The translations under genes and the position numbers were made by a program. A stretch of 64,000 nt of DNA from Humisphaera borealis (lineage in GTDB: Bacteria > Planctomycetota > Phycisphaerae > Tepidisphaerales > Tepidisphaeraceae): contig NZ_CP063458.1 in NCBI RefSeq assembly GCF_015169395.1, forward strand, positions 558,001 through 622,000, written 5' to 3'. How positions within the stretch are numbered: the stretch's first letter is position 1; every line of letters begins with the position of its first letter. Under the pieces are notes generated by a model, which was given only the letters and a program-made list of their open reading frames with translations, had not been told where the DNA came from and did not search any database. Below are positions 1 to 64,000 of this stretch, piece by piece.

Positions 1-1
1 G

Positions 2-1750
2 GAGCAGCTCGTCTACGCCTCCGCCGGCGGACCCGCCCCGACTGGTGAAACACCAGCAACCGATCTCGTCGAGGCCGAACGTGTTCTCTCCGACGATCGG
101 CTTTTCCGCCGGATCGTCGTCCAGCGCAGCCGTAGCTATGTGAAGGAAAGCCAGATCGCCCAGGGTGGCCGCCAGGCGATCTTCCCCGTTCGCGAAGCGC
201 CGCGCGTCGCCGACTATCATCTCCGCAAGACCTACGGGCGGTTGCTGGGAATGGTCGAGACCGCGTTTAAGAAGGAAAAGCCCCTCTTCAGTCTCGCGAT
301 CTACAACCCCATGGGCTACCCAGCCCAGCCCGGCAAGGAAATCGTCGTCGGTGATGAACTGTTCCCTGGTGCCACCAAGGGCCGGCAGATGCAGATCGTC
401 GGCCTCATTCGTACCAGCTTCCTGAAGCGGTTCGAAAGCTCCGCCGAGGCCTTCCGCCGTTCGTGTCGGCTGCTCCTACTCAAGCTGCTGGCGTTCGCCG
501 AGGTTCATACCGAAACCCGCGAGGAACGCCAGCACCTGGACCGCTTCAAGTCCCGCCACGCCGAACTGGTCGGCCGGGTCGAGCGCGATCCGACGCTTTT
601 CGACGACCCCGACGCCGACGAATCAGAAGATCTCGTGCCGGTGGAGATGATCGAAGAGGCCGAGGCGAAAAAACTCCGTCGTTCCGAGTACAACGTCGCC
701 AAGATGCTCGATGAGACCCGCGACGACCTGGAAACCGTTGCCGATTTTCTGAAGGAGCTGGACCGGTTCGAGCCGGCGAACGACGACAAGCTCAAGGCCC
801 TCATCAGGCTCCTCAAGACCGATTCGGTCCTCAAGCACCACAAGGTGCTGATCTTCACCGAGTTCACCGACACCGCCCGTTACCTTGAAGCACAACTCGC
901 CGCTGCCGGCATCACCGGCGTCGCCGAGATCGACGGCTCCACCCGCGCCGACCGTGGCGACGTCATCCGGCAGTTCTCGCCGTACTACAACGGCTCCTCT
1001 TCAGGCGAACTCGCGGCCTCCGGCATGCCCGAAACGCGCGTCCTGATCTCCACCGACGTCCTCTCCGAAGGCCTGAACCTCCAGGACGCCACCCGGTTGA
1101 TCAACTACGACCTGCACTGGAACCCGGTGCGGCTGATGCAGCGGATCGGCCGCGTGGACCGCCGGATGAACCCCGAAATCGAATCGCTCCTGCTTGCCGA
1201 CGACCCCGACCAATCGTCGATCCGCGGCAACGTCGTCTATTGGAACTTCCTCCCGCCGGACGAACTGAACGAACTGCTCACCCTTTACAGCCGGGTGACG
1301 CACAAGACGCTGAGGATCAGTAAGACGTTCGGCATCGAAGGGCGCAAGCTACTGACCCCCGACGATGACTACGAGGCGTTGAAGGATTTCAACAAGGAAT
1401 ACGAAGGCACGCCGACGGACGAAGAGAAGCTGCACCTGGAGTATCTCAAGCTGGTCGCCGAGCACCCGGGCCTGGAGGAGAAGCTGGAGGCGATGCCGCA
1501 CCGCGCGTTCAGCGGTCGGTCGCACCCCAGACCGAATTCGCGGGCGGTCTTCTTCTGCTACGCGCTGCCTGGCCCGCCGAGCGCAGATGCGGCGCAGCCG
1601 ACACTGTTCACCCCCGGCGGCGAGCCGCTGCAATGGGTCGAAGAGACCGGCGAGACGCGCTGGTATCTGTACGATCTGGCGACAGGCAACATCAAGGAGT
1701 GCGCCGCTGACATAGCTGACGTCAGCGCACGATGGATGGCACGGCGGTAG
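2..1750 (+). CDS. SNF2-family helicase, C-terminal part (5' end outside window)
   Basis: The reading frame is open from base 2, so the gene starts upstream of the window. The visible part holds the second RecA-like domain of a superfamily 2 ATP-dependent DNA translocase: KVLIFTEFTDTARYL near 845-890, STDVLSEGLNLQDA near 1050-1090 and the arginine-finger motif QRIGRVDRR near 1138-1164. A family-specific C-terminal region follows (LLTPDDDYEALKDFN, VFFCYALPGPP). Proteins of this build often occur in phage-defence or restriction loci, for example the SNF2 helicase of DISARM, but no partner gene is visible, so that role is inference. The last 8-10 codons are shared, on the opposite strand, with a broken integrase gene, so the natural C-terminus was probably replaced at a recombination junction near 1715-1735. 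Confidence 0.8.
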   Translation, partial: EQLVYASAGGPAPTGETPATDLVEAERVLSDDRLFRRIVVQRSRSYVKESQIAQGGRQAIFPVREAPRVADYHLRKTYGRLLGMVETAFKKEKPLFSLAIYNPMGYPAQPGKEIVVGDELFPGATKGRQMQIVGLIRTSFLKRFESSAEAFRRSCRLLLLKLLAFAEVHTETREERQHLDRFKSRHAELVGRVERDPTLFDDPDADESEDLVPVEMIEEAEAKKLRRSEYNVAKMLDETRDDLETVADFLKELDRFEPANDDKLKALIRLLKTDSVLKHHKVLIFTEFTDTARYLEAQLAAAGITGVAEIDGSTRADRGDVIRQFSPYYNGSSSGELAASGMPETRVLISTDVLSEGLNLQDATRLINYDLHWNPVRLMQRIGRVDRRMNPEIESLLLADDPDQSSIRGNVVYWNFLPPDELNELLTLYSRVTHKTLRISKTFGIEGRKLLTPDDDYEALKDFNKEYEGTPTDEEKLHLEYLKLVAEHPGLEEKLEAMPHRAFSGRSHPRPNSRAVFFCYALPGPPSADAAQPTLFTPGGEPLQWVEETGETRWYLYDLATGNIKECAADIADVSARWMARR

Positions 1751-2682
1751 GTCGCCGTGCTGTAATGATTCCCCACCGTACGTCCAGACTTTTTCCGGTT
1801 CGGCTTCTGTCCCGGACGGCGATGAACTCGGGCGCGGGCATGCCGAGCGGCTTCCGCCTCGCGTGGCGAAAAGAGACAGGCGTCGGCAGGGCGATCGCCG
1901 TTCATGAAAACCTTCAGGATCGCCTGCGCCTTTGGACCGAAGTAGATCCTGCGTTCCTTTCCGTGGTGTGCGGTTTTGTGCGACTGGGGATGGAAGACCC
2001 AGACCGGCATGTCTCGATCGATGTCAACGGCGCGGAGCCTCACCAGTTCGTCGGCCCGGGCAGCGGTGAGCAGTTGGAGATCAATCAATGCGCGAACCTG
2101 TTGAGGCAGGCGGCGACGGACGGCGCGGATCAGGCGTCGGGGGACGGGCTTAACCCTGGGCCGCTACGGCGCCTCCCCGCGGCGCAGTGGTTCTACTGTG
2201 CGTAGTTGACCGCACACGGTTTCCGGAAGCATCTCGTGCGAGGCGGCCCAGCGGAACAGGGCGCGGACGCGACTGACCTGCCGATTGATGTGCCGGCGAG
2301 TCCATCCTGACCGGATCATTTCGCTCCGAACGGTCCGCAGAGCGTTGGGCCCGAACTGCAGTGCTGGCGTCGAACCGTAGAGGCGTTCGACGACGTTCAG
2401 TGCCGCCCGAATCGTATCGACCTCCGCGGCCGTGTACCGCTCCTTGGCCCAGGACCAGTAGGGGACCAGAAGGTTTCGCACGGTCGAAGTCGGAGCGGGT
2501 GCCACCAGCGGTAAAAGCACCCGCCCGTTGGCCAGCCACTGGGCGACGAATCGGTCGTACTTCTCTCGACTGGCCGGGTCACCGTACCGTCCAAGCCAAA
2601 TCTGTCGTCCGTCGACTTTGACGAAGGCTTGGCCACGCTGGTGGCGGGAATACTTGGGAATATGAGAGGAAAGCTTCGGCAT
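1729..2682 (-). pseudogene. Tyrosine recombinase (integrase) remnant with in-frame stop and lost C-terminus
   Basis: The N-terminal half (from ATG at 2682) has the SAM-like core-binding pattern of planctomycete tyrosine recombinases (MPKLSSHIPKYSRHQRGQ, LGRYGDPASREKYDR, RVRALFRWAASHEMLP). The catalytic half resumes in the same frame (VRALIDLQLLTAARADELVRL, with the arginine of box I in the ARADE segment). A single TAG at 2164-2166 separates them, giving LRRGEAP-stop-RPRVKP. Homology then stops at about 1730 after TYRRAIHRA, before the HxxR and tyrosine boxes, where the sequence runs into the 3' end of the helicase. Two independent lesions make activity very unlikely. Its 5' end lies about 100 bp from the 3' end of tRNA-Val, the usual geometry of an element integrated at a tRNA. 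Confidence 0.85.
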
Positions 2683-2786
2683 CGCTGCGGCTCCGGAAAA
2701 GGTGGTGCGCGCACCACTGATCCGTCTGCCGCACTGCCTTCCGGCAGGAAACGCTAACCCAGCGTTTCGGCTAGACATGTGTTAAA

Positions 2787-2860
2787 TGGGCGGTACAGGA
2801 CTCGAACCTGTGACCTCACGGGTGTGATCCGTGCGCTCTAACCAACTGAGCTAATCGCCC
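2787..2860 (-). tRNA. tRNA-Val (CAC anticodon)
   Basis: The minus strand folds as a 74-nt cloverleaf. The acceptor stem GGGCGAT/ACCGCCC has one A-C mismatch and the discriminator is A. The D arm is GCTC/GAGC, the anticodon stem CACGG/CCGTG carries the loop ATCACAC (U33, anticodon CAC), and the T arm is ACAGG-TTCGAGT-CCTGT. No CCA is encoded. CAC reads the valine codon GUG. The broken integrase begins just beyond its 3' end. Confidence 0.93.
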
Positions 2861-2960
2861 TGCATTGTCGACCGAAAGCTTACGAACTCTCGCGACCGAA
2901 ATCAATGTGGCGTTGGCGGCTTGCCGGCGGGCGTGGGGTGGCATTCGCCGGGCGGTGTCT

Positions 2961-3368
2961 TCAGGTCGTGGCTTGCGGGAGGTGGTCCGCGAGGGATTTC
3001 AGCCAGGCTGCATTGGCGGGGGGGAACTGGTAGTCGGGCAGCTCCGTCAGCGTCACCCATCGAAACTCCTGCGATGCCAAGGGCTTGGGGTCGCCGGCGC
3101 TCAGATCGCAGATGAAGGGATGAAGAACGACGGTCGCCGATGGATAGTCGTGCGTCGACGCCTGCAGCGTACTTCGCACGCTGACTTTGATATCGAGTTC
3201 TTCGGCCAGCTCCCGGCGAAGGGCGTCTTCGAGCGATTCGCCCGGCTCTACCTTTCCGCCGGGGAACTCCCAGAAGCCGGCGAGATGGCGGCCGTCGTCG
3301 TGGCGGCGGGTGATGAGCACCCGTCCCCGTTCAACGACGATCCCGATGACGACCTGAACTGGGGGCAT
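2961..3368 (-). CDS. mutT: Nudix hydrolase, MutT-like (d)NTP pyrophosphohydrolase
   Basis: This 135-residue protein carries a complete Nudix box (GGKVEPGESLEDALRRELAEE, matching GX5EX7REUXEEXGU) at about residues 37-59, preceded by WEFPGG. Size and motif spacing match MutT/NUDT1-type enzymes, which hydrolyse oxidised purine dNTPs such as 8-oxo-dGTP to the monophosphate and sanitise the nucleotide pool. The C-terminal WVTLTELPDYQFPPANAAWL is the usual MutT-family ending. It is cytosolic, with no signal peptide. It stands alone on the minus strand between tRNA-Val and the candidate small-RNA unit. The exact substrate cannot be told from sequence. Confidence 0.88.
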   Translation of the reverse strand: MPPVQVVIGIVVERGRVLITRRHDDGRHLAGFWEFPGGKVEPGESLEDALRRELAEELDIKVSVRSTLQASTHDYPSATVVLHPFICDLSAGDPKPLASQEFRWVTLTELPDYQFPPANAAWLKSLADHLPQATT

Positions 3369-3604
3369 GGCAAACGTGCTGTGGGCGGTGCGCGATCGTT
3401 GTGTGAACCGACGTCCGCCACACGGGACGCGGGCGCCGTCGTGGCGTTTTCAAGCGTGCTTTGCTGTTCTATCACGGACGGGTTAACCGACCAAGCCGGC
3501 GGGGCGAGCCGACCCGAAATCGGCTCGGCTAAAACCGTCGTAAATCCATATCATTATTATGTTTAAGTTCAACCAGTAGTCGTCCAATCCGGCGTATTGT
3601 TTCG

Positions 3605-3633
3605 TTGACAGGGGTCGCCCGCACCGCTATAGT
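3605..3633 (+). promoter_or_regulatory. Strong sigma-70-type promoter
   Basis: A perfect -35 box TTGACA (3605-3610), a 17-bp spacer and the -10 box TATAGT (3628-3633) predict transcription from about 3640. No open reading frame follows before the terminator at 3704-3747. Confidence 0.75.
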
Positions 3634-3639
3634 TTGCCC

Positions 3640-3747
3640 ATCGGCGGAGCGGAGAGATTCTCTCATTTCGCCAACAGACTAAGCGGCTTCTAAGCCGTGG
3701 CGCACTTCCGGAGGCGGTCTAGGAGCCACCCCTCCGGAAGTTTTTTT
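3640..3747 (+). ncRNA. Candidate small RNA (about 108 nt) of unknown family
   Basis: Between a consensus promoter (3605-3633) and a strong intrinsic terminator lies a short transcript without a convincing ORF. It can form hairpins at 3652-3664 (GAGAG/CTCTC) and 3684-3697 (CGGCT/AGCCG) before the terminator stem. It does not match the conserved cores of SRP RNA, 6S RNA, tmRNA or RNase P that I can recall. It could instead be an attenuated leader of the monooxygenase-fold gene that starts at 3908. Confidence 0.55.
3704..3747 (+). terminator. Intrinsic terminator of the candidate small RNA
   Basis: A perfect 11-bp stem ACTTCCGGAGG (3704-3714) / CCTCCGGAAGT (3731-3741) is followed by a run of seven T (3741-3747). 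Confidence 0.85.
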
Positions 3748-3907
3748 ATGTCCTGGTTTTTCGTTCCTTCGTTCTTCAATTCCTCCTCCTTCGCCTCGCC
3801 CGACATCACATCCCACGGCACGCTCGACGGATGATTCTTGTCAGCTTGATCGTTTGTCGCGCTCGGTATGCTTGACGGACCGACAGACCGCGTGGACCCT
3901 GTGGTCA

Positions 3908-4192
3908 ATGACGACCATCGGCATGCAGTACGACGTTCTTCCCGGCAAAGAGCAGATCTTTGTCGACGCCTTCATCCGCGTGCTCGAGGCGCTTAAGGGC
4001 GTGCCGGGCCATCAGGAATCGCACCTCTATGAAGACGTGCAGCAAAAGGGCACCTACCTGATTGTCAGCCAGTTCGCCCGAATGGAAGACTTCACCGCCT
4101 TTATTCACAGCGACGCGTTCAAAGCCGTCACCAACTGGGGCAAGGAAGAGATTCTCCGCGGCCGGCCGCGACACAAGGTCTACGCCCAGTAG
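3908..4192 (+). CDS. Antibiotic biosynthesis monooxygenase (ABM)-fold protein
   Basis: A 94-residue protein, MTTIGMQYDVLPGKEQIFVDAF..., with the small ferredoxin-like alpha+beta pattern of the ABM family (PF03992): a first strand, a helix carrying FIRVLEALKGVPGHQESHLYED, a strand TYLIVSQF and an acidic helix WGKEEILRGRP. Such dimeric proteins include heme-degrading or quinol monooxygenases and many of unknown substrate. No cofactor residues identify a reaction. The frame is open upstream to 3854, but the ATG at 3908 fits the family N-terminus; no clear Shine-Dalgarno sequence is seen. It ends 10 bp before the convergent DUF255 gene. A small RNA with its own terminator lies upstream. Confidence 0.7.
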   Translation: MTTIGMQYDVLPGKEQIFVDAFIRVLEALKGVPGHQESHLYEDVQQKGTYLIVSQFARMEDFTAFIHSDAFKAVTNWGKEEILRGRPRHKVYAQ

Positions 4193-4201
4193 GAACTGAA
4201 G

Positions 4202-6499
<2,298 letters not shown>

Positions 6500-6858
6500 G
6501 CGGTTGGCACAAGCTTAGGGGGGACGGACATTCTTGTCTTTCGCTTGTGTCCGAAAGAAGTACTCGAACGGCGACCGGTCGAAGGCGAAGCCTGACTGGT
6601 CTCTGGCGGTGGGGCAGACATTCTTGTCTGCCTCGGACCCGGTACGCCGGGGCCGAAGCTCTTTGGAAAGGCGATAGCGGTTTCGGACGGACGAGTACAT
6701 CCGTCCGAGACAGGCAAGAATGCCTGCCCCACCAGAACAGCCCGAGACAGACAAGAATGTCCGTCCCCCAAAATCAGTGCGCCGAAACTTTTCTCCGCGT
6801 CGTTCGTCAATGTGGGGAGGTCTGTGTCTGTCTTCTTCACCTGTTGGGAGGTTTCGCC
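6500..6858. repeat. Nested palindromic repeats in the DUF255/VWA intergenic region
   Basis: Four copies of a palindromic core of the type GACAGACATTCTTGTCTGCC lie at about 6521-6540, 6614-6633, 6708-6730 and 6746-6765. They form two concentric inverted repeats: an outer pair (about 6518-6540 with 6746-6769) and an inner pair (about 6609-6637 with 6703-6733). The same core flanks the element at 50480-50671. No gene is seen in this 360-bp gap; it must also hold the promoters of two divergent genes. Confidence 0.85.
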
Positions 6859-9800
6859 ATGCGATTCCGCGCCGCTCCGATCGGTATCTCTCTTGTCGCC
6901 GCTCTTTCCCTGGTCAGTTCCGGGCAGCAACCGCCGAAGCAACCGGACGGCAAGCCCGGCGTGGCCGAACCGGCGACCCGGCCGGCATCGCTGCGGGCGC
7001 CGGCGATCCTTGATGCCGACGGTAAGCCCGTCGCCGGTGTTTCACTGGCCCGGGCCGACGTCCATGCCATCGTCCGCGGCCCGCTCGCCGAGGCGATCGT
7101 CACGCTGACCTTCAAAAACACGCAGGATCGCGTGCTGGGCGGCGAACTCACCTTCCCGCTGCCCGATGGAGCGACCATCTCCGGCTACGGGCTGGATGTG
7201 AACGGCGTGATGGTCGACGGCGTCGCCGTCGAGAAGCAGCAGGCCCGCGTCATCTACGAAACGGAGATGCGCAAGACCGTCGACCCAGGCCTGGTCGAGC
7301 ACGTCATCGGCAACAACTTCCGCACCCGGCTCTACCCGATCCCCGCCAACGGCACGCGAACGGTCAAGGTGAGCTATGTTGCCGACCTCATCCCGACCGA
7401 AGGCCGCAAAGGGGCGGCTTTGTCGCTGCCGCTGGGACTGGGCGACAAGCTCGAACAGTTCGACCTGACGATCGCCGTCGAAGGCGCGACCGAAGAGCCG
7501 ACCGTTCGCGGCGGAACGTACGCCAACAGACCGTTCCAGCAGGTGGACCGCGGCTTCTTCCTCAAGGAATCCCTTAAAGACGCCAAGGCGGTGGAGACGC
7601 TGACGATCACGCTGCCCGAAGTGCCCGCGACGAGCGTGACGGTTCAGAAACCCACCGCCGAGCCGACCACGGTTGAAGAGCTCGAACAGCGCCGCAAGGC
7701 CGGGGCCGCTGCATCGTCGCAGGCGTTTTTCGTGCTGAGCGATACGCCCGCCATGCCCCGGCTCGAACCGGCGGCGATGGCCAATCGGCGCCTGCTGGTC
7801 GTCTGGGATGCCAGCCTCAGCCGCAAGTCTGCCGACCTCTCGCGCGAGCTGGCGTTGCTCGAAAAGAGCCTCGCCAAGCTCAACTACCCGAGTTTTGATG
7901 TCGTGCTTTTGCGGAACGATCTGGAACTGATGCAACCGACGTTCGGCGGATCGAAGGAAGAGGCCGCCAAGGCGATCGCTGCACTCAAAGCGGTGACGTA
8001 CGACGGCGCGACGAACCTCGGTGTGCTGTCGTTCCCGAAGAACCTGTCGGACCTGGGGCTTGTCGCCACCAAGAAGCTTCCGCCGAACTATGATTTTGCT
8101 CTGTTCTTCACCGACGGCGTCGGCAACCTCGGCGGCGAGAAGCCGGTGCGGGTGGACATCCCGGTCTGGGCGGTCAGCTCCGATGCCTCGGCCAATCACA
8201 ACGCGTTGCGGTCGCTCTGCCAGCAGAGCGGCGGGGCGTACCTGAACCTCAACCGCCAGGCGGACGACGCCGCGATCGGCACCATCGGTCAGCCGACGTT
8301 CTCGGTCATCGCGATCGAAGCGGACGCCAAGCAGGTCGCCGATATCACCCCCGGCGTGGGCACGGCGATCGCCGGCCGCGTGACGGCGGCGGGGCGGCTG
8401 CTCTCCGACGAGGCGAAGGTGACGTTCGTCTACGGCTACGGCAAAACCGAAACCAGCCGGCGGACCTTCACCATCAAATCCGCCGACGCCAGTGACGGCT
8501 CCCTCGTCGCCCGGTTCTGGGCCCAGCAGAAGGTGAACGAACTGGCGCTCGCCGGCGACGGCAGCCGCGACGAACTGCTGGCGATCGGCAAGCAGTACAA
8601 CCTGGTCACCCCGGCGACGAGCCTGCTCGTGCTCGAAACCGTCGAGCAGTACGTGCAGTACGGCATCGTCCCGCCGAAGAACCGCCCGGAGGTTTACGCC
8701 GCGTTCACGCAGCAGATCGAGAATCGGCGTGTCGCCAAGGAGAAGACGCAGGAGGAGAAGATCGCCCACGTGCTGCAGCAGTGGAACCAGCGCGTGGCGT
8801 GGTGGGAGAAGGAGTTCAAGTACCCGAAGGACCTGAAGTACACGCCGCCGGCCGGGGCCAAAGGCGAAGTTGCCGTCGCGGCTGGTGCGGTCCCGCCGCC
8901 TGGTGCGGTTGCCCCAACAGGTGCCGATCCTGTTGCGACACCGGCCCCGGGGGCGCCGCCTATGGTTCACGCGCCCGAGCCACGTCCGGCGGCTCAGGCC
9001 GCTCAGTCGGCCCAGCCCGGTCGTCCGCCGATGAACGATCGGCCGAGAGCGGGCAGCGACCCCCACGGCAATAACGCCCCCGACTTCAACCTGGCGACGC
9101 GCGACGACGCACGACCGCACCCAACGCCCGCAGGCGAGCGCGGCGGTGAAGGCGGCGGTGCATTGTTCGGCAACGGCGGGCAGAACGGGCAGGGCCGGGC
9201 ACAACGTGAGGTCCTTCAGCGTCAAATGGCCCTTTCCAAATCCCAGAACGGCGAATCCGAGCAAGACGTCTCCGGCCGGATCGACATCAAGGCCTGGGAC
9301 CCCAAGACCCCCTATATCGCCGCGATGAAAGCCGTCGCCGCCGACAAGGCGTATGACGTCTACCTCGCCCAGCGCGAGCAGTACGCCAAGAGCCCCGCGT
9401 TCTACTTCGACTGCGCCGAACACTTGCTCCGCGTCGGCCAGCGGCAGCAGGGCATCCGCGTGCTTACCGACGTCTTGGAGATGAAGCTCGAAGACCCCCG
9501 GCTCATCCGCATCGTCGCCCATCGCCTGCAACAGTTGGACGAGCTCGACCTGGCGATCGGCCTGTTCGAGAAGGTCAGCCGGCTGCGGCCGGAAGAACCC
9601 CAGAGCTTCCGCGACCTGGCCCTGGCGCTTGCGGCCCGAGCGGATCGCGCCCTGGCCGTCCCGGCCGACAAGCAGTCCACCGGCCAGATCGCCAGCGACT
9701 ACGGCCGGGCGCTCGACCTGCTCAACAAGGTGATCACCGGCAACTGGCAGCGGTTCGAAGACATCGAGCTGATCGCGCTGATGGAGGCCAACCGCATCAG

Positions 9801-10242
9801 TGCCCGTCTCGCCGCGACGCCCGGCCTGGGCGCGGTGCCCAATCCGATCGACGGTCGCCTTCGCAAGAACCTCGACTCCGACGTCCGCATCGTGCTCACC
9901 TGGGACGCCGACGCGACCGACATCGACCTCTGGATCACCGAACCCAGCGGCGAAGTCTGCATGTACAACCACAACCGCACCATCATCGGCGGGGCGATGA
10001 GCCGTGACTTCACCCAGGGCTACGGCCCCGAGGAATACTTCCTCCGCAAGACCATGCCCGGCGAATACAAGATCCAGGCCAACTTCTACGGCTCCAGCCA
10101 GCAGGAACTCACCGGTGCCTGCACCGTGCAGGCCACCGTCATCACCAACTTCGGCCGCCCGAACGAGCAGCGGAAGCAGATGACGCTACGTCTGACCAGC
10201 GCCAAGGAAGTGGCCACGGTAGGAACGGTGAAGCTCGAGTAG
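6859..10242 (+). CDS. Secreted VIT and von Willebrand A domain protein with C-terminal DUF2135
   Basis: The start at ATG 6859 is supported by GGGAGG 8 bp upstream and by the signal peptide that follows (MRFRAAPIGISLVAALSLVSSG). The 1127-residue product has a VIT domain at about 35-165 (AIVTLTFKNTQDRVLGGELTFPLP), a VWA domain from about 300 with the MIDAS pattern DxSxS in VVWDASLSRKS, a Pro/Ala-rich linker near 660-780, a TPR-like helical part (SRLRPEEPQSFRDLALALAARA) and a C-terminal DUF2135/YfaP-type domain (SDVRIVLTWDADATDIDLWITEPSG). This is the usual layout of planctomycete inter-alpha-trypsin-like surface proteins. Metal-dependent protein binding at the cell surface is inferred; the partner is unknown. 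The stop codon TAG at 10240 coincides with the start of a dispersed palindromic repeat. Confidence 0.88.
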   Translation: MRFRAAPIGISLVAALSLVSSGQQPPKQPDGKPGVAEPATRPASLRAPAILDADGKPVAGVSLARADVHAIVRGPLAEAIVTLTFKNTQDRVLGGELTFPLPDGATISGYGLDVNGVMVDGVAVEKQQARVIYETEMRKTVDPGLVEHVIGNNFRTRLYPIPANGTRTVKVSYVADLIPTEGRKGAALSLPLGLGDKLEQFDLTIAVEGATEEPTVRGGTYANRPFQQVDRGFFLKESLKDAKAVETLTITLPEVPATSVTVQKPTAEPTTVEELEQRRKAGAAASSQAFFVLSDTPAMPRLEPAAMANRRLLVVWDASLSRKSADLSRELALLEKSLAKLNYPSFDVVLLRNDLELMQPTFGGSKEEAAKAIAALKAVTYDGATNLGVLSFPKNLSDLGLVATKKLPPNYDFALFFTDGVGNLGGEKPVRVDIPVWAVSSDASANHNALRSLCQQSGGAYLNLNRQADDAAIGTIGQPTFSVIAIEADAKQVADITPGVGTAIAGRVTAAGRLLSDEAKVTFVYGYGKTETSRRTFTIKSADASDGSLVARFWAQQKVNELALAGDGSRDELLAIGKQYNLVTPATSLLVLETVEQYVQYGIVPPKNRPEVYAAFTQQIENRRVAKEKTQEEKIAHVLQQWNQRVAWWEKEFKYPKDLKYTPPAGAKGEVAVAAGAVPPPGAVAPTGADPVATPAPGAPPMVHAPEPRPAAQAAQSAQPGRPPMNDRPRAGSDPHGNNAPDFNLATRDDARPHPTPAGERGGEGGGALFGNGGQNGQGRAQREVLQRQMALSKSQNGESEQDVSGRIDIKAWDPKTPYIAAMKAVAADKAYDVYLAQREQYAKSPAFYFDCAEHLLRVGQRQQGIRVLTDVLEMKLEDPRLIRIVAHRLQQLDELDLAIGLFEKVSRLRPEEPQSFRDLALALAARADRALAVPADKQSTGQIASDYGRALDLLNKVITGNWQRFEDIELIALMEANRISARLAATPGLGAVPNPIDGRLRKNLDSDVRIVLTWDADATDIDLWITEPSGEVCMYNHNRTIIGGAMSRDFTQGYGPEEYFLRKTMPGEYKIQANFYGSSQQELTGACTVQATVITNFGRPNEQRKQMTLRLTSAKEVATVGTVKLE

Positions 10243-10262
10243 GGTCCGCCTTGGCGGACGCG
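10241..10262. repeat. Dispersed palindrome, GTCCGCC-TT-GGCGGAC type (copy 1)
   Basis: The sequence AGGGTCCGCCTTGGCGGAC plus GCG recurs directly at 46657-46678 and inverted at 46987-47009. Here, as at 46656, the repeat begins within the TAG stop codon of the preceding gene. Confidence 0.85.
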
Positions 10263-10286
10263 GCCGGACCGATCGCCTGCCGGCTT

Positions 10287-10404
10287 GAAGACTTACCACG
10301 AAGGCACGAAGGGCACGAAGGAACACGAAGAAGCGAGGAAATAGATTGTCATCCTCTCCTCTTCGTGGCTCTTCGTGTCCTTCGTGACTTCGTGGTAAGT
10401 CTTC
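10287..10404. repeat. Inverted-repeat element with CACGAAG arms
   Basis: A perfect 17-bp inverted repeat (GAAGACTTACCACGAAG at 10287-10303 and its complement at 10388-10404) encloses arms built of CACGAAGG iterations and an AT-richer centre. It lies between the convergent VIT/VWA and ferritin-like genes and encodes nothing visible. Confidence 0.8.
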
Positions 10405-10424
10405 GGGTTGGTGGGCGGGCGGCG

Positions 10425-10850
10425 CTACACCGACCCATCCCCCGCCAGTATCTCAAGCTCCCCCGCGTGTTCCGTAAGGTGCCGTCGGAGCAGGGCGGCG
10501 ATTGATTCCGACACCTCGCTGAGCTGCGCCACCGCGTCTCGATACGCCTGCAGCGTGCACTGCTTGTCCGCGATCAGCCGGGGCAGGATGTAGTCGATCG
10601 ACAGGTACGACTCGACCGGTTCCTGCTGCTGTCTCGATGGTGCGGGTTCTAGCCCCAGCGATTCGATCAGCGCCGCAACGTCACCGGCTCGGCGCGCGTC
10701 CGCCTCGGCGACATATTGCATCGTCCGCCGCAGCCCCGCCCCGCGCAACCCGGCGTGCGACCCGCTCGCCACCGCCGACGCGAACAGCGATCCCAACTCT
10801 GCCCCCAGCAGGTCGTTGAGCACGTCGGCGATCGTATCGAGTGCGGGCAT
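10425..10850 (-). CDS. Ferritin-like helical protein of unknown function
   Basis: A 141-residue, almost entirely alpha-helical protein without signal peptide or membrane segment. The pattern of four amphipathic helices (LNDLLGAELGSLFASAV, LRRTMQYVAEADARRAGDVAALIESLG, LSIDYILPRLIADKQCTLQAYRDAVAQL, ESIAALLRRHLTEHAGELEIL) resembles small ferritin-like proteins, and the last helix keeps an ExxxE/H arrangement. A full set of di-iron ligands is not evident, so the assignment is by shape only. Its ATG at 10850 lies 24 bp beyond the stop of nuoN, on the same strand, so the two may be co-transcribed. Confidence 0.5.
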   Translation of the reverse strand: MPALDTIADVLNDLLGAELGSLFASAVASGSHAGLRGAGLRRTMQYVAEADARRAGDVAALIESLGLEPAPSRQQQEPVESYLSIDYILPRLIADKQCTLQAYRDAVAQLSEVSESIAALLRRHLTEHAGELEILAGDGSV

Positions 10851-10874
10851 GGTTGAGCGGAAACGATCCGGACG

Positions 10875-12530
10875 TTAAGGCGATTCCACAACCGCCACCG
10901 CCCCGGGAACCGGCATCGGCATCGGTGCCGAGACCGACGGCCGCAGCACCGCATGGCCGCTGGTCCATCGCGTCAGGACGTTAGACCCAACGAACAGCGC
11001 CAGCAACATCGCCGCCGACGCCATCGCCAGCCCCGTCCCCAGCGGGCTGCGGGTCAGGCGGGGTTTGCCGGCGTCTTCCAGGTACATGGTGCGGATGACG
11101 CGGACATAGTAGTAGAGGCTCAGCAGCGTGTTCACGGCGATCGCCGCGACCAGACCCCACCACCAGCCGCCGGCCGAGCCGAGCGTCGCCATCAGGTTGA
11201 ACTTCGCCGTGAATCCCGCCAGCGGCGGCAGGCCGATCAGGCTGAAACAGCAGAGCGTCATGCACATCGCGAGGACGGGAGACCGCCGGCCCAGCCCGCT
11301 GAAGTGCTCCAACGTTTCGCCCGACTGCCGGCCGACGATTGCGACCACGGTAAACGCGCCGAGATTCATGAACAGGTAGACCGCGAGGTAAAACAGGAGC
11401 GCCGCCGACGCCGCAGTGCCCCCTGCAACGCCCATGCTGCGCGGCGCCACGACCACCATCGCCACCACGCACAGCATGTACCCGGCGTGCGCGATCGAGC
11501 TGTACGCCAGCAGCCGCTTGAGATTCGTCTGCACGTACGCCGCCGTATTGCCGACGGTGCACGTCAGCACGCCCATGAGGCCCAGCACCCACGCCAGCAT
11601 GACGTTCGGCGTCGTCGGAGCGAATCCGGCCGCCTCGCCCAGCGCGACGGCCACCCGCAGCAGCAGCACCAGTCCCGCGCCTTTGCTGGCCACCGAAAGG
11701 AACGTCGTGACTTCCACGGCGGCCCCTTCGAATACGTCCGGGCACCAGAGGTGAAACGGCACCGCCGAGATCTTGAACGCCAGCCCCACCACCAGTGCCA
11801 GCAGCCCGATCAGCAGCAGGGGGCTGGCGTGCGACTGCCGGAACACCTGCTCGGCGACACCGGCCACGTGCGTGCCGTGATCGGCCGACGAGTAGAGATT
11901 CAGCGTCCCGCACACGCCGTACAGCAGCGACAGCCCCCAGACCATCACGCCGCTGGCGGCCGCGCCGAACAGGACGTACTTCAGCGCCGCCTCGGCGCTC
12001 GTGCGGTTGTTCTTGCGGAACCCCGCCAGCACGTAGCTGGGCAGCGACGCCAGTTCGACGGCGATAAAAAGCATCAGCAGGTTCGCCGCCGACCCCATCA
12101 GCGACATGCCCAGGGTGGCGCAGATCAGCAGTAGGAAGAACTCCGGCCCGTCGTCCGGACGGTCGCTCCGCCCGTCCTCCGCCCCGGCATCCGCGCCATC
12201 ACCCGCTGGCAGGTCGGCCCGACTCGAAGCGAACCAGAGCACCACCACGCCGATCACGAACAGCAGCAGGATGCACTTCCAGGCAAAGGCCACGCCGTCG
12301 GCGGCCAGCATGGGCGCGAACCGGCCCCCTCCGACCGAGCCGCCGTCGGCCGGGCCGACCGCCACCAGCGCGGCCACCAGCCCCGCGAGCGTGACGACGC
12401 CCGTCGCCGAATTGGCCTTGCGGGTAAAGAACGGCACGATCAGCACGGCGACCGCCGTCGCGATCAGCACCACGTCCGCCACAAACGGCCGCAGGTCGGT
12501 CCAGGCAGGGATGTAAGGGGGAAGCTGCAT
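10875..12530 (-). CDS. nuoN: NADH-quinone oxidoreductase subunit N
   Basis: The 551-residue product is an antiporter-like membrane subunit of complex I, with about 14 predicted transmembrane helices. Typical NuoN/Nqo14 blocks are present: LFIAVELASLPSYVLAGFRKN, SAEAALKYVLFGAAASGVMVWG, KISAVPFHLWCPDVFEGAAVEVTTFLS, LKRLLAYSSIAHAGYML and GLPPLAGFTAKFN. The glutamate in VELASLP and the lysines in the middle helices are the conserved proton-channel residues. ATG 12530 (MQLPPYIPAWTDLRP) fits the family start better than the upstream in-frame start at 12644. No other nuo gene is visible in the window; nuoN is normally last in the nuo operon, so the rest may lie elsewhere or have been separated. Confidence 0.9.
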   Translation of the reverse strand: MQLPPYIPAWTDLRPFVADVVLIATAVAVLIVPFFTRKANSATGVVTLAGLVAALVAVGPADGGSVGGGRFAPMLAADGVAFAWKCILLLFVIGVVVLWFASSRADLPAGDGADAGAEDGRSDRPDDGPEFFLLLICATLGMSLMGSAANLLMLFIAVELASLPSYVLAGFRKNNRTSAEAALKYVLFGAAASGVMVWGLSLLYGVCGTLNLYSSADHGTHVAGVAEQVFRQSHASPLLLIGLLALVVGLAFKISAVPFHLWCPDVFEGAAVEVTTFLSVASKGAGLVLLLRVAVALGEAAGFAPTTPNVMLAWVLGLMGVLTCTVGNTAAYVQTNLKRLLAYSSIAHAGYMLCVVAMVVVAPRSMGVAGGTAASAALLFYLAVYLFMNLGAFTVVAIVGRQSGETLEHFSGLGRRSPVLAMCMTLCCFSLIGLPPLAGFTAKFNLMATLGSAGGWWWGLVAAIAVNTLLSLYYYVRVIRTMYLEDAGKPRLTRSPLGTGLAMASAAMLLALFVGSNVLTRWTSGHAVLRPSVSAPMPMPVPGAVAVVESP

Positions 12531-12659
12531 CAGCCGCGCGAGCTTCGGCGAACGGGCCCGATCGGTCAAGTGGGAGGGTGAGGGAGACGATGGACGACGC
12601 TGGACGACAACGAGGCGATCCACCCGTCCCGCGAGAGGAACCAACGGAGCAGCCAGGGA

Positions 12660-13748
12660 TCACTTACGCCGGGTCGCCTCGTACCGCCCCTCGATCTTCA
12701 GCTTGTCGCCTTCGAGCTTGTGCTCCAGGCCGCCTTCGAGGGTCACTGTGGCTGCCGTCTTCTCCACGCACTTGCGCGTCCAGATGACGGTCGTCTTGTC
12801 GCGCAGAATGCACTGGCCGTCGGCGAGGAACTCGCGGGTGTAGGTGCCCTGATACTCCCATGTCCCGAGGATGGCGTGGCCGTCGAGCTTCACCGCCGGG
12901 CGGTTGGCGGGGTTGACGATCACGGGTACGGGGATCTCCATGTCCCTGGGCAGCTTCGTCTCCATCGGCGGCAGCTTGCGCAGCCGCAGGTTCTTAAACT
13001 CCACCGGCGCGCCTTCGGACTCGAGGCACAGGAAGCCGGACGCCGGCGAGATGCCGTTGCCGCCCGACACCTGCTCGCCGTTAACCCACAAGCGTACTTC
13101 GCCGTCGATGGCGCGAATGTAGTAGTGGTTCCAGTTGTTGATCCCCAGCGTGGTTTCCTTCGACGGGAAGGCACGCTGGCCGTCGGGTGCGACCGGCGGG
13201 AACGGCTTCATCTTGACCGGGCCGACGGGGAAGACATCGCCATGGCTGGTGAACCAGTTGCCGGGCTTCTTGAACTGCGCCTCGTAGATTTCCTTGTAAC
13301 CCAGGTCGAGCACCTGCACCTCGATGCCATGCGGCAGGCTGCCCTTGCCCTTGGTCAGGCTCAGGATCGATTCGGGGCTGGCCCAGACGAAGATCCCTGA
13401 GTTGCCCCCTTTCTTCTTGTGCATCCACTCGCACGAGAACTCGAAGTTGGTGAGCGGCTCCTTGTAGCGAATGACGCCCGTCGGCCGGCCGGTGCAGAAG
13501 GCGTGGCCCTCCTTCCAGACCCAGGTGTCGTCCCAGCAGTTGACGTTGAGGAAGTCCTTGCCGGTGAGATCAAACCAACCAGGCCCGACGCCGCGGCTGA
13601 ACTCGGGGACGATTTTCTCGTTGGCGGCAGGTGGCGCCGCGGGTGATGCCGCGGGCGTAGGGTCGGCGGCGATCAGCGCGTGGCCGAAGGCCAGTGCGAG
13701 CAGAGCGGTGCAGGTCAGGCGAAGTTTACAGTGGGATCTCAAGTTCAT
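12660..13748 (-). CDS. Secreted DUF1080 (concanavalin-like) protein, probable glycan-binding or hydrolytic
   Basis: A 362-residue protein with a signal peptide (LRLTCTALLALAFGHALIAA). The DUF1080 domain spans about residues 50-250: GPGWFDLTGKDFLNVNCWDDTWVWKEG, TGVIRYKEPLTNFEFSCEWMHKKKGGNSGIF and WNHYYIRAIDGEVRLWVNGEQVSGG. DUF1080 (PF06439) has the laminarinase-type jelly-roll fold and is greatly expanded in planctomycetes, usually beside sulfatases, as here. A smaller C-terminal segment (GTWEYQGTYTREFLADGQCILRD) resembles a lipocalin-like tail. The start at 13748 is chosen for the signal peptide and a GGAG just upstream. The gene lies 30 bp after the sulfatase on the same strand, suggesting one transcript. 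Confidence 0.85.
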   Translation of the reverse strand: MNLRSHCKLRLTCTALLALAFGHALIAADPTPAASPAAPPAANEKIVPEFSRGVGPGWFDLTGKDFLNVNCWDDTWVWKEGHAFCTGRPTGVIRYKEPLTNFEFSCEWMHKKKGGNSGIFVWASPESILSLTKGKGSLPHGIEVQVLDLGYKEIYEAQFKKPGNWFTSHGDVFPVGPVKMKPFPPVAPDGQRAFPSKETTLGINNWNHYYIRAIDGEVRLWVNGEQVSGGNGISPASGFLCLESEGAPVEFKNLRLRKLPPMETKLPRDMEIPVPVIVNPANRPAVKLDGHAILGTWEYQGTYTREFLADGQCILRDKTTVIWTRKCVEKTAATVTLEGGLEHKLEGDKLKIEGRYEATRRK

Positions 13749-13778
13749 CGCTCCGTTGATGGTGGGCATCGCTGGCAT

Positions 13779-15689
13779 TCATTCGACGGCAATCTTCAAA
13801 TTCCGCACCGTCCCCTTCAATGCCTCTTTCGCCGTGTAGCTCCCCACCGGCCGGCCGGCGTCGTGGCCGATGCTGAAGTCCTCGGCGGGGTGATTGGGGA
13901 GCAGGCCGGCCGCCTTGCCGGTCACCGGGGGCTCGTCGTTGACAGTGAGTTTCATCGCGCCGTCGGCACCGAGGCTTGCCGTGATCGTCGCGGTTCCGGT
14001 GAACGCGTCGCGGGAAACGATTTCGGTGACGCCGTCGCGGCTGGTGCGGACGACGAACGCCACTTTGCCGTCCTTGATGTGCAGCGCGTAACCGACCGAC
14101 AGTCCGCCATGCGCCACGATGACGGCGTCGCGCTGCATGGTGTCGACGGTGCAGGAGATCGTGAACGGCTTGCCGCCGATCGCGGGGGCGTTGGCCGACG
14201 GGATGACGTCGCCGATCCTGGCGGTGTCGAGCGACTGCGGCTTGCCGGCGGCGGGTGGCTTGTTGTTCTTGCCGGGCTTGGCTGTGGGCTTGGCGTTCTC
14301 GGTGGGATAGAGCGTCGTCGGCTTGGCGGCGACACCGGGCGGCCGGCGGGCGGTGGGGCTCGTGCCGCCAAGTTCGGACTTCATCTTCTCCGCCAGCGCT
14401 GCCAGCTTGGCGACGACGTCGGGGTGCTTGTCGGCGAGGTTGGTCTTCTCGCCGATTTCCTGGTCGAGGTTGTACAGGCGTGGCTTGCCATCGACCACAT
14501 CGGTTGCCGCGGCCTGCCCTTTGATCTCCGGCTGCACGGCGAACGCCAGCTTCCACGGGCCCTGACGCACGGCCTGCAGGTTGTAGCCGGAGAAGTAGTA
14601 GTGCGCTTCGCGCTGCGATTCGGTCGACTTGCCGAACAGCAGGGGAGAGAGGTCGCGGCCGTCGATGACTGGTTCCGCCGGCAGCTTTCCGCCGGCAAGG
14701 GCGACCGCGGTCGGCAGGAGGTCGATCGTGCCGGCGACGGCATCACAGGTGGTGCCCGCTGCGATCCGGCCTGGCCACCAGGCGATCGTCGGCACGCGTA
14801 CGCCGCCTTCCCAGGTGCTCCCCTTCGATCCGCGCAGCGGGCCGGAGCTGCCGCCGTCGGGGCCCTTGATGGCCCAGGGTCCGTTGTCGCTGGTGAAGAC
14901 GACCAGCGTTCGCTCCTGCAGCTTCAATTCCGTCAGCGTGTCGAGGACCTGGCCGACGCTCCAGTCGACTTCCTCCACCCAGTCGCCGAACCGGCCGTTG
15001 GCCGACTTGCCGCGGAACTTCTCGCCCGCATGGATCGGCGTATGCACGGCGGTGTGCGGCAGATAGAGCAGGAACGGCTTGTCCTTGTTGGTGCGGATGA
15101 ACCCGACGGCCTCGGTGGTGTACTTCTCGACAATCCTGCTCTGCGCCTCATCCGTCAGCAGCTCCTCGACCTTGTCGTCGCGCACAAGCGGCACCACGCG
15201 CTGGCCGGTGGCGGTTGCGACCTTCTGCATGTCGTTGGAGTAGGGGATGCCCAAATAATGGTCGAAGCCCTGGCGCGTCGGCAAAAACTCCGGCTGATCG
15301 CCGACGTGCCACTTGCCGATGCAGATGGTCGCGTAGCCCTGCTCCTTCAGTCGCTCGGCGATGGTGTGCTCGGCGGGGTTCAGGCCATTGGCGCCGCCGG
15401 GAGAATAGACGGCGGGAACCGAGACCCGCGCACCGTAGCAGCCGGTCAGGAGTTGCGCCCGCGAAACAGAGCAGACCGGCGCGGCGTAGAAACTCGTCAG
15501 CTTCATCCCCTCGCGGGCCATGCGGTCGAGGTTCGGCGTCTTCTGCTTTGTCGCGCCGTAGGGGCCGATATCGCCGTAACCGAGATCGTCGATGAAGATG
15601 ATCACCACGTTCGGGCGATTCGCTTCGGCAGCTTGAAGCGACATCGGGGCGAGAAATAGGGAAAGTATGAACACATAAGGTAACTTCAT
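13779..15689 (-). CDS. Secreted arylsulfatase (family S1) with C-terminal LamG-like domain
   Basis: The start ATG 15689 follows AAGGA at a good distance and opens a signal peptide (MKLPYVFILSLFLAPMSLQA). The 636-residue enzyme has the metal-binding pair in IIFIDDLGYGD (Asp34/Asp35) and the formylglycine motif CSVSRAQLLTG with the modifiable Cys at 73. Position 3 of the usual CxPSR is Val rather than Pro or Ala. GKWHVGDQPEFLPTRQGFDHYLG and VVFTSDNGPW complete the family signatures. The last 150 residues form a concanavalin-like domain (FTISCTVDTMQRDAVIVAHGG, FSIGHDAGRPVGSY). It should remove sulfate esters from polysaccharides outside the cytoplasm; an anaerobic or FGE-type maturase must be encoded elsewhere. 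It is followed by the DUF1080 gene. Confidence 0.9.
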   Translation of the reverse strand: MKLPYVFILSLFLAPMSLQAAEANRPNVVIIFIDDLGYGDIGPYGATKQKTPNLDRMAREGMKLTSFYAAPVCSVSRAQLLTGCYGARVSVPAVYSPGGANGLNPAEHTIAERLKEQGYATICIGKWHVGDQPEFLPTRQGFDHYLGIPYSNDMQKVATATGQRVVPLVRDDKVEELLTDEAQSRIVEKYTTEAVGFIRTNKDKPFLLYLPHTAVHTPIHAGEKFRGKSANGRFGDWVEEVDWSVGQVLDTLTELKLQERTLVVFTSDNGPWAIKGPDGGSSGPLRGSKGSTWEGGVRVPTIAWWPGRIAAGTTCDAVAGTIDLLPTAVALAGGKLPAEPVIDGRDLSPLLFGKSTESQREAHYYFSGYNLQAVRQGPWKLAFAVQPEIKGQAAATDVVDGKPRLYNLDQEIGEKTNLADKHPDVVAKLAALAEKMKSELGGTSPTARRPPGVAAKPTTLYPTENAKPTAKPGKNNKPPAAGKPQSLDTARIGDVIPSANAPAIGGKPFTISCTVDTMQRDAVIVAHGGLSVGYALHIKDGKVAFVVRTSRDGVTEIVSRDAFTGTATITASLGADGAMKLTVNDEPPVTGKAAGLLPNHPAEDFSIGHDAGRPVGSYTAKEALKGTVRNLKIAVE

Positions 15690-15814
15690 CGACTGGTCCT
15701 TTTTCGATTCGTGATGACAGCTTCGCTGACTGATCGATGCATCTCCGTTACCCCCGGGTGATGCCATGAGTTGAACGGGAATTCTCATTCCACGCGGGCC
15801 GGAAGATTTCCATT

Positions 15815-15859
15815 GCCGAACGAACCCAAGGCAGCAGTTCAAAACAGCCGAACGAACCC
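15815..15859 (-). repeat. Two copies of the GGGTTCGTTCGGC 13-mer (inverted orientation)
   Basis: The complement GCCGAACGAACCC occurs at 15815-15827 and 15847-15859, upstream of the sulfatase. The same 13-mer is clustered at 20284-20990 in the other orientation. Confidence 0.85.
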
Positions 15860-15954
15860 GGAACTGAAAGCGGGACAGGTCCAGTTATCGGTCAGGCTCC
15901 AATTGGCCCTGTCCCCTGTCCCGTTTTCTTCACTCGAACTGGACCGCGACGAAG

Positions 15955-16446
15955 CTACTTTCCGACCCGTTTCAGGAACATGAACGTGCCCTCGGAGTTG
16001 CGTTTCAGGTTGTGCGGGTGAACGAGGACGAACCCGCGTTCGGCGTCATTCTCAGACGCGCACAACAGCCCCTTGCCGCTCGGCAGGGTCAGCAGCACCG
16101 GATGGCGGCTGACGTGAACCTCTTTGTCCAGGTCCAACCCCGTCGCCGAGAAGTCGGTCGTCAGGGTCGCCAGCACCTCTGTGCCGGATCGCAACTCGTT
16201 CCCGCGGATGGTGACCTCGGCCCCTTTCTTCAGCCCGAGCGCTTCGGCCAGGTCGACCCCCTGCGCCTTATGGCTATCCAGCCGGACGACCGCGAACTGC
16301 CCGGCAAGGGCCTTCAGCCGGGTGGCTGGCTCGGGCAGCGCAGGCTCCTGACCCTGGGCGACGGCCGCGACATCGGGCTTCGGTGCGTCGGGAGCCGTGA
16401 CAGCCAAAAGACAGGTGAAAGCGACACAGTAGAGTAAGGGGTTCAT
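15955..16446 (-). CDS. Secreted protein of unknown function
   Basis: ATG 16446 is preceded by a good ribosome site (GGGAG, 6-7 bp) and starts a signal peptide (MNPLLYCVAFTCLLAVTAPDA). The 163-residue product has a Pro/Ala segment and then a compact beta-rich domain (LKALAGQFAVVRLDSHKAQGVDLAEALGLKKGAEVTIRG, VHVSRHPVLLTLPSGKGLLCA) ending in EGTFMFLKRVGK. I do not recognise the family. It follows a degenerate attC-like site on the same strand as the upstream small genes and may be the last cassette of the array, although no attC-like site is seen after it. Confidence 0.65.
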   Translation of the reverse strand: MNPLLYCVAFTCLLAVTAPDAPKPDVAAVAQGQEPALPEPATRLKALAGQFAVVRLDSHKAQGVDLAEALGLKKGAEVTIRGNELRSGTEVLATLTTDFSATGLDLDKEVHVSRHPVLLTLPSGKGLLCASENDAERGFVLVHPHNLKRNSEGTFMFLKRVGK

Positions 16447-16476
16447 CTTGACTCCCGTTAGGAGAAGAAGCGTCGG

Positions 16477-16562
16477 CTGTAGCCGCCGCGTTGACCGGCC
16501 GGGCGGGCGCTCGCGCCGCTCTCGACCCACAGCAACGATACCGCCGGCCCGGTCAGGTTATT
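16477..16562 (-). other. Degenerate attC-like site (site B)
   Basis: On the minus strand an R''-like AATAACC (16556-16562) is followed by TGACCGG-g-CCGG, a loop, and CCGGCCGGTCA, ending in an R'-like GCTACAG (16477-16483) that has lost the GTT. The stem with one unpaired G is the attC layout. It shares GAGCGGCGCGAGCG with the half-site near 17253. Confidence 0.4.
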
Positions 16563-16717
16563 CGACGAACCCGGCCAGCGGTCCGTAAACGACCCCTCGC
16601 CGGTGCAACGTGAACAAGCCGCGGCACTTGCGTTGGAGCAATCCTTTTGGCGTGTAACGGGCGACGCGGCGTTCGTCCTGCGGCATGAAGACGCCGTTCG
16701 TTACAGTGCGTGGCTAG

Positions 16718-17212
16718 TCACCCGGCGCCGTAACACCCGTAGCCTTTGAAATCCTCCTTCAACCAATGATTCCGCCCGAGGCGCAGCAGGTTTTCAAGGA
16801 ACTCGGTAAAGGTCAGGGCGATGACCTTGGCCGCATTCGGATCAGCGAACGTTTCGTGAAACACATCGTAACAGCGACCATAACCGTCTTCGTTCAAATC
16901 GACGACCACAGCATCCGAGCCGTCCGGCTTGCCGATGCCGAACCAACCGTCCAGGGGTGGTTCCAAATAGTATTCATCGCCGATCGTGGCCATGCAGACG
17001 TTTACCACTTCGGAGGGGGCCACAATCTGATACCGCGGGTAAGGGTCACCGACCTTGTCGAGAAGTCCGATGCCGCCGCACAGATCGTAGAAACGCGTTA
17101 CTTCTGTCGGAAGCTTGAAGGGTTTAGGAATGTTCGGCGCACCCGCAGGCGGAAGCAGGTGACAGAGCGGGTTTACTTTTGCGCGGCGAACAATATCTTC
17201 GATCGTCGACAT
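16718..17212 (-). CDS. SMI1/KNR4 (SUKH) family protein, cassette gene
   Basis: The 164-residue product starts at ATG 17212 (MSTIEDIVRRAKVNPLCHLLPPAGAPN). It carries the SUKH pattern: an N-terminal helix, EVTRFYDLCGGIGLLD (the 'LP.d...fy...nGg..l' block), YQIVAPSEVVNV, and WFGIGKPDGSDAVVVDLN, ending in a helix FTEFLENLLRLG. SUKH proteins are frequent immunity proteins of toxin systems and frequent integron-cassette cargo; here no toxin gene is adjacent, so the immunity role is inference. It lies between attC-like site A/half-site (17238-17380) and site B (16477-16562), oriented with the rest of the array. Confidence 0.75.
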   Translation of the reverse strand: MSTIEDIVRRAKVNPLCHLLPPAGAPNIPKPFKLPTEVTRFYDLCGGIGLLDKVGDPYPRYQIVAPSEVVNVCMATIGDEYYLEPPLDGWFGIGKPDGSDAVVVDLNEDGYGRCYDVFHETFADPNAAKVIALTFTEFLENLLRLGRNHWLKEDFKGYGCYGAG

Positions 17213-17237
17213 AGCCGTACGGCGAATAACGTCGTGC

Positions 17238-17380
17238 CGCTTAACGGCCCGGCCGCTCGCGCCGCTCCAAATCAACTGGCTGACTAACGGACAGACGTTC
17301 AGCGGCCGGGCGGGCACCGGACGTACTCTTGAACGACAAGGACCGCGACGCCCGCCCGGTCCGCTGCAATGCCTGATTAT
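17238..17380 (-). other. attC-like site A (17281-17380) plus adjoining half-site
   Basis: On the minus strand the site runs from GATAATC (17374-17380, containing the TAA stop of the upstream gene) through GCAGCGG-a-CCGGGCGGGC, a loop, and GCCCGCCCGG-CCGCTG, to the core GTTAGTC (17281-17287). The arms pair with one unpaired A, the hallmark of integron attC sites. The length is 100 bp, as in site E (18322-18421), and the two are clearly homologous through the loop. A second right-half with GTTAAGC, a perfect GTTRRRY, follows at 17238-17244. Confidence 0.75.
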
Positions 17381-17634
17381 CCCGCCCGTCGTCGGGCCGT
17401 ACAAGCAGGACACACGAAGTTCCATTCCTCAGCCAGCAGTTCCCAGCCGTCCGCCTGGGCTCGGGCGGAAACCGCGACACAACCGCGCAGGAACTCATCC
17501 TCCTCGTCGCCGAATCCGGCCAACATCTCGTCGTTCCAAGTGAGGAACGCATCGCAGTCTTTGCAGTTGAAGCCGCCCAGCAAGTTGGCGTTGGAGTGCC
17601 AGAGGTTTTCGTGGTTGTACAGCGGCTGGGCCAT
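17377..17634 (-). CDS. Small CxxC zinc-ribbon-like cassette protein
   Basis: An 85-residue cytosolic protein with two Cys pairs, CKDC near residue 25 and CPAC near residue 77, compatible with one zinc site. The sequence between them (FLTWNDEMLAGFGDEEDEFLRGCVAVSARAQADGWELLAEEWNFV) is acidic and probably helical. I do not recognise a named family. ATG 17634 lies just after attC-like site C, and its TAA stop lies inside the R''-like box of site A, as expected for an integron cassette gene. No separate promoter is visible. Confidence 0.6.
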   Translation of the reverse strand: MAQPLYNHENLWHSNANLLGGFNCKDCDAFLTWNDEMLAGFGDEEDEFLRGCVAVSARAQADGWELLAEEWNFVCPACTARRRAG

Positions 17635-17639
17635 GGCGA

Positions 17640-17681
17640 GCTAACGGACTGACATTCACTGGTGGGCCCGGCACCGTTAGC
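17640..17681 (-). other. Short attC-like site C
   Basis: GCTAACGG and CCGTTAGC form perfect inverted ends 42 bp apart, around GTGCCGGGCCCACC. The TAA stop of the gene ending at 17677 is within the first box. The site is short for an attC, so it is less certain than A and E. Confidence 0.5.
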
Positions 17682-18303
17682 GGCATTTCGTCGGTGCAGT
17701 GGTCGCCTGCGGCGGAACGCGGGCCGGCCACACGAAGATTCTGGAGGCAACGCCCTTCGGAGGCATCGCCTTCACTAGCATATTCGGCTTCAACTCATCG
17801 AGCTTCATTGGGCCACCTTCGTCCCATGTGGCGCCCACGAAGGAGGCGATGCGGATGATCCTTGTATCCTTGTCCGCTTGAACGACGGGCGACACTGGCC
17901 CGGTGCCGCTCGGTGCCTTCCTGAGATGAATTGCACCGCCGTCCACCTTGCTGATTAGACCAGTCGATGACGGTGACCATGCGTGGATGATCAATGGCGG
18001 CTTTGGCTCTTGATCCGTGGGGGCTTCCCGCCTGGCAGTTATGTCCATCCCACCCTGAAGCTTGTCCAACGCGCTCCTCTCATTGTCGAGAATCACTCGA
18101 GCCTGTTGGTCGGTCTCCACGGCGATGGGCGGCGCGTCGGGTGGCCGCCACGAGGGCTGAATCACCAGTAGCGTCCCGTCAACCTTAATGAGGGTTCCAG
18201 CCTTCAACAGACGCTGAGTTGTACGCTGCGTCGTTTGCGCAAAGGCAACAACCGCAACGAACCCGATCAACGCGGTTGCTGACAGCCAGCGGACGATTAG
18301 CAC
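17677..18303 (-). CDS. Exported cassette protein with two similar beta domains
   Basis: I place the start at GTG 18303 because AGGAG lies 7 bp upstream and a signal peptide follows at once (LIVRWLSATALIGFVAVVAFAQ). The 208-residue product has two similar halves: LIKVDGTLLVIQPSW...VETDQQARVIL...LDKLQGGMDITA and ISKVDGGAIHLRKAP...VVQADKDTRIIR...LDELKPNMLVKAM. This VDG...D..T.I....L..L..G..V plan resembles repeated OB-like DUF5666-type domains. The function is unknown. It lies between attC-like sites E and C, and its TAA stop is part of site C. Confidence 0.6.
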   Translation of the reverse strand: MLIVRWLSATALIGFVAVVAFAQTTQRTTQRLLKAGTLIKVDGTLLVIQPSWRPPDAPPIAVETDQQARVILDNERSALDKLQGGMDITARREAPTDQEPKPPLIIHAWSPSSTGLISKVDGGAIHLRKAPSGTGPVSPVVQADKDTRIIRIASFVGATWDEGGPMKLDELKPNMLVKAMPPKGVASRIFVWPARVPPQATTAPTKCR

Positions 18304-18321
18304 GAACACGCTCCTGTAGCG

Positions 18322-18421
18322 GGACAACGGACCGACGTCCAGCGGCCGGACAAGCACCGACCACTCGAATTACGACGACCGCGACGCGCGCCCGGCCGGT
18401 CCACTGCAGTGTTGGGTTAGC
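18322..18421 (-). other. attC-like site E
   Basis: On the minus strand the upstream gene's TAA is part of GCTAACCC, followed by ACCCAAC (a perfect RYYYAAC R'' box), CTGCAGTGG-a-CCGGCC, a loop, GGCCGCTGgac and GTTGTCC at 18322-18328. It is 100 bp long and homologous to site A, including GTCGCGGTC and the CCGGCCGCTG arm. Confidence 0.75.
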
Positions 18422-18884
18422 CTGCGGCCGGACCGCCGCAGTTTGCGAAGCCCGGTCCACCATGATATCCGCGACCGCGGATCAACACCGATTCAGAAGT
18501 CGACGCGACTTCGTCCACCGAATTGATCATGAACCGCGCTTTAGCCGAAGGCGGGTGCGGCAAAAACGCCTCGAAGACGTTCTCATAGATGAAGACCTCG
18601 ACCAATTCGAACGTCGTTTCGGCGTTATCGAGGACCGTCTCTAGCGAAGGATACCCGGCGTCTCGTAATGGCGAGCGTTGTTGATCGGCTACGAGGCGAT
18701 CGTCCTCCTGTAATTCACGAACACACTGCGCGTAGACGCCCGAAAGCCGTTGCACAAAGTCCGCTCTCGGGATTCGGAGTTCGTACCGACCGATGGTGCC
18801 ATCCCATCTGAATTGGTCGAAGTTCATCGCCGGCCACCAAAGAGCGTCCGGAGCAACTGGATTGTCTTCGACCTTCGCGAGCAT
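18417..18884 (-). CDS. Cassette gene of unknown function
   Basis: A 155-residue soluble protein (MLAKVEDNPVAPDALWWPAMNFDQFRWDGTIGRYELRIPRADFVQRLSGVYAQCVREL...) with no signal peptide and no family I recognise. Its acidic mid-part and aromatic-rich N-terminus do not point to an enzyme. It starts 12 bp after the core of attC-like site D and its TAA stop lies within site E, so it fills one cassette exactly. The C-terminus GRGYHGGPGFANCGGPAAG is Gly-rich and low in complexity. Confidence 0.55.
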   Translation of the reverse strand: MLAKVEDNPVAPDALWWPAMNFDQFRWDGTIGRYELRIPRADFVQRLSGVYAQCVRELQEDDRLVADQQRSPLRDAGYPSLETVLDNAETTFELVEVFIYENVFEAFLPHPPSAKARFMINSVDEVASTSESVLIRGRGYHGGPGFANCGGPAAG

Positions 18885-18895
18885 CGTTCCCCGCA

Positions 18896-18952
18896 GGCTA
18901 ACGGATCAGCATTTCACGGCCGGCCTGGCACCGTGGCAGTGCGTCGTAAGCC
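18896..18952 (-). other. attC-like site D
   Basis: A 57-bp site from GGCTTACGAC through CACGG-t-GCC / GGC-CGTG arms to GTTAGCC (18896-18902). It lies between a gene remnant and the cassette gene starting at 18884. Confidence 0.55.
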
Positions 18953-18959
18953 AGCCTCT

Positions 18960-19112
18960 TTACAAGCACTCGTACTTCTCAGTGTCGTCGACATAGAGTA
19001 GTGAAGCAATTCGCCACTCCCCGGCTTTCTGCACAAGCTGGTATTCGTAGTCTGAGACAAAGTCGTAAAGGCCCAAATGCCTAGTTCGAACGGTGGCGTC
19101 AGGACCGCGCGC
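18960..19112 (-). pseudogene. C-terminal remnant of a cassette gene
   Basis: An open frame of about 50 codons ends at TAA 18960-18962 and reads ...RTRHLGLYDFVSDYEYQ, then LVQKAGEWRIASLLYVDD, then TEKYECL. It has no start codon and is blocked by TGA at 19113-19115. The ending looks like the last strands of an NTF2/SnoaL-like domain. It is probably the tail of a cassette gene truncated by deletion; the DNA is also clearly less GC-rich than its neighbours. Confidence 0.4.
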
Positions 19113-19183
19113 TCAAAATTTACTGTTGACCAAGAGCGGGATTCATAGTTGTCGGGTTATCCCGCGGCCGGACCACCGACTAC

Positions 19184-19675
19184 TCAGATGCGCTCGGTCT
19201 TCAGGCCCAGCTCGCGGCATTGCCGCTCCGCGTCCTCGACGTTGTACTCGTAGAACCGCCCGAGGTTCCATGTCGGCGCGTCACCGACGAGCGACACCAC
19301 TGACGGCAGGGGCGTGTCCCGCAAGGTCGGGTCCAGCTTCCGGAGCGCCATCAGTTCCTTGGCGGTTGCCCGTGGCCCTGCGAACTGTACGATCAGCTCG
19401 TAGTAGCAGTGTGGGATGATCGTCTCGTGTAGGGGCACATGGCCGACGACCATCCCCGACCGGACGACCGCAAGACCTGTCCAACCGCCCTGGTCGTACC
19501 ACCGCAGGTCGTCACCCGGCCGCATCGTCGCCGCGAGATCCCTCACTTGCTGGCGCATCCCCTCGTAGACGTGCCGCCGTTCCGGGTGCGACTCGAAGGC
19601 GGGACCCGTCCACAATCCGAGCACGTCGGCTTCGGTCGTGGGCTTTAAAAGGCTCTCGGCTGCGATGCCGCTCAT
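19184..19675 (-). CDS. First cassette gene, unknown function
   Basis: A 163-residue soluble protein (MSGIAAESLLKPTTEADVLGLWTGPAFESHPERRHVYEGMRQQVRDLAATMRPGDDLRWYD...). The pattern DDLRWYDQGGWTGLAVVRSGMVVGHVPL resembles small beta-rich proteins commonly found in integron cassettes, but I cannot name a family. It begins 30 bp after the GTTAGGAT core next to the integrase remnant, which would make it the first cassette. Downstream an ACCCGAC box (19149-19156) could be the left half of an attC site whose right half is gone. Confidence 0.6.
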   Translation of the reverse strand: MSGIAAESLLKPTTEADVLGLWTGPAFESHPERRHVYEGMRQQVRDLAATMRPGDDLRWYDQGGWTGLAVVRSGMVVGHVPLHETIIPHCYYELIVQFAGPRATAKELMALRKLDPTLRDTPLPSVVSLVGDAPTWNLGRFYEYNVEDAERQCRELGLKTERI

Positions 19676-19704
19676 AGCCGCGTCCCGCGGGATAACCTTT
19701 GTTT

Positions 19705-19712
19705 ATCCTAAC
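19705..19712 (-). other. Candidate attI core (GTTAGGAT)
   Basis: GTTAGGA fits the GTTRRRY integration core except the last base. It sits between the integrase fragment (start 19838, plus strand) and the first cassette gene (start 19675, minus strand), where attI lies in mobile and chromosomal integrons. A small hairpin GGATAA/TTATCC follows. Confidence 0.4.
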
Positions 19713-19837
19713 CGCCCGGACACCCCGCGCGGATGGTCCTCTGGACAATAGCCGCTGGCGCTAGTGCCATCAACGAATTCGCAAGAGACAGCAAGAATTA
19801 TCTTGTTCAGGCCGAACAAAACTGTAACATTTGCTGC

Positions 19838-20020
19838 GTGAACCTCGTCGAACGCCTCGATCGTGCCTGTCGGCTGGCTTATCCGGCTCGCTCTACCCGC
19901 GAGCGATACATCCGCTGGGTTGAACAGTTCCGCCGGTTGCCGGTGACAAGAGCGTCGGTCGGCGATCGCCACGGGCAAGCGGGTACGCTTGCCCATGCCA
20001 CCCGGAATCCGAACGACTGA
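19838..20020 (+). pseudogene. Integron integrase (IntI-like) N-terminal fragment
   Basis: From GTG 19838 the frame reads VNLVERLDRACRLAYPARS, then TRERYIRWVEQFRRLP. It aligns with the first helices of integron integrases (pattern LD..R...R...YS.RTE.AYV.WV..FI.F), with the RxxYxxWxxxF core retained. Homology ends at about 19945. The following codons run into a palindromic repeat (19968-20003) and a stop at 20018, so the catalytic domain is missing. Orientation is opposite to the cassette array and the 5' end faces it, as in complete integrons. The match is short, so this is a recognition by pattern, not proof. Confidence 0.55.
19968..20003. repeat. Palindromic repeat that interrupts the IntI-like fragment
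   Basis: GCCACGGGCAAGC and GCTTGCCCATGCC are imperfect inverted arms around GGGTAC. It starts about 20 bp after the last integrase-like codons and could mark the truncation point. Confidence 0.6.
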
Positions 20021-20283
20021 CGACTGACGGATTTTGCTTGTCTTTAGCGGCCGTGCACCTAACATATATAGAACAATATTCGGCGTCGCCTTGGGACGGG
20101 CGGCGTCCTTCCTCCATGCGCCGGTCGGCGGGTGTGATCTGTCGGCTTTAGCGTCTACTCCATGGAGACTGCTGTCCCTGGACGATCGGTGTCGGTCGGG
20201 CCGGGGTGGTGGTGTTGGTGCTTTGAGGAGACCGACAGGCTTGGACGCGAAAGAGACGACGTGGGCAGGCTGATCGATCACTT

Positions 20284-20990
20284 GGGTTCGTTCGGCGATG
20301 TTGTCTTGGGTTCGTTCGGCCACCAAGCCGCGGGCGCAGCGTACTCTCTGCGCCCCGGGTTTGCCGGTGTGGTCTCGGGTTCGTTCGGCAGGAGGGACAT
20401 ATGTCAGGGATTGACGACGGCTCTGTCAGTGACACGGGCTTCCAGCCCGTGCGTGCGACGTTGTGGTCGATCGGTGCTCCGAACGATGACCTCCGAGCTT
20501 CTATTACATCGTCATCACTGCCAACTATTTACTGGTTGATAGGAAAAGAGATGCAGAATGAACGGCTGCTTGAAGCATCACGCACCATGCACGGGCTGGA
20601 AGCCCGTGTCACTGACGGGGTCGCTCGGCGAGCGGTTCTCGGGTTCGTTTGGCGGGGTTGCGGTGGGTTCGATTGGCGCGGGGCGGGACATCGGACGGCG
20701 GGAGCATCGCCGGGGGTCTGCGGGGTGCGGTGGGGTGAACCCCACCCTACTTTCGCCTCGGGTTCGTTCGGCGGGGTTGCGCTGGGTTCGTTCGGCAATC
20801 TAAGCGTGGCGATCCGGTGTTCGATGTTTAGTTTTCGGTGTTCGTCTTCAGTCTTGGGTTCGTTCGGCGAGGTTGCGCGAACGCTCCGCTCCGCGTCGCG
20901 GCTAACCGTTCACGGGTGTCGTGGTCGATCTGATCGGGTGTCGTGGTCGCGCTGATCGAGGGTTGTCCGACCATGCTGGGTTCGTTTGGC
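20284..20990 (+). repeat. Cluster of GGGTTCGTTCGGC 13-mers
   Basis: Exact copies lie at 20284-20296, 20308-20320, 20377-20389, 20760-20772, 20784-20796 and 20856-20868. Near copies (TTTGGC or GATTGGC) lie at 20641-20653, 20664-20676 and 20978-20990. All are in one orientation at irregular spacing, often followed by GGGGTTGCG. The spacing is unlike CRISPR. Confidence 0.88.
20425..20616. mobile_element. MITE-like element with 28-bp terminal inverted repeats
   Basis: Arms 20425-20452 and 20589-20616 are perfect complements over 28 bp; each contains the palindrome CACGGGCTTCCAGCCCGTG. The 136-bp interior codes for nothing visible. No target-site duplication is obvious. Confidence 0.7.
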
Positions 20991-21000
20991 GGGCTGGTTG

Positions 21001-22410
21001 TCAGGCGATGACGCCGAACTCGCGGCCTACCTTGGCGAACTTGTCGAGGGCGAAGCTCAGGTGTGACTCTTCGTGGGTCGCCATGTAGCTCGTCCGCAAC
21101 AGGGCACGGCCCGGAGGAGTGGCGGGGCTGACGACGGCGTTGACGAAGACGCCTTCCTGGTGAAGCCGGGTCGCCATCGCGAACGCGGTGAAGTCTTCGC
21201 CGACGACGACGGGGATGACCGGGGTGTTGCTGTCGGCGGTGTCGAAGCCGAGGGCGCGGAAGCCGGCGAGCATGAACTGGGTGTTCTTCCAGAGCTTCTC
21301 GCGGCGCTCGGGCTCGGTCTTCATGATGTCGACGGCGATGCTGGCGGCGGCGACGTTGGCCGGGCTGGGGGCGGCGCTGAACATGTTGGTGCGGGCGCGG
21401 TGCTTGACGAAGTCCATCGTCTCGCGGTCGCCGCAGACGAAGCCGCCGACCGAGGCCATGCTCTTGGAGAACGTGCCCATGATCAGTTGGACGTCGTCAT
21501 CGACACCGAAGTGGCGTGAGGTGCCGCGGCCGTCGCCGAGGACGCCGATGCCGTGGGCGTCGTCCACCATGACCGCAGCGCCGTAGTCTTTGCAGATGTC
21601 GACGATCTCGGGGAGGGGGCAGATGTCCCCTTCCATCGAGTAGACGCCGTCCACGACGACGAGCTTGCCGCCGCCCTTGCCGGCGTCGGAGGCTTCATCG
21701 GCCTGCATCATCCGGCGGAGGTCGGCGGGGGAGTTATGACGGAACTTGCGGATTTCACCGAGGCCGAGACGTGCGCCATCGATGATGCACGCGTGGTCCT
21801 GCTTGTCGAGGTAAACGATGTCGCGGCGGTCGAGCAGGCAGGAGATCGTGCCGAGGTTGACCTGGAAGCCGGTCGAGAAGGTGACGGCGGCCTGCTTGCC
21901 CATGAAGTCGGCGAGCTTTTCTTCGAGCTCTTCGTGGATCTTCATGGTGCCGTTGAGCAGCCGACTGCCGGCGCAGCCGGTGCCGTAGCGGCGGACGGCG
22001 TCGATGGCGGCTTCCTTGACGCGGGGATCGTTGGTGAGGCCGAGGTAGTTGTTCGACCCGAGCATCACCAGTTTCTTGCCGTCAATATAGACTTCGGGAT
22101 CCTGGGCCGATTCGAGGGCGCGGAAGTAGGTCCAGACGCCGGCCGCCTTGATCTTGGCGGGAATGTCGTAGGCCTTGACCTTGTCGAACAGCGCGATGCC
22201 GGCGGGGCGGACGCGCGGCGCGGCGGCGGGCTGGCCGTTGGTCGCCTGACCATTAGTTGCCTGCCCGTTGCTGGCGTGGCCGTTGCCGTTGGCAGCATGG
22301 CCGTTGGTGGAGACAGGATGACCATTGCCCGAGACCAGGTGGCCGTTGCTGGAGGGGGAGGGAGTCAGGGACTCGGTCTTCGGGGTTGGGCTCTTCGTCA
22401 TACGGGTCAA
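21001..22410 (-). CDS. Alpha-oxoamine synthase family enzyme, serine palmitoyltransferase-like
   Basis: The 469-residue protein has the fold-type I PLP core of alpha-oxoamine synthases. Visible blocks are GSNNYLGLTNDPRVKEA, GTGCAGSRLLNGTMKIHEELEE, DKQDHACIIDGARLG, VVDGVYSMEGDICPLPEI, VDDAHGIGVLGDGRG and GTFSKSMASVGGFVCG, where the Lys of FSKS is the PLP Schiff-base residue. These enzymes condense an acyl-CoA with an amino acid (serine palmitoyltransferase, KBL, AONS, ALAS). An extra N-terminal tail of about 75 residues consists of repeats of NGH/NGQ with Ala and Ser. The neighbouring SDR-type reductase favours a sphingolipid role over biotin synthesis, since no bio genes are near, but this is inference. 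The start could be either ATG, 22410 or 22398. Confidence 0.8.
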   Translation of the reverse strand: MTRMTKSPTPKTESLTPSPSSNGHLVSGNGHPVSTNGHAANGNGHASNGQATNGQATNGQPAAAPRVRPAGIALFDKVKAYDIPAKIKAAGVWTYFRALESAQDPEVYIDGKKLVMLGSNNYLGLTNDPRVKEAAIDAVRRYGTGCAGSRLLNGTMKIHEELEEKLADFMGKQAAVTFSTGFQVNLGTISCLLDRRDIVYLDKQDHACIIDGARLGLGEIRKFRHNSPADLRRMMQADEASDAGKGGGKLVVVDGVYSMEGDICPLPEIVDICKDYGAAVMVDDAHGIGVLGDGRGTSRHFGVDDDVQLIMGTFSKSMASVGGFVCGDRETMDFVKHRARTNMFSAAPSPANVAAASIAVDIMKTEPERREKLWKNTQFMLAGFRALGFDTADSNTPVIPVVVGEDFTAFAMATRLHQEGVFVNAVVSPATPPGRALLRTSYMATHEESHLSFALDKFAKVGREFGVIA

Positions 22411-22623
22411 AACGACACCCCTTCCCGGATGGTGCCGAGGGTTCTGGTTTTACGTCCGGAAACAGGCTCAACCGGTTTCCTGCCGGTCAGAGTGCCGGCG
22501 TTTCATGGAGTCGATACCCTCGACCACCACCGTCTGGAATCAACCCGTTATCAGCGAGTTGAAGAACGCTCTTGCGTGTCCGAGCCGCCGTGTCGCGTGA
22601 GAAACACGGCATTCATGAAGGAT

Positions 22624-23616
22624 TTATACAGTCCAAACGTTCGGCTGCAACCAACCGGCCCGCACGTAACATCGGCAGAGTGCGTGAATTCCCTCTTGCC
22701 AAGGCCGCATGTTATCAATGCCGAGGTCGTTCAACCACGGGTTGGCATCGCAGATCCAGTCGGCCTGGAGCATGTCGCGGGCCTTGTCGTGGTTGAACGG
22801 CCGAGCCCGGCGGGTCACCCATTGCCGGAGGGTTTCCCAGTAACCAGCGACCCGGAGCAAGGCTGCCGGGATGGGAACCTTCCAAGGGGGACTGGTTCGC
22901 AGGCTCGCGATATACGACACGAGCGACCCCATCGTTGCAACATCGTTTCCTGCAAATCCGTGACGGCCGGTCAGATCGGGACGGATCGCGGCGGCATACA
23001 GGATGCGGGCGAGGTCGGCGACGTCAATCAGTTGGACCCGGGCCCGGCCGCCGGCGACGATCGGGGCAAAGCCGCTCTGGATCGGTTTGAACAGCTCCAG
23101 GATGCCGGGATCGCCGGGGCCATAGACGACGGTCGGCCGGACGACGCACCAGGGTCCACGGAGGACCTGAGCGACGGCCTGCTCGCCCTGGAGCTTGGAT
23201 TTGCCGTACCAGGAGACCGGGGCGGGAATATCGGTTTCGCGAACCGCGACGCCGCCTCGGGCGGGTCCGGCGGCGGCCTGCGACGACACGTGGACGAACA
23301 TCGCCGACGGGCAGACCTCGGCCGCCGCCCGCGCGACGGCCTGGGCACCGTCGGCGTTAACGGCGAGGTACTCGCGGAAGGTTCGGGCCTTGACCAGGCC
23401 GGCGATGTGCACCACCGCGTCGCAGCCTTCCAGTGCCGCACGGTAGGACGCGGCATCCGCCAGGCCGCCGGCGACGGCAGTCGCGCCCTCGGGAAGGAGT
23501 CCGGGCTTGTCGGGTCGGCGGACGAGCGCCCGGACCTGCCAGCCGTTCTGGATGAACAGTCGCGCCGTGTGGCTGCCGACGAATCCGGTCGCGCCGGTGA
23601 TGAAGACGGTTTTCAA
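22624..23616 (-). CDS. NAD-dependent epimerase/dehydratase (extended SDR)
   Basis: The start is taken as TTG 23616, giving an N-terminus that begins directly with the Rossmann motif KTVFITGATGFVGSH; the frame is open further upstream, but that part is low-complexity. The 330-residue product has the SDR catalytic YxxxK in SWYGKSKLQGE, an upstream Ser in HVSSQAA, and VVYGPGDPGI, typical of NAD(P)-dependent sugar epimerases and 3-beta-HSD-like reductases. It lies 214 bp upstream of the alpha-oxoamine synthase gene on the same strand. In Caulobacter an epimerase-like SDR (CerR) acts with Spt in ceramide synthesis, so a similar pairing is possible here. The substrate is not determined by the sequence. 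Confidence 0.75.
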   Translation of the reverse strand: MKTVFITGATGFVGSHTARLFIQNGWQVRALVRRPDKPGLLPEGATAVAGGLADAASYRAALEGCDAVVHIAGLVKARTFREYLAVNADGAQAVARAAAEVCPSAMFVHVSSQAAAGPARGGVAVRETDIPAPVSWYGKSKLQGEQAVAQVLRGPWCVVRPTVVYGPGDPGILELFKPIQSGFAPIVAGGRARVQLIDVADLARILYAAAIRPDLTGRHGFAGNDVATMGSLVSYIASLRTSPPWKVPIPAALLRVAGYWETLRQWVTRRARPFNHDKARDMLQADWICDANPWLNDLGIDNMRPWQEGIHALCRCYVRAGWLQPNVWTV

Positions 23617-23809
23617 CTCGGTTCTCGTGGTGGCACCAGGCGGGCAGAACACCGGCGTCCGCAGGAACGGCCGCGAACGCTGCGACGGACTGCCGGCCCG
23701 GATGGAGCCGGTGCGGACCATGCCGGGTTCGGGATGGAAAGTCAAACCCAAAGAATTAGATCGGATTTCACGGAATCGGCGGTGTCCGATAATGTCCTTC
23801 GGGTTTTCG

Positions 23810-23837
23810 GTTTACTGTGCGTAAGTTTCGGTATGAT
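23810..23837 (+). promoter_or_regulatory. Possible promoter of the sigma-factor gene
   Basis: GTTTAC (23810-23815), 16 bp, TATGAT (23832-23837), about 110 bp before the sigma gene. The rest of the 330-bp divergent gap (23617-23948) shows no gene. Confidence 0.35.
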
Positions 23838-23948
23838 CGGGGCGTCCGTCTGCGACGCCGTGAATGAGAACGGCGTCGTCACCAATCGGCCGGGAATAAC
23901 ATGTCGCCCGGTGCGTTGATGAAGTGACGGCTTTATTGAAGACCGACG

Positions 23949-24602
23949 ATGGCAAAGAGTATCGCCCGCCAGTCGAAGACTTCGGCCGTCACCGCAAGCG
24001 CTCCTGCGTTGGAGTCCGCGGTGTCGGTTTCGCTTCCGATGACGGACGAAGCGTTGCTGCTGCGTGTGCGTGCCGGTGACCTGTCGGCCGGCGACGCGCT
24101 GGTGCGACGATACGCCCAGCCGCTGCTGCGATATCTGCAGCGGCTCGTGGGCGACGACCTGGCCGAAGAGCTGCACCAGCAGACCTGGATGAGCGTGCTG
24201 GACAATCTCGACAAGTTCGATCCGGCGCTGGCGTCGCAGTCGAACGAGTCGGGTGCACCGGCCGGCGGGTTCAAGGCCTGGCTTTTCCGGATCGCCACGA
24301 ACAAGGCGAACGACCTGTGGCGGTCGCGGGGAAGAGAACGGGCGGCCAAGGACGGGCTTCGCCTGGTGAAGGATCAGACCACCCCGTGGGCCGGTGAAGA
24401 GGCCCAGGGAAAGGAAATGCAGCAGAAGTTGATCCATGCGATCAACAAGCTGCCTGAGAGTCAGCGGCAGGTGCTGGCGCTTCGGTACTACAGCAATATG
24501 AAGTTCATCGACATCGCCAAGCTGCTGGGCTGCCCGCTCAATACCGCGCTGGGCCGGGTCCACAAGGCGATGATCAAGCTACGGCAGTTGATGGACGAGT
24601 AG
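23949..24602 (+). CDS. ECF-type RNA polymerase sigma factor
   Basis: The 217-residue protein contains region 2 (GDALVRRYAQPLLRYLQRLVGDDLAEELHQQTWMSVLDNLDKFDP, then FKAWLFRIATNKANDLWRSRGRER) and region 4 (LIHAINKLPESQRQVLALRYYSNMKFIDIAKLLGCPLNTALGRVHKAMIKLRQLM) with its helix-turn-helix. There is no region 1.1 or 3, so it is an extracytoplasmic-function sigma. A variable N-terminal extension of about 30 residues precedes the domain. The next gene encodes a single-span membrane protein with the usual position of an anti-sigma factor, so activity is probably controlled by that partner. The signal and the regulon are unknown. Confidence 0.9.
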   Translation: MAKSIARQSKTSAVTASAPALESAVSVSLPMTDEALLLRVRAGDLSAGDALVRRYAQPLLRYLQRLVGDDLAEELHQQTWMSVLDNLDKFDPALASQSNESGAPAGGFKAWLFRIATNKANDLWRSRGRERAAKDGLRLVKDQTTPWAGEEAQGKEMQQKLIHAINKLPESQRQVLALRYYSNMKFIDIAKLLGCPLNTALGRVHKAMIKLRQLMDE

Positions 24603-24701
24603 AACGCGCCAAGGAAACGAGATCCCGGACCTTAAGAAGTCCGGGCAGGACCCAGGAACCAACCGATCGCTCATGACCAAAACGTTTGAAGGACACTCAC
24701 C

Positions 24702-25328
24702 TTGAGTTCATTGCGATCACAACTTCCCGATTCCGAAGCGCTGCTGCTGATGTATGCGGCCGACGAGCTTCCGCCGCGGGACCGTCAAACCGTGACAGAG
24801 CAGTTGCAGCAGGAAGCCGGCCTGCAGGCGCGGCTTGATGCGATCCTGGCCGATCTTGACCTGGTTGAGCAGCGTTTCGAGAGCGCTGACGCATTCGACG
24901 GCCTCAATGCGGAGCACGCGACCCGTCGTGCGGTCGATGCGATCCGGGGCTGGCAACTGGTGCGGCCGGCGGCGTCCGAGCCGGTCCGATCGCCGCTGGA
25001 GACGCATCGGCGATGGGGCTGGGCATCGGCGGTGGCGGCGGTCGTGGCACTGGGACTCGGTGTGGCGGCGCTGATCACGTATCTCAATCCACCGTCGGCG
25101 TCGCGGATGGTTCAGGTCGACGGGTTGCCCGATCTCAACGCCGAAGGCAACGAAAACGCGCTGGCGCTGCACGCCGCGACGTCGCTGGCGATGGGCCTGG
25201 AAGTAGAAGACGAGGCAGCCGTCAATGTGCCGATGCCGCCGACCTCGGACGAGGCGATCGTCAGCACCGAGCGGCCGTTCTTTGAGATCCCCCTGATCGC
25301 CGATGCCGACGACGGCAGCGCGCCCTGA
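24702..25328 (+). CDS. Putative anti-sigma factor, single membrane span
   Basis: A 208-residue protein starting at TTG 24702, with GAAGGAC about 8 bp upstream. The N-terminal part (DSEALLLMYAADELPPRDRQTVTEQLQQEAGLQARLDAI) has the amphipathic pattern of zinc-free anti-sigma domains. Then comes one transmembrane helix (WASAVAAVVALGLGVAALITYL, about residues 106-127) and an acidic periplasmic tail. Position directly after the sigma gene and topology suggest it holds the sigma factor at the membrane. The HxxxCxxC zinc motif of classic ZAS domains is missing, so the role is inferred from context. Confidence 0.65.
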   Translation: MSSLRSQLPDSEALLLMYAADELPPRDRQTVTEQLQQEAGLQARLDAILADLDLVEQRFESADAFDGLNAEHATRRAVDAIRGWQLVRPAASEPVRSPLETHRRWGWASAVAAVVALGLGVAALITYLNPPSASRMVQVDGLPDLNAEGNENALALHAATSLAMGLEVEDEAAVNVPMPPTSDEAIVSTERPFFEIPLIADADDGSAP

Positions 25329-25369
25329 CCGCGTCCGGCGCTTGTCGTTGTATGTGGGGACGACCACCG

Positions 25370-26119
25370 ATGCCGACACACAAACTTCAATCCCGCAACC
25401 TTAGACGACTGGCTCTGGTCGGCCTCTTCACCGCGGCGACGGCGTCGGCCACGCTGCTCGCCCAGCCGGGGCAGGAAGTGACGCGCCCCGGGCTGGGATC
25501 AGAACTGCCGGCCGGCAACGGGGAACCGCGCACCAAGCCGATTCGTCGCCCGGGCGAAGAGATCGTCATCACCCAGGAGGAGTGGACCGCGCTGGAGCAA
25601 TTCATGCGGGCGAACTCTCCGAGCAAGTGGGAGATGTATCTGAGCCTGCCGGATAAGCCGCTCAAGCAGAATTTGCGAAAGCAGATTGCCCAGCGGTATC
25701 GCACGCTTCAGAAGGTGGAACGGAGCGACCCTGTCCGGTGGAAGCTCGAGATCGACGCGATCGCGATCGAGGACCGCATCTACTCCACGCTCCAGGAGCT
25801 TCGCTCGGGCAACAATCCCGAGGATCGCGAACGCCAGTTGCGGCTGGAGGTAGACCGCCTGATCTCGAACCGCGACCACTGGAAAAGAGAGCGGCTGCTT
25901 CGGGTCAAAGCCGAACTTGAATCGATGAAGGTCCCGGCTGCGTTGAAGCCGGTCGAAGAAGAACTCGACCGGCTCGAGCACCTGACACCCGAAGGGCGTG
26001 CCCCGCGGGTGGACAAGCGGATCGAGGAGTTCAAGAAACAGATGGCCAAGCCGCCCAAGGCGATCCTCGGCGGGCACAGTCCGGCTTCGGGGGTTCCGGT
26101 GGATGCGGGCAAGCCCTGA
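25370..26119 (+). CDS. Exported helical protein, third gene of the sigma locus
   Basis: A 249-residue product beginning at ATG 25370 (GGGGA 9 bp upstream), with a signal peptide (LRRLALVGLFTAATASATLLAQ). The mature part is highly charged and helical, e.g. EEWTALEQFMRANSPSKWEMYLSLPDK and REQ/LRLEVDRLISNRDHWKRERLLRVKAELE, with likely coiled coils. I do not recognise a domain. The gene lies 41 bp after the anti-sigma gene on the same strand, so the three genes probably form an operon and this protein may act as a periplasmic sensor or modulator (inference). Confidence 0.6.
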   Translation: MPTHKLQSRNLRRLALVGLFTAATASATLLAQPGQEVTRPGLGSELPAGNGEPRTKPIRRPGEEIVITQEEWTALEQFMRANSPSKWEMYLSLPDKPLKQNLRKQIAQRYRTLQKVERSDPVRWKLEIDAIAIEDRIYSTLQELRSGNNPEDRERQLRLEVDRLISNRDHWKRERLLRVKAELESMKVPAALKPVEEELDRLEHLTPEGRAPRVDKRIEEFKKQMAKPPKAILGGHSPASGVPVDAGKP

Positions 26120-26150
26120 GGGCGTGACATTCGGGAACTGATGGGCGGAA

Positions 26151-26187
26151 GAAAAGCAGCGGACCCGCGCGATGCCGGGTCCGCTGC
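26151..26187 (-). terminator. Intrinsic terminator after the Cys-rich gene
   Basis: On the minus strand GCAGCGGACCCG and CGGGTCCGCTGC form a 12-bp stem followed by TTTTCTT. It ends transcription of the gene at 26215-26451. Confidence 0.8.
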
Positions 26188-26214
26188 ACTTACGAACGTG
26201 GAACGCACGGTGCG

Positions 26215-26451
26215 TTATCCGCAACAGGCTTCCTTGACGTCACAGCAGGACTTCGCGCTGCCGCAGCAGTCGACTGCCTCGGCCTTAACAGCCGGTTTGG
26301 CGGAGGGCGCGGGGCAGCAGCCGTCGGACTTCACGCAGCACCCGGCGTCAGGGGCGCAACAGCCAGAGGGCTTGGGACCGCCCGCGGCCGGCATGGCGGC
26401 AGCAATCAAACCCAGAACGGACAGCACGAGCGAAGCAAATAGCGATTTCAT
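26215..26451 (-). CDS. Small secreted protein with six CC pairs
   Basis: A 78-residue protein with a clear signal peptide (MKSLFASLVLSVLGLIAAAMPAAG). The mature 54 residues contain twelve cysteines arranged as six CC pairs (GCCAPDAGCC, DGCCPAPS, DCCGSAKSCC, EACC) with few hydrophobic residues. Such composition suggests metal binding or a heavily disulfide-bonded peptide; no known metallothionein family matches. The upstream gene on the same strand also encodes a secreted Cys-containing protein, and a strong terminator follows. The start has GTCC/GGACT upstream with an AAGGAC-like ribosome site. Confidence 0.7.
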   Translation of the reverse strand: MKSLFASLVLSVLGLIAAAMPAAGGPKPSGCCAPDAGCCVKSDGCCPAPSAKPAVKAEAVDCCGSAKSCCDVKEACCG

Positions 26452-26575
26452 TTGTTAGTCCTTGTGAGAGGGATGCTGCGCATCGATAAGCCGCGTTCGC
26501 GGAACACCCGCGAGGCGGAGCGACAGATGCGACAAGCATCAGTGATGTAGGGATCTTGAACGGGATGGGCGGCAC

Positions 26576-27070
26576 TTAGCCGGCTGAGATCGGAGGTGCT
26601 CGCGCCGCACAGTTGTGCCCGGCGTCGACCAGCCACGGTGCCAGAGGCAGGTCTGGGAAAACTGTGGCAAAGGCGACGACGCCTACGTGACGTGCGACGG
26701 CGGCGTACGGGGACAGCAACAATGGCAGAGTGACATGACTCGCACCCGATGTTTGCAGTGCCGGTGTCGCCTGTTGTGGAACGGGCCGCACGATACAGCA
26801 GTCGGGCAGAGGCGCTTGCTGTGACCCGAACGTGCGCTGCGCAAAGTCGCCTGGGATGGAGCTGAGAGTTCCCGCCTTGGGTGCCGGGGAGCAACACGAA
26901 TGTTCGGAGTCTGCTGGACTTGAGGCGACCGAATGCAGCCGCGCCATAATCGGACAGTCCGGCACTCCGTCGCAAGCCATGGAAGGGCGCGGCGCGAACG
27001 ACTGCGTGGGCATCACAACTGAAAGCACCAGCGCTATCAGCGTCGCGAAGTTGTAAACGTGCCTGAGCAT
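26576..27070 (-). CDS. Secreted or membrane-anchored protein with paired cysteines
   Basis: The start is taken as ATG 27070, which gives the signal sequence MLRHVYNFATLIALVLSVVMPTQSFA. The 164-residue product has cysteines in MACDGVPDCPIM, SCCSPAPK and DCCIVRP, His in SEHSCC, and a late hydrophobic stretch (LLLSPYAAVARHVGVVAFATVF). The layout recalls small DUF2946-like proteins linked to copper handling, but the match is too weak to name. It precedes the CC-pair protein by 125 bp on the same strand. Confidence 0.5.
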   Translation of the reverse strand: MLRHVYNFATLIALVLSVVMPTQSFAPRPSMACDGVPDCPIMARLHSVASSPADSEHSCCSPAPKAGTLSSIPGDFAQRTFGSQQAPLPDCCIVRPVPQQATPALQTSGASHVTLPLLLSPYAAVARHVGVVAFATVFPDLPLAPWLVDAGHNCAARAPPISAG

Positions 27071-27141
27071 TGTGGCCTTACCATCATATCCGCATGACGA
27101 CGAATCTATTGCGTCTGGTTCAGAATTTCGTCCCGCGATGC

Positions 27142-28065
27142 ATGATGTTGCGTCTATTGCGTGCGGCACGGGGGGTATCATCTCTCACGGTGAAATCGAT
27201 CCTTCCGATCGCCGTCCTGATGGTTCCTTTGCTCCAAACCGCCGCGTCGGCCGAGCCACGGGTCGTCCGCGACATCACTTACGCGACCGTTGGCCAGCGC
27301 CAACTCGTGCTCGACCTTTACCTTCCCGAAGCCAAGGCCGCGCCGCTGATCGTCTGGGTTCATGGCGGGGCGTGGCGAGCGGGGTCGAAGGCCGACATGC
27401 CGCTGGGTGATCTCGTGAAGGCTGGCTATGGGGTGGCAAGCGTGGACTACAGGCTCTCGACCGACGCCGCGTTCCCGGCGCAAGTCCACGACATCAAGGC
27501 CGCTATCCGATTTTTACGGGCAAAGTCGAAGGACTACGGTTACGACGCCGACCAAATCGTGGTTGCCGGCAACTCGGCCGGCGGGCACCTGGCTGCACTC
27601 GTGGGTGTCAGTGGCGGGGTCAAGGAACTTGAGGGGGACGTGGGGGACCACAGGGAGCAGTCGTCGGCAGTCCGGGCCATCGTCAGTTACTACGGCATGT
27701 CGAATCTGACCACGATCCTGGACCAGTCCACGCCGCACGGCCTGAAGATGCGTGTGCCGGCCCTGCAACTGCTGCTCGGCGGCCAGCCGTCAGAGAAACC
27801 TGAACTCGCCAGGCTCGCCAGTCCGGTGTTTCACGTGGACGCGAATGACCCGCCGCTGTTGTTGCTGCATGGCGACCAGGACCCGCAGGCACCGATCAAC
27901 CAGTCGATCGAACTGTGGGGAAAGTATGAAGCGGCGCATCTCCGCGTGAAGTTCCAGGCGATTGCGGGCGTCAAGCACGGCGGGAAGGAGTTCTTCGACG
28001 CCGACCGCACGAAGCTTGTGTTGGCGTTTCTGGCCGAATCGCTTGGGGCAGCGGCGGGGCGGTAG
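27142..28065 (+). CDS. Secreted alpha/beta hydrolase (esterase/lipase, BD-FAE-like)
   Basis: The product (307 residues from ATG 27142) has a signal peptide ending LMVPLLQTAASAEP. It carries the oxyanion-hole motif WVHGGAWRAG, the nucleophile elbow GNSAGGH, and candidate acid and base in HGDQDPQAP and GVKHGG. This order and the size match the acetyl-esterase/BD-FAE group of feruloyl or acyl esterases, very common in planctomycetes. It would act in the periplasm or outside on ester-linked substrates. Alternative starts are ATG 27094 and GTG 27190; none has a convincing ribosome site. It is divergent from the Cys-containing gene and convergent with the following membrane protein. Confidence 0.82.
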   Translation: MMLRLLRAARGVSSLTVKSILPIAVLMVPLLQTAASAEPRVVRDITYATVGQRQLVLDLYLPEAKAAPLIVWVHGGAWRAGSKADMPLGDLVKAGYGVASVDYRLSTDAAFPAQVHDIKAAIRFLRAKSKDYGYDADQIVVAGNSAGGHLAALVGVSGGVKELEGDVGDHREQSSAVRAIVSYYGMSNLTTILDQSTPHGLKMRVPALQLLLGGQPSEKPELARLASPVFHVDANDPPLLLLHGDQDPQAPINQSIELWGKYEAAHLRVKFQAIAGVKHGGKEFFDADRTKLVLAFLAESLGAAAGR

Positions 28066-28070
28066 CAGTA

Positions 28071-29099
28071 TCAGCCGCGGACCGCGCGACCAGGCATGGT
28101 GGCGACACCGGTAGCGACGCCACAGCGGGGACAGTATCGGGCCGACCTGGCCAGCGGCGTGGCGCAGCCGTCGGTCACGCAGCGTGATGTCGCCGGCGTG
28201 CGGCCTTCGCCGGGGCGATGGAACGTCGGTTTCGAGAAGATGATGTCGCGTACGCGAGCTGCGAGCGCCTTGTTCACCCGGCCGAAAGCCCGGCTACGCA
28301 GGCGGCAGTCGGTCGCGCCGGCGAACGCGAAGGGGATCGCCCAGAACCCGCTCAGCATCGCCAGGGCCGCACACGACAGCAGCCACGGCGACAGCCCGAA
28401 CCCGATCGGCTCCAGCAGTACCGGGGCGTAGCCCTCGGCGATCGCGAGCTTGTTGAACTCGTCAAGGAATCGCCGGAGCGACCAGGCGTACAAGTGAACC
28501 TGCAGCAGATGAGCGGAGTAGGCGACCGTCAGGCCGAGGCTCCAAACGCCGAAGACGACGAACGATGTTTCGGCCGAGACGGAGATGTATCGCGGCCAGA
28601 GCGCGCCATAGGTGAGCCCGATGAACCATGACCCGAGGTCATGACCCGGCGTAACCTGTGTGATGCCCCAAGCGACGGCACCGACAGCAGCGACGATGCC
28701 CACCATCGCGACCGTCAACAATGACGGATAGAAACGCACCCGGTACGCCGCAGCAAGCAATCGGCGTTCTTCGGTTTCCTTGGTACGAGACTCGCCCCAC
28801 CGGGCCAGTTCGAGTAGTGCACGGCGGTTGGCATCGGCCGAGCGACGGAATCGAGCCGACCATCGCAATGCCGGAGCCACGCCGAGCGAGAAGATCGCGA
28901 GAACAACGGACGTCAGGAAGTTGGGCTTGGACGCAACCGAGCGCACCGAATCCAGTGCCGCCAGTGCGATAGAGGCGCGGACCGGTCGTACCGCCGCAGC
29001 GGACGACGGGACGATCCGGACCGGCGTTTCCGGCCGGACCAAACCGGGTCGATCAGAAATTGTCAGTTGGCCTGTGGTCACGGTTGGCTCTGGACTCAC
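28071..29099 (-). CDS. Multi-span membrane protein with C-terminal zinc ribbon
   Basis: A 342-residue protein starting at GTG 29099, which overlaps the TGA of the preceding gene by 4 bp (GTGA), so translation is probably coupled. After a polar N-terminus there are about five hydrophobic segments (LTSVVLAIFSLGVAPAL, FYPSLLTVAMVGIVAAVGAVAWG, FVVFGVWSLGLTVAYSAHLL, PWLLSCAALAMLSGFWAIPFAFA). The end carries a zinc ribbon with CX4C and CX2C (CVTDGC...YCPRCG). The family is unknown. Neighbouring genes, including the Ser/Thr kinase, end in comparable ribbons. Confidence 0.65.
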   Translation of the reverse strand: MSPEPTVTTGQLTISDRPGLVRPETPVRIVPSSAAAVRPVRASIALAALDSVRSVASKPNFLTSVVLAIFSLGVAPALRWSARFRRSADANRRALLELARWGESRTKETEERRLLAAAYRVRFYPSLLTVAMVGIVAAVGAVAWGITQVTPGHDLGSWFIGLTYGALWPRYISVSAETSFVVFGVWSLGLTVAYSAHLLQVHLYAWSLRRFLDEFNKLAIAEGYAPVLLEPIGFGLSPWLLSCAALAMLSGFWAIPFAFAGATDCRLRSRAFGRVNKALAARVRDIIFSKPTFHRPGEGRTPATSRCVTDGCATPLARSARYCPRCGVATGVATMPGRAVRG

Positions 29100-29488
29100 G
29101 CTTGCTGATTGTCAGACAACCCTCCGGTCGGCTGGATAGCCCTGATCCGGTTCGGATCAGAATAGCGATTCCAGGACATTGCGGTTCTACGCACTTCCGT
29201 CGGATGTCGTTGGGCGAGGGCATTCATTCCCATTCCGCAGCGCCGACAGAACTTTGCTGTTGTGTGATTTTCGGCGTGGCAGCGTGATCGTGGGCAACGC
29301 AAAGACGCCGCTTGCGAACGCATTGACAGACGCGGGTCCGGCATGCCCAGCAAGCCTGCGATGCCACGGCTGATCAATCGGACGACTTTGACCAGAACAA
29401 TGCTGCCAAAGATCAGCATCGTCAGCGCGATCACGCCGATGACGAGAAGGACGAGAAAGAAGATTCCACCGAAACTCATCGCGACCAT
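29096..29488 (-). CDS. Single-span membrane protein with zinc ribbon
   Basis: A 130-residue protein (start ATG 29488; ATG 29479 also possible) with one long N-terminal membrane helix (GIFFLVLLVIGVIALTMLIFGSIVLVKVV) and a cytoplasmic zinc ribbon (CPRSRC...FCRRCG), then a polar tail. No family is recognised. Its stop overlaps the start of the next gene by 4 bp. The kinase gene that follows upstream on the same strand ends about 140 bp away, so the three may share a transcript. Confidence 0.6.
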   Translation of the reverse strand: MVAMSFGGIFFLVLLVIGVIALTMLIFGSIVLVKVVRLISRGIAGLLGMPDPRLSMRSQAASLRCPRSRCHAENHTTAKFCRRCGMGMNALAQRHPTEVRRTAMSWNRYSDPNRIRAIQPTGGLSDNQQA

Positions 29489-29629
29489 TTTGCACCATTC
29501 TAGCAACGGGTCAGTCTACGGACGCGTGTAAAGGGCAGGCCTGTTTGTAACAGTTTCACCGGCATCGGCGGTAACGTGCTTGCTTCACGGCGTTTACATC
29601 CAGACGCCGCGCCGAGACTGGTTATTCTG

Positions 29630-30706
29630 TCACCTGATGCCGGCTTCCATCGTCAGCGTCTGACCGCAGAAGATGCAGTGGTGGTCGGTCGGATCGGGGT
29701 AAGCCCCGCACTGGGGACATCGGCGTACGTTCTCCACCATCTGAACGCCGCAATGCATGCAGAACTGGTCGTTGGCATCGACCGCGCCTCGACACTGGGG
29801 GCAGGTGGTGCGTTTGCCGGTCATGGGTGGCGGGGCAACAACCCTGCCGGTGGGGAGTGGGGGAACGCCCGCCTTAGGCTTCATGCCGCCCGGGATCGGC
29901 GGAGCGCTCGTCAGCGCCTGGATCATCTCTTCAGCGCTGGCGAAACGCTTATCCAGTCGCGCGTAAGACCGGCGGAACACCTCGTCGAGGTGCTTGGGGC
30001 TCTGGCGGTTCAAGTCGCTGGGAACGTCCGTTCCGGCTGGCTTCTCGCCGGTCAGCATCTCGTACAGCACGACGCCACAGGCGAACAGATCGGCGCGGCC
30101 GTCGACGGCAGCGCCCTGCCGCTGCTCAGGAGCCATGTATTCGAGCGTGCCGGCGATCTCGCGAGCGTGGTCGCCGCTCGACGATTGCGACAGCGCAATC
30201 GATTCGGCCCGCATCGCGGTCGACTTGCCCAGCCCGAAATCGGTCACCTTCACGACCCCTTCGGTGTTGAACCCGTCCTTGAACGCCCGCTCGTGAACGA
30301 GGATGTTCTCGGGCTTGATGTCGCGGTGAACGACGTTGTTCTTGTGCGCGTAGGAGAGCCCGGCCAGCACCTGCTTCATCACCGCGATGGCGTCGGTCGG
30401 GGTCAGCTTCTTGTTGACGATCAGCGGGCGCAGGCTGGTTCCCGGCACATACTCCATCACCAGGTAGGGCGTCTCGGCGTAGGGGTCAAAACCCATCGCG
30501 CGGACGATGTTCGTGTGCTGGAGACCGTGGATCGCCGTCCCCTCTCGCTGAAGATCGCGGACGTAGTTGGGATCGGTCGGGATCTTGACCGCCACGAGCT
30601 GGTCGTGCCAGACGTGGTGGTTGGCTTTCCAGACTTCACCGAACGCGCCGGAAGCGATTCGCTCCTGGAGCACGTGCTCCCCGACACGTTGATTGGCATT
30701 AGGCAT
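29630..30706 (-). CDS. Hanks-type Ser/Thr protein kinase with two C-terminal zinc ribbons
   Basis: The 358-residue protein has a complete kinase domain: glycine loop IASGAFGEV (about 18-26), the ATP-binding lysine Lys41 in VAVK, catalytic loop HRDIKPEN (127-134), DFG at 156-158, and APE in MAPEQ. A Pro-rich linker ([16 protein letters not shown]) leads to two tandem CX2C/CX2C ribbons (CPQCRG...FCMHCG and CPQCGA...CIFCG). There is no transmembrane helix, so it is a soluble kinase, unlike PknB-type receptors. It belongs to a minus-strand run with a small coupled ORF and a membrane protein upstream and two zinc-ribbon membrane proteins downstream, which are candidate partners or substrates. Confidence 0.93.
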
Positions 30707-30779
30707 CTGTCATCTCCCGCTACACTGAACTGCACGTACCGACTCTGGAACTCACGCACCCATCAAGTGCAACGCACCT

Positions 30780-30971
30780 TCAACTCCAACGCATCCAGCA
30801 TTCGACGACCCGGCGAGTCCCGTCCCAAATCCAGGCCAGCCACTCACCGATCGTCCCCAGCGTTCTGCGGATCGGGCCGGGTTCGTAGACGGCCCGCCAT
30901 CCGGTCATCGGGCGATCCAACGCGGGTGCGTCCGGCGGTCGCACCGGCGTTCGGGTGCTTCGGACTGTCAC
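30780..30971 (-). CDS. Small protein translationally coupled to the upstream membrane gene
   Basis: A 63-residue ORF whose GTG start overlaps the TGA of the gene ending at 30968 by 4 bp. The second half is Trp-rich and amphipathic (TIGEWLAWIWDGTRRVVECWMRW), suggesting membrane association. It fills the space before the kinase gene. No homologue is recognised; the evidence is overlap and position only. Confidence 0.4.
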   Translation of the reverse strand: MTVRSTRTPVRPPDAPALDRPMTGWRAVYEPGPIRRTLGTIGEWLAWIWDGTRRVVECWMRWS

Positions 30972-31366
30972 GCTCCTCCGAACCGCTCGGCGATCCAGTC
31001 GCAGATCAGGATATTATAGACCAACGCCAGCATGACCGCGGCCGCGAAGAAGATCCACGCCGTCGCGCCGCTGATGCCCCAGTCGAACAGCCAGGCGAGC
31101 AGAACGGCTTCGACGGCGGTGTAGAAAACGACGAGCGCCGCCCCGGCAAGGTTGTTCTCGAACTTCGCGACCCAGGTGGTGAGGAAGAAGGTCGCCCACG
31201 GAGCCGCGCCGACGAGCGCGAACCAGCCCAGCGATTTCCCGGTGCCGCCGAGCCAGGCGCTGCGGACCTCGGGGTCCATGCGCCAAAGGGCGATTGCGGC
31301 AGCGATGACAATCACGCTGACGAGCCCGCCGACGATCTTTCCGCCAACTGTCTTGAGGAAGTCCAT
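30968..31366 (-). CDS. Membrane protein of unknown function (four spans)
   Basis: A 132-residue, strongly hydrophobic protein with about four helices: GGLVSVIVIAAAIALW, SLGWFALVGAAPWATFFLTTWVA, NLAGAALVVFYTAVEAVLLAWLF and GATAWIFFAAAVMLALVYNILI. I recognise no family. It is the first gene of the probable minus-strand unit leading to the Ser/Thr kinase, and is divergent from the atypical kinase gene. Confidence 0.7.
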   Translation of the reverse strand: MDFLKTVGGKIVGGLVSVIVIAAAIALWRMDPEVRSAWLGGTGKSLGWFALVGAAPWATFFLTTWVAKFENNLAGAALVVFYTAVEAVLLAWLFDWGISGATAWIFFAAAVMLALVYNILICDWIAERFGGA

Positions 31367-31608
31367 CCGGGCGGCAAGTTTACCGCATCCGCCGAAGGAT
31401 TCGCTTATAAACGGACGCGAAAACCAGACATCGACGTAAGCGTCTTAAAGAGAGGGCCTTACAGCGATTCGCCGGCGCCTTGATCGAGCCCGCTCCACGC
31501 CCGGGAATCGGAGCGGTCCGGAATTAAAAGGAGGTCTTCGGATCGGTCGTTTTAGTTGCTTGCTCAACCGTTGTATTGCAGTTGATTCCCCGCCCCTCCC
31601 GGGCGACG

Positions 31609-32346
31609 ATGCCGGGCATGTACCGACCCGGCCGAGTCAAACGTTTCGATTTCCCGCCGGGGAAGGTCGTCGCCGGCAAGTACCAGATTGAGCGCGAGCT
31701 CGGTAGCGGCTGGGAGGGGGAAGTCTATTCCATCGTCGAACGCACGACCGGCATCCGCCGGGCCGCCAAGTTTTACTATCCGCACCGCGATCCCACGGGA
31801 AAAGCGGCGATCACCTACGCCCGCAAGCTCGACGCGCTGCGCCACTGTCCGATCCTGATGCAGTATCACCACCAGGAGGTGGCGTACTTCAAAAAGAAGA
31901 AGATCACGGTGGTCATCAGCGAGCTCGTCGAAGGGCTCAAGCTCAGCGAGTTTCTGCAACAGCAACCGGGCGGACGGCTCAGCGCGTTCGAAGCGCTACA
32001 TGTATTGCATACGCTCACCCGGGGTATCGCCCCGATTCACGCCCGCGGCGAGTACCACGGCGACATCCACGAACACAACATCATGATCCGCCGGCAGGGG
32101 ATCGACTTCGAAGTCAAACTGCTCGACTTCTTCGACCTCGGCCGCCCGGGCAAGGACAAGATTCGTAAGGATGTCCTGAACCTTGTCGAAGTGCTGCACA
32201 CCATCGTCGGCGGCCGCGAGCACTACGCGACCCAGCCGAAGGTCATCAAGGCGATCGTTCGCGGGCTGAAGGACACGCTGATTCTCCAGCGATTCCAGAG
32301 CGCCGGGGACATCCAGCGGCATCTCGAGAATCTCGACTGGGAATGA
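31609..32346 (+). CDS. Atypical protein-kinase-like phosphotransferase
   Basis: A 245-residue protein with a kinase-type N-lobe (GKYQIERELGSGWEGEVYSIVE, the lysine in RRAAKFYYP) and C-lobe. The catalytic loop reads YHGDIHEHNIMI, with HGD instead of HRD, and the metal-binding motif is LLDFFDLG (DFF for DFG). These substitutions resemble aminoglycoside- or choline-kinase-like and ABC1/RIO-type enzymes, so it may be an active small-molecule or protein kinase of unusual class. No activation-segment APE is evident. It stands divergently from the classical zinc-ribbon kinase cluster. The start could also be ATG 31618. Confidence 0.75.
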   Translation: MPGMYRPGRVKRFDFPPGKVVAGKYQIERELGSGWEGEVYSIVERTTGIRRAAKFYYPHRDPTGKAAITYARKLDALRHCPILMQYHHQEVAYFKKKKITVVISELVEGLKLSEFLQQQPGGRLSAFEALHVLHTLTRGIAPIHARGEYHGDIHEHNIMIRRQGIDFEVKLLDFFDLGRPGKDKIRKDVLNLVEVLHTIVGGREHYATQPKVIKAIVRGLKDTLILQRFQSAGDIQRHLENLDWE

Positions 32347-32398
32347 GCCGTCGAGGGGGCTGCGGGCCCGGGGTGGCCTTCGCCTACAATCCGCCCGC

Positions 32399-33487
32399 AT
32401 GAACGTTCTCCCCCTGTTTACGCCGCCCGCCGATCCGGATGCCTGGCACCATGTCACCGCGCCGGGCGGGTATGAATGGTGGTACTTCGACGCGGAAGAC
32501 GTCAGCGGGCGAATCCAGATCGTCGCGATCTTTCTCGAAGGGTTTGTTTTCCACCCCGGCTACCTTCGGCGGTACGCGAGCTTTCTGCGGCGGCCGACGC
32601 GGCGATCACCGCCGACGGCGGGGGATTTTCCCTGCGCGTACTTCGTCGTCTACGAAGACGGCAAGATCGCCGCCCAATTCATGTCGCAGGTCGCCCCGAC
32701 CGACTTTGCCGCATCCGCCGAGCGAACCGACGTGCGCATCGGCCCGAACCACGTCGGCCGAGATCCTGACGGCACGCTGCGCCTGAAACTGCTGGGCACG
32801 CCCTGGAAGCTTACCTGGCAGGGCCCCAAGCTGCTGGGCGATCAGGTGCTGTCGGCGGAGTTGACGTTCCGCCCGCGTGTGCCCGGGCCGGCGATGGAAC
32901 GGACGTTTCTTTCCCGAAAGCTCTCGGGAGCGGAACACCAGTGGGTGATCGCCGATCCGATGTGCCAGGTGAACGGAACGATCCGCTTCGGTCCGAAGGG
33001 CGGGGCGTCTGACGCGGTGCGCGAGATCGCGTTTGCAGGTCGCGGATACCACGATCACAACTACGGCACCGCACCGATCGGCCCGGGGCTGAAGCGATGG
33101 GTCTGGGGGCGGGCGATTGCCGACGACCAGATGTATACGTTTCATTTCGCGCGAGCCCGCAATGCCGAGCTTGCCGACGAGATACACCTCGTCCGCGCCG
33201 ATGTCTCTGGCAGAACGGAACTGGCCGTCAGTCACGCGGCCGTCGATTGGAGTCGCCGCACCGCTGTCGGCCTGGCATACCCGCAGACGATTCACTTCCC
33301 GTCGTATCTGAAGCTCACCAGCCCCAGGGTGGTCGATTCGGCACCGTTCTACATGCGCCTTATCTACGAGGCCGAGCTGGAAGGGTCACGACAGACGACG
33401 GCATTCTGTGAAGTGGCGTATCCGCATCGGTTGCGCTGGCCTGTTCTCGGACGCATGATCGAGATGTCAATTCATAAGACCGGGTGA
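32399..33487 (+). CDS. CrtC/AttH-family lipocalin-like hydratase homologue
   Basis: The 362-residue protein shows the AttH/CrtC pattern (PF07143): GGYEWWYFDAEDVSGRIQIVAIF near the start, a middle block AELTFRPRVPG, and the conserved GRGYHDHNYGTAPIG with WGRAIADDQMYTFHFAR. CrtC hydrates carotenoids such as neurosporene at the 1,2 position; homologues act on diverse lipids. No carotenoid genes are visible here, so the substrate is open. No signal peptide is seen. It starts 52 bp after the atypical kinase gene on the same strand. Confidence 0.75.
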   Translation: MNVLPLFTPPADPDAWHHVTAPGGYEWWYFDAEDVSGRIQIVAIFLEGFVFHPGYLRRYASFLRRPTRRSPPTAGDFPCAYFVVYEDGKIAAQFMSQVAPTDFAASAERTDVRIGPNHVGRDPDGTLRLKLLGTPWKLTWQGPKLLGDQVLSAELTFRPRVPGPAMERTFLSRKLSGAEHQWVIADPMCQVNGTIRFGPKGGASDAVREIAFAGRGYHDHNYGTAPIGPGLKRWVWGRAIADDQMYTFHFARARNAELADEIHLVRADVSGRTELAVSHAAVDWSRRTAVGLAYPQTIHFPSYLKLTSPRVVDSAPFYMRLIYEAELEGSRQTTAFCEVAYPHRLRWPVLGRMIEMSIHKTG

Positions 33488-34383
33488 GGTTTGGCATCGC
33501 CTTGCGATCGCAACTTTGCCGAGTTTGCCCATTTCTCCCGCTTCATTTGACGCTGTTCCAGTCGAATCGTACTTCCATTCCTGTCCGGCTGACCTGCTGA
33601 TCGCGACGAGCGAAACGCAGGGTACGGCCGGTCGATCGAGGGTCCCCGATAAGGGCTAAGCCATCGAAAGGTGGCGTTCGGGTGTGTTCGCACGCCCGGC
33701 CTGCGGGGTCGATCGCGTTTCGCGCGGTTCACTTGTGGACCGTTCGGGCCGCGTCTGACCTTGTGGTGCGCAAAGCGTCCGGTCCGAGCGGTGTCGCCAA
33801 AACGACACCGACGGAGCGAGGACGCCGCCGAAAGGATCGCTCGTGTCTGTTTGCCTGAGAGGCCGTTGAGCCTTTCGTGAAGGGCCTTGTCGCTCGCGTT
33901 GTGCGGGCTGTGAGGTCTGCAAGGGCATGCACGTCACGACCCGTTCTGTCGGTTCTCCTCGGTTCTGCGTCCAGTTCCGCCCGCACCGGTGTTACCGGCC
34001 GTTTGTTCGGCCGGCCGGAGTGTCGCGGACAGAGGCACGTCAAGTGGGCGACCGCTGTTGACGATGCTGGGACTGGCCAGTGCAGGTCTGAATCGGAAGG
34101 AGGTTGTCATCCCGCGGTGTGTCCGCCCGGCGGTGCGTTGATCCCAGGATCTTCGCCCGGCACGCGGTACGCCGAACCCCCTTTTCCGCGACTTCCACGG
34201 CTCGCATGTCGAACTGGTGGTGAGTCCGGGAGAACCGAAGGAAGTGGTCGGAGTCAGCTCGCCGTTGGCGTGCGCTTCCGACACCGAGTGTCGTGTTGTG
34301 TTTGTCGTTGTATCCGGCGACGCGATTCGTGATGGCCGGCCTTGTGCCGCCCCGCGCGTCCCCTTCACAGAAAGGTGTTCCCC
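33488..34383. other. Gap without a recognisable gene before the pseudopilin cluster
   Basis: About 900 bp with no ORF that resembles a protein. Small hairpins such as CGGTGTCG/CGACACCG near 33798-33820 are present. The last part is presumably the promoter and leader of the pseudopilin gene, whose ribosome site AAAGG lies just before 34384. Confidence 0.6.
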
Positions 34384-34854
34384 ATGTATCGCACGATTCG
34401 CAAGTCGCGTAGTGGTTTCACGCTCATCGAAATCCTGATCGTCGTCATCATCCTCGGCATTCTGGCCGCGATCGTCATCCCGCAGTTCAGCTCGGCGAGC
34501 AACGACGCCCGCAAGAGTAACGTGCAGACGACGGTACAAACGCTCCGCAGCCAGATCGCGCTGTACAAGTTGCAGCACCAGGATGCGTTGCCCGACCTGG
34601 TGACCAACTGGGATCAGCTGACGAAGAAGACGGACGCGACCGGTTCGACCACCCCGGCTGTCGGCGCCCAGACCTTTGGCCCTTACATGCAGGACACTCC
34701 GGTTAACTCGCTCAACAGCCTGAGCACTGTTGCCAACGGCGACGGCTCGGCCGCCGCGGCGACCTCGGTCGGTTTCGTCTACGACTATGCCGCTGCCGCC
34801 GGCACCGGCAAGATCTGGGGCACCGACATCGACGGCAAGACCCTCATCCCCTAA
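34384..34854 (+). CDS. GspG-like type II pseudopilin 1
   Basis: A 156-residue class III signal-peptide protein: MYRTIRKSRSG^FTLIEILIVVIILGILAAIVIPQFSSAS. The prepilin peptidase site is G/F with Glu at +5, followed by a long hydrophobic helix. The C-terminal domain (VQTTVQTLRSQIALYKLQHQDALP, FGPYMQDTPVNSL) is GspG-like. Planctomycetes carry many such pseudopilins. Start 34384 follows AAAGG at 9 bp. A second paralogue follows after about 225 bp, separated by a strong hairpin. Confidence 0.88.
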   Translation: MYRTIRKSRSGFTLIEILIVVIILGILAAIVIPQFSSASNDARKSNVQTTVQTLRSQIALYKLQHQDALPDLVTNWDQLTKKTDATGSTTPAVGAQTFGPYMQDTPVNSLNSLSTVANGDGSAAAATSVGFVYDYAAAAGTGKIWGTDIDGKTLIP

Positions 34855-34933
34855 TCGGATGAGTGCCTGAGCTCGGCGATTCAAACCTCAAACACCGGCA
34901 GGCGGAGTCGTCAAACGCCTGATCAACCCTCCA

Positions 34934-34973
34934 GCCCGGACGCCTTGCGATCTCGATCGCAGGGTGTCCGGGC
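34934..34973 (+). terminator. Long hairpin between the two pseudopilin genes
   Basis: GCCCGGAC...TGCGATC and GATCGCA...GTCCGGGC form a stem of about 17 bp with two mismatches and a TC loop. There is no T run, so it may act as an mRNA-stabilising or processing hairpin rather than a terminator. Confidence 0.5.
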
Positions 34974-35079
34974 GGAGTGCCGGAATGAATGCACCACCCA
35001 TCGACGTGAACGGCCGGTTGAAGAGGAATCCGTTACCCGCCCCGCAACGCTGCTGCGGCCCCTGCAACGAGGTACCGTC

Positions 35080-35613
35080 ATGACCCGCTCGCATCCCCGA
35101 TCGTCTGTCGCGACGCGATCCGGCTTCACGCTGATCGAGATCCTGATCGTCGTGATCATCCTTGGGATTCTCGCGTCCATCGTGATGCCCCAGTTCTCCA
35201 ACGCGTCGACGGCCGCCCGCGAGAGCACCCTCCGCGAAGACCTCCGCTATCTCCGAACCCAGATCGCGTCGTTCAAGTACCAGCACCGCGATGTGGTGCC
35301 GGGATATGCCGGCGGAGACCGGTCGGCGACCCCGGACGAAGCGACGTTCCTGGACCAGATGCTGCGGTTCTCCGACGAGTTCTGCACGACGGCCGCCAGC
35401 CCCTCGGTCACCGTGCGCTACGGCCCTTACCTGACGAAGATGCCGCCCAACCCGCTCAACGGGAAATCGGGAATTCTGGTTGTGACCGGCGCCTCGATGC
35501 CGGCCGCCGACAACAGCCAGCCGCACGGATGGATCTACAACCCCGAACTCGAAAAGCTCCAGGTGAACCTGGAAGGCTTCGACAGCGCCGGAACGCCCTT
35601 TGCCAACTATTGA
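35080..35613 (+). CDS. GspG-like type II pseudopilin 2
   Basis: A 177-residue paralogue of the preceding pseudopilin, with the same prepilin motif (RSG^FTLIEILIVVIILGILASIVMPQFSNAS) and a GspG-type domain (LREDLRYLRTQIASFKYQHRD, YGPYLTKMPPNPLNGKSG). It differs in the C-terminal part, which is longer and ends in GWIYNPELEKLQVNLEG. Start ATG 35080 has an upstream ACGAGG. Identity to pseudopilin 1 is nearly complete over the hydrophobic helix and low beyond, as expected for paralogues with separate partners. Confidence 0.88.
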   Translation: MTRSHPRSSVATRSGFTLIEILIVVIILGILASIVMPQFSNASTAARESTLREDLRYLRTQIASFKYQHRDVVPGYAGGDRSATPDEATFLDQMLRFSDEFCTTAASPSVTVRYGPYLTKMPPNPLNGKSGILVVTGASMPAADNSQPHGWIYNPELEKLQVNLEGFDSAGTPFANY

Positions 35614-35667
35614 ACCTCCGAACGCCCGCGGCGCTGCCGTGGGCCTCACCGCGAAAGGTTGCCTCGT

Positions 35668-35919
35668 ATGAAACCCACGACCACCCAGAAGTTGTTGACC
35701 GCAGTTGTCGTGCTCCAGGGCATGCTCCTGGCCGGGCAGTGGCTCGGCTCATCGCCGGCCATGGCGGCCAAGAGCGGCGAACTGAATCTTCCCGATCCGG
35801 GCGCACGCCAGCTTCAGATGATCGAAGAGCTGAAGGCGCTCAACGGCAAGGTCGACAAGCTCCACGCCGCCCTGACCAGCGGTCAGTTGCGCGTGAAGGT
35901 CGAGAAGGACGAGAAGTAA
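35668..35919 (+). CDS. Small exported protein with short coiled coil
   Basis: An 83-residue protein with an N-terminal hydrophobic signal or anchor (KLLTAVVVLQGMLLAGQWLGSSPAMA) and a short charged helix (DPGARQLQMIEELKALNGKVDKLHAAL). Similar small proteins are common near planctomycete pseudopilins. Its function is unknown. It lies 54 bp after pseudopilin 2. Confidence 0.65.
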   Translation: MKPTTTQKLLTAVVVLQGMLLAGQWLGSSPAMAAKSGELNLPDPGARQLQMIEELKALNGKVDKLHAALTSGQLRVKVEKDEK

Positions 35920-35931
35920 GAACTGCCGTGG

Positions 35932-35951
35932 CACGGGCCGTCTGGCCCGTG
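35932..35951 (+). terminator. Hairpin after the small exported protein gene
   Basis: CACGGGCC-GTCT-GGCCCGTG, an 8-bp perfect stem without a T run, 13 bp after the stop codon. Confidence 0.45.
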
Positions 35952-35954
35952 TCG

Positions 35955-36019
35955 CCTTGTCAACCTGGCGTGCCTGTGAGCGCTTCGCGTTGACAAGGGT
36001 CAGGCCATCCGGCCATAGG
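35955..36019 (+). promoter_or_regulatory. Candidate promoter overlapped by an inverted repeat
   Basis: TTGACA (35990-35995), 18 bp, CATAGG (36014-36019) precede the GspH-like gene. A perfect 10-bp inverted repeat, CCTTGTCAAC (35955-35964) / GTTGACAAGG (35989-35998), covers the -35 box and could be an operator. Confidence 0.4.
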
Positions 36020-36043
36020 CCTCCTGTTGTTCTGGAGTTTCAA

Positions 36044-36580
36044 ATGCCGGCCACCATATCCCGTTCGTCACGTCGCGGCTTCACGCTGATCGAGATACTC
36101 GGTGTCGTGGTGATCCTGGGGATCATCAGTGCGACGATCATCCCCCAGATCGCGACCCGCGACGACCAGCGTGCCGCTGCCGCCGCCCGAGTCGTCATGT
36201 CGGACCTTCTCTATGCGCAGAATCGGGCGGTGGCGCAGCAGAAAGTGCACTACGTCGTGTTCGACGTCGTCAACAAGAACTACAAGGTCCTCGACAAGTG
36301 GTCGCCGGCGACGGTGATCAAAAACCCCGTCGACGGCTCGACCTTCCAGGTTTATTTCGGCGACGCCAGTGCGGGAGGGCTCAAAGAGATGAGCCTGGTG
36401 TCGGCTGCATTCGATGGCAACTCGGCAATCGCGTTCGACGCGATGGGCATTCCGCAGTCCGTCAATGCCAGTACCGGTGCGCTGACCCCCATGACCGTGG
36501 GCAGGGTGGTCGTGGGCAGCGGGACGTATCAGCTCACCGTGACCGTATCGCCGTTCAGCGGCGAGCTGACGGTCCAGTAA
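36044..36580 (+). CDS. GspH-like minor pseudopilin
   Basis: A 178-residue prepilin-like protein: SSRRG^FTLIEILGVVVILGIISATIIPQI, then a beta-rich domain (AARVVMSDLLYAQNRAVAQQKVHYVVFDVVNKNYKVLD, AFDAMGIPQSVNASTG, YQLTVTVSPFSGELTV) typical of GspH/FimT. GspH caps or primes the pseudopilus. Start ATG 36044 follows GGAG. The secretin gene follows after 400 bp. Confidence 0.85.
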   Translation: MPATISRSSRRGFTLIEILGVVVILGIISATIIPQIATRDDQRAAAAARVVMSDLLYAQNRAVAQQKVHYVVFDVVNKNYKVLDKWSPATVIKNPVDGSTFQVYFGDASAGGLKEMSLVSAAFDGNSAIAFDAMGIPQSVNASTGALTPMTVGRVVVGSGTYQLTVTVSPFSGELTVQ

Positions 36581-36982
36581 CCAGTCAACCAAGTCGCTGG
36601 CGAGGGAAAGTGCATCAGATTTCCCGCCGATGAGACTTTTGAATCGTACTCTGATGAAGTCCTCGCCCGTGCATAAGTGATTCGCCGTGAGCCAAGCCAG
36701 AGGCGCGACGGATCGAAGCGGGCAGGTGCATGAGAGGGAAGAAGCGTCGCTTTGTGTGTAAGCCGATCCGGTCTCGCCCGGGTCCTCTGGAAGCAGAGGG
36801 CACTGGTCGAAACCGGGCAGGCCGTAAGGGTCGGTCGAAAGGGCATCCCGCCCGGCCCCTGCGAGTCGTTTCGAGCGACGATGCCTGGTAAGTACCGTCG
36901 AGTCTTCACGCGGCATCCCCATTTCAAAGGCGAAACGCCTCGGGGTCGCGTTGTCAGGACCGTCGGATTGAAGGGAACTGTC
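36581..36982. other. Leader region of the secretin gene, no gene seen
   Basis: About 400 bp; the frame of the secretin is open through part of it, but the signal peptide at 36983 fixes the start. I see no riboswitch that I can name. Confidence 0.5.
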
Positions 36983-39178
36983 ATGCGCAAGTGGACCAAA
37001 GCCGCCGGGCTTCTTTTTTTGGCCGCGTCGGCCGTTTATTCCGAAGGGGTCCTTCGGGCAGCGCCGGGTAACGAGGCAAAGAACCCGACCAAGTCGAAGG
37101 GCCCGGTCGAGGTCAAGCCGCTGGAGGACGCTGCACCTGCATCGACCGATGTGTTTGCCGACCCCACCGGCACCCCGGCCGACAAGGCCGCTCCTTCCAC
37201 TCAACCGACGGCGGCAGTCGCCGCGCCCAAGCCTGCCGGCGCCACCAGCGTCGCGGTGAAGGACATCGGCACCGTCGAGGTCCACGTGAATGACGCCAGC
37301 CTGGTCGAAGTGCTGAAGATGCTTTCGATCCAGAGCCAGAAGAACATCGTCGCGTCGAAGGACGTTCGCGGAACGATCACCGCCAACCTGTACGACGTGA
37401 CCGTCAAGGAAGCGCTCGACGCGATCCTCAAGAGCAACGGCTACGACTACCGCGAGAAGGGCAACTTCATCTTCGTCTACACCCAGAAGGAACTGGAAGA
37501 GATGGAGAAGGCCGCCGCCGTGAAGAAGACGGAAATGTTCCGTCTCTACTACACGCCCGCCGCCAACGCCGCCAACATGATCAAGCCGGTCCTCTCGACC
37601 GAAGGCGCCGTGTCGTTCACCACGCCAGCCAAGACCGGAATTGAAGCCGGCGGCTCGGACGTCGGCGGCAACGACCACGCCACCGAAGACTTGCTGGTCG
37701 TCACAGACTTCCCCGAACGGCTGGACCAGGTCCGTGCCGTGCTGAAGGAAGTCGACCGCCGGCCGCAGCAGATCCTGGTCGAGGCCGTCATCCTTCGTGC
37801 AACCCTGCAGGAAAACAACGACCTCGGTATCGACTTCACGGTGCTCGGCGGTGTCGACTTCAACACCCTTGGCGGCATCGGTTCTGCCACGCCGTCGGGC
37901 TCGGGTGTCGACCAGCTCCTCAGCGGGCAGATCATGAACAACTCCGGTGCCGGTGGCATCACCGACGCGGGCGCGTTCGGCGGTCGGGCCGGTGGGTCGG
38001 GCCTGAAGCTCGGCTTCGTCAAAAACAACGTGGGCATGTTCCTGTCGGCCTTGGAAGGCGTCACCGACACTGTCGTGATGGCCAACCCCAAGGTGCTCGT
38101 GCTTAACAAGCAGAAGGGCGAAGTGCACGTCGGTAGCCAGCAGGGTTACCGCACCGCCGTCGCGACCGAAACACTGACCGCCGACGACGTGAAGTTCCTC
38201 GACACCGGTACCCGCCTGGCGTTCCGCCCGTATGTGGGCGACAGCGGATACGTCCGCATGGAAATCCACCCGGAAGATTCCAGCGGTTCGGTCAACGCCC
38301 AGGGCCTGCCGAACAAGTTCGTCACCCAGGTGACCAGCAACGTCATGGTGAAGGACGGCCACACGATCGTGATCGGCGGTCTGTTCCGTGAATCGACCGA
38401 CCGCACCCGCAGCCAGGTGCCGGGCCTCGGCAGCCTGCCGGGCGTCGGGCCGGCCTTCCGCCGTCAGACCGACAACACCGTCCGCGAAGAAGTGATCATC
38501 CTGCTGACCCCGCACATTGTGAAGGACGAGAAGTCGTACACGAAGTACAGCGAGGATCAGCTGAAGGAATCAGAGCGTCTGCGCGTCGGTATGCGCAAGG
38601 GCCTGATGCCCTGGGGCCGCGAACGAATGGCCGAGGCCTGGTTCGAAAAGGCCCAGTCGGAGCTCCGCAAGGAGAACCCGGACCGCCAGAAGGCGCTCTG
38701 GTACCTGAACTCGGCGACCAACCTGAACCCGAAGTTCTCGGAAGCCGTCGACCTGAAGTCGAAGGTGTCGGGGATTGAAGCCTCGGCGAGCGACAACTCG
38801 AGCATCAAGCACTTTGTCGCGAAGATGGTGATGGACGAGAAGGGCAAGGAGTTCAAGTATCCGTCCGATACGCCGCCGATCGAAGTGCCTTCCGGCGAGC
38901 GGTCGGTGAAGGCCAAGAAGTCGGACTCGGAGCCGAAGGAAGTTTCTGCGCCTTCAAGCCAGCCGGCCCTGGCCGAAGCCCCGGCCACCAAGCCGGTTGA
39001 AGCTCCGGTTGCCGCGGGTCCGGCGTCGCAGCCGACCATCGCCGAGCGTAAGCCGGACGTTCCGACCGAGAGTGAACCTGAAGTGGCCAATAAACCCGAG
39101 CCGGTCGTTCCTGCGACCAAGCCCGTGGAGCCGGCGACGACGGTTACCGAGTTGCCGATCGAGACGGAACCGAAGTAA
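36983..39178 (+). CDS. Type II/IV secretion secretin (GspD/PilQ family)
   Basis: ATG 36983 follows AAGGGAAC and opens a signal peptide (MRKWTKAAGLLFLAASAVYS). The 731-residue protein has an N-domain (VEVHVNDASLVEVLKMLSIQSQKNIVASKDVRGTITANLYDVTVKEALDAIL), a second N-domain with PERLDQVRAVLKEVDRRPQQILVEAVIL, and the secretin core (VVMANPKVLVLNKQKGEVHVGSQQGY, GTRLAFRPYVGDSGYVRMEIHPE, VMVKDGHTIVIGGLFRE, VPGLGSLPGVGPAFRR, EVIILLTPHIV). A Pro/Ala/Glu-rich tail of about 110 residues follows. It forms the outer-membrane channel for the pseudopilus system. No GspE ATPase or GspF is adjacent; these must be elsewhere. A strong terminator closes the gene. Confidence 0.92.
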   Translation: MRKWTKAAGLLFLAASAVYSEGVLRAAPGNEAKNPTKSKGPVEVKPLEDAAPASTDVFADPTGTPADKAAPSTQPTAAVAAPKPAGATSVAVKDIGTVEVHVNDASLVEVLKMLSIQSQKNIVASKDVRGTITANLYDVTVKEALDAILKSNGYDYREKGNFIFVYTQKELEEMEKAAAVKKTEMFRLYYTPAANAANMIKPVLSTEGAVSFTTPAKTGIEAGGSDVGGNDHATEDLLVVTDFPERLDQVRAVLKEVDRRPQQILVEAVILRATLQENNDLGIDFTVLGGVDFNTLGGIGSATPSGSGVDQLLSGQIMNNSGAGGITDAGAFGGRAGGSGLKLGFVKNNVGMFLSALEGVTDTVVMANPKVLVLNKQKGEVHVGSQQGYRTAVATETLTADDVKFLDTGTRLAFRPYVGDSGYVRMEIHPEDSSGSVNAQGLPNKFVTQVTSNVMVKDGHTIVIGGLFRESTDRTRSQVPGLGSLPGVGPAFRRQTDNTVREEVIILLTPHIVKDEKSYTKYSEDQLKESERLRVGMRKGLMPWGRERMAEAWFEKAQSELRKENPDRQKALWYLNSATNLNPKFSEAVDLKSKVSGIEASASDNSSIKHFVAKMVMDEKGKEFKYPSDTPPIEVPSGERSVKAKKSDSEPKEVSAPSSQPALAEAPATKPVEAPVAAGPASQPTIAERKPDVPTESEPEVANKPEPVVPATKPVEPATTVTELPIETEPK

Positions 39179-39203
39179 TCCGGCCCCCCAATCGAGTCGA
39201 TGA

Positions 39204-39252
39204 AACCGATGCCGGTCCTCGCGACGAGCGAAGACCGGCATCGGTTCTTTTG
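39204..39252 (+). terminator. Intrinsic terminator after the secretin gene
   Basis: AACCGATGCCGGTC (39204-39217) pairs perfectly with its complement (39233-39246), with an extra TCGC/GCGA inner stem, followed by CTTTT. Confidence 0.88.
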
Positions 39253-39310
39253 TGCTGCGCAGCTCCGGCCCCACAGGGCTGGAAGCTGGTGGCACCCAAC
39301 AGAGGTCCGC

Positions 39311-40501
39311 ATGTCGTTCCGTTGCATCGCCCAGGCCTTTCTTCCCATCGCGATATTCGTATCCGTCACCGGATGCGGATCGAGCGACAACAAGCCGTCG
39401 GAGAAGGAGGTCGCACAGAAGCGCTGGGCGGCCGCCCGGTCCGGCGTGATGGTGACGCTCGCCAAGGACCAGTATCGCAACGGCGACCTGGATCGCGCCC
39501 GCACGACGGTGGACGATGCCCTGCGCCTTTCACCGGAGAACCCGCAGGCGCGGCTCGTGTCGGCCAGGCTCTATATCGAGAAGAGCCAGCTCGAATCCGC
39601 TGAGCGCGAACTGATCGCCGCCCGCGCCATCACGCCGAACGACGGCGAAGCCTACTACCTCTCGGGCATCGTGATGCAGCGGTGGCAGAAGAACGACAAG
39701 GCGTTGGAGAATTACAAGATCGCCTGTGAGAAGTCGCCGGCCGAGCTGGCGTACGTGCTGGCGGTCGCCGAGTCGCTGGTGTCGCTCGATCGGGCTAATG
39801 AGGCGTTGGAGCTCCTGCAATCCAAGGCCGACTACTTCGAACACAGCGGAACGATCCGCGATGCGATCGGCCAGCTCTACATGCAGCAGGGCAAGTACGC
39901 CGAAGCGGCCCGTAACTTCCGCCAGGCGACCGTACTGGCCGAGGACGAGCCGGCGATCAAGGAGCGGCTCGCGATGGCGCTGTTCAAGGCCGGCCAGCAC
40001 CGCGAAACGGCCGACGTGCTGTCCAAGCTCGTTGCCCTGGAAACATTCGCCAAGCGGGCAGACCTCTGGGCGATGCTCGGCGAATGCCAGGTCATCCTCG
40101 GCCGGGCCCGCGATGCCCGCTACAGCTACGAGTCGGCAAGCCGTCTCGACGAGTTCTCCCCATCCATCTGGCGTGGGCTTGGCAGGGCGGCTTTGGAAAG
40201 CGGCGACCTTCAACGTGCGGAACTGGCGTTCAAGAAGTCGCTCCGCTTCGACGACGAGCGCCCTGAAACGCACCTGCTCCTCGGATATCTCTTCACCCGC
40301 CAGAACAAATTCGACGAAGCCCTCCAGGCGTTCCTGGCCGCGTCAAAACTCGATCCGAAAGACACCGTCGCGCTCTGCATGGTGGGCTATGTCTACGAGA
40401 AGAGCGGCAAGCCCGAACTGGCGGCGAAGTATTACGCACGTGCCCTTCAGATTCGCCCGAGCGACGAAATGGCCCGCAAGCTGATGGCCGGCGTGGAATG
40501 A
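39311..40501 (+). CDS. TPR-repeat lipoprotein
   Basis: The 396-residue product starts at ATG 39311 (AGAGG upstream) and has a lipobox signal (FLPIAIFVSVTGCGSS), so it should be lipid-anchored. Ten or so tetratricopeptide repeats follow, e.g. DLDRARTTVDDALRLSPENPQARL, NDGEAYYLSGIVMQRWQKNDKALENYKIACEKSPAE, GQLYMQQGKYAEAARNFRQATVLAED and NKFDEALQAFLAASKLDPKD. Such proteins assist assembly of pili or secretins (PilF/PilW-like pilotins), a role that fits the neighbouring secretin but is inferred. Confidence 0.82.
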   Translation: MSFRCIAQAFLPIAIFVSVTGCGSSDNKPSEKEVAQKRWAAARSGVMVTLAKDQYRNGDLDRARTTVDDALRLSPENPQARLVSARLYIEKSQLESAERELIAARAITPNDGEAYYLSGIVMQRWQKNDKALENYKIACEKSPAELAYVLAVAESLVSLDRANEALELLQSKADYFEHSGTIRDAIGQLYMQQGKYAEAARNFRQATVLAEDEPAIKERLAMALFKAGQHRETADVLSKLVALETFAKRADLWAMLGECQVILGRARDARYSYESASRLDEFSPSIWRGLGRAALESGDLQRAELAFKKSLRFDDERPETHLLLGYLFTRQNKFDEALQAFLAASKLDPKDTVALCMVGYVYEKSGKPELAAKYYARALQIRPSDEMARKLMAGVE

Positions 40502-40570
40502 GCGGGAATCGGGCGAGTGGCGTGATGGCGACGTTTGCGATGTGACGGGAGCGTTGGATTCTCGGAGCGT

Positions 40571-41719
40571 ATGGTGCGGCGAGCGAACGGAATGCACATC
40601 CTCAGCCTCCTGTTCGCGTGCCTGGGCGCGTCGGTCGCGGGGCGCGTGCTCGCGTTGGATGCGCCGGAATGGCTCGGTGCGTCGGGCGCGCTGCTGCTGG
40701 TCGCCGGAGGGTGTGCACTGATCGCGATGCAGATCAATCGCCGCCAGTGGGGCGAGTTCATGGCCCGCAAGCTCCGCATGGTGGGGCAATTGGAATCGCA
40801 GGTTCGCGAGTTGGAAGCAAGGCTCAAGGTAGCCGAGTTGCGATGCCAGTCCGAAGAAGAAACCCTTGCCGGCGTTGCGGCGGCCGTCAATCCGCTCCTG
40901 CAGGCAGCACAGGCGGCCGAGGCAGCATCCGTCCCGGCGACCCGGCCTGCCGACCCGGCCAAACCCTCGGAAGAACTCATTCGCCTGATTAGCCACGAAG
41001 CGCGCACGCCGCTGGCGACCATTCACGCGTACAGCGAACTTCTGCTGGACGGCGAGCCCCTCGACGAAGCAACCCGTCTCGATTTCTTCGGCATCATCCA
41101 CACCGAGACCGAACGCCTCTCACTGGTGCTCGACAGCCTGCTGAATCTCGCCCGGATCGACAACGGCGCGATCTCCGTGCGGACCGAAGTCACATCGCTC
41201 GATTCGCTGGTCGCGCCGGTGGTGCATGGGGTGATCGCATTGGCTGATCTGCGAAAGGTGACGGTCGAACTGGACCTGGCATCGGCGTCCCAAGTTGTCG
41301 AGGCCGATCGCGAACTCCTCGCGCAGGCGATCCGCAACCTGCTCGCCCACGTCGTGAAGCACGCCGGCCCCGGGGATCGGGTATCCGTCCGAACCAGCAC
41401 AAACACGACGGATCGCAACGTTCTGCTGGAGATTACCGGCGATCGCACCGGGATTCCCCCAAAGGACCTCCCTCATCCGCTCGATAGTTTTTACGGCGGC
41501 GGAAAGAAGCACGATCGCACCGTGCCTCCGGGTGCCGCCGGGCTGGCTCTGTCGCGACGCGTTATCGAAGCGATACACGGCGGCGAAACGATCGTCCGTG
41601 TGTCCGGATCGGCCTGCACGCTGGGCTTTGCACTGCCGGTATCGCAGGCCGTGACTTTGACGCCAGCCGGCTTGCCTCCCGCTGTCTCGTTGTCGCCTGT
41701 CGAGGTGAAAAATGATTGA
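40571..41719 (+). CDS. Membrane histidine kinase (HisKA type)
   Basis: A 382-residue protein (ATG 40571, GGAG just upstream) with two N-terminal membrane helices (HILSLLFACLGASVAGRVLAL, ASGALLLVAGGCALIAM), a coiled-coil linker, and a HisKA domain with the phospho-acceptor His142 in LIRLISHEARTPLATIHAYSELLL. The ATP-binding domain is shortened: LLAQAIRNLLAHVVKHA is the N-box region, where the usual second Asn is Ala or His, and the G-boxes are weak (GIPPKDLPHPLDSFYGGG). It may still phosphorylate, or be partly degenerate. Its 3' end overlaps the response-regulator gene by 8 bp, so the two proteins should act as a pair. Confidence 0.85.
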   Translation: MVRRANGMHILSLLFACLGASVAGRVLALDAPEWLGASGALLLVAGGCALIAMQINRRQWGEFMARKLRMVGQLESQVRELEARLKVAELRCQSEEETLAGVAAAVNPLLQAAQAAEAASVPATRPADPAKPSEELIRLISHEARTPLATIHAYSELLLDGEPLDEATRLDFFGIIHTETERLSLVLDSLLNLARIDNGAISVRTEVTSLDSLVAPVVHGVIALADLRKVTVELDLASASQVVEADRELLAQAIRNLLAHVVKHAGPGDRVSVRTSTNTTDRNVLLEITGDRTGIPPKDLPHPLDSFYGGGKKHDRTVPPGAAGLALSRRVIEAIHGGETIVRVSGSACTLGFALPVSQAVTLTPAGLPPAVSLSPVEVKND

Positions 41720-42125
41720 AACCCCCAACACATCCGGTGCTTCCGATGGCGAGAAGACCATCCTGGTTGCCGACGACGAGACTCACATTCTCAACGTCGT
41801 GTCGCTGAAGCTGCGCGGCGCCGGTTATCGCGTGCTGACCGCCTGCGACGGCCAGGAAGCACTGGACATCGCCGTGCGCGAGCACCCCGATCTGCTCATC
41901 ACCGACTACCACATGCCCATGCTGTCGGGCCTGGAGCTGTGCCGCCGCCTAAAGCAGGACCCGACGACGGCGGGCATCCCGGCGATCATGCTGACCGCCC
42001 GCGGCTACCACCTGGAAGAACTCGAAACCAAGCAAAGCGGCATTCGCTGCATGATGAGCAAGCCCTTCAGCCCCAGGCACCTGCTGCTGACCGTGGCTGA
42101 TCTGTTCACCGGAAAGGCCGCCTGA
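41712..42125 (+). CDS. Single-domain response regulator (CheY-like)
   Basis: A 137-residue receiver with all key residues: acidic pair Asp21/Asp22 in VADDETHIL, phospho-acceptor Asp65 in LLITDYHMP, Thr95 in MLTARG and Lys117 in MSKPF. There is no output domain. Its start overlaps the kinase gene and the HD-GYP gene follows 28 bp later, so it probably passes the signal to that protein or to a distant partner. Confidence 0.92.
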   Translation: MIETPNTSGASDGEKTILVADDETHILNVVSLKLRGAGYRVLTACDGQEALDIAVREHPDLLITDYHMPMLSGLELCRRLKQDPTTAGIPAIMLTARGYHLEELETKQSGIRCMMSKPFSPRHLLLTVADLFTGKAA

Positions 42126-42153
42126 TTCTGTCGCTCTAGCAGTTGTTCTACCC

Positions 42154-43881
42154 ATGGCTTTGAAGACGACTCCCAATCTCGCGACACTTTCGTCGGCTAA
42201 GACGGGCGGCCCCGTGTCGTTGATGCACGATGGCTCGTTCGACGCACTCGCCGAGCGGTTCCGCTCCGGCGGTTTGCTGATCGCGCTTGTGCAGGTCAGT
42301 GGAGCGGTCGTCGAGTTTGATGCCAGGTCCGCTCAGTTCTTCCAGCACTACGCACTTCCCGCCTTGCGGCAGCCTCATCTGCTCGGCAATCGTGCGTTGC
42401 CCGTGGCGATCCTTGCCGGGACTGATGCGGTCCTCGCGCCGGCCGCTCTCGGCCTCAGGCAGATCCCGGGGATTCACCTCGTCGCGATTCCACTGGCCGA
42501 GAAGAAGACCGTGACCGGCGTGCTGATCGTCGCCGCTCGTGCCGACGCATTCTCGCTGACCGAAGACGTGCTTCGCGTGTGCGGAAAACTCGGTGTTGAT
42601 TCCGAAGGGCTCCCGGCACTCGCCGACGAACTCCCCGGCTATTCGATGAACGCCCTGAATGTGCAGGCCGGCCTGATCGCGGCGGCGATCAAGGATCAGT
42701 CGCGCATCAGCGGACTCGAGCGCGAGCTCGACAGCCTCAGCCAGCACCTGTCCGACACCTACGAGGAACTGGGCCTCATCTACCAGCTTTCCAGCGGCAT
42801 GAAGGTCAATCGCCGCACCGGCGACTTCTTCAAGCAGGCGTGCCTCGACGTAATGCAGGTGATGAACGTGCGCGGGATGGGCGTGGCGCTCGACCTGCCC
42901 ATGCAGGACTGCCCGGAGCCGGCCGTCTATGGCCGCCTGGCGCTGTCCCCGGCTGAAGTGGATCGCATTTCCAGCGAGCTGCTCGTCGTTCTGCGCCGCC
43001 GAAAGTGCCCGCTGATGATCGATCGCCTTGCGATCGATCCCGTCTTCGGCTGGCTCTCGGTGCACGCCCGGCAGTTGATCGCCGTTCCCGTTCAGCGACA
43101 GGACCAGGTGCTCGGCGTGCTGTTCGCGCTCGACAAGGAAGACGACGACTTCGGATCCGTCGACACCAAGCTGCTGACATCGATCGCCAACGAGTCCGGC
43201 ATCTACCTCGAGAACGCCACGCTGTTCGACGACGTTCACGGCCTGATGATGGGTCTGCTGCACGCGCTGACCAGCGCCGTGGACGCCAAGGACGCCTACA
43301 CCTGCGGCCACAGCGAGCGCGTCGCGCTGCTGAGCCGTTACCTCGCCCAGCAGATGAAGCTGCGGGACACCGAGGTCGAACAGATCTACATGGCCGGCCT
43401 GCTGCACGACGTCGGCAAAATCGGCGTACCCGAGGCGGTGCTTCAGAAGCCCGGCCGGCTGACCCCCGAAGAGTTCGAGCAGATCAAGAAGCACCCGGAG
43501 ATCGGGGCACGCATCCTGTCGGATGTGAAACAGCTCAAGCCGATTCTGCCCGGCGTACTGCATCATCACGAGCGGTATGACGGCAAAGGCTATCCCTACG
43601 GCCTGGCGGGCGAGAAGATTCCGATCATGGGGCGGATCATCTGCATGTCCGACTGTTTCGACGCCATGACCAGCAGCCGCACGTACCGCAAAGCCCTGCC
43701 GATCGAAGTGGCGATGTGCGAGATTCGCCGTTGCAGCGGCACGCAGTTCGACCCGTTCCTGGCCGAGGCATTCCTGCGGACGACGCCCGACGCGTTGCGT
43801 GAGTTGCTTCGCGACCACAAGGAGCGGAGCAAGCAACTCATCGACAAGCAGGAACCCGCCAAAAGCCGCGTCGCCGCCTGA
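42154..43881 (+). CDS. GAF-like and HD-GYP domain protein, probable c-di-GMP phosphodiesterase
   Basis: A 575-residue cytosolic protein. Residues about 30-160 form an unassigned sensory part, about 210-355 a GAF-like domain (EELGLIYQLSSGMKVNRRTGDFF, RQLIAVPVQRQDQVLGVLFALDKED), and about 365-560 an HD-GYP domain with CGHSERVALLSRYLAQQM, the metal pair His418/Asp419 in LLHDVGKIGVPEAVLQKPGRLTPEE, HHHERYDGKGYPYG (GYP at 479-481) and SDCFDAMTSSRTYR. All catalytic blocks are intact. It should cut c-di-GMP under control of the adjacent kinase and receiver, with secretion or pili upstream as a plausible target. Confidence 0.9.
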   Translation: MALKTTPNLATLSSAKTGGPVSLMHDGSFDALAERFRSGGLLIALVQVSGAVVEFDARSAQFFQHYALPALRQPHLLGNRALPVAILAGTDAVLAPAALGLRQIPGIHLVAIPLAEKKTVTGVLIVAARADAFSLTEDVLRVCGKLGVDSEGLPALADELPGYSMNALNVQAGLIAAAIKDQSRISGLERELDSLSQHLSDTYEELGLIYQLSSGMKVNRRTGDFFKQACLDVMQVMNVRGMGVALDLPMQDCPEPAVYGRLALSPAEVDRISSELLVVLRRRKCPLMIDRLAIDPVFGWLSVHARQLIAVPVQRQDQVLGVLFALDKEDDDFGSVDTKLLTSIANESGIYLENATLFDDVHGLMMGLLHALTSAVDAKDAYTCGHSERVALLSRYLAQQMKLRDTEVEQIYMAGLLHDVGKIGVPEAVLQKPGRLTPEEFEQIKKHPEIGARILSDVKQLKPILPGVLHHHERYDGKGYPYGLAGEKIPIMGRIICMSDCFDAMTSSRTYRKALPIEVAMCEIRRCSGTQFDPFLAEAFLRTTPDALRELLRDHKERSKQLIDKQEPAKSRVAA

Positions 43882-44084
43882 ACGGGCCACGCCGATTCAG
43901 ATTCATCACGTCATCTTGGGATGTCGGACCTTTTGTCCGTCAAGTCACACCCCCGGCCGGGCCGCCTCCGGTGCAACGTCACCCGTATTGCAATGTAATC
44001 GGGGTAAGCAACCCTACGCATCGTCCCTGTGTGGGACGTTGCAGAAGGGGTTCTTGTTTCGCCCGTGTAAGAGGGGTGCCTTCG

Positions 44085-45935
44085 ATGACGCGCCGCCACA
44101 AGCCCGCCACGGCCTCCGGGGCCACACGCTCTACCAGCCCCGGTACCGTTGTTCGTCGGGTCGAACAGCTCGAGTCGCGGCTGCTGATGGCGACGTCCGG
44201 TCCGGCGCCGATTCTGTTGTATGAAGACTTCGAGACGCCGGCATTCGACCTCTGGACGGTCGATCAGGGGCCGGACCGGATCACCACAGCCAATGCGACA
44301 GAGGTAACCCCACGGGCCGGAAGTTCCGTCGGCAAGTTTGTTCTGCCGGCCGGTCAGCAGAGGTCCGAGCTCTATCTGCTTCCACCGGAGCCCGCGCATG
44401 CCGAACGGTGGTACGGCTTTTCCATCTTCGTTCCGGCCGACTACGCGGACGACCCCTGGCGCGACATCGTCGCCCAGTGGCACGAGACGCCTGACTGGGC
44501 CCTCGGCGAAAGCTGGCGCGTACCGCCGCTGACACTGGCGATCGTTAACGGCACCTGGCAGGTGGATACGCGATGGGACAAGCGGGCCGTTAATCCGGTG
44601 GGGGAATCGTGGAACCCGCCGGCGCCCAACGGCGGCCGCGCCGAGTTTTACTACCCGCTGACCAAAGGCGTCTGGACAGACTGGGTGTTCCACGTGAAGT
44701 GGTCCTACGAAAGTGACGGCGACCTGGAGGTCTGGAAGAACGGCACACAGCTCATCGATCGTGCCGGCCCGAACACGTTCAACGACTTCTACGGAAACTA
44801 CATCAAGATCGGGGTGTATCACCCGGACTACCAGCTGGACACGCATCCGGTAACGCCGGTGAAGGTCGTCTACCACGACGAACTGCGGATCGCCGGGGAG
44901 GGAGGATCGCTGGCCATGGTCTCGCCGGGACCGGTGCCACCAGTCCCGCCACCACCACCACCACCACCACCACCACCACCGCCCCCTCCGACCGCCGTCG
45001 CGGTAAAGGTCAACTTTCAGCCGGCCGAGGCGTCCCCGGTTGCCGGCTACTTCGTCGATTCCGGCAAGACCTATTCGGCGCAGTTCGGCCGGATGTACGG
45101 CTGGGCGGCGTCTCACACAGATGCCGTATTCGACCGGGGCATCAACGCTGAACAGTTGCTCGACACCGTCGTGAGTGTGAAAGCCGGCGGCCGGTGGGAC
45201 CTGGCGGTTCCGAACGGCACCTACACGGTGAAAGTCGCCGTCGGCGACCCCGCTGTCGCGACGAAGAACAACATCTGGGTGGAGGGCAACTGGGCCCTTC
45301 GGTACCAGTCGCAGCCGGCCAACGTCTTTGCGACGGTCACGACAACCTCAGTCGTAACGGACGGGAGACTGACACTCGAGGTCGGCGGGGCGGCGACCGG
45401 CACGACACGCATCAATTACATTGAAGTCACGCCGGCCAACCCGGTACCGCCACCGCCACCACCTCCACCACCGGGCGGATCGTTCACCCCGGCGAAGATC
45501 AACTTTCAACCGGCCACGTCGGCGGTGGTCGCGGGATACATCATCGATTCGGGCAAGACGTACACCGCCCAGAACGGCAGAACCTACGGCTGGAGCACCG
45601 CCCATGCCGACGCCGTCGTCGATCGCGGCATCAATGCCAGCCAACTGCTCGATACCAATGTGGCGGTCAAGGCGGGTGCCCGCTGGGAACTGGCGGTCCC
45701 CAACGGGACGTACGTCGTCAAGTTGTCTGTCGGCGACGCCGCAGCGGCATCGAAAAACAATCTCTGGGTCGAGGGCGTGCAACTGTTCAACTACCAGTCG
45801 CTGGCGGCGAACGTCTTCAGCAGCCGGTCGGTGACCGTCAAAGTGACCGACGGTCGCCTGACGCTTGGCATCGGCTCGGCCCCGACCGGCACAACAAGGC
45901 TCGACTACCTCGAAGTGTCGGCGGCGACGCCATGA
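44085..45935 (+). CDS. Secreted polysaccharide lyase with two repeated C-terminal domains
   Basis: The 616-residue product begins MTRRHKPATASG... and carries the planctomycete export motif VEQLESRLLMA at about residues 26-36 instead of a classical signal peptide. Residues about 45-280 match the Polysacc_lyase jelly-roll family (PF14099; heparin/alginate lyase type): RSELYLLPPEPAHAERWYGFSIFVP, WHETPDW, WTDWVFHVKWSYESDGDLEVWKNG and YIKIGVYH. A polyproline linker of about 15 Pro, encoded by a CCA/CCG run near 44950-44990, joins two homologous domains of about 145 residues (VNFQPA...GYFVDSGKTY...YGW...DRGIN). These are malectin-like, probably carbohydrate-binding. The start at 44085 follows GAGGGG. 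Confidence 0.85.
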   Translation: MTRRHKPATASGATRSTSPGTVVRRVEQLESRLLMATSGPAPILLYEDFETPAFDLWTVDQGPDRITTANATEVTPRAGSSVGKFVLPAGQQRSELYLLPPEPAHAERWYGFSIFVPADYADDPWRDIVAQWHETPDWALGESWRVPPLTLAIVNGTWQVDTRWDKRAVNPVGESWNPPAPNGGRAEFYYPLTKGVWTDWVFHVKWSYESDGDLEVWKNGTQLIDRAGPNTFNDFYGNYIKIGVYHPDYQLDTHPVTPVKVVYHDELRIAGEGGSLAMVSPGPVPPVPPPPPPPPPPPPPPPTAVAVKVNFQPAEASPVAGYFVDSGKTYSAQFGRMYGWAASHTDAVFDRGINAEQLLDTVVSVKAGGRWDLAVPNGTYTVKVAVGDPAVATKNNIWVEGNWALRYQSQPANVFATVTTTSVVTDGRLTLEVGGAATGTTRINYIEVTPANPVPPPPPPPPPGGSFTPAKINFQPATSAVVAGYIIDSGKTYTAQNGRTYGWSTAHADAVVDRGINASQLLDTNVAVKAGARWELAVPNGTYVVKLSVGDAAAASKNNLWVEGVQLFNYQSLAANVFSSRSVTVKVTDGRLTLGIGSAPTGTTRLDYLEVSAATP

Positions 45936-46028
45936 CTGCGGCAGCAGCACCGCAGACACCTGTCGAACCGCCTCTCGCGACGCGCTGGCTGTTCTATTGG
46001 GCGGTACGCGGCGTAGAATCTTGTCCGC

Positions 46029-46658
46029 ATGAGTGACTCTTCCCCACGGCCGCGCATCATTTCCCCCGATACCCTTCGCGCTGGCGGCGACCGCCAAGCG
46101 CGAACGCCGCCGGCGCAGGTGTTGTCGGTCAAGTGGCCGGTGCTGCACTACGGCAACGTGCCAGAGGTCAATCCGCACGCCGAGAACTGGCGGCTGCGGA
46201 TCTTCGGCGCGTGCGATGCGCCGTACGAGCTGAAGTACGATGAGATCCGCGCCATGCCGCCGGTCGATGTCGTCTGCGACATGCACTGCGTGACCCACTG
46301 GAGCCGGCTCGACAACGTCTTCACCGGCGTGCCCACGAAACTGCTGATCGATCGCGCCAAGCCGCGCCCCGAAGCGCGATTTGTCATGTGTCACGGCGAG
46401 AACGGCTTCACGACCAACCTGCCCCTGGAAGCCTTCACCGGCGATGACTGCATCCTCGCCTGGGCCTGGGACGGCAAAGACCTCACCCCCGACCACGGCT
46501 GGCCGCTCCGCGGCATCGTGCCACGGCTGTACCTGTGGAAGAGCGCCAAGTGGATTCGCGGCATCGAGCTCCGCAAGACCGATGCGCCGGGTTTCTGGGA
46601 GCAGAACGGATATCACATGAACGGCGACCCCTGGAAGGAAGAGCGATACGGCTGGTAG
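46029..46658 (+). CDS. Sulfite-oxidase-like molybdopterin-binding oxidoreductase
   Basis: A 209-residue protein with the SuoX/MsrP-type molybdenum-cofactor fold: WPVLHYGNVPEVNPHAENWRLRIFG, MPPVDVVCDMHCVTHWSRLDNVFTGVPTKLL (the metal-ligand Cys87 in DMHC), GENGFTTNLPLEAFTGDD and HGWPLRGIVPRLYLWKSAKWIRGIEL. It is short, with no heme or dimerisation domain and no signal peptide, as in the 'sulfite oxidase-like oxidoreductase' group whose substrate is not known. The TAG stop coincides with the left arm of a palindromic repeat. Confidence 0.88.
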   Translation: MSDSSPRPRIISPDTLRAGGDRQARTPPAQVLSVKWPVLHYGNVPEVNPHAENWRLRIFGACDAPYELKYDEIRAMPPVDVVCDMHCVTHWSRLDNVFTGVPTKLLIDRAKPRPEARFVMCHGENGFTTNLPLEAFTGDDCILAWAWDGKDLTPDHGWPLRGIVPRLYLWKSAKWIRGIELRKTDAPGFWEQNGYHMNGDPWKEERYGW

Positions 46659-47009
46659 GGTCCGCCTTGGCGGACGCGACGGCCATCGGGTAGGCGCTCC
46701 GTAGGCTACTTCGGAGGGACAACCGGGAAGCCGGCACCAGGGGCACGCTTGCGTGAAAGGCTAGCAATCAGCAGCAAGATGAAAATGCCGAGCAGAAAGA
46801 GTGGGCATCCGATGATCAGTGCGTAGACGGGGTATACACCGTCTGCATCGTTGAAACGACGTAGGCCACTCTGTGTGAAACATCCCCAAATGCCGAAGGC
46901 GCTGAGGCAAACCGCGACACCAATCAAGACTCCCGTAAGCAGCTTCATACTTCCGCCTATCTATCTCTTCATGATATACGGCGAAACGCGTCCGCCAAGG
47001 CGGACCCTA
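46656..47009. mobile_element. Inverted-repeat-flanked 354-bp element carrying a small membrane gene
   Basis: 23-bp perfect inverted repeats (46656-46678 and 46987-47009), each itself palindromic around GTCCGCC-TT-GGCGGAC, enclose one ORF (46706-46948). A solitary arm is found at 10240-10262. It looks like a small non-autonomous element, although excision or transposition cannot be shown. Confidence 0.55.
46706..46948 (-). CDS. Small two-span membrane protein inside the inverted-repeat element
   Basis: An 80-residue protein with two hydrophobic helices (LLTGVLIGVAVCLSAFGIWGCF and VYPVYALIIGCPLFLLGIFILLLIASL) and a basic C-terminal tail. No homologue is recognised. Its DNA is less GC-rich than the neighbours. 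It is the only ORF within the inverted-repeat pair. Confidence 0.55.
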   Translation of the reverse strand: MKLLTGVLIGVAVCLSAFGIWGCFTQSGLRRFNDADGVYPVYALIIGCPLFLLGIFILLLIASLSRKRAPGAGFPVVPPK

Positions 47010-47051
47010 CGATTCGCGATTCCGGCGTTCTTCCGTAGAATCCGGCCCCGC

Positions 47052-48878
47052 ATGGATGCTGTTGCGTCGTCGAATCCCCAATCGCCGCCCGCCAACCCCG
47101 TCTGGCGTCTGCGCTGGCTGACGCCTGCCGTCTGCCGTGTTCTGCTGCTGTTGCTCCTGGCGTTCGGATTCTTCGGCCATCTTCACTACCTGCACAACGA
47201 CTGCCCGATCGACCTGGCCGGCGACGAGGCGCAATACTGGGAATGGTCTCGGAATCTCGATCTGAGCTACTACAGCAAGGGGCCGCTGGTCGCGTACATC
47301 ATCGCCGGCAGCACGGCGATCTTCGGCGACAACATGCCCGCCGTCCGGTATCCGGCCCTGGTGCTGGGGGCGATGACTTCGCTGGTCACCTACCTACTGA
47401 CGCGTAAGCTGTTTCGGTCCGACAAGCTCGCGCTGGGCGTGGTTGCGCTCTACCACTTTGTTCCCCTGTTCGTCGCCGGCAGCATGCTGATGACGATCGA
47501 CCCGCCGTTCTACTTCTGCTGGGCGCTGGCGACGTACCTGCTGGCAATCGCGATGTTCGACGGCAAGCGATGGCCGTGGCCGGTAATCGGCATCGTCGCC
47601 GGCATCGGCTTCCTCGCGAAGTACGCGATGTTCCTCTGGTTCATCCCGATGCTGCTGGCGCTGGCGGTCGATGCGCCCAGCCGCCGCTGGCTGCGAAGCC
47701 GCTGGCCGTGGGTCGCGGTCGGCATCGCGTGCCTGTTCACAACACAGGTCATCGTCTGGAATACCCGCCACGACTGGGTGTCGTTCCAGCATGTGACGAC
47801 GCAGACCGGCGCGACCGGTGGCAAGTTTTCCTTCGGTAACGTGCTGGAATTCGTCGGCGGGCAGATCGGCATCCTCGGGCCCGGCATTGCGCTGTTCATG
47901 CTCGCCGGTGTGCTGCACACGGTTCGCCGAAAGGGTGGCCAGGGAACCACGGGCAGCGGAGTACCGCAGCCCATGGCACCCGATCACGTTGGCGTGCCCG
48001 TTACACGCCAACTCCGCTTCCTCGCCGTCTTCGGCGTCACGTTCCTGGCATTCACATTCTTCACCGCGCTTCGCGCCAAGGTCCAGATGAACTGGCCCGC
48101 ACCGGCCTACTTCACGCTGATGATCCTGGCGGGCTATTTCCTTTCGACTCGGCTCGTATCGCTCGCCGCATGGCGCGGCTGGCGGGCCTGGTTCTGGTTC
48201 ACGATCATCTTCGGCCTGATCGTGCTCCCGGTCTCGCATCACGCCGAACTGCTGTACCCGTCGATCCGCTGGGCCAACCAGAACATCATCCCTTTGAAGG
48301 AACCGTGGACCCAGCAGGGGGGCTGGCGGGCGATGGTGGCCAAGGCGATCCCCGGCGAGCCGGTCGATGCGCAGCGGGTGGACTTCACTTACAAGCTCAA
48401 AGGGTGGAAAGAGGCCTGCCAGACCCTGTCGAAGGAACTGAAGGACATCGGCCCCGGTTCGTTCATGCTCTGCCACGACTACCAGCAGGCGGCGGCGGTT
48501 GCGTTCTACCTGGACGGCCAGCCTCCGACCTACGCCGCATCGAGTTACTATCATGAAGACCCGGGCCGCATGACGCAGTACGACGTCTGGCCGGACCGCA
48601 ACCTCGGCCCCGATTCGCCGCTGGTCGGAAAGAACGCGATCTTCCTTGGCCGGCACGAGATGCCCTTTCCTGATCTGCTCAACGCGTTCGAGCGCGTGGA
48701 AGGGGTGACTTCAACGCGAATGAAGCAGGTCGACGGCAAGTGGATCGAGATACCGATCCAGCGAGCCCTGAAAGTAGAGATCGTGACGGACGGTTTGGAC
48801 GTGCGGTCGTTCCGGTATTTCAAGTGTTACGGGTTTAAAGGGATGACGCGCCCGGCCCCGGAGAAAGTCTCGCACTGA
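47052..48878 (+). CDS. GT39-family (ArnT/PMT-like) membrane glycosyltransferase
   Basis: A 608-residue polytopic protein with about 11 membrane helices. The first periplasmic loop has the catalytic acidic pair in LAGDEAQYWEWSRNLDLSYYSKGPLVAYI, as in ArnT and related enzymes that move a sugar from undecaprenyl phosphate to a lipid or protein acceptor. The C-terminal soluble part (about 470-608) is periplasmic. The frame is open upstream, but ATG 47052 (MDAVASSNPQ) gives a normal N-terminus. It is followed by PAP2 and GT2 genes, which together suit a lipid-A or cell-wall glycan modification pathway (inference). Confidence 0.85.
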   Translation: MDAVASSNPQSPPANPVWRLRWLTPAVCRVLLLLLLAFGFFGHLHYLHNDCPIDLAGDEAQYWEWSRNLDLSYYSKGPLVAYIIAGSTAIFGDNMPAVRYPALVLGAMTSLVTYLLTRKLFRSDKLALGVVALYHFVPLFVAGSMLMTIDPPFYFCWALATYLLAIAMFDGKRWPWPVIGIVAGIGFLAKYAMFLWFIPMLLALAVDAPSRRWLRSRWPWVAVGIACLFTTQVIVWNTRHDWVSFQHVTTQTGATGGKFSFGNVLEFVGGQIGILGPGIALFMLAGVLHTVRRKGGQGTTGSGVPQPMAPDHVGVPVTRQLRFLAVFGVTFLAFTFFTALRAKVQMNWPAPAYFTLMILAGYFLSTRLVSLAAWRGWRAWFWFTIIFGLIVLPVSHHAELLYPSIRWANQNIIPLKEPWTQQGGWRAMVAKAIPGEPVDAQRVDFTYKLKGWKEACQTLSKELKDIGPGSFMLCHDYQQAAAVAFYLDGQPPTYAASSYYHEDPGRMTQYDVWPDRNLGPDSPLVGKNAIFLGRHEMPFPDLLNAFERVEGVTSTRMKQVDGKWIEIPIQRALKVEIVTDGLDVRSFRYFKCYGFKGMTRPAPEKVSH

Positions 48879-48882
48879 ATTC

Positions 48883-48975
48883 TTTTAGCGCCATCCCCGA
48901 AGGGGTGGGTTCGGCGCCGATGACATGCGTTGCGCGATTCGCGCCGAGCCCACCCCTTCGGGGATGGCGCTAAAA
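48883..48975. repeat. 93-bp palindromic element
   Basis: 35-bp arms (48883-48917 and 48941-48975) are complementary with one mismatch; they contain AGCGCCATCCCCGAAGGGGTG. The element starts 5 bp after the GT39 stop codon. It could also work as a bidirectional hairpin at the transcript end. Confidence 0.8.
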
Positions 48976-49012
48976 ACTCACGGTTGGTTCTTTAACGTCC
49001 GATCTGGATCGC

Positions 49013-49714
49013 ATGTCGCGTAAGACGCTGGTCATTCTCACCCTCTGGATCATCGCGATCACGATCGCGTTGATGCTGGATCGTCCCGTCGCGCAGTGGG
49101 TGCACGACCAGGGATGGGACCGCGAGCCCTTCGGACTGAACAACAAGCACTGGTTCATCCGATTGCTCAAGGCACCGGGCGAATACCTCGTCACCCTCTG
49201 CTCGGCGATTCTTCTCGCGTGGCTGTACGTCAGACGCAACGTCACCCGCTGGCAGGCGGCGGGGCTGGTGCTGGGTGCCAGCGCGATCTCGGCGCTGAAC
49301 AGTGTGCTCAAATGGATTGCCGGCCGAAAACGACCGGTGTCGGAGATCGGCATCGAACCATTCTCGTTCGATCTGTTCATCGGCGGCATCGGCGGCCTGA
49401 TTGTCGCCGAGAAGAATCTCTCGTTCCCGTCGGGGCATGCTGCCTTGGCATTCGCGTGGGCGTCGGCGGTATCGCGATTGCTGCCGGGGTGGTGGCCGGT
49501 GTTCTTTGCCTGCGCCTCGGCGACGGCAGTCGAACGCGTCGTCGAGAACGCCCATTACTTCAGTGACAGCGTGGTCGGAGCGGCGGTCGGGTGCCTGTCG
49601 ACGTGGGCGGTGGTGAGACTGTTCGAAGTCGTCACGCGACGGCGTGCCGAGCGACAAGGAGCCGACCTTCGCATTTCCGACCCACCCACCTTAAACTCCC
49701 GCCCACACGCATGA
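49013..49714 (+). CDS. PAP2-family membrane phosphatase
   Basis: A 233-residue protein with about five membrane helices and the three PAP2 motifs: KWIAGRKRP (KX6RP), FPSGHAALAF (PSGH), and RVVENAHYFSDSVVGA (RX5HX3D). It should dephosphorylate a lipid pyrophosphate or phosphate (undecaprenyl-PP, lipid A or phosphatidic acid) on the outer face of the inner membrane. Its TGA overlaps the ATG of the GT2 gene (ATGA), implying translational coupling. Confidence 0.9.
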   Translation: MSRKTLVILTLWIIAITIALMLDRPVAQWVHDQGWDREPFGLNNKHWFIRLLKAPGEYLVTLCSAILLAWLYVRRNVTRWQAAGLVLGASAISALNSVLKWIAGRKRPVSEIGIEPFSFDLFIGGIGGLIVAEKNLSFPSGHAALAFAWASAVSRLLPGWWPVFFACASATAVERVVENAHYFSDSVVGAAVGCLSTWAVVRLFEVVTRRRAERQGADLRISDPPTLNSRPHA

Positions 49715-50445
49715 CTGACAAGCCTTTCCTCTCACTCGTCATCCCCTGCTACAACGAGCAGGAGATCGTCCCGACCCTGCTGTCCCGCGTGGACAGCGCC
49801 CTGGCCGTGCTGAACAAGCCTTTCGAGGCGATCGTCGTCGACGACGGCTCGAAGGACGATACGCCTCGGCTGCTCGCCGAGGGAATGCAGAAGTACCCCT
49901 GGCTGCGGGTGCTGCGGATGCGGAAGAACGGTGGGCAGTCGGCGGCGTTCGAGGCCGGCTTTGCCGCCGCCCGAGCCGACATCATCGCCACCATCGACGC
50001 CGACCTGCAGAACGACCCCGAGGAGATTCCTCGCCTGCTCCCCATGCTCGATCAGGACGGCGGCTACGACCTGATCAACGGCTGGCGGAAGGACCGCCAG
50101 GACACCAACTTCCGCCGCTGGCAGAGCCGCCAGGCCAACAAGATTCGCAACTGGATCAGCCAGGACAACATCAACGACTCGGCATGCAGTCTGAAGGTGT
50201 ACCGTTCGCACACGATCAAGGGCTTGAAGCTGTTCAACGGCGCGCACCGCTTCTTCCCGGCGCTGGTGAAGATGCGCGGCTACAAGGTGTTGGAAGTTCC
50301 CGTCAAGCACAGCCCGCGCTTTGCCGGCACGGCGAAGTACGGATTCGGCAACCGCGCGCTGCGAGCGTTCATCGATCTGCTGGGCGTGCGGTGGATGAAG
50401 GAGCGGTACATCCGCTCGCAGGCGGATGAAGTGCCGCGGGAATAG
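49711..50445 (+). CDS. GT2-family glycosyltransferase (DPM1/ArnC-like)
   Basis: A 244-residue GT-A enzyme: LVIPCYNEQEIVPTLL, VVDDGSKDDTPRLL, GFAAARADIIATIDADLQNDPEEIPRLL (DxD-type DADLQ) and WMKERY at the end. The pattern fits polyprenyl-phosphate sugar transferases of the DPM1/ArnC type, without the C-terminal membrane helices of ArnC. It probably charges undecaprenyl phosphate with the sugar used by the upstream GT39 enzyme. It is coupled by 4-bp overlap to the PAP2 gene. Confidence 0.88.
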   Translation: MTDKPFLSLVIPCYNEQEIVPTLLSRVDSALAVLNKPFEAIVVDDGSKDDTPRLLAEGMQKYPWLRVLRMRKNGGQSAAFEAGFAAARADIIATIDADLQNDPEEIPRLLPMLDQDGGYDLINGWRKDRQDTNFRRWQSRQANKIRNWISQDNINDSACSLKVYRSHTIKGLKLFNGAHRFFPALVKMRGYKVLEVPVKHSPRFAGTAKYGFGNRALRAFIDLLGVRWMKERYIRSQADEVPRE

Positions 50446-50479
50446 ATTGCCCTCATCCCGACCCGTCGAAATGCGCGTA

Positions 50480-50671
50480 CCCGCGTGGAGGACAGACATT
50501 CTTGTCTGCCGCTCGGGACCAGATGCGACGTTCGAACTACCATCCGCCTCTTCCAAGCATCAAGTTTTCGATTCGACTTCCTTCTGCACGCAAATTCTGA
50601 AGACCTTCTTGGAATTTGAGAATTCGTTCTCGTCCCGAGTGACAGACAAGAATGTCTGTCCTCCACGCGGG
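50480..50671. mobile_element. 192-bp MITE-like element, GACAGACATTCTTGTC family
   Basis: Arms of about 30 bp at 50480-50509 and 50642-50671 are inverted copies with one or two mismatches; each contains the palindromic core ACAGACATTCTTGTCTG. The interior (about 130 bp) is AT-richer than the surroundings and non-coding. The same core forms the nested repeats at 6518-6769. Confidence 0.75.
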
Positions 50672-50745
50672 CACGGGTGTTCCGGCAAGTCTGGACCACA
50701 ATGTGACGCCACTTCCGACCGGATGCTCCAGCCGCGTAGATTGTG

Positions 50746-51486
50746 TTACTTCAGATACCCCACCAGCTCCGGCACATTCTTCTTCAGCTCTTCCGCCACC
50801 AGTTTGCCGACGACCTTTGCCCCGTCGGCGTTGAGATGTGTGCGATCGGGTTTGGGCGCACCGGTCGGCTGTTTCACCGGGGGCGGCGCCCACGTTTCGC
50901 TTTCCTTCGGCCCGAGCTTTTCGACCGCCGCCTTGCTCGCAACGTGCAGATCGAGCACCGGCACGTCCTTTTCCTTACCCACCTTGCGGACGGCTTCGGC
51001 GTAAGGCTCGAGATCCTTCCGCAGCTTGTCGCCCTCGAACACCCGCCGGGCGAGCGACGTTACCAGGATCGGTTTGGCCCCGGCGGCGCGGGCCTCGTCA
51101 ACGAACTTCGCCAGGAACTCAGGGTAGGTCGTCGCCGGATCGGTCTCACGCTCGGGACCTTTGCCGGGCTGGTCGTTGTGGCCGAACTGGATCAGCACGT
51201 AGTCAGGCTTCTCGGCGAGCGCCTTCTTCCAAAGGCCGGCGTTGGTGTAGCTCCGGGTGCTCGCGCCGCCCTTGGCATGATTGACGACCTTCGCCTCCGG
51301 CCTCACTATCGCGGCGAGCCCCGTCCCCCAACCCGCCGCGTCAGTAACGGTCGAGTCACCGACGAGGACGACCTTGATGGGTTTCAGTGGCGCTTCCGCG
51401 GCATGCGCAATGGCATTGCAGGCGAGCGAGAAAACCAGGATGCAGGCGAGCCTGAACACTCCGAAAGGCGCGACGGAAAGTTGCAT
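50746..51486 (-). CDS. Secreted SGNH hydrolase, rhamnogalacturonan acetylesterase-like
   Basis: Start ATG 51486 is chosen for AGAGG 4-8 bp upstream and the signal peptide (MQLSVAPFGVFRLACILVFSLACNAIAHA). The 246-residue enzyme has block I VVLVGDSTVTD (Ser nucleophile), a Gly in block II NHAKGGASTRSY, block III IQFGHNDQPG (Asn oxyanion), and block V PDRTHLNADGAK (Asp and His). Order and spacing match the rhamnogalacturonan acetylesterase subgroup, which removes acetyl groups from pectic glycans. It fits the polysaccharide-degradation theme of the region. Confidence 0.88.
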   Translation of the reverse strand: MQLSVAPFGVFRLACILVFSLACNAIAHAAEAPLKPIKVVLVGDSTVTDAAGWGTGLAAIVRPEAKVVNHAKGGASTRSYTNAGLWKKALAEKPDYVLIQFGHNDQPGKGPERETDPATTYPEFLAKFVDEARAAGAKPILVTSLARRVFEGDKLRKDLEPYAEAVRKVGKEKDVPVLDLHVASKAAVEKLGPKESETWAPPPVKQPTGAPKPDRTHLNADGAKVVGKLVAEELKKNVPELVGYLK

Positions 51487-51554
51487 AATGCCTCTGTTAA
51501 GCTTTTCGGTCATCACTCTGCCTCTCTTCGGCCCAACGGGCCGGGAGCACTCAG

Positions 51555-51573
51555 CCTGGGGTAACGCCCCAGG
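51555..51573. repeat. CCTGGGG-TAAC-GCCCCAGG palindrome
   Basis: CCTGGGGTAACGCCCCAGG, a small perfect hairpin between the esterase and the beta-propeller gene, followed by TTGTTTG on the plus strand. Confidence 0.6.
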
Positions 51574-51614
51574 TTGTTTGAACACAATTGGCGCGGCCTG
51601 AAGGGCACTCCCGC

Positions 51615-54245
51615 TCAGTCATCCTCATCCTTCGGCGCGTTCGGATCCTTCTTGAGCCCCAGCGCCGCCAGTCCTTTGCCGTGGGGGCCGGACCATTCCT
51701 TGGGGTATGGCTGGCCCGGACGCGCCGCCAGCCAGAGAAGTTCGTTCAGGTCGTCGTCCTCGATGATGTCCGGCTTCGAAAAATCCATCTCCGCCTGCAA
51801 TTTCTGTTCGCGGGGACTGAGCGCTGCCTGTCGGCGGTTGGGCTCGTCGATGGGGATCTGGTTGGGTACCAACGTGTAGGGCGCAAAGTCCGGCTTGTCG
51901 GTGAAACAGGCTTCCATCGTCGGTGCGCCGGCCGTCAACTGGTTCAATGGCGGGAGACCGAAGATCCTTGTGATCGTGTGCAGCACTGACGACTGGTTGT
52001 AGAACTTGCTCACGATTTCGCCGCGCTTCGTATACGGGCTGATAACGAGACAGAGCGAGCGATGGCCGTCGACGTGGTCGAAGCCGTTCTGCGGGTCGTC
52101 CTCGTTCACGAAAATGCACGTCTCTTTCCAGAACCGGCTCTTGCTGATCGCCTGCACCATCTGGCCGAGGGCCAGGTCGTTGTCGGCGACGTGCGCCCGC
52201 GGCGAGGGCACGGTGGCCTTCGACCCCTGCGTGTGGTCCTGCGGCAGGTAGACGATGACGAAGCTGGGAAAGTTGCCGTCCTTCTCGAACTGCGCGAACT
52301 CTTTAAGAAAGACTTCCATCCGGCGGGTGTCGGGAATCTGCATCTGCCAGCCGGGATAGGCCTCGCAGGTGAATCGCCGCAACGCTTCAACCTCGACCGA
52401 CTGTTTGAAGGAAAAGTCAGGCGTGCCCCAGGCCTTCTGGACGGCGTACCAGTCTTTGGCCTTGCCGGTGAGGGTGGGGAAGTCGAACTCGCCGTAGTTG
52501 CGGAACGAAAGGCCGGCGAGCAGCACGCTGTCCCAGATGAAGTTGCAGTTGGCGTAGGTGAGGGCGTCGGTGCCGAAATCGTAGCTGCGGGTGTGCCCGC
52601 CGAAGCCCTTTTCCTGGTAGTCGGTGACGATGCCCTGCGTGGCCCACTGGTGGCCGTCGGCCGAGAGGACGCCGTTGCAGTAATAGTTGTCGAGCAGTGC
52701 GAATCGTTCGGCGAGCGCGTGATGGTTGGGCGTTACATCGCGGCCGTAGATGCAGAGGTTGGGTTCGCTGTTGCCCTTGCCGATCGCGCCGAACACCTGG
52801 TCGTACGTGCGGTTCTCTTTGATGACATAGACAACGTGCTTGAAGACTGAAGGCTCGCCCACTTTGGCCGGCACCGGCTTGGCTGGGACATCTTTGCTGG
52901 CGGCGGCGAGTTCCATCGCCCGCAGAGCCTCGGGAACGCGGGCATCGGCTTTCACCTGGGCCGACATCTTCGCCAGTGCCTCGGCGGATGGCAGCGGCAC
53001 GGCCGATACCGATCCGCGAACCTGGGAAGACGTCCATCCCGGCTTGCGCGGGTCGGGCGTGCGCGAGCCTTCGCCCTTGGTGTTGGCGATGTAGAGTGAT
53101 TTGCCGTCGGTCACCACGCCGCCGGGGAACCATCCGGCAGGGATGAACCCGGCCACCTTGCCCGCCGCGCCGGCCTTGCCCAGCTCGATCACCGCAACGG
53201 CGTTGTTGCCGCCATTGGCGACGTAGAGTGTCTTGCCGTCCGGCGAAAGCGCCAGTGCATTGGGCAGGCTTCCGAAGGGCAGGTTGGCATCGGGGCGGAC
53301 AGCGATCCGCTCGGCGACTTTTCCCGCCGTCAGGTCGATTGCCTGCACCTCGTCCGAGTTGGCGGCGGCCAGGTAAAGCGACTTGCCGTCGTTCGAGAGT
53401 TTGAGCTGCGTAGGGTGCAGCCCGACGACGATGTCGGCCGTCACTTTGCGTGCCTTCAGATCGACCCTCGATACGGTTCCGCTGGTGGCGATGGTTCGAG
53501 CATCGACGACTACATCGGTACCGGTGGACTTGGCGGTGGTGTCGCCGGCGACGGCGCAGCGGCCGCCGAAGTTCGATACGTACGCCGTCGCTTCATCCGC
53601 CGACAGCACCACGCTGTAGGGGCAGACGCCGACATCGATCTGCGCGACAAGCTTGCCGGCCTTGAGGTCCACGATGCCGAGTGTGTTATTACGCGACAGG
53701 CAGACGTACACGGTGGAGAGGTCGCGGCTGACGGCCAGGCCCAGACTGTGGGAGTAGCCGGGCTTGGCGGCGGGGCCGGGGCCGGGCAAGTCGATCGAAG
53801 CGCCCCAGGTGACGGTCCCATCGGCGGCGACGGTGGCGATGTGCATCGCACTGCCCGAGCCGGTAACGAAGAGCTTGTCGCCTGCGGGCGTGGCGACGGC
53901 GACGACGCCGTGCATCGATCCAGAGCCGGCGGGGTACTTGCTACTTGATAGCTCTGCCCACGTCGCCGTATCCAGAACCGAGAGACCGCCGGTGTTCTTG
54001 ACGTACAGGCGTTTGCCGTCGGGCGAAAGACAGAGATCGACCGGCCGGCCGCCGTAGGCGAGGGTCTTGCCGGCGGGGCGGACGAGTTGGCCGGTCGTGA
54101 CGATTGTTCCGCCGTCGCCGTCCTCAGGGCCAACGCGGCGTTCGTCGCTGTTTGCGGCCGGGCGGGTGGCGGGAGACTGGATGGCTAGCGCTGCGGCGGC
54201 GGTGCAGGTAAGACAGACGAGCAGTGCCAGATGTTTGCAGTTCAA
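51615..54245 (-). CDS. Secreted YVTN beta-propeller protein fused to a phosphoesterase domain
   Basis: I place the start at TTG 54245 (GAGG upstream), which puts the signal peptide first (NCKHLALLVCLTCTAAAALA); a longer frame to 54284 is possible. Residues about 50-410 form a seven-bladed YVTN-type propeller (PVDLCLSPDGKRLYVKNTGG, NALALSPDGKTLYVANGGNNAVAVIELG). About 440-800 match the phosphoesterase family of phospholipase C and acid phosphatases (PF04185): VVYVIKENRTYDQVFGAIG, ADGHQWATQGIVTDY, CIFVNEDDPQNGFDHVDGHRSLCLVISPY. The acidic tail is disordered. The fusion is frequent in planctomycetes and acidobacteria; its substrate is unknown. The full 876-residue length is normal for the family. 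Confidence 0.87.
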   Translation of the reverse strand: MNCKHLALLVCLTCTAAAALAIQSPATRPAANSDERRVGPEDGDGGTIVTTGQLVRPAGKTLAYGGRPVDLCLSPDGKRLYVKNTGGLSVLDTATWAELSSSKYPAGSGSMHGVVAVATPAGDKLFVTGSGSAMHIATVAADGTVTWGASIDLPGPGPAAKPGYSHSLGLAVSRDLSTVYVCLSRNNTLGIVDLKAGKLVAQIDVGVCPYSVVLSADEATAYVSNFGGRCAVAGDTTAKSTGTDVVVDARTIATSGTVSRVDLKARKVTADIVVGLHPTQLKLSNDGKSLYLAAANSDEVQAIDLTAGKVAERIAVRPDANLPFGSLPNALALSPDGKTLYVANGGNNAVAVIELGKAGAAGKVAGFIPAGWFPGGVVTDGKSLYIANTKGEGSRTPDPRKPGWTSSQVRGSVSAVPLPSAEALAKMSAQVKADARVPEALRAMELAAASKDVPAKPVPAKVGEPSVFKHVVYVIKENRTYDQVFGAIGKGNSEPNLCIYGRDVTPNHHALAERFALLDNYYCNGVLSADGHQWATQGIVTDYQEKGFGGHTRSYDFGTDALTYANCNFIWDSVLLAGLSFRNYGEFDFPTLTGKAKDWYAVQKAWGTPDFSFKQSVEVEALRRFTCEAYPGWQMQIPDTRRMEVFLKEFAQFEKDGNFPSFVIVYLPQDHTQGSKATVPSPRAHVADNDLALGQMVQAISKSRFWKETCIFVNEDDPQNGFDHVDGHRSLCLVISPYTKRGEIVSKFYNQSSVLHTITRIFGLPPLNQLTAGAPTMEACFTDKPDFAPYTLVPNQIPIDEPNRRQAALSPREQKLQAEMDFSKPDIIEDDDLNELLWLAARPGQPYPKEWSGPHGKGLAALGLKKDPNAPKDEDD

Positions 54246-54426
54246 GCGGAGCCTCGCTGGTGAAGAGCGCGTGTTCGGCACCAATGTGAGAGGATGCTGG
54301 GTGCCGTGGACTGCGGTACGCCGCTGGTCACGGCCGATGTCAACCGCCTGAACGCCAGGGGCCGTCGAGTACGCAAACCCATTGCACCCACAGGCAGGGT
54401 TGCTTCCCCGGTTCGGTTCGTGGCTA

Positions 54427-55263
54427 TCAGGCCGGCACGTTGCTCTTGATCGCTTCGATGCCCGCGGCGATGTCGCCCAGACGGTTGTCGCCGGCTTCGC
54501 GCTCCAGCGCGAGCGGGCCGGTGTAACCGACCTCCTTCAGTGCGGACAGGAATCGCTTGACGCCGACCTGGCCCGTACCGAACGGCACTTCCGCGCCCCA
54601 CTCGACGCCGGGCCTGGCCGATGCGGTGGCGTCCTTGGCGTGGACGTGCTTGATGTGTTTGCCCAGCAGCTTGATCGCTGGGATCGGCTCGCCCGCGCCG
54701 TAGAGGATCATGTTCGCGGGGTCGAAATTGATGAACACGTTCGGCTCGTTCAGGTCGTTCATGAACGACAGCAGTTCGCCGGCGGGCTCCTGGCCGGTTT
54801 CCATGTGCAGCACTAGGCCCTGGGCGGCGAGCATTTTGGCGACCTCGCGCACCCGTTCGACGGCGGGCTTGTAACCGGCATGGCCGTGCGGTGGGACGAA
54901 GCCGACGTGAGCCAGGATGGCGCCGGCGTTCAGTTCCTTTGCCAGCTTGGCGACATCCGCTGTGATCTTCTTGCGATCACCCCACTCGCCGTCCGGGATG
55001 AATCCGCCGGTCTCGCGGATGCGGGCGATGGACGAATAGTCTTCACCGGCAAAGTGGAGCATGCCGCCGGTGAGCTGGATGCCGGAAGCCTTCAGTTCCG
55101 CCAATTCGGCCTGGCGTTTGGCGGGCTCCATTTGTGACAGCTCGTTGAGCGCCAACTGCATGTGGTTCACGCCGAGCTTTTTGACCTTGGCGACAAGCTC
55201 CGCCATGGACTTGGGCTGAAGCGACCAGGAGCAGACGGCGATGGTGTGACCGTGGAGTTGCAT
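54427..55263 (-). CDS. Sugar phosphate isomerase/epimerase (AP endonuclease 2-like TIM barrel)
   Basis: A 278-residue cytosolic protein starting at ATG 55263 (GAGGAAA upstream). The TIM-barrel signatures of PF01261 are present: CSWSLQPKSMAELVAKVKKLGVNHMQLALNEL, GAILAHVGFVPPHG, LVLHMETGQEP, NVFINFDPANMILYG, HIKHVHAKDAT and EVPFGTGQVG. Metal ligands are expected at the Glu of METG, the Asp of NFDPAN and the His of HVHAKD. Similar enzymes interconvert keto and aldo sugars or inositols. It may be used with the neighbouring hydrolases in carbohydrate catabolism. Confidence 0.85.
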   Translation of the reverse strand: MQLHGHTIAVCSWSLQPKSMAELVAKVKKLGVNHMQLALNELSQMEPAKRQAELAELKASGIQLTGGMLHFAGEDYSSIARIRETGGFIPDGEWGDRKKITADVAKLAKELNAGAILAHVGFVPPHGHAGYKPAVERVREVAKMLAAQGLVLHMETGQEPAGELLSFMNDLNEPNVFINFDPANMILYGAGEPIPAIKLLGKHIKHVHAKDATASARPGVEWGAEVPFGTGQVGVKRFLSALKEVGYTGPLALEREAGDNRLGDIAAGIEAIKSNVPA

Positions 55264-55425
55264 GGAATGGGTTTCCTCGTTCGTTATGGCATGAGCACCG
55301 GCGGAATCGGCAGAGCCGGCGAGTCGCCTGTGGCGGTCAGATTCTATCTGCGGAGTTGAGCGGATGGGAAGTCGTATCAGGGCAGGAAAGCGCTTGCGCA
55401 TGCGCGTAGAGTCGGGCCGCGAACC

Positions 55426-56256
55426 TCATCGCGACTTCTCGAACACCAGCAGATTCGTCGAGGCGATCGCCGCCGGCAGACGCAGGCGGTTGTACAGATC
55501 GTTCCACCGCAGCGTCAGTTTGCGCGGCAGGGCGGGCATGTGGCGTTGCCACTCGGTGTACTCGACCGCGCCCCGGTGCACCAGGCGACAGTTGTTCCTG
55601 TCGAGGCAGCGGATCGTCGCGCCGATGTTCATCTGCCAGTTCCACATCAGTCCGCCGAACATCTGGCACCACCAGCCGACGCCATACTCGCTGCGCGAGC
55701 GGCCGACATTCCTGCCGAGCACTTTCCGCACCGCGCCCTCCACCACATTGTCGATCGCCCGGTGGTTGGTGACCTGGAGCGCGATTCTTGATCCGGGCTT
55801 GAGCACCCGCACCAGTTCGCGAACGGCAAGATCGACGTCCGGGATGTGAACAACCACGCCCCACGAGAAGACAGCGTCGAAGGAAGCGTCGGCAAATGGG
55901 AGGCGCGTGAGGTCGGCCCGGGAATACCGAATGCGCTCGGCCACCCCTTCCTCCCTTGCGTTCTGCAACGCGATGCTGAGCGCGACCCGGGAAACATCCA
56001 CCCCCTGGACCCGGAATCCGGCGCGGGCCGCCCGCACGCTGTGAACCCCGGTGCCGCAGCCGGCGTCGAGCACCATGCCTCCCGGCGGAGGTGCCAATTG
56101 TTGCAACATCCGGTGGACCGACCGGTCGTAAAGGCGTTGGGTCAGCGGCGAGTAGTAGTCACTCGCCCAGGCACGGTAGACTTCTTCGTTATCAAACGCC
56201 CCGTCTTCGACATAGCCCGACGGCGCGGCGGGTTCCAGTGGTGCCGACTGCCCCAT
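55426..56256 (-). CDS. Class I SAM-dependent methyltransferase
   Basis: The 276-residue product begins at ATG 56256 (MGQSAPLEPAAPSGYVEDGAF). It has motif I VLDAGCGTGVHSVRAARAG, an acidic residue at the end of strand 2 (VQGVDVSR), motif II-like FDAVFSWGVVVHIPD and LVRVLKPGSRIALQV, as in Methyltransf_11. The C-terminal 100 residues (GGLMWNWQMNIGATIRCLDRNNCRLVHRGAVEYTEWQRHMPALP) are specific to a subfamily I do not know. The acceptor is undetermined. The open frame upstream to 56481 is not family-like. Confidence 0.82.
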   Translation of the reverse strand: MGQSAPLEPAAPSGYVEDGAFDNEEVYRAWASDYYSPLTQRLYDRSVHRMLQQLAPPPGGMVLDAGCGTGVHSVRAARAGFRVQGVDVSRVALSIALQNAREEGVAERIRYSRADLTRLPFADASFDAVFSWGVVVHIPDVDLAVRELVRVLKPGSRIALQVTNHRAIDNVVEGAVRKVLGRNVGRSRSEYGVGWWCQMFGGLMWNWQMNIGATIRCLDRNNCRLVHRGAVEYTEWQRHMPALPRKLTLRWNDLYNRLRLPAAIASTNLLVFEKSR

Positions 56257-56649
56257 GAGCCCAATCGTAGAACTCGAGGGTTCACGCGAAGGCAATTCCG
56301 AAACCCCATATGTCACAGTAAAACTCAGTAGAAGACCCGGGCGGCGTGGTTCTGCACTAGAACGCAGTCGCTGCCCCGTGCGATCCCACGCGCACGGCAC
56401 CAGCAGCAGTATCTTCGAGCCCGGGAAATATTGCCCGCCGAACCTCTGCCGGACAGCCCTGCACCGGCAGCAGTTTGACAATTCTTACCACGTCGCGAGC
56501 CGCCTGCAAGATGAATCTGGCAGATATGCGCGGCCGGGCGATTGCGGGCGCGGTTTGCCGCGGCCGCGACGGCTCATCAGCACCCGCACGCACGCTCGGC
56601 GCGAGCGATGGTAGTTTGGGTCGCGGCGACGCTGCCCGGATGGTCGAGC
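56257..56649. other. Gap without a recognisable gene
   Basis: About 390 bp between the methyltransferase start and the end of the NagB fusion gene. ORFs crossing it in other frames have no resemblance to proteins. It includes the methyltransferase promoter. Confidence 0.5.
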
Positions 56650-58677
56650 TTAGATCGGCTCTTCCTTCCAGCGGACGAACCCCTCGATCGCCTCGTACTC
56701 GGCCAAGCCCAGCGCGTCGTACGCCTCGGCGGTGGCTCGGTTGCGGTCTTCGGCCCGCTGCCAGAACTCGCGGCTGTCCGAACCCGGGAACAGTGCCTTG
56801 TCCTTTTGGCTCTCGTGTTTGAAGATCGCAATCCGCTTACGGCTGACTTCATCCGGGCTCAGCGGGACGGCCATCTCGATCTGGTCGACGCCCCATTCCT
56901 GCCACGCGCCGCGGTAGAGCCAGACTTCGCACGTCTTCATCCAGTCGCGGTTCTTCAGCCGCTTGACCGCTTCCAGAATTGCCGCCAGGCAGACCCGGTG
57001 CGTGCCGTGGGGATCGCTGAGGTCGCCGGCGGCATAGATCTGGTGCGGCTTTACCTTCTCCAGCAGGTCAACAATAACCTTGATGTCGTCCTCGCCGATC
57101 GGCTTCTTCCGCACGCGGCCGGTCTCGTAGAACGGCATGTCCAGGAAGTGAATCCGGTCGTCGTCTTTAATACCCGCCGATACTGCGCCGGCACGGGCTT
57201 CGGTCCGGCGGATGAGCCCTTTGATCTTCTGCAGCTCGGGGCTGTCCACCTGGCCCGGCTGTTTGTTCCTGATGAACGATTCGAGCCGGTCTTCCATTGT
57301 CTGCACGATCTGGTCGGTCAGGCCGAACGCGGCGGCAAACTCACGCACGAAGTCGGCGTGCCGCAGTGCAGCCTCGTCGAAGACGGCGATATTGCCGCTG
57401 GTCTGGTAGGCGACATGGACTTCATGCTCCTGGTCGCACAGCCGGATGAACGTGCCGCCCATGCTGATGACGTCGTCGTCGGGGTGCGGGCTGAACAGGA
57501 CGACCCGCTTGGGGAAAATGCCGGCGTTGGCGTGCTGGAACATGCCGGGGGCGTGGTAGGCGGCCGCGCCGTTCTCATTCGCCTCTTTACCGCCGGGCCA
57601 GCCGGTGATGGTCGCTTGCATTTCCTTGAAGACTTCGATGTTCAGTTCGTACGCGCTGCCGCGGCTGGCGATCAGCTCCTGCAGGCCGTGTTCGTTGTAG
57701 TCTTCGTCCGTCAGCTTCAGCAGCGGCTTCTTGAGCGTCGTCGCCAGCCAGATGACGGCCTTGCGGGTCGTCTTGCGGTCCCACGTGAGCCCGAAATCCG
57801 AGAGCGAGCCCAGTACCCACGGCGTCTTGAAGCGCGTCAGCTCGGCGGCGGCGGCGGTGTCGAGGACGATCTTGGCGCTGGCGTGCTGCTGCAGGAACGA
57901 CGCCGCGACGGCGGTCGTCACTTCGCCTTCGACCGCCCGGCGGATGGTCGGCGCTTTGCCCTCGCCCCAGGCCATCAGGATGACCCGGCGGGCGTTCATG
58001 ATCGTATCGACGCCCATCGTGATCGCTTTGCGCGGCACGTTCTGCTCGCCGAAGAAGTCCGACGCCGCGTCCATGCGCGTTACCTTGTCGAGCGTGATCA
58101 TGCGGGTGCGGCTGTCGCGCGAGCTGCCGGGCTCGTTGAACCCGACGTGGCCCGTTCGGCCGATGCCCAGGATCTGAATATCGAGCCCGCCGAGATCTTT
58201 GATCTTGCGCTCGTAGGCCGCGCAATAGTCGAAGACCTGTTCGCGCGGCAGGGTGCCGTCGGGGACATTCCAGTTGCCGCGGGGAATGTCGATGTGGTCG
58301 AACAGGTGTTCGCGCATGAACCGCACGTAGCTCTGTAGCTCGTCCGGCTTCATGGGGTAGTACTCGTCGAGATTGAACGTCACCACATTCTTAAACGACA
58401 GCCCCTCTTCGCGGTGCATGCGAATGAGCTCGTCATAAACGCGGGTCGGTGTGGATCCCGTCGCCAGGCCGAGAACGGCCGTTTCGCCGCGGGCGCTCTT
58501 TGTGCGGATCAGGTCGGCGATTTCCGCGGCGACCGACTGCGAGGCCACGGCGGCCGAGGGAAACACGGTGGTTGGAATTTTTTCCACGGCGGCGGTCAGA
58601 GCGGATGGCCCGTCACCGGCATGAGGGGGCAATTTCGACGCAGAAGGGGAAGCAGATGGCGAAAAAGCGGTCGTCAT
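56650..58677 (-). CDS. nagB: Glucosamine-6-phosphate deaminase fused to PIG-L deacetylase-like domain
   Basis: ATG 58677 has GAGGAG 9-12 bp upstream. The 675-residue protein has an N-terminal NagB domain (about 35-290: LGLATGSTPTRVYDELIRMHRE, VTFNLDEYYPM, ILGIGRTGHVGFNEPGSS) and a C-terminal PIG-L/LmbE domain (about 395-650: VVLFSPHPDDDVISMGGT with the zinc motif PHPDDD, and DLSDPHGTHRVCLAAI). In the NagB motif the residue equivalent to E. coli Asp141 (NDGH) is Thr (RTGH), a variant that appears in other fused NagB proteins as far as I recall. It should convert glucosamine-6-P to fructose-6-P, with the second domain perhaps removing N-acetyl groups. Confidence 0.88.
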   Translation of the reverse strand: MTTAFSPSASPSASKLPPHAGDGPSALTAAVEKIPTTVFPSAAVASQSVAAEIADLIRTKSARGETAVLGLATGSTPTRVYDELIRMHREEGLSFKNVVTFNLDEYYPMKPDELQSYVRFMREHLFDHIDIPRGNWNVPDGTLPREQVFDYCAAYERKIKDLGGLDIQILGIGRTGHVGFNEPGSSRDSRTRMITLDKVTRMDAASDFFGEQNVPRKAITMGVDTIMNARRVILMAWGEGKAPTIRRAVEGEVTTAVAASFLQQHASAKIVLDTAAAAELTRFKTPWVLGSLSDFGLTWDRKTTRKAVIWLATTLKKPLLKLTDEDYNEHGLQELIASRGSAYELNIEVFKEMQATITGWPGGKEANENGAAAYHAPGMFQHANAGIFPKRVVLFSPHPDDDVISMGGTFIRLCDQEHEVHVAYQTSGNIAVFDEAALRHADFVREFAAAFGLTDQIVQTMEDRLESFIRNKQPGQVDSPELQKIKGLIRRTEARAGAVSAGIKDDDRIHFLDMPFYETGRVRKKPIGEDDIKVIVDLLEKVKPHQIYAAGDLSDPHGTHRVCLAAILEAVKRLKNRDWMKTCEVWLYRGAWQEWGVDQIEMAVPLSPDEVSRKRIAIFKHESQKDKALFPGSDSREFWQRAEDRNRATAEAYDALGLAEYEAIEGFVRWKEEPI

Positions 58678-59181
58678 AACGTTATTCTCCTCGGGGAGTG
58701 GCATCGTATCACACTCCCGCCGGCAACCCAATCGATTTGTGTAGAACTTGTGTTTCTCTGGCTTCGCTCCGCTACCCATGCTGTACCGGGCGTTGATTAA
58801 ATTGTTCGAGTGCTCCCGGCGACAGATTTCCTCCCCAGATGTGATTGATCTCCCAAGCAGCGTCCTCCAGATCTCGAAACATGGGACTTGAGACCCGCAC
58901 ATTTCACCCAAGCTCCCTAAGCCATAATGTTGTAATGCCGTAATTATGGGCATTTTCGCGTCGCAACCCGGTTGACTCACAATTCGCGGGCGAGCCCATC
59001 AATGGCACCCACGCGACATCATTTTCGTTAAGTCGTTTCCCTACCTTGCGTAATCGCTCGCATTCGGATGGCGAGATGCGTGTTGGAACGACCGTTGCTT
59101 AGGTTCATCGGATTATCACGATGTAACAAATGGTTTCCTCGGGCAACAACCCGCCTGCCCGATTGAGGAGTGAGATTTCAG
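58678..59181. other. Divergent intergenic region without a gene
   Basis: About 500 bp, AT-richer than the rest, between the NagB fusion and the autotransporter-like gene. It must hold both promoters. I cannot pick a convincing -35/-10 pair. Confidence 0.55.
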
Positions 59182-62100
59182 ATGCGTCATCCCCGTTGTA
59201 TCCGTACCCTGTTGCAGGCGATTGCAACCGCACTATCTGCTTCCACCGCCGCCTCTGCCGCACCCACCTATCAATGGAACTCCGCTGCCGATTCCACTTG
59301 GTTGAACGCAGGCAATTGGTTGCCAACCTCGCAGTTCCCGGGGACTGCTGGTCTTAACTCAAGTGTCGATCTGGCCCGCTTTTCCGACGTTGATGCGGCC
59401 TCCAGCTTCGTCTCGATCGACGCGAGTCCCCTGACCGATTCCGCCCTGAGCCTCGGCGGGATCGACTTCAGCCTGAACGCCGGGACGGGGTTGTTCAGCA
59501 TCGGCGGTGGCGCGGCGACGGCCACGACGGTCCGACTGAACGGGACCGAGATCGATACGACCGGCACAAACACGTCATTCAGCAACAACGTTCTAATTGC
59601 GGTGACGGATGCGGCAACACGTGATCTCACCATCGCGCCCGCCGTCAATGCTGCCACCGGCACTCTGTCGTTACAGCTCGGCCTGACCAATGGCGGCTTC
59701 TATGTTGCCAACGGGAGGGTACTCACTCTTTCGACGTCCATCAGCCAGTCGCTGGCGAACTCCGGCTTTACCAAGACTGGAGCCGGTACCCTGGTCCTTT
59801 CCGGTAGCAATACGTTCACCGGCAAAGCCGCGGTGAACGGCGGCATCTTGCAGATCGGTGCCGACAACAATCTCGGAACAGCCCCGGCTGCGGCGGTCTC
59901 GGATCAACTCTCGCTCAACAGTGCCACCCTCAAGCTGTCGGCGGCGCTCACCCTGAACGCCAATCGTGGTGTCTCCATCGCAGGCTCAGGTGCGACGATC
60001 GATACCACCCTGATCGCCGGGACGGGGAACTCCGTCATTGCTGGAGTGATCGCCGGCACCGCGCCGCTGTTCCTGGCGGCGAACGGAAACACGTCAGATA
60101 CCGGCGGCGGCCAGGGTGGCAATCTCGCGCTCACCGGGGCGAACACCTTCGTCGGCAATGTGACCATCAGCAGCGGTGTCGTGACGGCCGCCTCCAACTT
60201 CGGCAACGCCTCCAATAAGATCATCATCACCGGTGGCGGGCTGGTCGCGTCGGCGACCACCACGTTGCCCAGCACACGACTGATCGAGCTATCCGGCACC
60301 GGCGACCGAATCCTGCGATCTTATGGTGTCGCAACATTCACCCTCAACGGCGTGGTGAGCGGATCGGGCAACCTGCGCGCTACCGACTCTGGCGTGCTTA
60401 TCCTTGCTGCCGCAAATACCTACACGGGCGCGACGATCGTCGGCGGCGGAACACTGACCATTGGCTCGGGTACCACAGGCTCGATCGTCACGTCGTCGGG
60501 ATTATCCATCCTCGGATCGAATACCGCGCGCATCGCCCGCACGGACAATGTCTCGATCAGCAGCATCCTGCCGGCGTCGATCACATTCGCAGGTACCGGG
60601 TCTCGGCTGGAGCTTGCCTCGACCTTGCAGACATCAGTCCTGACGATCGATCGTGATATCGGGTCGGGAACGACCGCCGGCCGGTTTCGCGTGAGCGGCG
60701 GCAATGTCACGCTCGCCTCGGGCACCGATATCTCCGTTGCCGCGGTCTCATTGGGATTGCAGACCACGACCAACCGCGGTGTTCTCAATATTGGAACCGG
60801 ATCGACCGTGGCCGCCGCCACCTTCGACCTGGGTGAATCCTCCAACAATTCCGGAACGATCAACCAGACCGGTGGAACAGTCACCGCAGTGTCGGGAGGT
60901 TTCTTCCGACTGGGCCACTGGACGAATGGCACGAACGCCGGATCGCAGTACAACCTTTCCGGCGGAACCCTCGACGCCACGGCTTTGTCCGCCAACGCCG
61001 CCGGTTCTGCCCAGATTCTCAATGTCGGTTGGGACGGCCAGGGAACGATGGTCGTCGGCGGGGGTGCCTCAACCGCGACGCTGAAGGCCTTCGGCATTCA
61101 GCTCGACGCCAACGGCGACACGGCCGCTTACAACAGTACGCTGACGCTCTCCCCGAACGGCGTGGTGGAGGTCGCTTCCAGCATCGGCGGTGGGTCCGCG
61201 CTCGACCGATTCTTCCTCGCCGGCGGTACGCTTCGTCCCACCGCCAACAATACCTGGTCTAACCGCTTCGAAGTCACTGCCACCAGCGCGATCGACCTCA
61301 ACGGCAAGACGGTCAGTCTTACCGGCGGAATCGAAGGCTCGCCGCTCCCGTCCATCACCAGCGCATCGGCCGGTGCCCTGAACGTATCGGGTACGCTCAC
61401 CGCTGGTCAGATCAGTCTTGATGCCAACAGCACGCTCGGCTTCACCAACACGACGACGATGTCCGTGTCGACGGTCTTTTCCGGTGCTGGCTCGATCGCC
61501 AAGAGTGGATCGGGAACGGTGAGTCTCACCGCAACGTCGACGCTGAATGGAGCGACGAATGTTTCGGGCGGTCTGCTTAACGTCGTCGGCAGCCTAGCGT
61601 CGTCGGCGGTTACCGTCACCGATACAGGCACGATCGGCGGCGAAGGTACTGTCGGAAGCCTGACCCTCGGTGCAACGACCGGAGCGACTTTGCAGGTGGA
61701 CCCGACGACTCCTGGGGCGCTAAACGTCGTCGGTAACCTGGCGCTCAACGGTGTCACGACGATTCAGCTCACCAGCGCCACGACCGGAACCGCCCCGTTT
61801 ACGGTGCTCAACTTCGGGTCGCTGACCGGGTCGACCGCCAACCTTACGCTGGCGAATCTGGCCGGCTTCCGGACGCCGGAATTGAGCTTGTCGGGGAACA
61901 GCATCATCGCGTCGATCGGCAACCTGAATCTCACCTGGACCGGCAGTGTCGGTTCGACGTGGGACGCAGGGGCCACCGCCAACACCAACTGGACGGACGG
62001 CAGCTCCCAGAATTTCTTTAGCGGCGACAACGTCACGTTCAACGACAGTTCGACGATCGGCGGCGTCACCCTCGCCGGCTCGATCTCGCCGGGCAGTGTC

Positions 62101-64000
62101 ACGGTGAACTCCTCCACGACTGCGTACACCATTACAGCCAGTACCGGCAACGTGCTGGCAGGGCCGATGACGCTGCTGAAGCGGGGAACATCCACGCTGG
62201 TGATGGCAGGCAACGTCGCCAACACCTACGCGGGCGGTACCTTGATCAGCGCCGGTGCGATCGACATCCAGAACGCCGGGTCGCTGGGCACGGGAACGAT
62301 CACCCTCGGCGATGCCAACACGGGCAGTGACGCCGTGGCACTCTACCTGGCGACGAACCGCTCGACGGTGACGGCACCCGTCGTTATCGCGGCGGCGGGG
62401 ACCGGCACCGCGACCCTGGGCTCACGCAGCAGCGTGACGGGGACTGGTGCGAACAACCAGTTCAACTCGATCACCATCAATCGGGCGGTGGTCTTCGATT
62501 CCAACGCCGCCGACCGAACCGACTACCGTGCGATCAGCGGCACCGGCAACATCCTGGTCACCGGATCCGGTCGCTCGATCTTTTCCGTGGTCAACACTTT
62601 TGTCGGCGACCTTACCGTCGGCACTGCCACTGCGTCTTCCGGAACTTTGCAACTGGGTACGAACTCCACGGCGTTCGATGCCATTCCAAACGGAAGCAAT
62701 GTCACTATTGCGGCCGGCGGGCTCCTGAACCTTTCATACACAGCAGGTGGCTCCGAGACGATCAACGCCCTGAACGGCACTGGCACGCTCGGAAACAACG
62801 GCGGTCTCGCCAATACCATCATCATCGGCTCGGCCAACGGCAGCGGCGATTTCGGGGGGCTGATTCGCAACGGCGGTGCCGCAGCGCTGTCGGTGACGAA
62901 GTCGGGCTCGGGCACGCAGATCCTGGGTGGAACCAATACCTACACGGGCGTCACCACGATCAATGGCGGCACCCTGAGCGTGGCTTTGCTTGCCAACGGG
63001 GGCACGGCGAGCAACATCGGCCAGGCTACGGCACTGGCATCGAATCTCGTGATCGGCGGCGGCACCCTCGCGTATACCGGTGCAACGGTCTCCATCAACC
63101 GGGCCTTTACCACCAGCGCGGCCAGCGCCATCGACATCCCTACCGGCACCAACGTCACGTTGGCGATGACCGCGCTGAACTCGACCGACGCCACCACGAT
63201 AGCTGCCACCACTGGCTTTCAGCCGGTTCTCGGCGGCACGCTTACCAAAACCGGGGGCGGAAGTCTGATCATGACCGGCTATCGCGGCGGCAGTGCCGCC
63301 GCCACGTCCGACATGGTAATCAACGGCGGCAACGTCACCTTCGGCACCGGCTATTTCAATGCCGCGCCCTTCGGCCAGCGGGCGCTGACAATCAGCGTGA
63401 ACTCAGGCGGCAGCGTGACGCTCAACACGAGCCACGCCATCGGCGGCGACAACGCCGATCTTGGTACCTCCTGGGGTCAGATTTTCGTCAACGGCGGCAC
63501 ACTTACCACCAACGGCGACAACTACCTCAGCGGCGGAACGGTCTCGTCCCAAGGCCGTCTGGTTTTGACCGCCGGCGCTGTCAACGGCAGCGGCAACCTT
63601 CGAACGGTTGACGGCGGGTCCACGATCACGACCGTTGCCAGTGCGACCGCTTCGCTTATCAGCGCAGGGATTCAAGTCCGTGGAAACATCGTTCTCGATG
63701 TCGCACGTGGTGCGGCCGACAGCGACCTGACCATCACCGGGCTTGTTTCCAACAGCACGACGGGCGGACTGGTCAAGTCGGGCTCGGGTATTCTCACGCT
63801 CACGCGTGCCAACACCTATGCCGGCACGACCACCATCAACGCCGGCACGCTTCTGGCCAACAATGACCCGCTCGTCGCCGGTAGCGCCACCAGTTCAAGC
63901 TCCGTGTCCGTCGCCGGTACGTCACGGCTGGGCGGAACAGGCCGGGTCGGCGGCGCGGCTTCCTTCGCCGCCGGGACGACCCTTGCCCCGGGAGCCGTGG
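59182..64000 (+). CDS. Autotransporter-associated beta-strand repeat protein (3' end outside window)
   Basis: From ATG 59182 (GAGGAG 11 bp upstream) the frame appears open to the window end, giving at least 1606 codons (several lines checked by eye). A signal peptide (MRHPRCIRTLLQAIATALSASTAASA) precedes APTYQWNS. The rest consists of repeats of the autotransporter-associated type, e.g. FTKTGAGTLVLSGSNTFTG, VLILAAANTYTGATIVGGGTLTIG, VTKSGSGTQILGGTNTYTGVTTINGGTL and LVKSGSGILTLTRANTYAGTTTINAGTL, rich in Gly, Thr, Ser, Asn and almost free of Cys. A long parallel beta-helix outside the cell is expected. Planctomycete members often end in PEP-CTERM, not in a beta-barrel; the C-terminus is not visible here. 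Confidence 0.88.
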   Translation, partial: MRHPRCIRTLLQAIATALSASTAASAAPTYQWNSAADSTWLNAGNWLPTSQFPGTAGLNSSVDLARFSDVDAASSFVSIDASPLTDSALSLGGIDFSLNAGTGLFSIGGGAATATTVRLNGTEIDTTGTNTSFSNNVLIAVTDAATRDLTIAPAVNAATGTLSLQLGLTNGGFYVANGRVLTLSTSISQSLANSGFTKTGAGTLVLSGSNTFTGKAAVNGGILQIGADNNLGTAPAAAVSDQLSLNSATLKLSAALTLNANRGVSIAGSGATIDTTLIAGTGNSVIAGVIAGTAPLFLAANGNTSDTGGGQGGNLALTGANTFVGNVTISSGVVTAASNFGNASNKIIITGGGLVASATTTLPSTRLIELSGTGDRILRSYGVATFTLNGVVSGSGNLRATDSGVLILAAANTYTGATIVGGGTLTIGSGTTGSIVTSSGLSILGSNTARIARTDNVSISSILPASITFAGTGSRLELASTLQTSVLTIDRDIGSGTTAGRFRVSGGNVTLASGTDISVAAVSLGLQTTTNRGVLNIGTGSTVAAATFDLGESSNNSGTINQTGGTVTAVSGGFFRLGHWTNGTNAGSQYNLSGGTLDATALSANAAGSAQILNVGWDGQGTMVVGGGASTATLKAFGIQLDANGDTAAYNSTLTLSPNGVVEVASSIGGGSALDRFFLAGGTLRPTANNTWSNRFEVTATSAIDLNGKTVSLTGGIEGSPLPSITSASAGALNVSGTLTAGQISLDANSTLGFTNTTTMSVSTVFSGAGSIAKSGSGTVSLTATSTLNGATNVSGGLLNVVGSLASSAVTVTDTGTIGGEGTVGSLTLGATTGATLQVDPTTPGALNVVGNLALNGVTTIQLTSATTGTAPFTVLNFGSLTGSTANLTLANLAGFRTPELSLSGNSIIASIGNLNLTWTGSVGSTWDAGATANTNWTDGSSQNFFSGDNVTFNDSSTIGGVTLAGSISPGSVTVNSSTTAYTITASTGNVLAGPMTLLKRGTSTLVMAGNVANTYAGGTLISAGAIDIQNAGSLGTGTITLGDANTGSDAVALYLATNRSTVTAPVVIAAAGTGTATLGSRSSVTGTGANNQFNSITINRAVVFDSNAADRTDYRAISGTGNILVTGSGRSIFSVVNTFVGDLTVGTATASSGTLQLGTNSTAFDAIPNGSNVTIAAGGLLNLSYTAGGSETINALNGTGTLGNNGGLANTIIIGSANGSGDFGGLIRNGGAAALSVTKSGSGTQILGGTNTYTGVTTINGGTLSVALLANGGTASNIGQATALASNLVIGGGTLAYTGATVSINRAFTTSAASAIDIPTGTNVTLAMTALNSTDATTIAATTGFQPVLGGTLTKTGGGSLIMTGYRGGSAAATSDMVINGGNVTFGTGYFNAAPFGQRALTISVNSGGSVTLNTSHAIGGDNADLGTSWGQIFVNGGTLTTNGDNYLSGGTVSSQGRLVLTAGAVNGSGNLRTVDGGSTITTVASATASLISAGIQVRGNIVLDVARGAADSDLTITGLVSNSTTGGLVKSGSGILTLTRANTYAGTTTINAGTLLANNDPLVAGSATSSSSVSVAGTSRLGGTGRVGGAASFAAGTTLAPGAV

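Follow-up and report, generated by a model that had tools for sequence, protein, structure and literature searches.

A multiplied attI segment and a degenerate chromosomal integron in Humisphaera borealis

Integrons are mostly seen as a single platform with a single cassette array, and integrase-less arrays as degraded. The locus described here lies in a 64,000-nucleotide stretch of Humisphaera borealis DNA, called the window throughout, and resembles the attC arrays without a working intI treated in the available part of PMC9024848 in having no working intI beside its array. According to the accessible portion of PMC12444791, a functional IntI is able to mobilise such clusters (CALINs) in trans. 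The locus, at 16490-19936 of the window, is a degenerate chromosomal integron that has kept an attI site and a cassette array, with intI down to 33 codons. What is new is that its attI segment has multiplied: six genomic places carry, between them, six full-length copies, the window's included, and a partial one.

Architecture of the degenerate integron

The structure of the locus (Table 1) agrees with the general plan proposed in the initial annotation, in which intI and the array have opposite orientations on either side of attI. The five minus-strand open reading frames and the start-less piece that it listed are found where it placed them, and its view of a decayed chromosomal integron is supported by attC model matches together with the IntI similarity of the plus-strand fragment. 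Small genes of one direction have attC sites between them, two full-length and two partial at E <0.01; an attI adjoins the first cassette, its conserved segment ending at a G-TTA core; and the intI remnant, 33 codons only, sits in the right place and faces away from the array. Two or more attC sites with no neighbouring integrase gene place the locus within the CALIN definition. No full-length integrase was found in cis near 577 kb (TIGR02249, E 1), in keeping with the loss of the integrase that had been suggested. That the integron is also 'frozen' does not follow, because the 7.19-Mb genome has one intact intI, at 6.02 Mb, with its own cassette and attC on the other side.

Table 1. Features of the integron and its surroundings in the window
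Feature	Position	Strand	Evidence
Gene, candidate last cassette	15955-16446	-	position after attC at 16490
Second-type attC without recognisable R'	16490-16559	-	R1 43.6 bits, E 2.2e-9
Possible attC remnant after SUKH cassette	16636-16719	-	R1 14.5 bits, E 0.19; weak
Cassette gene, SMI1/KNR4 (SUKH-1) domain	16718-17212	-	PF09346 27.6 bits, cut-off 25.4
Possible tail, second-type attC of a lost cassette	17223-17269	-	by eye only
Full-length attC, R'' = TAATC	17281-17382	-	R1 90.8 bits, E 2.9e-22; fold z -4.6
Cassette gene, 85 aa	17377-17634	-	no family match over a cut-off
Reduced attC, R'' and R' boxes without L''	17634-17690	-	by eye; repeat family D2
Cassette gene, 209 aa	17677-18306	-	no family match
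Full-length attC, R' GTTGTCC	18321-18422	-	R1 53.6 bits, E 4.1e-12; fold no better than shuffles
Cassette gene, 155 aa	18417-18884	-	no family match
Short attC	18895-18952	-	R1 19.6 bits, E 0.0076
Cassette gene remnant without start	18960-19112	-	ORF reading
R'' half of first attC (19154-19162), then IS110-type element end	19095-19162	-	similarity to L084
Cassette gene 1, 163 aa	19184-19675	-	no Pfam or NCBIfam match
attI including first intI codons, core GGATAAACAAAGGTTATCC, junction 19690-19696	19690-19851	-	six full-length copies diverging at core
intI fragment, codons 1-33, VNLVERLDRACRLAYPARSTRERYIRWVEQFRR	19838-19936	+	Pfam PF13495; IntI N-terminal profile; homologue in another genus
Palindromic repeat, REP-like, contains GGCAAGCGGGTACGCTTGCC	19936-20004	.	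at end of intI fragment
300-bp segment, repeated beside other attI platforms	20018-20320	+	repeat matches in genome

The plus-strand fragment had been read as the start of an integron integrase, and the proposed profile check bears this out. It resembles Pfam PF13495 at 19.7 bits (E 0.0011), below the cut-off of 27, and with a profile of 33 IntI N-termini it ranks first among 1126 window frames (E 2.5e-4), the runner-up reaching E 0.18. It has no NCBIfam match, and a longer relative in another genus reads LARSTREQYCRWIEQFFRFHRETDGAWRTPDRL. The fragment ends, as had been noticed, at a palindromic repeat, an exact 20-mer of which occurs eight times in the genome, five of them within 1.2 kb of attC or attI places. 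Of the four intI stubs of at least 30 codons that were examined, three have a palindromic repeat at their end, in one case judged by eye.

The attC sites were sought with a covariance model, R1, in place of IntegronFinder, and matches were found in the region, seven being listed for the window. R1 was trained on 11 sites, none from the window, in an alignment with two-sided changes at 10 of 19 pairs; on 77 loci with an IntI relative outside the training set, all 32 matches lay on the strand expected of attC. The attC layout described between the genes is complete at two sites, both with the proposed unpaired base, an A, in the left arm, whereas the others are short, partial or reduced. Over 65 bp, the second-type site at 16490-16559 and the intact integron's attC are 88% identical. 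When folded as bottom-strand DNA, 17281-17382 is alone among five sites in clearly beating shuffles (0/200 as good); 18321-18422 (z +1.1), 16490-16570 (z -0.3), 18895-18952 (z -0.5) and 17636-17690 (z -1.1) are not clearly beyond them. R1 gave no match at the reduced site or at the possible tail at 17223-17269. Two of its matches were set aside, a plus-strand mirror of the best site (17282-17383, E 0.0085) and one away from the array that looks like chance (8531-8632, E 0.23). Rfam at gathering thresholds returned one tRNA only, neither for nor against attC. A hand-made attC scanner, which found sites in the Phycisphaerae integrons L015, L016 and L017 and none in the window, was dropped for the covariance model after missing the attC sites of L001 and L011. 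The secreted-protein gene at the far end may, from its position, be a last cassette; R1 found no attC behind it, and the second-type attC preceding it has lost R'.

An insertion sequence has also left its mark. Window positions 19095-19183 share 88% identity with positions 3635-3723 of L084, where an attC is split by an inserted IS110 transposase (PF02371 and PF01548 over cut-offs); L081 carries a 94% identical relative.

attI copies in the genome

The core had been placed at GTTAGGAT (19705-19712). The boundary lies instead at GTTATCC, where six homologous attI copies cease matching, and the core AAACAAAG-GTTA resembles the attI1 minimum AAACAAAGTTRRRY given in the available text of PMC12901181. 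The genome was searched for copies with a model, R2, built from the same six full-length copies of this genome that it then finds. Among the best 150 of 1228 candidates scored, which makes the counts lower bounds, R2 matched at 163374, 577686 (the window), 161806, 7162208, 4677358 and 3813589 with E <=1.4e-34 and at a partial copy at 486459 with E 4.5e-5, with nothing further below 0.047; a plain DNA search with the segment gave three own-genome copies only. All seven copies sit in places that also gave attC matches in a genome scan of the best 150 of 12292 candidates (again lower bounds), the match behind the second copy of a tandem pair being weak (16 bits, E 0.35). No intact intI was found near any of them.

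On the attI side about 155 bp are alike in 15 of 15 pairs of the six full copies. A comparison of 500 bp from the cassette side yields a single 19-bp match (E 0.005) across the same pairs. The script's dividing point fell about 18 bp before the core in L084 and in both L076 copies, and alignment gives the same stop. The homology spans attI and a few intI codons and ceases at the G-TTA core; beyond it, each copy has a different first cassette. In L076, two attI copies in tandem differ at one of 247 aligned positions, a 1-base gap (246 matches), share a truncated intI start and carry unrelated cassettes behind GGTTATG.

The surroundings of the copies are repetitive. In four of seven copies (window, L076a, L078, L082) a 300-bp segment is followed in order by the palindrome, the intI stub and attI, with an extra 240-bp palindromic stretch in between in L082 and L076a, and L080 has the segment and attI without the palindrome. 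The 300-bp segment has at least 15 genome matches of at least 150 bases among the best 40 of 129 candidates, six of them beside attC places. It is not specific to integrons, as nine of the 15 listed matches lie away from the 12 attC places; among the eight loci retrieved around these nine, L091 alone yielded an attC match, which was weak (E 0.0039). Binomial values for these repeat neighbourhoods are rough, as they assume independent copies and places picked in advance, and neither assumption is true. Such a wealth of dispersed repeats would suit a reading of the 160-bp segment as a promoter or repeat copied together with cassettes, the array being no more than small genes interspersed with REP-like repeats. 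This is nevertheless extremely improbable: the homology ends at the core in 6/6 full copies, the intI start codon stands on the segment's other side, attC sites reach E 3e-22 although the model was trained outside the window, the strand agreement of R1 extends to the non-training IntI loci, and a fixed, identical first cassette behind the segment in many relatives would have favoured this reading, where this genome has the opposite.

Integrases are also reported to insert cassettes at non-classical attG sites, an activity said to have been described by Loot in 2024, a work listed among the references of PMC11023631. Scattering of the arrays by such insertion, with the attI-like homology as common target context, would suit the four attC places where no attI copy was found (L077, L079, L081, L083), and attG insertion is mentioned in the available parts of PMC12901181 and PMC12444791. 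The homology of about 150 bp in six full copies includes the first intI codons, unlike an attG target, which makes this account highly improbable.

Proposed copying of platforms and filling in trans

We favour, with moderate confidence, a model where integrase-less attI platforms, the locus among them, multiplied, and an integrase acting in trans loaded them with cassettes. An integrase encoded elsewhere would have put cassettes into the copies, at least into the recent tandem pair, and most simply it would be the one at 6.02 Mb. The platforms themselves may have been copied by recombination or transposition through flanking repeats rather than by the integrase. In its fullest form, which we put forward only tentatively, the genome would hold a distributed integron. 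One intact integrase would serve six attI platforms dispersed without integrases of their own, perhaps with a partial seventh; these would multiply in the manner of repeats and receive their different cassettes in trans. Loss of intI at palindromic repeats would in that case be a regular step by which self-contained integrons become satellite platforms. This trans action is inferred from sequence comparison.

The 6.02-Mb IntI scores 347 bits against the curated cut-off of 265 for TIGR02249 and is the sole match over it in the genome. The cut-off alone was used; at E 1 there are 21 own-genome matches, mostly other tyrosine recombinases, and matches below the cut-off occur in all 14 control genomes. 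The attI of the intact integrase differs in sequence, R2 giving no match in L001. A cassette gene is common to the broken platform L082 and the array L011 (82% over 301 bp), and R2 does not match the attI of that array. TIGR02249 matches occur in 4 of 26 genomes of the family, this one included (E 1e-60), a search of the order returning the same 26 genomes, and in 78 of 392 genomes of the phylum (E 1e-80). In a family scan of 108 candidates scored per genome, giving lower bounds, R2 found the same attI family twice in G006, of another genus, one copy adjoining a broken intI start and three attC matches. A 33-base match to the attI segment in G003 (E 0.0048) was not confirmed by R2.

Alternatively, the locus may be an ordinary decayed integron, a CALIN with an attI remnant, in which the whole integron was duplicated several times with its intI, each copy gained its own cassettes in cis, every intI was later lost independently and nothing now acts in trans. 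We consider this possible but rather doubtful. The attC decay, the IS110 remnant and the partial sites of the window fit such a history, as does the moderate divergence of attI: most copies may have been filled with their own intI, since outside the tandem pair they are 64-93% alike. The intI remnants also differ in length (window, 33 codons; L082 and L076, about 11; L084, about 4), and truncation may have been independent and later than copying because they end at different codons. Against this, the tandem pair of L076 is near-identical up to and including its truncated intI start while the cassettes differ, and the recurrent order of segment, palindrome, intI stub and attI, along with the segment and attI of L080, suggests that truncation preceded copying. 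Some other process may also have produced, in the tandem pair, a duplication that stops at the core.

A genome in which one integrase coexists with six sites of a different attI type would show docking sites to be able to multiply independently of the integrase, which could let cassettes be expressed in several locations. It offers a direct test of whether integrase-less arrays live in trans, and the six attI copies form a natural variant set for integrase specificity. The palindromic repeats at the ends of intI stubs hint at how integrases are lost.

Comparison with known systems

The chromosomal integrons L016, L017 and L015 of Phycisphaerae share the attC types and the intI-attI-array plan of the locus, and L016 also has SMI1/KNR4 and DUF4259 cassettes. 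All three have an intact intI beside the array and no R2 match, whereas the locus has no intact intI. In L084, to which this comparison applies, the insertion combines a DEDD transposase with a position inside an attC, as in the IS1111-attC group, the IS110-superfamily elements targeting attC sites that appear in the available part of PMC11187229; judged by eye, it lies between R'' and L''. In class 1 and 2 mobile integrons, delta-attI-type cassettes bring an attI, whole or in part, into the array or to its far end, as described in the accessible sections of PMC12901181, and the second attI of L076 resembles their attI-ORF-attI arrangement. There, attI pieces lie within mobile arrays, whereas here attI and the start of intI recur at distant chromosomal places. 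Compared with attC arrays without intI, the locus keeps its attI and an intI stub, and its attI belongs to a multi-copy family within one chromosome.

The cassette array and the integrase fragment of the window

Five short genes and one start-less gene piece lie on the minus strand between 16718 and 19675, and an open frame on the plus strand (19733-20020) occupies the upstream side of these cassette genes. The initial annotation had placed attC-like sites between the genes, and a covariance model, R1, trained on 11 attC sites all outside the window, finds five sites on the cassette strand with scores of up to 90.8 bits. Eight training sites adjoin an intact intI in related genomes (G010, six; G011, one; G025, one) and three are from the H. 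borealis genome, one by its intact intI (L001) and two by another intI stub (L011). Besides the five minus-strand sites, R1 returned one mirror match and one stray in the window. As a control, R1 was run at E 0.01 on 80 named loci that contain an IntI relative. It gave 45 matches, 13 of them in L099, L100 and L102, which length and position identify as contigs of training loci; without the training contigs, 32 matches in 17 of 77 loci are left, all 32 on the strand opposite intI as expected of attC. On folding of bottom-strand DNA, one of the five window sites clearly beats shuffles. The poor folding of most sites fits decay and weakens the claim that all of them work. The last clear cassette encodes a SUKH-1 domain. 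In the G010 integron (L016), an attC-like site about 147 bp long (8660-8806; 47.6 bits in R1 as L102 1800-1946) seems by eye to be a composite of both attC types of that genome.

The plus-strand fragment, read earlier as the start of an IntI, holds up as such: of 1126 window frames, its own scores best against a profile built from 33 IntI N-termini (E 2.5e-4; runner-up E 0.18). Pfam PF13495 gives it 19.7 bits, below the cut-off of 27, and NCBIfam no match. When the fragment was searched against 80 loci (660 kb) and five others, every match shown with E < 0.1 was an in-frame IntI start (best E 4e-4). The homologue adjoining the same attI in the related genome G006 reads LARSTREQYCRWIEQFFRFHRETDGAWRTPDRLR, its first codons in another frame. 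The fragment is taken as 33 codons because the next bases belong to a dispersed repeat.

The first window attC retains its R'' half, joined to sequence matching an IS110-type element end (88% over 89 bp); in L084, another attI-copy place, the matching element splits an attC. An IS110-type insertion, with later deletion of the element remainder and the gene start, may therefore account for the window's truncated gene. By eye, the L084 split lies between R'' and L'', and its IS110-type stretch (3652-5262) is 94% alike to one in L081 of the same genome (reverse complement, 6745-8359), both adjoining attC sites.

A dispersed family of attI copies

The segment adjoining the window's first cassette is repeated elsewhere in the genome, a single contig of 7,189,892 bp. 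A sequence model made from six attI copies, R2, finds its six source copies and a partial seventh, and beyond these seven nothing under E 0.047, among the best 150 of 1228 candidates.

R1 attC matches (window positions) and attI copies (genome positions)
Feature	Position	Strand	Score (bits)	Remark
R1 attC match	17281	-	90.8	
R1 attC match	18321	-	53.6	
R1 attC match	16490	-	43.6	
R1 attC match	18895	-	19.6	
R1 attC match	16636	-	14.5	
attI copies	162 and 163 kb			tandem
attI copy	486 kb			partial
attI copy	578 kb			window
attI copy	3814 kb			full
attI copy	4677 kb			full
attI copy	7162 kb			full

Every attI-copy place has attC matches, and a G-TTA core forms the boundary in the six full copies, which are alike before it and unlike after it. 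Pairwise identity ranges from 64 to 100%, with no more than 33 intI codons readable beside any copy. Over 247 aligned positions the tandem copies agree at 246, with a single gap, and the cassettes behind them differ. With 108 candidates scored per genome across the family's 26 genomes, R2 matched at E 0.01 only in H. borealis and in G006 (at least two sites). Three attC matches lie behind one G006 site and none behind the other; no IntI exceeds the cut-off in that genome, which is only 80% complete. In L187 of G006 (6500-6850), a core similar to the attI end seen at the intact integrase (GGTAGTTATG) is followed by a cassette-like gene that leads directly into the second attI's intI stub, so that two platforms appear by eye to be fused.

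R1 gave at least 22 matches at E <=0.03 in at least 12 places of the H. borealis genome (best 150 of 12292 candidates scored), three of the 22 being training sites. Six places have a window-type attI, one is the intact integron and one the second stub; at the other four, neither a window-type attI nor an intI stub or intact intI was found. TIGR02249 detects one integrase above cut-off (6021297-6022262), and on the other side of its gene lie one cassette gene and the genome's best-scoring attC. The second stub (L011, 2105 kb) is an open frame of 54 codons of the intact integrase's type (77% over 52 residues), with attCs at 2106184 and 2106875. A Pfam scan covered eight cassette-like genes taken from further arrays, in this genome as well as in G010 and G006: five encode a domain (SMI1/KNR4, DUF4259, FRG, PARG, trypsin-like), whereas three do not. 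Two more proteins in the same scan are transposases.

Repeats flanking the platforms

In the window, the intI stub stops at a palindromic repeat, beyond which lie a 300-bp segment and, further on, GGGTTCGTTCGGC repeats. Segment, palindrome, stub and attI follow one another in this order in the window, the tandem locus L076, L082 and L078 (partial attI); L080 lacks the palindrome but has segment and attI, and L084 has attI alone. The genome contains eight exact copies of a 20-mer from the palindrome. Five lie <=1.2 kb from the 12 attC places, as against one of 42 one-mismatch copies. The segment has at least 15 matches of >=150 bases, six adjoining these places (40 of 129 candidates scored). 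In L011, 14 bases separate the stub end from a copy of the window's palindrome. In G005, of the same genus (L189, 1-2200), a stub of about 128 codons ends by eye at an inverted GGCATG/CATGCC pair; the stub-end stretch recurs in H. borealis, and two attC matches lie on the stub's other side. The G006 stub has no such palindromic end, which makes three of four inspected stubs of >=30 codons ending at or near a palindromic repeat (G005 by eye).

Further repeats were observed around these loci. The GGGTTCGTTCGGC repeats, present at many genome places, flank the integron on both sides (20281-20990 and 15811-15868), inverted to each other. An inverted repeat with 38-bp arms around CACGGGCTTCCAGCCCGTG (20418-20623) recurs behind the intact intI (L001, about 1280-1400). 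L091 has a weak attC match (6197-6283; 23.2 bits, E 0.0039), maybe a further relic, and a copy of the 300-bp segment about 600 bases away from it. Between two attC sites in L083 (8097-8333) lies an imperfect 237-bp palindrome, 74% identical to its own reverse complement; as similar palindromes adjoin attI copies in L076 and L082, this may be a mobile hairpin element riding as a cassette.

Proposed integrase supply in trans and comparison with known systems

In the window, a dead intI accompanies an attI and a cassette array, and this attI has multiplied in the genome with different cassettes. Plain independent decay of integrons is a possible, if rather doubtful, explanation: the unequal intI stub lengths and the old divergence among the attI copies speak for it and against exchange or supply in trans, and yet the near-identical tandem pair, with intI already truncated, carries different cassettes. 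Most economically, since intI was already truncated there, an integrase supplied from elsewhere would have acted at the tandem attI. The intact 6.02-Mb integrase is the obvious candidate for this predicted role in trans, but its own attI differs in sequence and gives no R2 match. A cassette gene common to L082 and L011 (82% over 301 bp), together with second-type attCs common to the window and the intact integron, fits exchange between platforms. With moderate confidence, we favour a combined account in which multiplied attI platforms without integrase were filled in trans.

Elements of this account have precedents. In one survey, CALINs and complete integrons were similarly frequent (2961 and 2760; PMC9024848), and PMC12444791 states that CALINs can be mobilised in trans. 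IS1111 elements target attC, as PMC11187229 describes. No report of a single chromosome with a dispersed attI family in several copies was found among the papers listed by searches of an open-access library, which is weak evidence of absence, as few subscription papers are included there. PMC12901181 describes attI pieces within arrays of class 1 and 2 integrons and gives an attI1 minimum of AAACAAAGTTRRRY, which the core of the window's attI resembles.

Follow-up and report, generated by a model that had tools for sequence, protein, structure and literature searches.

Two similar sites of about 100 bp in the chromosome of Humisphaera borealis, here called A and E, raise two questions, namely whether they are attC recombination sites of an integron array and whether their likeness records how that array grew. 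The original prediction answered both in the affirmative, reading the identity between the sites, as in the VCRs of Vibrio, as a sign that the host's own integron had built the array. We found that A and E are ordinary attC sites, and that the unusual part is the set of multi-copy, mostly dead integron heads in the same chromosome. Positions below are those of the window, the whole stretch of 64,000 nucleotides that was analysed, unless a chromosome, contig or other locus is named.

Two attC sites in an eroded array

Sites A (17282–17382) and E (18322–18422), numbered attC 5 and attC 3 in the array, lie on the minus strand at the predicted places and are of equal length, 101 bp each by the model boundaries. 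A and E alike have the arms GCAG(C/T)GGACCGG and GGCCGCTG together with the loop GCGTCGCGGTC, and the TAA of each upstream ORF is indeed inside the R'' box, at 17377–17379 in GGATAAT (A) and at 18417–18419 in GGCTAAC (E). These stop codons within R'' place both sites at the 3' end of a cassette gene, where attC sites are found. Site E ends with AAC and GTT and site A with AAT and GTT, the R'' box of A having lost its conserved C. Aligned over their whole length the two sites show 71% pairwise identity, and a whole-genome blastn search with E returned A and two more copies (4678010 and 5095860 on the chromosome, E-value <= 1.3e-9).

Two covariance models were used to extend these observations. 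R1 was made from five sites aligned with their stem structure (A, E, the two blastn copies and one site beside the integrase gene), and R2 from 64 sites from 11 genomes. A scored 114.8 bits and E 88.9 bits with R1, but as both were training sites these scores do not count as independent support, which comes instead from the other sites and from the association with intI. The further sites found by the models, this association and stem covariation agree in identifying both as attC sites within an integron array.

Folding gave a divided result. Compared with shuffled sequences, the bottom strand of A folded better (z = -3.5), whereas that of E did not (z = +1.5). Using DNA parameters, the predicted folding of the bottom strand to the recombination structure was ~2e-5 for E, ~4e-3 for A and 0.83 for the site adjacent to intI. 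Across this genome's sites the median number of intact stem pairs was 8.5 of the 10 tested, versus 10 of 10 in relatives. E is thus predicted no longer to fold well.

The array contains at least six attC sites, several of them eroded, and all of its parts are on the minus strand. At its head is a 92-bp block (19691–19782), described by a third model, R3. The block is an attI-like site (attI-II) ahead of the first cassette, ending in GGTTATCC, the presumed cassette insertion point. Cassette 1 has an ORF of 163 aa without a Pfam match (19184–19675). Its attC 1 is cut by an insertion sequence, only the 5' (R'') part being present (19148–19162, GGATAACCCGACAAC), as judged from the sequence and from the junction, which is the same as in the 4.16- and 7.16-Mb IS copies. 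Adjoining it are 53 bp left over from the end of an IS1111/IS110-type element (19095–19147), with 98% identity to the terminus of the 7.16-Mb copy (1582 bp). The translated 3' end (...LVQKAGEWRIASLLYVDDTEKYECL*) of a broken cassette 2 gene follows (18953–19094), and then a short attC 2 of 57 bp (18896–18952; R1 23.0 bits, E-value 2.7e-4; R2 22.4 bits). Cassettes 3 (155 aa, 18417–18884) and 4 (210 aa, 17677–18309) have ORFs without Pfam matches. The attC 4 site (17639–17684) has an internal deletion, retaining an R'' of CTAAC and the L'/R' CCAGTGAATGTCAGTCCGTTAGC, and was recognised by visual comparison with intact sites (e.g. 485974); it was not called by R1 or R2. Cassette 5 has an ORF of 85 aa (17377–17634) and cassette 6 encodes a SUKH-1 (SMI1/KNR4) protein of 164 aa (16718–17212; PF09346, E-value 4.9e-6). 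The last site, attC 6 (16475–16571), is strongly decayed and its R boxes are gone (R1 38.1 bits; R2 38.9 bits, E-value 4.3e-9).

The array is not adjoined by an intact intI, and only a 35-codon stub (VNLVERLDRACRLAYPARSTRERYIRWVEQFRRLP) is found at the window locus, on the plus strand and divergent to the array (19838–19942). This putative remnant of the start of an integron integrase gene matches PF13495 (E-value 3.5e-4), an N-terminal domain also present in the intact IntI, and shares 70% identity over 27 aa with a stub beside the attC array of another genome of the order (G006). It also matches an IntI profile, A7, with an E-value of 2.3e-8, but is itself one of the five rows of that profile. 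A search of NCBIfam with the stub gave zero matches. Taken alone, the stub points only weakly to an integrase remnant.

The single intact IntI in the genome lies at 6.02 Mb (333 aa; 347 bits against the TIGR02249 cut-off of 265). By eye it has the usual tyrosine-recombinase motifs, and its gene is adjoined by a divergent cassette gene and an attC site of the A/E family. Its nearest named relatives are in Phycisphaerales bacterium UBA2421 and a Phycisphaerae bin. Beside the intact intI, a stretch of an rsmH-like methyltransferase gene recurs on the far side of the first cassette (locus L009, 8740–8860 and 11260–11380). Further intI stubs occur at 2.105 Mb (52 aa) and, more weakly, at 0.487 Mb, and in genome G010 one array is accompanied by a second intI, which is broken.

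A and E are, very probably, attC sites closing the 3' ends of cassettes, and the array to which they belong a decayed chromosomal integron of this Phycisphaerae planctomycete, presumably built at 19691–19782. In integrons, IntI recombines attC with attI through the folded bottom strand of attC. An integrase would have joined the folded bottom strand of the attC of circular cassettes to the attI-like site at 19691–19782, and the cassette nearest attI would then be the newest. The integrase gene beside this site may have been lost later, leaving the 35-codon stub. Erosion affects several attC sites, and an IS1111-type element of the kind targeting attC has split one of the array's sites. The intact IntI at 6.02 Mb could at best act on the other heads in trans.

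An empty site was not readable in the only other genome of the same genus (G005), as the flanking KBL-like gene is kept there with another gene on the array side; the neighbourhood differs from the window beyond this one flanking gene. A plasmid collection searched with the site region gave zero matches.

Repeated attI-like heads on one chromosome

On this chromosome R3 detected six copies of the attI-II block, at 577691, 7162274, 163443, 161875, 4677427 and 3813595, the block having first been spotted beside these arrays and the model built from five of its own copies. Every copy precedes cassette-like genes with attC, although at 163443 only the 5' half of an attC is present, near 164158. 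The sequence shared among the copies stops at the GTT box, where the differing cassettes start. Judged from sequence, the position and orientation of the six copies make the block a candidate attI with a GTT insertion point. Outside this genome R3 gave one weak match, in another genus (G006), beside the IntI-like stub and attC sites, and zero matches in the other 24 genomes of the order. A second type of head is found at the intact intI, with the 52-aa stub at 2.105 Mb and, by eye, at 5.095 Mb. The chromosome has at least seven integron platforms and only one intact integrase gene. In the array at 5.096 Mb, one cassette gene has a PARG-like C-terminal domain (PF05028; L014, 1607–2596).

The window segment at 20018–20330 is a dispersed repeat of ~0.3–1 kb, also present at ~14 other places (e.g. 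L145, L148, L150 and L151), which passes into clustered short repeats of the GGGTTCGTTCGGC type. Of its ~15 copies, six are near integron places and the rest are without clear attC. Its presence near six integron places exceeds what is expected from scattered placement, and some heads are without the repeat. An alternative reading is that the attI-like block is no attI, but only the edge of a composite dispersed repeat (20018–20330 and its neighbours) lying near cassettes by chance, a reading in keeping with the six copies close to integron places. However, at 7162274 the attI block is found without the repeat, several repeat copies are without the attI block, and the weak match in G006 is beside an IntI stub and attC sites, which makes this explanation unlikely.

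In total, R1 found ~21 attC sites at 12 places on the 7.19-Mb chromosome, and R2 ~23 when weak ones are counted. Most of the 12 places are distant from the intact intI and single cassettes occur, a pattern that would also arise if cassettes had landed at scattered genomic sites other than attI to give bare attC clusters (CALINs). Both CALINs at several Xanthomonas loci and the insertion of cassettes into attG sites are reported (PMC12444791). At five of the 12 places, however, there is an attI-like block (in two copies at one place), and IntI stubs occur at the window and 2.1-Mb places, so that at least these look like former integrons; such scattered landing is an unlikely origin for the array of A and E. 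The CALINs and decayed integrons of Xanthomonas similarly lie away from intact intI, and truncated intI is common among them (PMC12444791), whereas here the attI-like heads, some with IntI stubs, are repeated in one chromosome.

A single platform per chromosome is the usual description of integrons. We found no earlier report of repeated attI-like heads in one chromosome in a limited literature search, and nothing relevant on Phycisphaerae attC or multiple integrons. A tentative possibility is that the many heads (six of attI-II, several of the second type) took different cassettes and share the single working integrase; platforms themselves would then multiply, with a single IntI acting in trans on many attI sites. 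A closed genome in which several attI-like heads occur, most of them lacking a working integrase, would demonstrate duplication and decay of platforms and would allow a test of a single integrase serving several capture sites.

In another genome (G004), the ends of contigs C5, C7 and C41 (L137, L132 and L133) share an intI start, and C7 and C41 also share attI, followed by differing cassettes. These contigs could reflect two platforms or, alternatively, variation at attI among strains. As their overlap of exactly 141 bp resembles an assembly branch, we did not count them as multiple platforms.

Identity and conserved anatomy of the attC family

The inference from the likeness of A and E to growth by the host's own integron did not hold. 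Mean pairwise attC identity was 0.667 within arrays, 0.668 within genomes at other places and 0.669 between genomes, hence the similarity of A and E is silent on such growth. Nor are the two sites mutual closest relatives. The nearest relative of A is in the same genome (5095849, 0.881), followed by a site in another genus (G004, 0.861), and E falls outside A's eleven nearest, while A is the sixth nearest of E (0.714). R1 was seeded from this genome, a sample bias which should favour within-genome similarity, and the absence of such similarity is therefore telling. An array built in the manner of VCRs, from the host's own homogeneous attC sites, would fit with A and E falling in one broad sequence cluster and with nearest neighbours being in the same genome more often than under label shuffling (18 versus 8 expected, p = 0.003). 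This excess may, however, come from the seeding itself, and with equal mean identity at all three levels and A closer to sites of other genera than to E, we consider VCR-like growth very unlikely. The Vibrio VCR arrays are likewise chromosomal attC arrays of mostly unknown genes, but here the sites are heterogeneous within array and genome, and the arrays are short and dispersed. Subtypes of attC recur across genera, which points to cassette movement between related planctomycetes.

The A/E family is conserved in its fold. Its layout comprises an R'' box (RNATAAC), 9 nt, a six-base stem, an unpaired A, more stem, the loop, the stem, 11 nt and an R' box (GTTATNC). R'' ends with AAC in 50 of 58 family sites and R' starts with GTT in 52 of 58, forming the inverted repeat of attC. 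On the L'' side, the extrahelical bases typical of attC are present as an unpaired G ahead of the stem (64 of 64 sites) and the unpaired A (63 of 64). The stem covariation score was 0.317, compared with 0.128 in shuffles and 0.026–0.057 in slid controls, and 166 compensatory cells were counted versus 61 in shuffles, as expected of a conserved fold. The bottom strand of such a site, once folded, would be the presumed substrate of IntI. In the family alignment (A4, columns 69–75), the terminal loop has a conserved TTCGA-type motif. The terminal part of attC is usually variable.

These features place the family alongside the attC of chromosomal integrons, with which it shares the AAC and GTT ends of R'' and R', paired L arms with extrahelical bases, a spacer and a terminal part, as well as the position at the 3' end of cassette genes. 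It differs in its unusually conserved terminal loop and in its first extrahelical base, a G on the top strand in all sites and hence a C on the bottom strand. The textbook attC extrahelical base on the bottom strand is a G. A covariance model for Planctomycetes attC has been published (PMC8352920).

Sites of the family were present in 12 of 26 genomes of the order, including all four with a full-length IntI (G010, G011, G025 and this genome). In G010 (contig C9) six sites come after the integrase, at 15424, 15933, 16356, 16874, 17555 and 18074, in tandem and in the single expected orientation. The other 14 genomes, one of them 7.5 Mb, had zero R1 matches at E <= 1e-4, so a GC-rich background is not the source of the sites. 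At the inspected loci the sites lie behind cassette-like ORFs, and the GC-rich dispersed repeat inside operons that would have spoken against the original prediction was not seen. Although the genome is rich in dispersed repeats (~15 copies of the 20018–20330 block), a GC-rich dispersed repeat, or a hairpin resembling a terminator, with no relation to integrons has a negligible probability given the 14 of 26 related genomes without sites and the tandem arrays beside intact intI, with conserved GTT/AAC ends, unpaired bases and covariation, and is ruled out by the co-occurrence with intI in these four genomes.

An IS1111-type element inside attC

An IS1111/IS110-type element of ~1.58 kb interrupts three attC sites of the genome, each at an identical point. 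Two copies have attC halves on both flanks and a third copy on one flank; those at 4.160–4.163 and 7.162–7.164 Mb (L078 and L079) measure 1582–1586 bp. The transposase matches PF02371 and PF01548, and the noncoding region is short at the 5' end and long at the 3' end. The element at 4.16 and 7.16 Mb shows both a DEDD/Transposase_20 transposase and repeated insertion at the same position, as in the IS1111 group that targets attC. Such elements are already known, namely ISKpn4 and ISPst6, which share the DEDD/Transposase_20 transposase, the short 5' and long 3' noncoding regions and one insertion point across attC sites (PMC11187229); here, by comparison, the host is a planctomycete. Elsewhere, at G000:C1:3346462-3348829, three adjacent tyrosine recombinase ORFs (336, 349 and 328 aa) resemble a recombinase trio.
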